Source: Deltaproteobacteria bacterium (GTDB taxonomy: Bacteria; UBA10199; DSSB01). From it: a stretch of DNA of 15,103 bases. Each line of letters opens with the position of its first letter. Position 1 is the first letter of the stretch. The notes beneath the pieces were generated by a model. The model saw nothing but the letters and a program-made list of their open reading frames with translations, ran no database searches and had not been told where the DNA came from. Position numbers and translations under genes: made by a program. Below are positions 1-15,103 of the stretch, one piece after another. The DNA is taken from the NCBI GenBank assembly GCA_021414045.1, contig JAIOPF010000330.1, positions 1 through 15,103 on the forward strand, written 5' to 3'.

Positions 1-3
1 TAA

Positions 4-17
4 ACTGACATGTCAGT
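4..17. promoter_or_regulatory. Perfect 14-bp palindrome upstream of the ether-lipid operon
   Basis: Bases 4-17 read ACTGACATGTCAGT, a perfect inverted repeat without spacer. It lies just upstream of a TTGACT hexamer at 24-29 that could be a -35 element, about 80 bp before the AGPS start. No convincing -10 hexamer is visible at the matching distance. Position and symmetry fit an operator for a dimeric repressor, for example a TetR-type regulator, but no regulator gene is in the window and no factor can be named. The window edge cuts the region, so more of the promoter may lie upstream. Confidence 0.4.
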
Positions 18-97
18 CTGATTTTGACTTGTTTTTTCTACAGAATTCCTCTACCAGAGAACATCCTTTTCCGGATCTCTCACATGAGGAATCGAGC

Positions 98-1909
98 ATG
101 CAAAACTCGCCGACGCGCCTTTTTCCACCGCCCCTTCCTCCCCAATCGGGAGACGAGGAAAGCCTCGACGTCTGGGGCTTTCGGGACACGAAATTCGAAA
201 TCTTGAACAACGGCAGCGTTCGACTGAGCGGATCCCGCTATTCGCTTTGCGGGCAAGAACTTCCCTCCCTGCTTCCCTGGGTCAGCGAAGTCATGAAGGT
301 CTCGGTTCGCGCCGACGACCAAAATCCGCCGGCCTATCCGACGGCGATTCCCGAGCCGGTTTCCCATCCGAATTTCATGGCCGAAGTGGTGAAAATTCTC
401 CAAGCCGACCAAATCAGCCAAGATCCGAAGCTGCGACTGCGTCATGGCCACGGTCACACCCAAGAAGAAATGTTCGCGATCAAATACGGCAAGATGGCAC
501 GCATCCCCGATCTGGTGGTCTATCCTAGCGAAGAAGAGCAAGTCTCTTCCCTAGTCGAAGCCGCGATTCGACATGACGTCTGCCTGATCCCTTTCGGTGG
601 CGGAACCTCGGTCACCGAAGCCCTGCGCTGCCCCGAGAACGAGGGACGCTTCATCGTCTCGGTGGACATGCGCCGCATGAACCGCATCCTCTGGATAGAC
701 CCGGTCAACCGCATGGCCTGCATCCAAGCCGGCGCCGTCGGACGCCACATCTTCGAGCAGCTGAAGCAATACGGTTTCACGCTCGGGCACGAACCCGACT
801 CGGTGGAATTCTCCACCCTCGGAGGCTGGATCGCGACGAACGCCAGCGGCATGAAGAAAAACCGCTACGGCAACATCGAGGACATCGTCCTCGACATGAA
901 CGTCGTCACCGCCGCCGGCAAGCTCGAGCGCTCCTCGGTGGCCCCGCGAGAATCCGCGGGCAGCGACCCGCGACTTTGGCTCTTCGGATCCGAGGGCAAC
1001 CTGGGCATCATCACCTCGGCGATCGTGAAGCTCTTCCCGCTGCCGGAAGTGCAGCGTTACGGATCGGTGATCTTCCCCACTTTCAAGGATGGGGTCGCCT
1101 TTCTCTACGATCTGACGCAAAACGGAGCCGTACCCGCCAGCATCCGCCTCGTCGACAACCTGCAGTTTCAGTTCGGATTGGCGCTCAAGTCCAAGTCGAC
1201 GGGGCTCAAGGCGCTGAAAAGCAAGATCGAGAAATTCTTCGTCATCAACCTGAAGGGCTTCGACCCGCAAAAAATGGTCGCCTGCACCATCGTCTTCGAA
1301 GGCAGCCGGGCCGAGGTCGCCACCCAGGAAAAGGCGGTTTACGGTTTGGCGAAAAAGCACAAGGGAATGAAAGCGGGCGCGGAGAACGGCATCCGCGGCT
1401 ACCAGCTGACCTTCGGCATCGCCTACATCCGAGACTTCGTCATGAAGCATTACTTTCTCGCGGAATCCTTCGAGACCTCGGTGCCCTGGAGTCAGGCCGA
1501 ATCCCTCTGCGAGAACGTCAAGGCCCGCCTCGCCGCGGAGTACGAAAAACGCGGCCTGCCGGGAAAGCCCTTCCTCACCTGCCGCGTCACCCAAGTTTAC
1601 GAGACCGGCGTCTGCGTCTATTTTTATTTCGGCTATTACTACAAGGGCGTGGAACACCCTTCCGAGCTCTACGCCGAGCTCGAAGTCATCGCGCGCGAGG
1701 AGATCCTGCGCAACGGCGGCTCGCTCTCGCACCATCATGGCATCGGCAAGCTGAGGCAGCGCTTCCTGCCCGAGATCAAGTCCCCCGCCATGCTCGAGTG
1801 GATAGGCCAGGCCAAAAGAGCCTTGGATCCCAGCAATACCTTCGGCAGCGGCAACCAGAGCATCGCCGAGACTTCCAAAACCATCAAAGCGGTGGGAGGT
1901 GAAAAATGA
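98..1909 (+). CDS. Alkyldihydroxyacetonephosphate synthase-like flavoenzyme (AGPS family)
   Basis: This is a 603-residue FAD enzyme of the AGPS branch of the vanillyl-alcohol-oxidase superfamily. The family replaces the acyl chain of acyl-DHAP with a fatty alcohol, making the ether bond of alkyl-DHAP. The N-terminus has the family WGF-DTKFE and LSGSRYSL segments. The FAD domain shows PDLVVYPSEEEQV and PFGGGTSV (about 165-172), then the highly characteristic LGHEPDSVEFSTLGGW (229-244) followed by ASGMKKNRYGNIED. The C-terminal half has CRVTQVYETG with Tyr501, the expected active-site tyrosine region, and the SLSHHHGIGKLR histidine cluster (His545-547). Length fits eukaryotic AGPS without its peroxisomal targeting peptide. 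The ATG at 98 is preferred because GAGGA at 86-90 precedes it by 7 nt; the open frame reaches a TTG at 29 that lacks such a site. The stop overlaps the next start (ATGA), so translation is probably coupled. A D-lactate or glycolate oxidase relative is possible but much less likely given these motifs. Confidence 0.9.
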   Translation: MQNSPTRLFPPPLPPQSGDEESLDVWGFRDTKFEILNNGSVRLSGSRYSLCGQELPSLLPWVSEVMKVSVRADDQNPPAYPTAIPEPVSHPNFMAEVVKILQADQISQDPKLRLRHGHGHTQEEMFAIKYGKMARIPDLVVYPSEEEQVSSLVEAAIRHDVCLIPFGGGTSVTEALRCPENEGRFIVSVDMRRMNRILWIDPVNRMACIQAGAVGRHIFEQLKQYGFTLGHEPDSVEFSTLGGWIATNASGMKKNRYGNIEDIVLDMNVVTAAGKLERSSVAPRESAGSDPRLWLFGSEGNLGIITSAIVKLFPLPEVQRYGSVIFPTFKDGVAFLYDLTQNGAVPASIRLVDNLQFQFGLALKSKSTGLKALKSKIEKFFVINLKGFDPQKMVACTIVFEGSRAEVATQEKAVYGLAKKHKGMKAGAENGIRGYQLTFGIAYIRDFVMKHYFLAESFETSVPWSQAESLCENVKARLAAEYEKRGLPGKPFLTCRVTQVYETGVCVYFYFGYYYKGVEHPSELYAELEVIAREEILRNGGSLSHHHGIGKLRQRFLPEIKSPAMLEWIGQAKRALDPSNTFGSGNQSIAETSKTIKAVGGEK

Positions 1910-4596
1910 GAACGGAAGGCCGTGGCAATCGAGTCTTGATCACCGGCGTCACCGGTTTCGTCGGCAAGGTCGTCCTGGAAGAAATCCTACGCCGCTCGGA
2001 AGAATTCGACCTCGACCGGGTTTACGTGCTGATCCGTCCTGGAAAGAAGGGACATTCCCCGCAAGAGCGCTTTCATCAGGAAGTCGCCACCTCGCCGTGT
2101 TTTTCCCTGCTCCCGGCCGGATGGGAGAGCCGAATCACCGTCGTCGCCGGGGAACTGAGCGAAACCCATTGCGGCTTGAGCGTCTCCGACCGCGAGGAGC
2201 TCGCTGGGCAACTCACGCATTTGATCAACTGCGCCGCTTCCGTCGAATTCGACCTGCCCCTGGCGGTAGCCGCCAAGGCCAACATCACGAGCAGCTTGAA
2301 CGTCCTCGAGCTCGCCAAGTCTTGCAAAACGCTGCAACGTTTCGTCAACGTGTCGACGGCCTACGTCACTCCTCACCGCGGCGACTCGGTGCCGGTGCCC
2401 GAAGCCCCCGTCCCGCTGCCACGTTCGGCGCGGGAAATCTACCAGACCATCCTGAGCGGACGCTTCGACACGAAAGCCTTGCTGAAAGAAACAGGACACC
2501 CCAATACCTACACCTACACCAAGTGCCTCTCCGAGCACCTCCTGCTCGAAAATCGCGGCAAGGTGTCGATGACCATCGTGAGACCCAGCATCGTTTCGGC
2601 CTGCTGGAAATACCCCTTTCCCGGCTGGATCGACAGCCGTGCCGCCTTCGCGGGCTTCGTCTCGCTGATCGGATCGGGCTACCTGCAAGCCGTGGTCGTG
2701 CGCGAGGCCACCTTGCTCGACATCGTGCCCTGCGACGTGGTCGCCGACCGCATCCTCCGCTGCGCCTTCGAACGCGTCGAGGCGGACCCGGAAACGCCGC
2801 AAATCCGGCACGCGGTGGCCGGGCCGACGCGCAGCTGCTCGGTACGCGAGAATAGCGATATCATCGAAGCCTTCTTCCGACGTTATCCCGTCGACCGCTA
2901 CCCGAACGTGAAATACCGCGGCCCCGACAACCTCGAGTTTCGCCTTCGCCATTGGCAATGGCACCAGGCCCCCAACAAGCTAAGGTCGGCCTTCTGCGGG
3001 CTTACCGGAAAGACCAAGCAGAAAAAGCAGGTCGAACGCCTGGCGGGAACCCTGCATTACCTGAACACCGGCTTCCCCTATTTCACGCATTGCACCTTCG
3101 ATTTCCAGGTCTCGATGCCGATCGACGACCCTGACTTCGAGAAAAAGGCCTACATCGAGACGGTCTGCAAGGGCGTGTATCGCCACCTGATGAAAAAATC
3201 CGAGAATGAAGTCACCTTCGCCGGACGAAAGCATCGTGGATTCCAAAAGGACCTGGCCTGGACGATCACCCGCCCGAAGGGCAATTGGGCCATCCGGACT
3301 TCCGCCTATCTGGCGCGCAAGGTCCTGCGACGCTGCGCCGACCAGATCACCTTCGACCGCGCCGCCTTCGAGAAAGCCCGCGCCGCGATCCCGCGCGACA
3401 CCCTATTGATCATCGTCCCGACGCACCGCAGTTATCTCGACTTCATCCTCTGCTCTTATTTGTTTTTCTCCCATCCGGAACTGGGCATCGCGATCCCGCA
3501 CATCGCGGCGGCGCAAGAGTTCGGAAAAATCCCGCTGCTCGGCAAACTCATCAAGCAGACCCAGGCCTTCTACGTGCAGCGCGGGCTCGGCAGGGAAAAC
3601 CCGGAGCTGACACGGCAAATCCACGACCTCGTCCACCGCCAAGAGTCGCTGGAATTCTTCATCGAGGGAACGCGCAGCCGTTCACGTCAGGCCCTGAAGC
3701 CCCGGCGCGGCATTTTAAAATGCCTCCAAGGCTCGGGCCAGAAATGCACGATTCTCCCGGTGTCGATCAGCTACGACCGGGTTCCAGAGGCCTCGACCTT
3801 CCGCCGCGAACTCAGCGGCGCGCCGAAGCCGAAGATGCGCCTGGGCGGCCTCCTCGCCTGGTTGGGCCGAGTCACGAGCGGCGAAATCCGCTTGGGACGC
3901 ATCCACATGGCCTGCGGCCAACCCCTCGCCATGGACCCGGACGCGGACCTGATGTCCCTGAGCCGGGAAGTGATGGCCGAGCTGCAAGGCGGCTTGACCG
4001 CGAGCAGCTACCACCTTCGCGCCTTCCTTAGGCAGCATCCCATTCCAGGGCTCGGGTTGGACTGGCTAAAGCAGGCTATCGAAGCCCGAGGTGGCCGCGT
4101 CATCGAGAGCCCGCTCAAGGACGAGGAAAAAAACGACGAGATCCTGGGGCCCACCTTCAACTATCAATGGAGCCATTGTTTCTTCGCCGAGGCCTTGTCG
4201 GCCTTTCCGGAGCACCCCGCCATCCAAAGTCACGTTCGCAGCAATCTTTATCTACCGCTTTCCGAGTCGAAGATGCCGGCCTCGCGGGAGGAAAGACTCC
4301 AATTCCTCCTGCAGGCCCTCTTCGAGCCGGTCTGCCGCGACTACTACGGGGTGGCCGACGTGCTGGGGCAGCGCAAGAACCCGCCCCGCTCGGCCGCCGA
4401 ATTTCTCCCGCATCTTCACGGGGCCCACTTGCCCAACATCGAAGCCTGCCTGGAAGACCTCGTCGCCCGCGAAATCTTGACGCCAGGAGACAAGGGTGAA
4501 GGTTATCGTTGGGGGCCCAAAGCCCAGGAACTGAACCGCTACCGCGAAGCCTGCCGCTGGCCCGAAACCGCGTCTCGCTTGGCCGCGGTCGGATAA
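1906..4596 (+). CDS. Fusion protein: fatty acyl-CoA reductase + GNPAT/PlsB-type acyltransferase
   Basis: This 896-residue protein has two enzyme halves. Residues 1 to about 430 are an alcohol-forming fatty acyl-CoA reductase: Rossmann TGVTGFVGK (13-21), INCAASVEFD, NVSTAYV (148-154), catalytic YTYTK (Tyr202, Lys206), then a FAR C-terminal (Sterile-type) domain ending near YLNTGFPYFTHCTFDF. Residues from about 480 are a glycerol-phosphate/DHAP acyltransferase: PTHRSYLDF with the HX4D pair His507/Asp512, AFYVQRG (554-560), FIEGTRSRS (585-593) and ILPVSISYDRVPE (616-628), resembling GNPAT as much as PlsB. A further C-terminal region of about 200 residues matches the GNPAT tail in position. The first half would supply fatty alcohol and the second acyl-DHAP, the two substrates of the AGPS encoded just upstream. 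The start lies in an ATGA overlap with that gene, with GGAGGT at 1895-1900 as ribosome site. DHAP rather than glycerol-3-phosphate as acceptor is inferred from context, not visible in sequence. Confidence 0.88.
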   Translation: MRTEGRGNRVLITGVTGFVGKVVLEEILRRSEEFDLDRVYVLIRPGKKGHSPQERFHQEVATSPCFSLLPAGWESRITVVAGELSETHCGLSVSDREELAGQLTHLINCAASVEFDLPLAVAAKANITSSLNVLELAKSCKTLQRFVNVSTAYVTPHRGDSVPVPEAPVPLPRSAREIYQTILSGRFDTKALLKETGHPNTYTYTKCLSEHLLLENRGKVSMTIVRPSIVSACWKYPFPGWIDSRAAFAGFVSLIGSGYLQAVVVREATLLDIVPCDVVADRILRCAFERVEADPETPQIRHAVAGPTRSCSVRENSDIIEAFFRRYPVDRYPNVKYRGPDNLEFRLRHWQWHQAPNKLRSAFCGLTGKTKQKKQVERLAGTLHYLNTGFPYFTHCTFDFQVSMPIDDPDFEKKAYIETVCKGVYRHLMKKSENEVTFAGRKHRGFQKDLAWTITRPKGNWAIRTSAYLARKVLRRCADQITFDRAAFEKARAAIPRDTLLIIVPTHRSYLDFILCSYLFFSHPELGIAIPHIAAAQEFGKIPLLGKLIKQTQAFYVQRGLGRENPELTRQIHDLVHRQESLEFFIEGTRSRSRQALKPRRGILKCLQGSGQKCTILPVSISYDRVPEASTFRRELSGAPKPKMRLGGLLAWLGRVTSGEIRLGRIHMACGQPLAMDPDADLMSLSREVMAELQGGLTASSYHLRAFLRQHPIPGLGLDWLKQAIEARGGRVIESPLKDEEKNDEILGPTFNYQWSHCFFAEALSAFPEHPAIQSHVRSNLYLPLSESKMPASREERLQFLLQALFEPVCRDYYGVADVLGQRKNPPRSAAEFLPHLHGAHLPNIEACLEDLVAREILTPGDKGEGYRWGPKAQELNRYREACRWPETASRLAAVG

Positions 4597-4605
4597 GGAG
4601 CCCGT

Positions 4606-5673
4606 ATGAAGAAGAAACCCGTCCTCATCACCGGAGCCACCGGCTTCCTCGGACGCCATCTCCTCCAAGCGCTCTGCCAGGATTCCGCGCTGCAACCGAT
4701 CGCGCTGGTCCGAAACAAGAAAAGCTGGAAATCGCAAAACTGGACCCATGGATTGAAAGGCGTCGAATTGCTCGAAGGCTCCATCACGGACGCCGCCGAC
4801 TGGGCCGATGACCCGCGCCTGGAAGGTTTGTCGGGCATCTACCATCTGGCCGCCGTGGTCCGTCACACCCGCAGGGATCCCGAAGACATGATCCACGCCA
4901 ACGTCGAAGGCTTGCTGCAAATCCTGCGCGTGGCCGGCGAGCGGAAGTGCCGCGTGGTTTTCATCTCCACCTCCGGAACCGTCGGCTGCTTCGACTCTCC
5001 CTCGGAGAGCGCGGATGAAAACGCCCCTTATCAAGAAAAGACCGTCGGAGCTTGGCCCTACTACGCCTCGAAGATCCGCGCGGAACGCGAGGGACGCGCC
5101 CTAGCCGAAAGCTTGGGCGTCGAGCTGGTCATCCTGCGCCCGCCCGTCCTGCTCGGTCCCGGCGACCATCGCATGCGCGCCACCAGCCACATCTCTCGGC
5201 TGCTGCGGGGCAAGCTGCCTTTCATCGTCAAGGGCGGCATGCATTTCGTCGATATCCGAGACGTCACCCAGGCGATGCTCCGCGCCATGAAAATCGCCAA
5301 ACCCCGCCCCGTCTATCACTTGAGCGGGACGGCCTATCGCCTCGAGGACTTCCTCGGAACCGTGGCCGAAATCGGAAGGGTATCGCCTCCCAAACTGCAA
5401 CTTCCCTCGTTGGTCGCGAAGCTGCTTTCGAAAACCTCCGCCATCCTCGATTCGGTGCTCCCGCCACGCGAGCATCCCATCCTGCCCGATCCCGTCGTCT
5501 TCGAGATGGCCTCGAAGCATTGGGGATTGCATTCCCTCTATGCGAAGAAGGATTTGGGATTCGTCTCGCGGGATCCGCGCGAGACCTTGACCGACACCAT
5601 CGTGTGGTTACGGGAAAATCAGCCGGAATTGAAGGCGAAGGCGGCCGGCGACTTGAATGCCGCGGAGCTTTAA
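4606..5673 (+). CDS. Extended short-chain dehydrogenase/reductase (NAD-dependent epimerase-like)
   Basis: This 355-residue extended SDR starts with the nucleotide-binding motif TGATGFLG (9-16), has HLAAVVRHTRRDPEDM followed by the NVEG helix, a FISTSGTVG active-site strand (119-127), and the catalytic YYASK (Tyr152, Lys156) followed by ILRPPVLLGPGD, as in dihydroflavonol-reductase and 3-beta-hydroxysteroid-dehydrogenase relatives. The substrate cannot be read from sequence. It follows the fusion gene by 9 nt, with TAAGGAG at 4594-4600 serving both as stop codon and ribosome site, so it belongs to the same operon. An ether-lipid pathway needs a reductase for the ketone of alkyl-DHAP, and this gene is the obvious local candidate; reduction of a fatty aldehyde or an unrelated substrate is also possible. 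It converges on the ABC ATPase gene with only 13 bp between stops and no clear terminator there. Confidence 0.75.
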   Translation: MKKKPVLITGATGFLGRHLLQALCQDSALQPIALVRNKKSWKSQNWTHGLKGVELLEGSITDAADWADDPRLEGLSGIYHLAAVVRHTRRDPEDMIHANVEGLLQILRVAGERKCRVVFISTSGTVGCFDSPSESADENAPYQEKTVGAWPYYASKIRAEREGRALAESLGVELVILRPPVLLGPGDHRMRATSHISRLLRGKLPFIVKGGMHFVDIRDVTQAMLRAMKIAKPRPVYHLSGTAYRLEDFLGTVAEIGRVSPPKLQLPSLVAKLLSKTSAILDSVLPPREHPILPDPVVFEMASKHWGLHSLYAKKDLGFVSRDPRETLTDTIVWLRENQPELKAKAAGDLNAAEL

Positions 5674-5686
5674 ACCCGTTTCACCC

Positions 5687-6496
5687 CTAAAGAACCCCAG
5701 ACTTCTTGCCGGATCCCGCGCTCGCGGAAAAACGGCCTCGAATTTTCTTGAGTTGGATCTTCGCCCCGAAAGTCGCGCTCAAATGCTTCGAGTTAAGGAC
5801 GGATGCCTTGGCGCCCGCCGCCGTCACCCGGCCCTCGCGCAACATAAGGACATGCGAGAAAATCGGGGCTATCTCTTCCACGTGATGGGTGACCAAAACC
5901 AAGGTCGGCGCCCCGGGGCGTTTCGCCAGTCTCCGCAGAAAACCCAAGAAATGCTCCCGCGCCACCATGTCGAGGCCGGCGCAGGGCTCGTCCAAGATGA
6001 GCAGCCTGGGTCTGGCCATCAGTGCCCGTCCGATCAAGACCCGCTGCTGTTCCCCTTGCGAAAGGTAGCCCCAAGGACGATCGGCCAGCTCGCCGCACTC
6101 GACTTCCCGCAACAATTTTTTCCCCGCGCGCCTATCCCCCTCCGGGATTTCGCCCCAGTAATTGACGATGGCGTCTTTCCCGCTGATCACGACGTGCAGG
6201 GCGGGCTCGTCGAAACGCAACATCTGACGCAAGCTGGAACTGACCAAGCCGATGGCCTTGCGCAAAACGCGCCAATCGGATTCGCCGTAACGTTTCCCCA
6301 AGACGTGAATCTCTCCGGAGGTGGGCGTCATGTAGGCCGTGAGGGCGCCCAAGAGCGAGGTCTTTCCCGAACCGTTGGGACCCAAGATCACCCAATGCTG
6401 GCCTGGATCGATGCGCCAGGAAACTCCCTTAAGGATAGGGATTTCGCGACGTATCCAAAGATCGCGCAACTCTAAAATCGGGGTTTTCGCTTCCAT
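5687..6496 (-). CDS. ABC transporter ATP-binding protein, lone ATPase
   Basis: This 269-residue single ABC nucleotide-binding domain is complete: Walker A GPNGSGKTS (39-47), Q-loop region near 86-94, signature LSQGEQQR (145-152), Walker B LLILDEP (165-171), D-loop GLD and H-loop THH (203-205). It resembles stand-alone ATPases of the YlmA/ModF kind. No permease gene lies nearby, so its partner, if any, is encoded elsewhere, or it works as a cytosolic ATPase. The start at 6496 has a GAGGG-type site a few bases upstream. It is the last gene of the minus-strand run and lies 82 bp after the preceding small secreted-protein gene, so it may have its own promoter. The tail after about residue 235 is basic and Ser/Gly-rich. 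Confidence 0.88.
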   Translation of the reverse strand: MEAKTPILELRDLWIRREIPILKGVSWRIDPGQHWVILGPNGSGKTSLLGALTAYMTPTSGEIHVLGKRYGESDWRVLRKAIGLVSSSLRQMLRFDEPALHVVISGKDAIVNYWGEIPEGDRRAGKKLLREVECGELADRPWGYLSQGEQQRVLIGRALMARPRLLILDEPCAGLDMVAREHFLGFLRRLAKRPGAPTLVLVTHHVEEIAPIFSHVLMLREGRVTAAGAKASVLNSKHLSATFGAKIQLKKIRGRFSASAGSGKKSGVL

Positions 6497-6578
6497 AGAT
6501 TTTCCCTCACGCCCTCTACCATCTGGGCTTCAAGGGAATCTACGAGGATGAGCACCTTTCGGACAAGCATTAAGCGCC

Positions 6579-6917
6579 CTAACGGCCCACCTGATTGGGA
6601 ACGGTAATCGAATAGCCCGGAGCGGTTTGGTAGAGATTGCAGTCGCCCACCCACTGTCCATAATTCTCGTCGTAGTAACAGGGGTCGTCTGGGTGGTCCT
6701 TGATCTTCCAATCGTAAAGATCATGATGCGGGTCGTACATGAAGGGAGGATTCACCATCTGTGGAATGACGCGGTTGGAGGATCGACCGCCTCCGCTCGA
6801 GGGTGGGTAGGGACTCCCGGATAAGCCGATGGGGTTCGCCCAAAGCGGCACCACCATCGCCAACAAACTTCCGAACACGGCCAGAAGGGACGCGCATTTC
6901 CACATTCGCGAGAACAT
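6579..6917 (-). CDS. Small secreted protein, unknown function
   Basis: This 112-residue protein is not recognised. It begins with a classic signal peptide: Arg4 and Lys7, then a hydrophobic core (about 9-25), with likely cleavage after PLWA at residue 27. The mature part of about 85 residues starts with a Pro/Gly/Ser-rich stretch and continues into an aromatic and Asp-rich section (MYDPHHDLYDWK, DPCYYDE, WVGDCNLY) with two cysteines that could form one disulfide. It starts 14 nt after the stop of the anchored protein and is probably co-transcribed with it. No strong Shine-Dalgarno sequence is seen; Met5 is an alternative start that would still leave a signal peptide. Confidence 0.6.
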   Translation of the reverse strand: MFSRMWKCASLLAVFGSLLAMVVPLWANPIGLSGSPYPPSSGGGRSSNRVIPQMVNPPFMYDPHHDLYDWKIKDHPDDPCYYDENYGQWVGDCNLYQTAPGYSITVPNQVGR

Positions 6918-6931
6918 GGGATGATTTTAAG

Positions 6932-7402
6932 CTAATGCCGAAAAAAGGCCAATAAGGCGATTCCAGCCACGAGAAGAAAACCAAAAACGGCCACCGCCCC
7001 GAAGATGACGGTCTTGACCGAGATGGCGCCCGGTTCTTCGGGCGTGAATCTTTCCTTCCAGTCGATGGTGCTCGAAGTCGAGGGCGCGGGAGAAGAAAGA
7101 TTGCCAGCCGACATGGTCCCGACCTGCATCGTCGAGGCTCCCATGGCTCCGGAATTGCCGAACTTTTGCATGAGACCCTCCAGCTTGGCCCGCATTTCCG
7201 GAGGTAATTGCTGAAAATTCTGGACGCCGGCGTTTGCCATTGCCTTTTTGACCAGGGGATTTTCCAGGATTCCCTCGAGGAAATCGGGAATTCCGTTGCC
7301 GTTCGCATCGACCATGATCTTTTGAAAGGCCTCGGGAAGACCCTGGACATTTTGGGCGTCGACTTCCTTGCCGTTGACGATGATTTTGCCGAAGGTCGTC
7401 AT
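6932..7402 (-). CDS. C-terminally membrane-anchored protein with a DxNxNG loop
   Basis: This 156-residue protein has no N-terminal signal peptide but a strongly hydrophobic segment close to its C-terminus (about 129-153), ended by FFRH, so it looks tail-anchored with a cytosolic N-terminus. It opens with KIIVNGKEVD, followed by VDANGNGIPDF (31-41), a DxNxNGxxD pattern like calcium loops of EF-hand or thrombospondin-3 type, then helical, Met/Gln-rich sequence with LPPEMRAKLEGL, and a Ser/Thr/Pro/Gly linker (about 83-113). I recall hypothetical proteins with a similar VNGKE and DGNGIPD layout, but no function is known to me. Its ribosome site AAGGGGG overlaps the stop of the peroxiredoxin-like gene, only 10 nt upstream, so the two are one operon. 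Confidence 0.65.
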   Translation of the reverse strand: MTTFGKIIVNGKEVDAQNVQGLPEAFQKIMVDANGNGIPDFLEGILENPLVKKAMANAGVQNFQQLPPEMRAKLEGLMQKFGNSGAMGASTMQVGTMSAGNLSSPAPSTSSTIDWKERFTPEEPGAISVKTVIFGAVAVFGFLLVAGIALLAFFRH

Positions 7403-7412
7403 GCAAACCCCC

Positions 7413-8102
7413 TTATTTGGCCGTTTTGGGCTGGACCGCCGCTTCCGCGGCCTGAAGCAAGGCCTGCGAATCGACGCGAACTTTGAAGTCCGGATTCACG
7501 TAACTGTAAAGGATCTTTCCCTTCTGATCCAGGACGAAAGCCGCGGGGACAGGAAGGATATGGTGGCTCTGGCCAGAATATTCCTCGAGATCGATGCCAT
7601 AGTCCTTCTTGTATTTGGCGAAGGTCGCGTCGTCGACTTTGAAAGCCAAACCAAAGGCCTTGATCGCCGCCGCCTCGCTGTCGGAAATCAGCATGTAGGA
7701 CAAATCGTATTTCTTGAGGCTCTCGCGAATTTTTTCGACCTTGTCCGGGCTGATGGCGACGATCTGGTAGCCGAGCTTCTGCAAGGGCGTCTCGATCTGT
7801 TTCAACTGGCCCAATTGCGTGTTGCAGTAGACGCACCATCCGCCGCGATAAAAAATAAGGACGGTGGGTTGGTTCTTGATCAATTTCTTCAAGTTAAAAT
7901 TAAGTCCATCGGCGTTGGTCAGCAGGACATCTGGAATGGTATCGCCGGTCTTCAAGGGCTGGATCTGTTCGGCGGAAGCGGCCACCGGAGGGGTCGGAGG
8001 AAGCGGAATCGTGGTCTTTTTCGCGGCCAAGGCCGAGCCTCCCGCTATCGCCGAGGACAAGAGCAAGCCAAGCGCCCAAAAATGTCTGCTGATTTTTTTC
8101 AT
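7413..8102 (-). CDS. Exported peroxiredoxin-like (AhpC/TSA, redoxin) protein
   Basis: This 229-residue thioredoxin-fold protein of the AhpC/TSA-like redoxin group has an N-terminal signal peptide (Lys2-Lys3, hydrophobic 8-25, cleavage around ALAA at 24-27), so it should act in the periplasm or outside. A Pro-rich linker (33-42) leads into the domain: GDTIPDVLL, then VLIFYRGGWCVYC with the redox pair Cys90-Cys93, then QLGQLKQIETPLQKLGYQIVAISPD and the cis-Pro region LPVPAAFVLDQKGKILY. FYRGGWCxYC is typical of the PRX-like subfamily, which has CXXC instead of the single peroxidatic Cys of classic AhpC. Likely role: thiol-dependent peroxide reduction or disulfide handling, possibly serving the Cys-containing secreted proteins in the same gene run. 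The start is preceded by GAAGGG about 4 nt away. Confidence 0.82.
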   Translation of the reverse strand: MKKISRHFWALGLLLSSAIAGGSALAAKKTTIPLPPTPPVAASAEQIQPLKTGDTIPDVLLTNADGLNFNLKKLIKNQPTVLIFYRGGWCVYCNTQLGQLKQIETPLQKLGYQIVAISPDKVEKIRESLKKYDLSYMLISDSEAAAIKAFGLAFKVDDATFAKYKKDYGIDLEEYSGQSHHILPVPAAFVLDQKGKILYSYVNPDFKVRVDSQALLQAAEAAVQPKTAK

Positions 8103-8133
8103 TTCCCTTCTTTAGGGGAAAGCGCGCCGGGAT

Positions 8134-8961
8134 TCAATCCAATTTCTGGAAGGCCAAAATCATGTACCTCATCCAATTGAGCCGGCTGACCCACTCGGCG
8201 GCATAGGTCCCGAATTTGTTCCAGTCTTCCTTTCCGGTCAGGTCGCGCTGAATTTTGCGCAAATAAGGGTAAGTCGGAATCGTATGACGCGCGATGTCCT
8301 CCTCCCAAATCGAGACGAAACCGGAATCCGCCGCAAGGCGCCGGTAATCGGAGAGACTATGCGTCATCTTGCAGGAACCGAAGAGCGGATCGAGCATGCG
8401 ACGAGACGCCTTGGAAGCGCTAAAAGGACGGAGAAATCCTTTTGGGACGAAATCGCAGATGGCCAAAACTCCTCCCGGCTTCAGGACGCGTCGGGCCTCG
8501 GAAAAAAATTCCCCGCGGTCGGGAAAATGGAAAATGCATTCGACGGCCAATACCGCGTCGAACCCGACGTCTTCGAAGGGCATGCGGCAGGCGTCTCCCT
8601 CGACGAATTGCACGCGGTTGCAGGCCCGCGCCGTCACCTTGGAGCGTGCGCGGGTTATCTGGCGAGGGTCGATATTCAATCCGACGAGGTCCATGTTTTG
8701 GAAATTTTCGTTCAAGCTCGCGACGGTGCCGCCGAAACCGCAGCCGGCATCCAAGACCTTCATCCCATCCTTGAGCAGGGCCGCCCGCCAAACCCGCTGA
8801 GAAAGCGCTTCCGCGGCCCGTGCAAAATCCTCCGGACTTAAATCGGCGCGCTCGGGGCGCTCCCAATAGCCCCAATGGACATGGCGTCCGAAAGCGGCGT
8901 CGAGGGCGACATTGCCCTTGTCAAGACTCTCGAACAGGAGGTCGAAATACGGAAGTCGCAT
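8134..8961 (-). CDS. SAM-dependent class I methyltransferase
   Basis: This 275-residue methyltransferase has motif I VLDAGCGFGG (69-78), an acidic loop near GLNIDPRQI, GDACRMPF and DAVLAVECIFHFPDR, then the post-motif III segment FSEARRVLKPGGVLAICDF. The HWGYWE stretch near residue 29 and overall layout resemble the tocopherol, sterol and small-molecule C/N-methyltransferase group. The substrate cannot be assigned. The start at 8961 is chosen because its ATG shares one base with the TAA stop of the upstream gene (TAATG), a usual coupled arrangement; an extended frame to 9084 would only translate another gene out of frame. It is followed after 31 bp by the peroxiredoxin-like gene. A lipid or quinone substrate is possible but unsupported. 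Confidence 0.82.
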   Translation of the reverse strand: MRLPYFDLLFESLDKGNVALDAAFGRHVHWGYWERPERADLSPEDFARAAEALSQRVWRAALLKDGMKVLDAGCGFGGTVASLNENFQNMDLVGLNIDPRQITRARSKVTARACNRVQFVEGDACRMPFEDVGFDAVLAVECIFHFPDRGEFFSEARRVLKPGGVLAICDFVPKGFLRPFSASKASRRMLDPLFGSCKMTHSLSDYRRLAADSGFVSIWEEDIARHTIPTYPYLRKIQRDLTGKEDWNKFGTYAAEWVSRLNWMRYMILAFQKLD

Positions 8962-9377
8962 TATTGAACTTCCCCGGCGCGAATCCGCTTCACCACCTTG
9001 GTCTTGAGCTCCTTGCCATTGGGCTTGCGCAGGATCATCTTCCCGCCGTCGAAGCGGACATCGATGGGATCGCCGATGATCCAATCCCCGGGCTTGCCGT
9101 AAAACATCGGCGTGTATTCGCCGACGTAGACGAGATCGCCGGCCTGGACGCTGATGAAATAGTGTTTTTCCTCGGAGGTCGTCGGCGTGGTGACCGTCGT
9201 TCCGTCCTTTTGTTTGGTCGTCGTGTAGCTCGTCGTTTTATCTTTCTTCTCCTGGATGTCCAAGAGCTTGCCCTGCTGGTAGGTCGGCGGGGTCTTATCC
9301 TTCGCTACCGCGGGACGCGAGAAGGACAATCCGAACAGGGCCGCGAAGATCAATAAACTTGTCGTGATGCGACGCAT
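8961..9377 (-). CDS. Secreted protein of unknown function
   Basis: This 138-residue protein has a clear signal peptide: MRR, hydrophobic 7-20, cleavage after AVA at 23-25. The mature part has a Lys/Thr-rich low-complexity stretch (about 44-70, many Thr-Thr pairs) and a compact beta-rich C-terminal part with VQAGDLVYVGEY, GDWIIGDPIDVRF and RKPNGKELKTKVVKR. I recall similar C-terminal blocks in hypothetical exported proteins of Acidobacteria and related groups, without known function. The ribosome site AGGAGG (minus strand, 9387-9382) sits 4 nt before the start. It lies 28 bp after the Cys-rich gene and its stop overlaps the methyltransferase start by one base. Confidence 0.7.
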   Translation of the reverse strand: MRRITTSLLIFAALFGLSFSRPAVAKDKTPPTYQQGKLLDIQEKKDKTTSYTTTKQKDGTTVTTPTTSEEKHYFISVQAGDLVYVGEYTPMFYGKPGDWIIGDPIDVRFDGGKMILRKPNGKELKTKVVKRIRAGEVQ

Positions 9378-9405
9378 GGCGCCTCCTAAAAAAGTGCTTG
9401 GATAT

Positions 9406-9732
9406 TCACTTCGACGTCTTGGAATTTTCTTTTAAACTTCGGCAACCGACTGTCGGGCAATTCGTCGCGAAACCTCTCTGGTCGAACATGCAGGCGATAG
9501 CGGATTCCCCGCGATAGGGCCTACCTTCGCAGCTCGGGTCCGCCCTGCAATCCTCGGTGTTTTTGTGCCGTCCGCAGGGATCGTCAGGCGGGGATGGGCA
9601 CCAGTCGGAGGGGGAGATCCCGCAGTTGGGGTCGGCCGGAACGGATTTGGATTTGGCGCAAGCGGGAGCGGCGGCGAGGAGCAAGACAAAAAATAGGGGA
9701 ATGAAACGGCTGAGATTGGGAAATTTCGGCAT
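9406..9732 (-). CDS. Small Cys-rich secreted protein
   Basis: This 108-residue protein has a signal peptide (hydrophobic 10-22) with an A-C-A cleavage site around residue 26. The mature part holds eight cysteines (37, 45, 53, 62, 68, 81, 92, 97), an even number that fits four disulfides, and motifs DCRADPSCEGRPYRGES and NCPTVGC. The lipobox is poor (APAC), so a lipoprotein is less likely. The function is not recognised; Cys-spaced exported proteins of this size can be binding or inhibitor domains. Its ribosome site lies inside a hairpin (see 9738-9755). It is probably the first gene of the minus-strand run down to 6579 or 5687. Confidence 0.65.
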   Translation of the reverse strand: MPKFPNLSRFIPLFFVLLLAAAPACAKSKSVPADPNCGISPSDWCPSPPDDPCGRHKNTEDCRADPSCEGRPYRGESAIACMFDQRGFATNCPTVGCRSLKENSKTSK

Positions 9733-9737
9733 GAAAG

Positions 9738-9755
9738 ACGCTCCTGTCGGAGCGT
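9738..9755 (-). promoter_or_regulatory. Hairpin containing the ribosome binding site of the Cys-rich protein gene
   Basis: On the minus strand the leader reads ACGCTCC-GACA-GGAGCGT, a perfect 7-bp stem with a 4-nt loop. The AGGAG that serves as Shine-Dalgarno for the start at 9732 lies in the 3' arm, about 8 nt before the ATG. When folded, the site would be paired, which could lower translation or make it depend on temperature, a protein or ribosome loading. There is no T-run after it, so it is not an intrinsic terminator. Confidence 0.5.
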
Positions 9756-9795
9756 TACCTTACACGATTTTTCCATAAGGAAAAAGAAAATCCAC

Positions 9796-10077
9796 TCAGG
9801 CGACCTTTCTCGGCGTGATCTTAAAATCATATCCAAGCAATCGAAGGATACCGAGCAAGATATCGAAAGTGATCTTGGAAATCCCCTGTTCGGATTCAAT
9901 TTGAGCGACCCTAGCCTGGGATACTCGAGCTTTCTTTGCAAGCGCAGCCTGTGACAACCCTAATTTTTTCCGAGTGATTTTAATCAGATCGATCAGGCTT
10001 TGTTTTTCACGAATTTCATTGATGCTAACGCCGAGCTTTTTTGCCAATTTTTCGGTATCAATTTCTTTCCAAGCCAT
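9796..10077 (-). CDS. XRE-family antitoxin (HigA-like)
   Basis: This 93-residue protein has a helix-turn-helix of the Cro/CI (XRE) type: the stretch LIKITRKKLGLSQAALAKK, then ARVSQARVAQIESEQG as the recognition region, and a C-terminal helix ILLGILRLLGYDFKI (about residues 32-88). It sits 2 nt after the stop of a RelE/HigB-type toxin, in the toxin-first order typical of higBA. The site AAGGAGGT (minus strand, 10092-10085) gives strong translation. The antitoxin would neutralise the toxin and repress the shared promoter through the ATAAG/CTTAT palindromes at 10421-10456. It is intact although the toxin frame is broken, so it may remain as a free regulator. Confidence 0.85.
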   Translation of the reverse strand: MAWKEIDTEKLAKKLGVSINEIREKQSLIDLIKITRKKLGLSQAALAKKARVSQARVAQIESEQGISKITFDILLGILRLLGYDFKITPRKVA

Positions 10078-10079
10078 GA

Positions 10080-10411
10080 CTAAACCTCCTTAATGCGCTT
10101 CAAAACGATTTCAACTTCTCTCTTCGGCAGTTCCTGAGTCTTCTTTTTGATCGCATGGAGCATGTAGATTGCCTCTCCGCGCTTAATGAAATAGAAAAAC
10201 CGATATTGTCCCGAAGCATCCTTAAGCCTCAACTCATAAAGTCCCTTATAAATACTCGACAAATTCCGGCTCCGGGGCATTGTCAGGATTTCACCATTTT
10301 CCAAACGACTGACAGCGGCGAAATAATCAGCCAGAACCTCCCCTGACTGTGCATTAAAAATTCTTCAACCGGTGACCTTCCGGAACTTGTTTGGAAGTAT
10401 TTAACCTTCAT
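10080..10411 (-). pseudogene. RelE/HigB-type (Gp49-like) toxin, frameshifted
   Basis: Two overlapping frames make up one toxin. From the ATG at 10411 the frame reads MKVKYFQTSSGRSPVEEF, the standard start of phage Gp49-like/HigB toxins, but then runs out of frame. A second frame, open from 10364, gives NAQSGEVLADYF and then LENGEILTMPRSRNLSSI, LYELRLKD, YRFFYFIKRGEAIYMLHAI and KKKTQELPKREVEIVLKRI to the stop at 10080. The break lies at a run of five T (minus strand, 10360-10356, within GAATTTTTAATG); one added T joins the frames without loss and gives a full-length toxin of about 110 residues. Intact family members are mRNA interferases acting at the ribosome. It could be a true inactivating mutation, a sequencing error in the homopolymer, or, less likely, -1 frameshifting at A-TTT-TTA. 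The downstream part alone could only start at a TTG (10304) and would lack the N-terminus. Confidence 0.75.
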
Positions 10412-10420
10412 CCTTTGTTC

Positions 10421-10463
10421 AATAAGATAGCACTTATTATAAGTCAAAACTTATAAATGTTAA
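10421..10463 (-). promoter_or_regulatory. Toxin-antitoxin promoter overlapped by paired ATAAG operators
   Basis: On the minus strand TTAACA (10463-10458) and a perfect TATAAT (10441-10436) are 16 nt apart, a good sigma-70 promoter that would start transcription near 10429, about 18 nt before the toxin ATG. Over it lie two inverted repeats: TTATAAGT-CAAA-ACTTATAA (10437-10456, perfect 8-bp arms) and AATAAG-N6-CTTATT (10421-10438). All four half-sites share the ATAAG core and their centres are 17 bp apart, less than two helical turns. This is the layout expected for autorepression by an XRE-type antitoxin binding at two sites over the -10 region. Confidence 0.6.
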
Positions 10464-10493
10464 GACAAAAAACTGAAGTTGGACTCGATGTCA

Positions 10494-10520
10494 CGGTTCA
10501 TCCCCGTATGCGCGGGGAAC
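10494..10520 (-). repeat. Orphan type I-E CRISPR-like repeat, single copy
   Basis: The plus strand reads CGGTTCATCCCCG then TATG then CGCGGGGAAC. In repeat orientation (minus strand) it begins GTTCCCCGCGCA and ends GGGGATGAACCG, which matches the common type I-E repeat, including the CCCCG/CGGGG stem and the ATGAACCG 5' handle, apart from one apparent C-to-T change in the loop and loss of the usual last bases. No second copy is found 32-33 bp away on either side and no cas gene is in the window. It is therefore a relic or solitary repeat, not an array. Confidence 0.6.
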
Positions 10521-10555
10521 AGTGGGGGAGACGGAATTGCCGGGTTGAGTTTTAC

Positions 10556-11746
10556 TCAAAGAAAAAAGTGCGTCAGAAAGATGCAGGAATAAGCTATCAA
10601 AATCCCTTTTGCCCAAAGCGGTTTTCTTTCTTTCAAGCAATGCCAAATCCACGCAATGCAAAAGCTAAAGGCCGTAAGGCCCAAAGTCACCGCAAGGCCT
10701 TGGGCAAGGCTTAATTGATGAGCGTAAAAAGAATTCAAACCCTTCAGGAAAGGCCGCCCATAAACAATCGCCATATGAAAAACATAGACCTGAAGGGACT
10801 CCTTCGAGAATATAGTTAAAAAACCAATTCTAGATTTCATTTTTCGGAGCAGGGGTTCCAGTAGGTATAGCAAGGAAAACAGGCATGTCACCTTACTTAA
10901 TCTCAGAAAGGAATTTCCAGGATTGCAAAACCACCAACTCTCCTGCCAGCCTGGATATCGAAAACGCAAGTCATGGATATAAAAAATAAGGTAAGGAGCC
11001 AACGTTGAAACAAGTAACAAGGCTCCCATCCCATAAATTTTGTTTTTAAGTTGTGCGAAAAAACCTGTGATCGCCGCACCCATAAAGAAATGGCCCACCC
11101 AAGGGAAAAATGGGAATGCGGTATCGGGGGGTCTTCCAAAGATCGATTTAATAAAAATGGTTTCGCGAGAAAGGTCCATTCCCCATACCCAGGGAGCTGC
11201 CGCATAAACAGACAATCCGATTCCAAGAAAAACCCACTTTAATATGCGGGATGATTTCAATATTTGAATCAACAACAACGAAAGAAGAATGGAAAAACCA
11301 ATCACCTGCAGTACATTAAAAGCCAGTAACCTATTCCAGGCAAGAGGGGTGTCTTTCAACTGATCCCATGAAGAAGTTGAAATGTTAAACCAATATGCTG
11401 TCAGCAAAATAAAAGCTGTTCTTCTCAAATGGTTCAGTAATTCAGGACTTAATTTGCGATAAAATTCTCCCTTCCTTTCCAATGAAAACCATACAGCGGA
11501 ACCTGCGCAAAAAATGAAAGCCACTGCCACATAGCCTGTCGTGGGTAAGAAAATCTGATAATAAGGGTTCTCGCTGGCTTGGGTGTTCAACAAAATACCC
11601 AGCACGTGGGTAGGAATCATCCAAAGGACGGCAATTCCTCTCAGAATATCAAGGAAGAGATATCGATGATTAGATTCTTTGAGCGAAACTGCAAAAGCCA
11701 TTGTTAAAATGATAAAATGCAACGCGGGAAGCCAGCTCATTCCCAT
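10556..11746 (-). CDS. Multi-pass membrane acyltransferase (HGSNAT/DUF1624-like)
   Basis: This membrane protein of up to 396 residues has about ten hydrophobic segments. Near its start it has RYLFLDILRGIAVLWMI followed by THV, the D-x-L-R-G and His pattern (Asp33, Arg36, His47) of transmembrane acyltransferases related to heparan-alpha-glucosaminide N-acetyltransferase. FFPWVGHFFMGAAI in the middle and LQVYVFHMAIVYG near the end also fit that group. Such proteins move acyl groups from the cytosol onto sugars or other acceptors across the inner membrane; the acceptor here is unknown. Codon use is clearly AT-richer than in the flanking operons, suggesting acquisition. The start is uncertain: no ribosome site precedes the ATG at 11746, and Met16 (ATG at 11701) fits the usual N-terminal length better, since the bases upstream of it are GC-richer and may come from a broken neighbour. 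The gene stands alone between the toxin region and a transposase remnant. Confidence 0.7.
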   Translation of the reverse strand: MGMSWLPALHFIILTMAFAVSLKESNHRYLFLDILRGIAVLWMIPTHVLGILLNTQASENPYYQIFLPTTGYVAVAFIFCAGSAVWFSLERKGEFYRKLSPELLNHLRRTAFILLTAYWFNISTSSWDQLKDTPLAWNRLLAFNVLQVIGFSILLSLLLIQILKSSRILKWVFLGIGLSVYAAAPWVWGMDLSRETIFIKSIFGRPPDTAFPFFPWVGHFFMGAAITGFFAQLKNKIYGMGALLLVSTLAPYLIFYIHDLRFRYPGWQESWWFCNPGNSFLRLSKVTCLFSLLYLLEPLLRKMKSRIGFLTIFSKESLQVYVFHMAIVYGRPFLKGLNSFYAHQLSLAQGLAVTLGLTAFSFCIAWIWHCLKERKPLWAKGILIAYSCIFLTHFFL

Positions 11747-11774
11747 GAACCATAGCGGCCCGATCGAAGTCGAT

Positions 11775-11909
11775 CTAAAAAATAAAAAAGTTATGGAAGA
11801 TCCTGGCCATCACTCCGACTTCTGCCATGATCACTTGGACAGACGGCTTGCCGATTCCAGGAATCGACATCAGATTCTGAATCGTTTCGTTGCTTTCGGA
11901 TAAACGAAA
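11775..11909 (-). pseudogene. C-terminal remnant of an IS110-family transposase
   Basis: An open minus-strand stretch between two stops translates to FRLSESNETIQNLM followed by SIPGIGKPSVQVIMAEVG and VMARIFHNFF. The L-x-SIPGIG-x-x-(8 residues)-AE-G pattern is the hallmark of the C-terminal Transposase_20 domain of IS110/IS1111-type DEDD recombinases. Only about 45 residues remain, without the DEDD catalytic domain, and the frame ends in AT-rich sequence just after the match. It is a dead scrap and marks the region as a site of past insertion and deletion. Confidence 0.6.
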
Positions 11910-12225
11910 TTAAAGACGGAGCAAACATACCGCCTGATCCGGTAATCAGCTTGGGAAGCTGATGCTCCCCCTTATTCGATGCCCTGTCGGACCCTTATCA
12001 GGTAAAATCCGATAGTTTCAAACCCTAGCCCCCGATTAATTTATATGAGTGAAGAAGAATTAAGACGGAGGTTTAATTTTGAGTCGAAGGATATTTTAAA
12101 CGACCGAAAACGAATCGTTGGGTCCGTAAGCTTCCCCGTCAACCGGACAATTCAAAAGTAGAATTATTCGTTTCCATGAGGGCTCCCCGTTTCCTAGACC
12201 AATCTTAGGATTAAAAATGGCCTTT
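11910..12225. other. Intergenic accessory stretch without a supported gene
   Basis: Between the transposase remnant and the terminator behind gltD there are about 300 bp with no convincing gene. They hold a stem-loop at 11945-11963 that resembles a tRNA-Gly(CCC) anticodon arm, a smaller inverted repeat TACCG-N7-CGGTA at 11929-11945, and a possible 38-codon plus-strand frame at 12045-12161 (start MSEEELRRRF) without a ribosome site or recognisable family. The mixture of AT-rich and GC-rich patches suggests stacked deletion remnants. Confidence 0.5.
11945..11963 (-). repeat. Stem-loop resembling the anticodon arm of tRNA-Gly(CCC)
   Basis: The minus strand reads ATCAGCTTCCCAAGCTGAT, a perfect 8-bp inverted repeat around CCC. 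Read as tRNA it gives GAGC, A26, stem TCAGC, loop TTCCCAA with anticodon CCC, and stem GCTGA, as in bacterial tRNA-Gly(CCC). No D-stem 5' strand, T-arm or acceptor stem is found, so it is not a tRNA gene. It could be a tRNA fragment left by an integrated element or a chance hairpin. Confidence 0.35.
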
Positions 12226-12251
12226 GTGACCCATCATCCAGGATGGGTCAC
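12226..12251 (-). terminator. Probable terminator hairpin after gltD
   Basis: GTGACCCATC and GATGGGTCAC form a perfect 10-bp stem with a 6-nt loop, beginning 7 bp after the gltD stop on the minus strand. A run of five T follows about 8 nt after the stem, so it is not a textbook intrinsic terminator, but position and stem strength fit the end of the gltBD transcript. Confidence 0.5.
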
Positions 12252-12258
12252 CAACTCC

Positions 12259-13716
12259 CTACCCCGCCAACTCACTCTCCCCCATCAAAAACCGATCAAT
12301 CCCCCGCGCACACTTCCGCCCCTCCGCAATCGCCCAGACGATGAGGGATTGCCCGCGGCGTTGGTCGCCGGCGGCGAAGACGGCGGGCACGTTGGTCATG
12401 TAGTTGTCGTCGGTGACAATATTGGTGCGCTGGTCGAGTTGAACGCCCAGCTGCTCGATCATGCCGGGCTTCTCCGAGCCGGTGAAACCCATCGCGAGCA
12501 GGAGCAAGTCGCACTCGATCTCGAATTCGCTGCCCGGAACTTCCTTCATCTGAGGGGGGCCGCCATTGGGATTCGGCGTCCATTCGAGGCGGACGGCGTG
12601 GAGCTTTTTCAGCACTCCGCCCTCCCCGCTCAGGCTCTTGGTCATGATGCAATAATCGCGAACATCCTGGCCGCCATAGACCTCGAGGGCCTCTTGGTGG
12701 GCGGGCGAGGTGCGGAAAATCGCCGGCCATTGCGGCCAAGGGTTGTTCGGAGCGCGGTCCATCGGCGGGCGCGACAAGAGTTCGAATTGATGGATCGATT
12801 TCGCTCCCTGACGCACGGAAGTGCCAAGGCAGTCGGCTCCGGTGTCGCCGCCACCCAAGATCACGACCCGCTTTCCCTTCGCGGTGACTTGCTCGGCGAC
12901 CGAGTCGCCGGCGTTCTTCTTGTTTTCTTGGGCAAGAAATTCCACCGCGAGGTAGGTACCCTTCAATTCTCGTCCCGGCACCGGCAAGTCGCGGGCCTGG
13001 CTCGCGCCGCCGCAGAGGGAGACGGCGTCGAAATTCTTTTTCAAATCCTCGACGGGGACGTTCACTCCGATATTGGCATTGGTCTTAAACACCACGCCCT
13101 CGGCCTTCATCTGCTCGATGCGAAAATCGATGCGGCGCTTTTCCATCTTGAAATCAGGAATCCCGTAGCGAAGCAAGCCGCCGATGCGGTCGCTGCGCTC
13201 GAAGACGGTCACTTCGTGGCCGGCGCGGCGCAACTGCTGGGCGCAGGCGAGGCCCGCCGGACCCGAACCCACCACCGCGACCTTCTTGCCGCTGAGCTTC
13301 TTCGGCGGTTGGGGCTGAACCCAACCTTCTTTGAAGGCCCGCTCGATGATATTGAGCTCGATGTACTTGATGGTGACGGCTTTGTCGTTGATGCCGAGGA
13401 CGCAGGAGCCTTCGCAGGGCGCGGGACAAAGCGTGCCGGTGAACTCCGGAAAATTATTGGTCGCGTGCAGGCGCTCGATAGCTTCCTGCCAGCGGTTCTT
13501 GTAGACGAGGTCGTTCCAGTCGGGAATAAGGTTTCCGAGAGGGCAACCTTGGTGGCAAAAAGGAATGCCGCAATCCATGCAGCGGGCACCTTGGACGCGA
13601 AGGCGTTCAACGGGAAATTCTGTGTAGATTTCCTTGTAGTCCTGGACGCGATCCGCGACGGGCCGCTCGGGATAGTGGTCCCGGTGGTATTCCATGAAAC
13701 CCGTGATCTTACCCAT
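12259..13716 (-). CDS. gltD: Glutamate synthase (NADPH) small subunit
   Basis: This 485-residue beta subunit of glutamate synthase takes electrons from NAD(P)H to FAD and passes them through 4Fe-4S clusters to GltB, for making glutamate from glutamine and 2-oxoglutarate. The N-terminal ferredoxin-like domain has [16 protein letters not shown] (Cys46, 49, 54, 58) and [10 protein letters not shown] (Cys97, 101, 105). The FAD motif is [14 protein letters not shown] (about 146-159), the NAD(P)H motif [13 protein letters not shown] (about 283-295), and the C-terminal FAD contact is the segment around [17 protein letters not shown]. Length and all motifs are normal. The start overlaps the last 8 nt of gltB, so translation is coupled. 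Two related non-GltD families (dihydropyrimidine dehydrogenase subunit, sulfide dehydrogenase subunit) are excluded by the adjacent gltB. Confidence 0.97.
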
Positions 13717-15103
13717 ACAGCGCGGCCTCCAGCGTGATGTTCAACTCTTCCATTTTCTTCTGCGCCTCGGTGAGCACGCGCTTGTAGTCCTTCGGCATGA
13801 CCTTCACGAAGGAGTTGAGGGCCTTGTCGAAGTCCTTGAGGATCGCCTTGGCCACGGTGCTGCCCGTGTGTTCGACGTGATTGCCCAGGAGCTCTTCGAG
13901 CAGGGCGATGTCGCCGTCCTCGTTGATGGTCTCCAGGTCGACCATGTCGGGATTGCAATTGGCTTTGAATTCGTTCTTCGGGTCGTAGATGAAGGCCGTG
14001 CCTCCGCTCATTCCCGCCGCGAAGTTTCGACCGGTCTTGCCCAAGACCACGACGTGACCGCCGGTCATGTATTCGCAGCCGTGGTCTCCCACGCCCTCGA
14101 CGACGGCCTTGGCGCCGCTATTGCGGACGGCGAAGCGTTCGCCGGCGACACCGCGAAAATAGGCCTCGCCGCTGGTGGCGCCGTAGAGCACGACGTTGCC
14201 GATCAGGATATTGTCTTCCGGGACGAAGGTGCTCTGCTTCGACGGGAAGACCATGATCTTGCCGCCCGAGAGCCCCTTGCCGACGTAATCATTGGCGTCG
14301 CCTTCGAGGGTCAATGTCATGCCGTTCGGCACGAAGGCGCCAAAGCTCTGTCCTGCGGAACCTTTGAACTTCAGCGTAATCGTATCGTCAGGAAGGCCTT
14401 TCAGGCCGTACTGCCGCGAGACCTCGCTGCCGATGATGGTCCCGGTGGTGCGATTGCGGTTGGTGATGGTCTGTTCGAGCACCACCTTCTCGCCGGTGGC
14501 GATGGCTTCCTGCAATTTGGGAAGCATCTGGTAATCCAAGACGCTTTCCAGCCCGTGATCTTGATTGCGGATCTGCCGGGTCGCCGTCTCGGGACCCACG
14601 TCGGGACGATGGAAGATGGCCGAAAAATCCAAGCCCTTCGCCTTCCAGTGCGCGACCGCCTGGTTGAAATCGAGGCGATCCGATCGTCCGATCATCTCTT
14701 CGACCTTGCGGAAGCCGAGTTCCGCCATGATCTCTCTCAACTCTTCCGCGATGAAGAAAAAGAAATTGACCGCGTGCTCGGGCTGACCCGCGAACTTCTT
14801 GCGCAGCTCGGGATCTTGCGTCGCGACGCCAACGGGGCAGGTATTCAGATGACAGACGCGCATCATGATGCAGCCCAAGGCCACCAGCGGCGCGGTTGCG
14901 AAACCGAACTCTTCGCCGCCGAGCAGGGCGCCGATCGCGACGTCGCGGCCGGTCTTCATCTGGCCGTCGACTTCCACGACGATGCGGTCACGCAGGCCGT
15001 TCATCACCAAAACTTGTTGGGTCTCGGCCAATCCGAGCTCGAAGTGAATGCCCGGGTTCTTGTTGCTGGTCTGGGTCGAAGCGCCGGTGCCTCCGTCGTG
15101 ACC
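13709..15103 (-). CDS. gltB: Glutamate synthase large subunit, C-terminal part (cut by window edge)
   Basis: The last 464 residues of GltB are visible; the whole protein is usually about 1,500. The visible part opens with GHDGGTGAS of the FMN domain, continues [12 protein letters not shown] and [17 protein letters not shown], and has the 3Fe-4S cysteines in [21 protein letters not shown] (Cys78, 84, 89 of the fragment). The C-terminal Gly-rich beta-helix domain (repeats such as [31 protein letters not shown] and [12 protein letters not shown]) is complete and ends in LEAALYG. The glutaminase domain and most of the synthase domain lie beyond base 15103. No frameshift is seen. The frame continues to the window edge, so the gene is truncated only by the window. 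Confidence 0.97.

Follow-up and report, generated by a model that had tools for sequence, protein, structure and literature searches.

A putative bacterial ether-lipid operon encoding AGPS, a FAR–acyltransferase fusion and an SDR, preceded by a palindrome that also stands before Ger-like genes

Results

Gene content of the locus

The window, as we call the whole stretch of 15,103 nucleotides that was analysed, is an entire contig of a 2.6-Mb genome that is 84% complete (G000). Its first letters are TAAACTGACATGTCAGTCTGATTTTGACTTG, which contain a perfect palindrome, so that the contig ends at this site, and the palindrome is followed by three genes on the plus strand. The features are:

4..17, no strand: perfect 14-bp palindrome ACTGACATGTCAGT, a candidate TetR operator, 80 bp ahead of the AGPS start codon
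98..1909, plus strand: AGPS-type alkyl-DHAP synthase, 603 aa, matching guinea-pig AGPS 4bby with 564 bits
1895-1900, plus strand: GGAGGT ahead of the start of the fusion gene, read from the sequence
1906..1909, plus strand: ATGA, in which the AGPS stop overlaps the start of the fusion gene by 4 nt, read from the sequence
1906..4596, plus strand: FAR–acyltransferase fusion (FARAT), 896 aa, a single frame with domain and fold matches
1921..3198, plus strand: FAR half of FARAT, residues 6-431, with a full-length fatty acyl-CoA reductase fold
3202..4566, plus strand: GPAT/GNPAT-type acyltransferase half of FARAT, residues 433-887, from a fold match
4606..5673, plus strand: extended SDR, 355 aa, matching the Epimerase family at 1.2e-32, a proposed alkyl-DHAP (or acyl-DHAP) reductase
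8137-8964, minus strand: class I methyltransferase, with the fatty-acid O-methyltransferase Mtf2 as second-best NCBIfam match, far below the cut-off
10556-11746, minus strand: HGSNAT_cat/acyltransferase-3 membrane protein, within a stretch of low G+C
12259-15103, minus strand: glutamate synthase genes at the right contig end, for the small subunit and (in part) the large one

The gene after the SDR encodes an ABC ATPase on the opposite strand, and between positions 10001 and 12000 the G+C content is 0.42-0.43, down from about 0.6. A plasmid origin found no support, as none of the plasmid records spans 80% of the query. Elsewhere in the same genome, contig G000:C277 (L045, 1-3777) carries ElbD-like genes for an AMP-binding protein and a carrier-acyltransferase protein, as well as an HAD protein that continues into a short-chain dehydrogenase where the contig stops; a FAR was not seen on this 3.8-kb contig beside the ElbD-like pair of ACS and ACP-acyltransferase. 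Contig G000:C96 (L046) encodes a second, stand-alone FAR-like protein (575 aa) adjoining another NAD_binding_4 protein, together with a 421-aa protein and two AMP-binding proteins, and this is possibly another lipid or aldehyde/alcohol cluster. The CarF family (PF10520), which represents the plasmalogen step, had no match in the 84%-complete genome, a result that carries no weight, since the control was matchless too.

AGPS and the FAR–acyltransferase fusion

The AGPS match to 4bby covers residues 22-586 (E 3.2e-168), and Dictyostelium AGPS 2uuu is matched with 312 bits. Six residues of 4bby that we take from the AGPS literature to be catalytic (R419, R515, Y578 and H615-H617) are all retained, as R350, R445, Y508 and H545-H547. 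The preliminary description of this DNA had claimed that a FAR and a GNPAT/PlsB-type acyltransferase are joined in one uninterrupted polypeptide, and that its gene overlaps an AGPS-like gene by 4 nt. Both points held, as the 896-aa frame contains both folds at full length, and the overlapping AGPS gene has its active-site residues intact.

Within the FAR half, Pfam identifies the Rossmann domain NAD_binding_4 (2.5e-61), and the motifs GxxGxxG and YxxxK are both present. In an alignment that took in 54 of the 120 listed homologues, Y202 and K206 are invariant, as are H507 and D512 of the HX4D motif and the EGTRSR-type motif at E587-R592 in the acyltransferase half. The structural alignment of the FAR half with 7eoz extends to residue 431, with thioester reductase domains from NRPS, PKS and CAR as the lower-ranked matches. 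The acyltransferase half aligns in fold with GPAT1 as far as residue 887, the fold matches being mostly to the FAR half and few of them bearing on this second half. The Pfam FAR C-terminal domain Sterile (FAR_C) was not listed for the window FARAT even at E<=10, and it scores 0.03 and 0.02 in two three-domain relatives (P0041 and P0076, respectively).

The fusion recurs well beyond this contig. All 120 homologues listed, which are the best 120 of 1332, have both domains, and their source names include some Myxococcota, Deltaproteobacteria, Bacteroidetes and Marinimicrobia; as FARAT matches, some of them partial, were also obtained in 8 of 46 genomes of the class, an assembly or frame accident was rejected. 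Distances in the FAR half and in the acyltransferase half correlate across the 54 aligned proteins (rho 0.52, p 0.001), as would be expected if the fusion was a single old event.

Distribution of the operon in the class

AGPS is present in all eight FARAT genomes, with at least 65% identity, and it lies directly before FARAT on the same contig in seven of them, with G002 having AGPS and FARAT on two contig ends. An SDR, counted with a threshold of 1e-50 and thus seen in 7/46 class genomes, follows FARAT in seven of the eight; in the remaining one, G034, the contig breaks off within FARAT. The order AGPS-FARAT-SDR is unchanged wherever the contigs show it, and the genes flanking the three are not common to genomes outside the window's family. 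At 1e-60, AGPS was found in 10/46 class genomes; two of these have distant AGPS-like genes (G042:C380:2895-4307 and G044:C99:11798-13258; 32-34% identical) and no FARAT. As the two-half polypeptide is translationally coupled to a true AGPS, the best reading from sequence is a bacterial equivalent of the route that runs through FAR1, GNPAT and AGPS in peroxisomes, and the animal-like layout put forward in the preliminary description is in this respect upheld.

The acyltransferase half

The assignment of the acyltransferase half needs more discussion. Its best NCBIfam match is PlsB (1e-32), but with 113 bits versus an equivalog cut-off of 610, and its solved relatives are PlsB and GPAT1. The motif HRSYxDF is found in 27/27 FARATs and 7/7 mammalian GNPATs, whereas HxSHxDY occurs in its place in both PDB chains (PlsB and GPAT1) and in 20/20 class PlsBs that match the motif pattern, these being 20 of 22 PlsB loci, with L017 and L019 left out because they do not match it. 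Pfam GPAT_C is strong in GNPAT (4.2e-73 in P0321) and in PlsB, in contrast to 0.057, below the cut-off, in the window FARAT. The window's genome has a separate PlsB gene with GPAT_C (L003, 1.8e-55), and such a gene is present in nearly all class relatives, which suggests a dedicated role for the acyltransferase half of FARAT.

A tree of acyltransferase cores was calculated from 27 of the 120 FARATs, the 20 class PlsBs, 7 of 120 GNPAT matches (the mammalian ones), and the PDB chains of PlsB and GPAT1. All 27 FARATs fall on one branch (100/100) that is separate from the 20 class PlsBs, and the grouping with housekeeping PlsB that the preliminary description had considered was thus not observed; in view of this position and the bit score, a housekeeping PlsB identity was rejected. 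In the best unrooted tree, a 98/89 branch splits GNPAT and GPAT1 from FARAT and all PlsBs. Two constrained trees were not rejected by the AU test, one that groups FARAT with GNPAT alone (p 0.363) and one that groups it with both GNPAT and GPAT1 (p 0.592, with a likelihood 2.49 higher). Of the earlier GNPAT/PlsB-type assignment, the position outside the class PlsBs and the motif shared with GNPAT therefore stand, whereas a sisterhood with GNPAT is not settled by the tree. A GNPAT function of this half is likely, as judged from the sequence.

The acyltransferase half could also be a glycerol-3-phosphate acyltransferase of the PlsB/GPAT type, in which case the fusion would couple alcohol formation to phospholipid or neutral lipid synthesis and acyl-DHAP would come from elsewhere. 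This agrees with the best NCBIfam match, with the solved relatives, and with the placement of FARAT and the PlsBs on the same side of a supported branch of the unrooted tree, but the distance from the PlsB cut-off, the separate PlsB, the exchanged motif, the 4-nt overlap that couples the gene to AGPS and the recurrence of the operon in 8/8 class FARAT genomes, two of them seen in part, render it quite improbable.

The downstream SDR

The SDR gene starts nine bases past the FARAT end and is preceded by GGAG at 4597-4600. Its nearest solved relative is the putative oxidoreductase 3wj7, followed by dihydroflavonol 4-reductase, ketoreductase and cinnamoyl-CoA reductase, and its scores are below the cut-offs of the best-matching curated NCBIfam models (HpnA, 160.6 bits with a cut-off of 367.65). 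FAR, acyltransferase and SDR occur in one chain in P0041 (1113 aa) and P0076 (1170 aa), a further hint that the SDR is part of the pathway. These two and L007 8001-11465 are three-domain single-frame fusions of 1113-1170 aa that lack the FARAT residues after about 762. We propose that the SDR acts as an alkyl-DHAP (or acyl-DHAP) reductase, a role taken purely from gene context.

A different division of labor is conceivable, in which the FAR half ends at the fatty aldehyde, the SDR completes the reduction to the alcohol, and another enzyme reduces alkyl-DHAP. The thioester reductase domains among the structural matches of the FAR half would suit this, as would the cinnamoyl-CoA reductases among the SDR relatives, and for the related ElbD an aldehyde is the sole product reported, with no fatty alcohol detected (PMC9131029). 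We regard the aldehyde route as unlikely and prefer the assignment of alcohol formation to the FAR half and of alkyl-DHAP reduction to the SDR.

The palindrome upstream of AGPS

The palindrome ACTGACATGTCAGT also precedes AGPS in G001, which belongs to the same genus as the window's genome, and in G002 and G004; in all three, a divergently transcribed TetR gene lies on the other side of the site. When the 46 class genomes were scanned, 13 of them had an exact copy of the palindrome, a single one in each. The chance expectation for the whole set is about 0.4 sites (assuming equal bases), and the reversed-pattern control gave 0. All 13 exact sites are just upstream of an ether-lipid gene, which is AGPS in 4 cases and a Ger/PlsA-like ester reductase in 9, the Ger-linked sites being mostly less than 200 bases from the gene start, as judged from alignments. 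Two BcrAD_BadFG (PF01869) stretches and DUF2229 are present in 3/3 scanned Ger-like loci (L055, L058 and L060), and the other 6 palindrome-linked Ger-like genes were assigned by 70-80% identity to one of these. Two PF01869 domains have been tied to Ger, a glycerol ester reductase that makes alkyl ethers, and the same source describes Ger and PlsA as not surely separable by sequence (PMC13274423). The palindrome-linked Ger-like proteins fall into two groups that are about 24% alike and come from several families, and both groups have the site. Second genes follow the Ger-like genes at L055 (3350-4948, 533 aa) and L060 (4228-5490, 421 aa); their products, which have no Pfam or NCBIfam match, can be aligned to the last third of L058 (residues about 970-1407), a single-chain version.

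Permitting one mismatch added 6 sites, at a stringency at which the reversed control was positive in 8 genomes (none at zero mismatches). The sites in G003 and G033 precede Ger-like genes, and those in G023, G012, G027 and G025, in or beside unrelated ORFs, were taken as chance. No palindrome was found upstream of AGPS in G016, G019 and G034, so that this control would be confined to the window's family. Among the 22 genomes with Ger-like matches, the site is at Ger in 11, at AGPS in 2 (G001 and G004), and at neither in 9; of these nine, only G034 possesses the TetR, with a Ger gene that begins at the end of a contig. G001 also holds a Ger-like pair (L065) without the palindrome.

The associated TetR regulator

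TetR homologues were found at 1e-20 in 16/46 class genomes. Twelve genomes have both TetR and the exact site, four only the TetR, one only the site, and 29 neither, an association with a Fisher p of 5.4e-7 that ignores kinship. With all six one-mismatch sites included, p is 4.2e-6, and with only the two picked post hoc it is 7.1e-9. The single genome with only the site is that of the window (84% complete), in which no TetR of the palindrome-linked family was found at 1e-20; as the contig ends at the palindrome, the regulator is out of view in the window. The sequence ARGTFYL in the DNA-binding region is identical in 12/12 aligned TetRs, 3 from beside AGPS and 9 from Ger-like contigs, and it is close to the general TetR pattern. 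For two TetRs, the best NCBIfam match was FadR, a fatty-acid regulator, with 68 and 70 bits and a cut-off of 200. In Enterococcus faecalis and other facultative anaerobes, pls has been described as immediately preceded by a TetR/AcrR gene, possibly oxygen-sensing (PMC9702350), and a TetR beside a Pls-type gene is by this record not new. A link of AGPS with a TetR was not found in the open-licence literature searched.

It could be argued that the palindrome is merely the site of a local regulator that lies near both kinds of genes by chance, or was inherited with the neighborhood, and that there is no common regulon. Binding of the TetR to the palindrome is a prediction, the four AGPS sites all belong to a single family and could go back to one event, the co-occurrence count ignores kinship, and ARGTFYL is near the general TetR pattern. 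However, 13/13 exact sites precede AGPS or Ger-like genes, far above the chance expectation and the reversed control, both of the dissimilar Ger groups have the site, and the flanking genes are otherwise unlike. We give this explanation only a small chance and favor a common regulon.

Discussion

From the observed gene order, intact motifs, folds and operator distribution, we consider it probable that AGPS-FARAT-SDR is a bacterial ether-lipid operon that is controlled, in the window's family, by a divergently encoded FadR-like TetR acting at ACTGACATGTCAGT. The catalytic steps and the DHAP substrate, as we infer them, would be as follows. The N-terminal half of FARAT would reduce acyl-CoA (or acyl-ACP) to fatty alcohol, and the C-terminal half would acylate dihydroxyacetone phosphate, so that FARAT would supply both AGPS substrates. 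AGPS would then exchange the acyl chain for the fatty alcohol, giving alkyl-DHAP, whose ketone the SDR may reduce to yield alkyl-glycerol-3-phosphate. The TetR would bind ACTGACATGTCAGT and control this operon in the window's family, and in relatives a regulator of this TetR family would act through that site on a Ger/PlsA-like ester-to-ether reductase.

The window operon most likely leads to alkyl-glycerol-3-phosphate along the animal route. In this family it takes the place that Ger has in relatives, with site and TetR family unchanged but another chemistry, and the simplest reading of the sequence data is a single ether-lipid regulon in which one of two chemically unrelated pathways took over from the other as the target. 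With somewhat less confidence than for the operon itself, we favor the view that a single TetR and its operator act as a general ether-lipid switch in this uncultured class, and that the switch passed from the Ger/PlsA-type reductase to AGPS-FARAT-SDR in the window's family, which would be a non-homologous pathway exchange under a kept regulator. AGPS consumes no net electrons, Ger belongs to the radical dehydratase type, and the Ger/PlsA type is ATP-driven and expected to be oxygen-sensitive. The exchange of Ger for AGPS could therefore have followed oxygen exposure.

If the switch exists, the palindrome marks both the AGPS operon and the Ger-like enzymes as ether-lipid makers and gives an independent, regulatory argument for their common purpose. 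It would also be a sequence handle for finding ether-lipid genes, and it makes testable the idea that bacteria switch between oxygen-sensitive and oxygen-independent routes to the same ether bond. The SDR fusions point to the SDR for alkyl-DHAP reduction, a step that had been left open.

Comparison with known systems

The fusion and the three-gene layout are already known, and it is the wiring of AGPS to the palindrome that was not found in the literature searched. AGPS homologues as such have been counted in many phyla of Black Sea MAGs (PMC11868695). The novelty implied by the preliminary description does not hold, as a Myxococcus xanthus operon (PMC9131029) and the FARAT of Dictyostelium (PMC7375469) precede the window; the claim that the layout differs from that of ElbD does hold. 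In myxobacterial ElbD, too, a single ether-lipid protein combines a FAR-like domain with an acyltransferase (PMC9131029), but acyl-CoA synthetase (ACS) and carrier domains are added to it, and its acyltransferase is AGPAT-like. An ElbD identity of the window FARAT was rejected, because NAD_binding_4, Acyltransferase and an overlapping Epimerase match are its only domains, with no ACS or carrier domain. Animal FAR1, GNPAT and AGPS have the same three activities that we propose for the window, AGPS being strongly alike and GNPAT having HRSYxDF; FAR1 and GNPAT, however, are separate proteins, and GPAT_C is strong in GNPAT and marginal in the window FARAT.

The joining of FAR and DHAPAT as FARAT has been described for protists (PMC13256971). 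Dictyostelium FARAT (gene fatA) has the FAR N-terminal to the acyltransferase in one chain, as in the window, and starts ether-lipid synthesis with AGPS (PMC7375469; PMC13256971). It resides in peroxisomes, and the knockout is reported to keep 13% of the ether storage lipid (PMC7375469). In contrast to the window protein, to which it is likened by description, it has 1279 aa and a C-terminal SKL, and AGPS and the reductase are separate genes. The Ger/PlsA ester-to-ether reductases also make ether bonds and carry the palindrome of the window operon in 9 class genomes, but the proteins (BcrAD_BadFG and DUF2229) and the chemistry are unrelated to those of the window enzymes.

The closest counterpart in layout is the M. 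xanthus operon of MXAN_1676 (AGPS), MXAN_1675 (N-terminally FAR1-like and C-terminally GNPAT-like) and MXAN_1674 (NAD-dependent epimerase/dehydratase), which adjoins the elb operon according to a 2006 study cited in the review (PMC9131029). MXAN_1676 is described there as about 42% identical to human AGPS, and its disruption as causing only a minor loss of ether lipids. The order of AGPS, FAR–acyltransferase fusion and SDR is the same as in the window, a likeness drawn from the published description, in which the fusion and the operon are named and the chemistry is putative (PMC9131029). The window differs in its host lineage and in the Ger-type palindrome before its operon, and it adds clean, compact versions of FARAT and AGPS for biochemistry.
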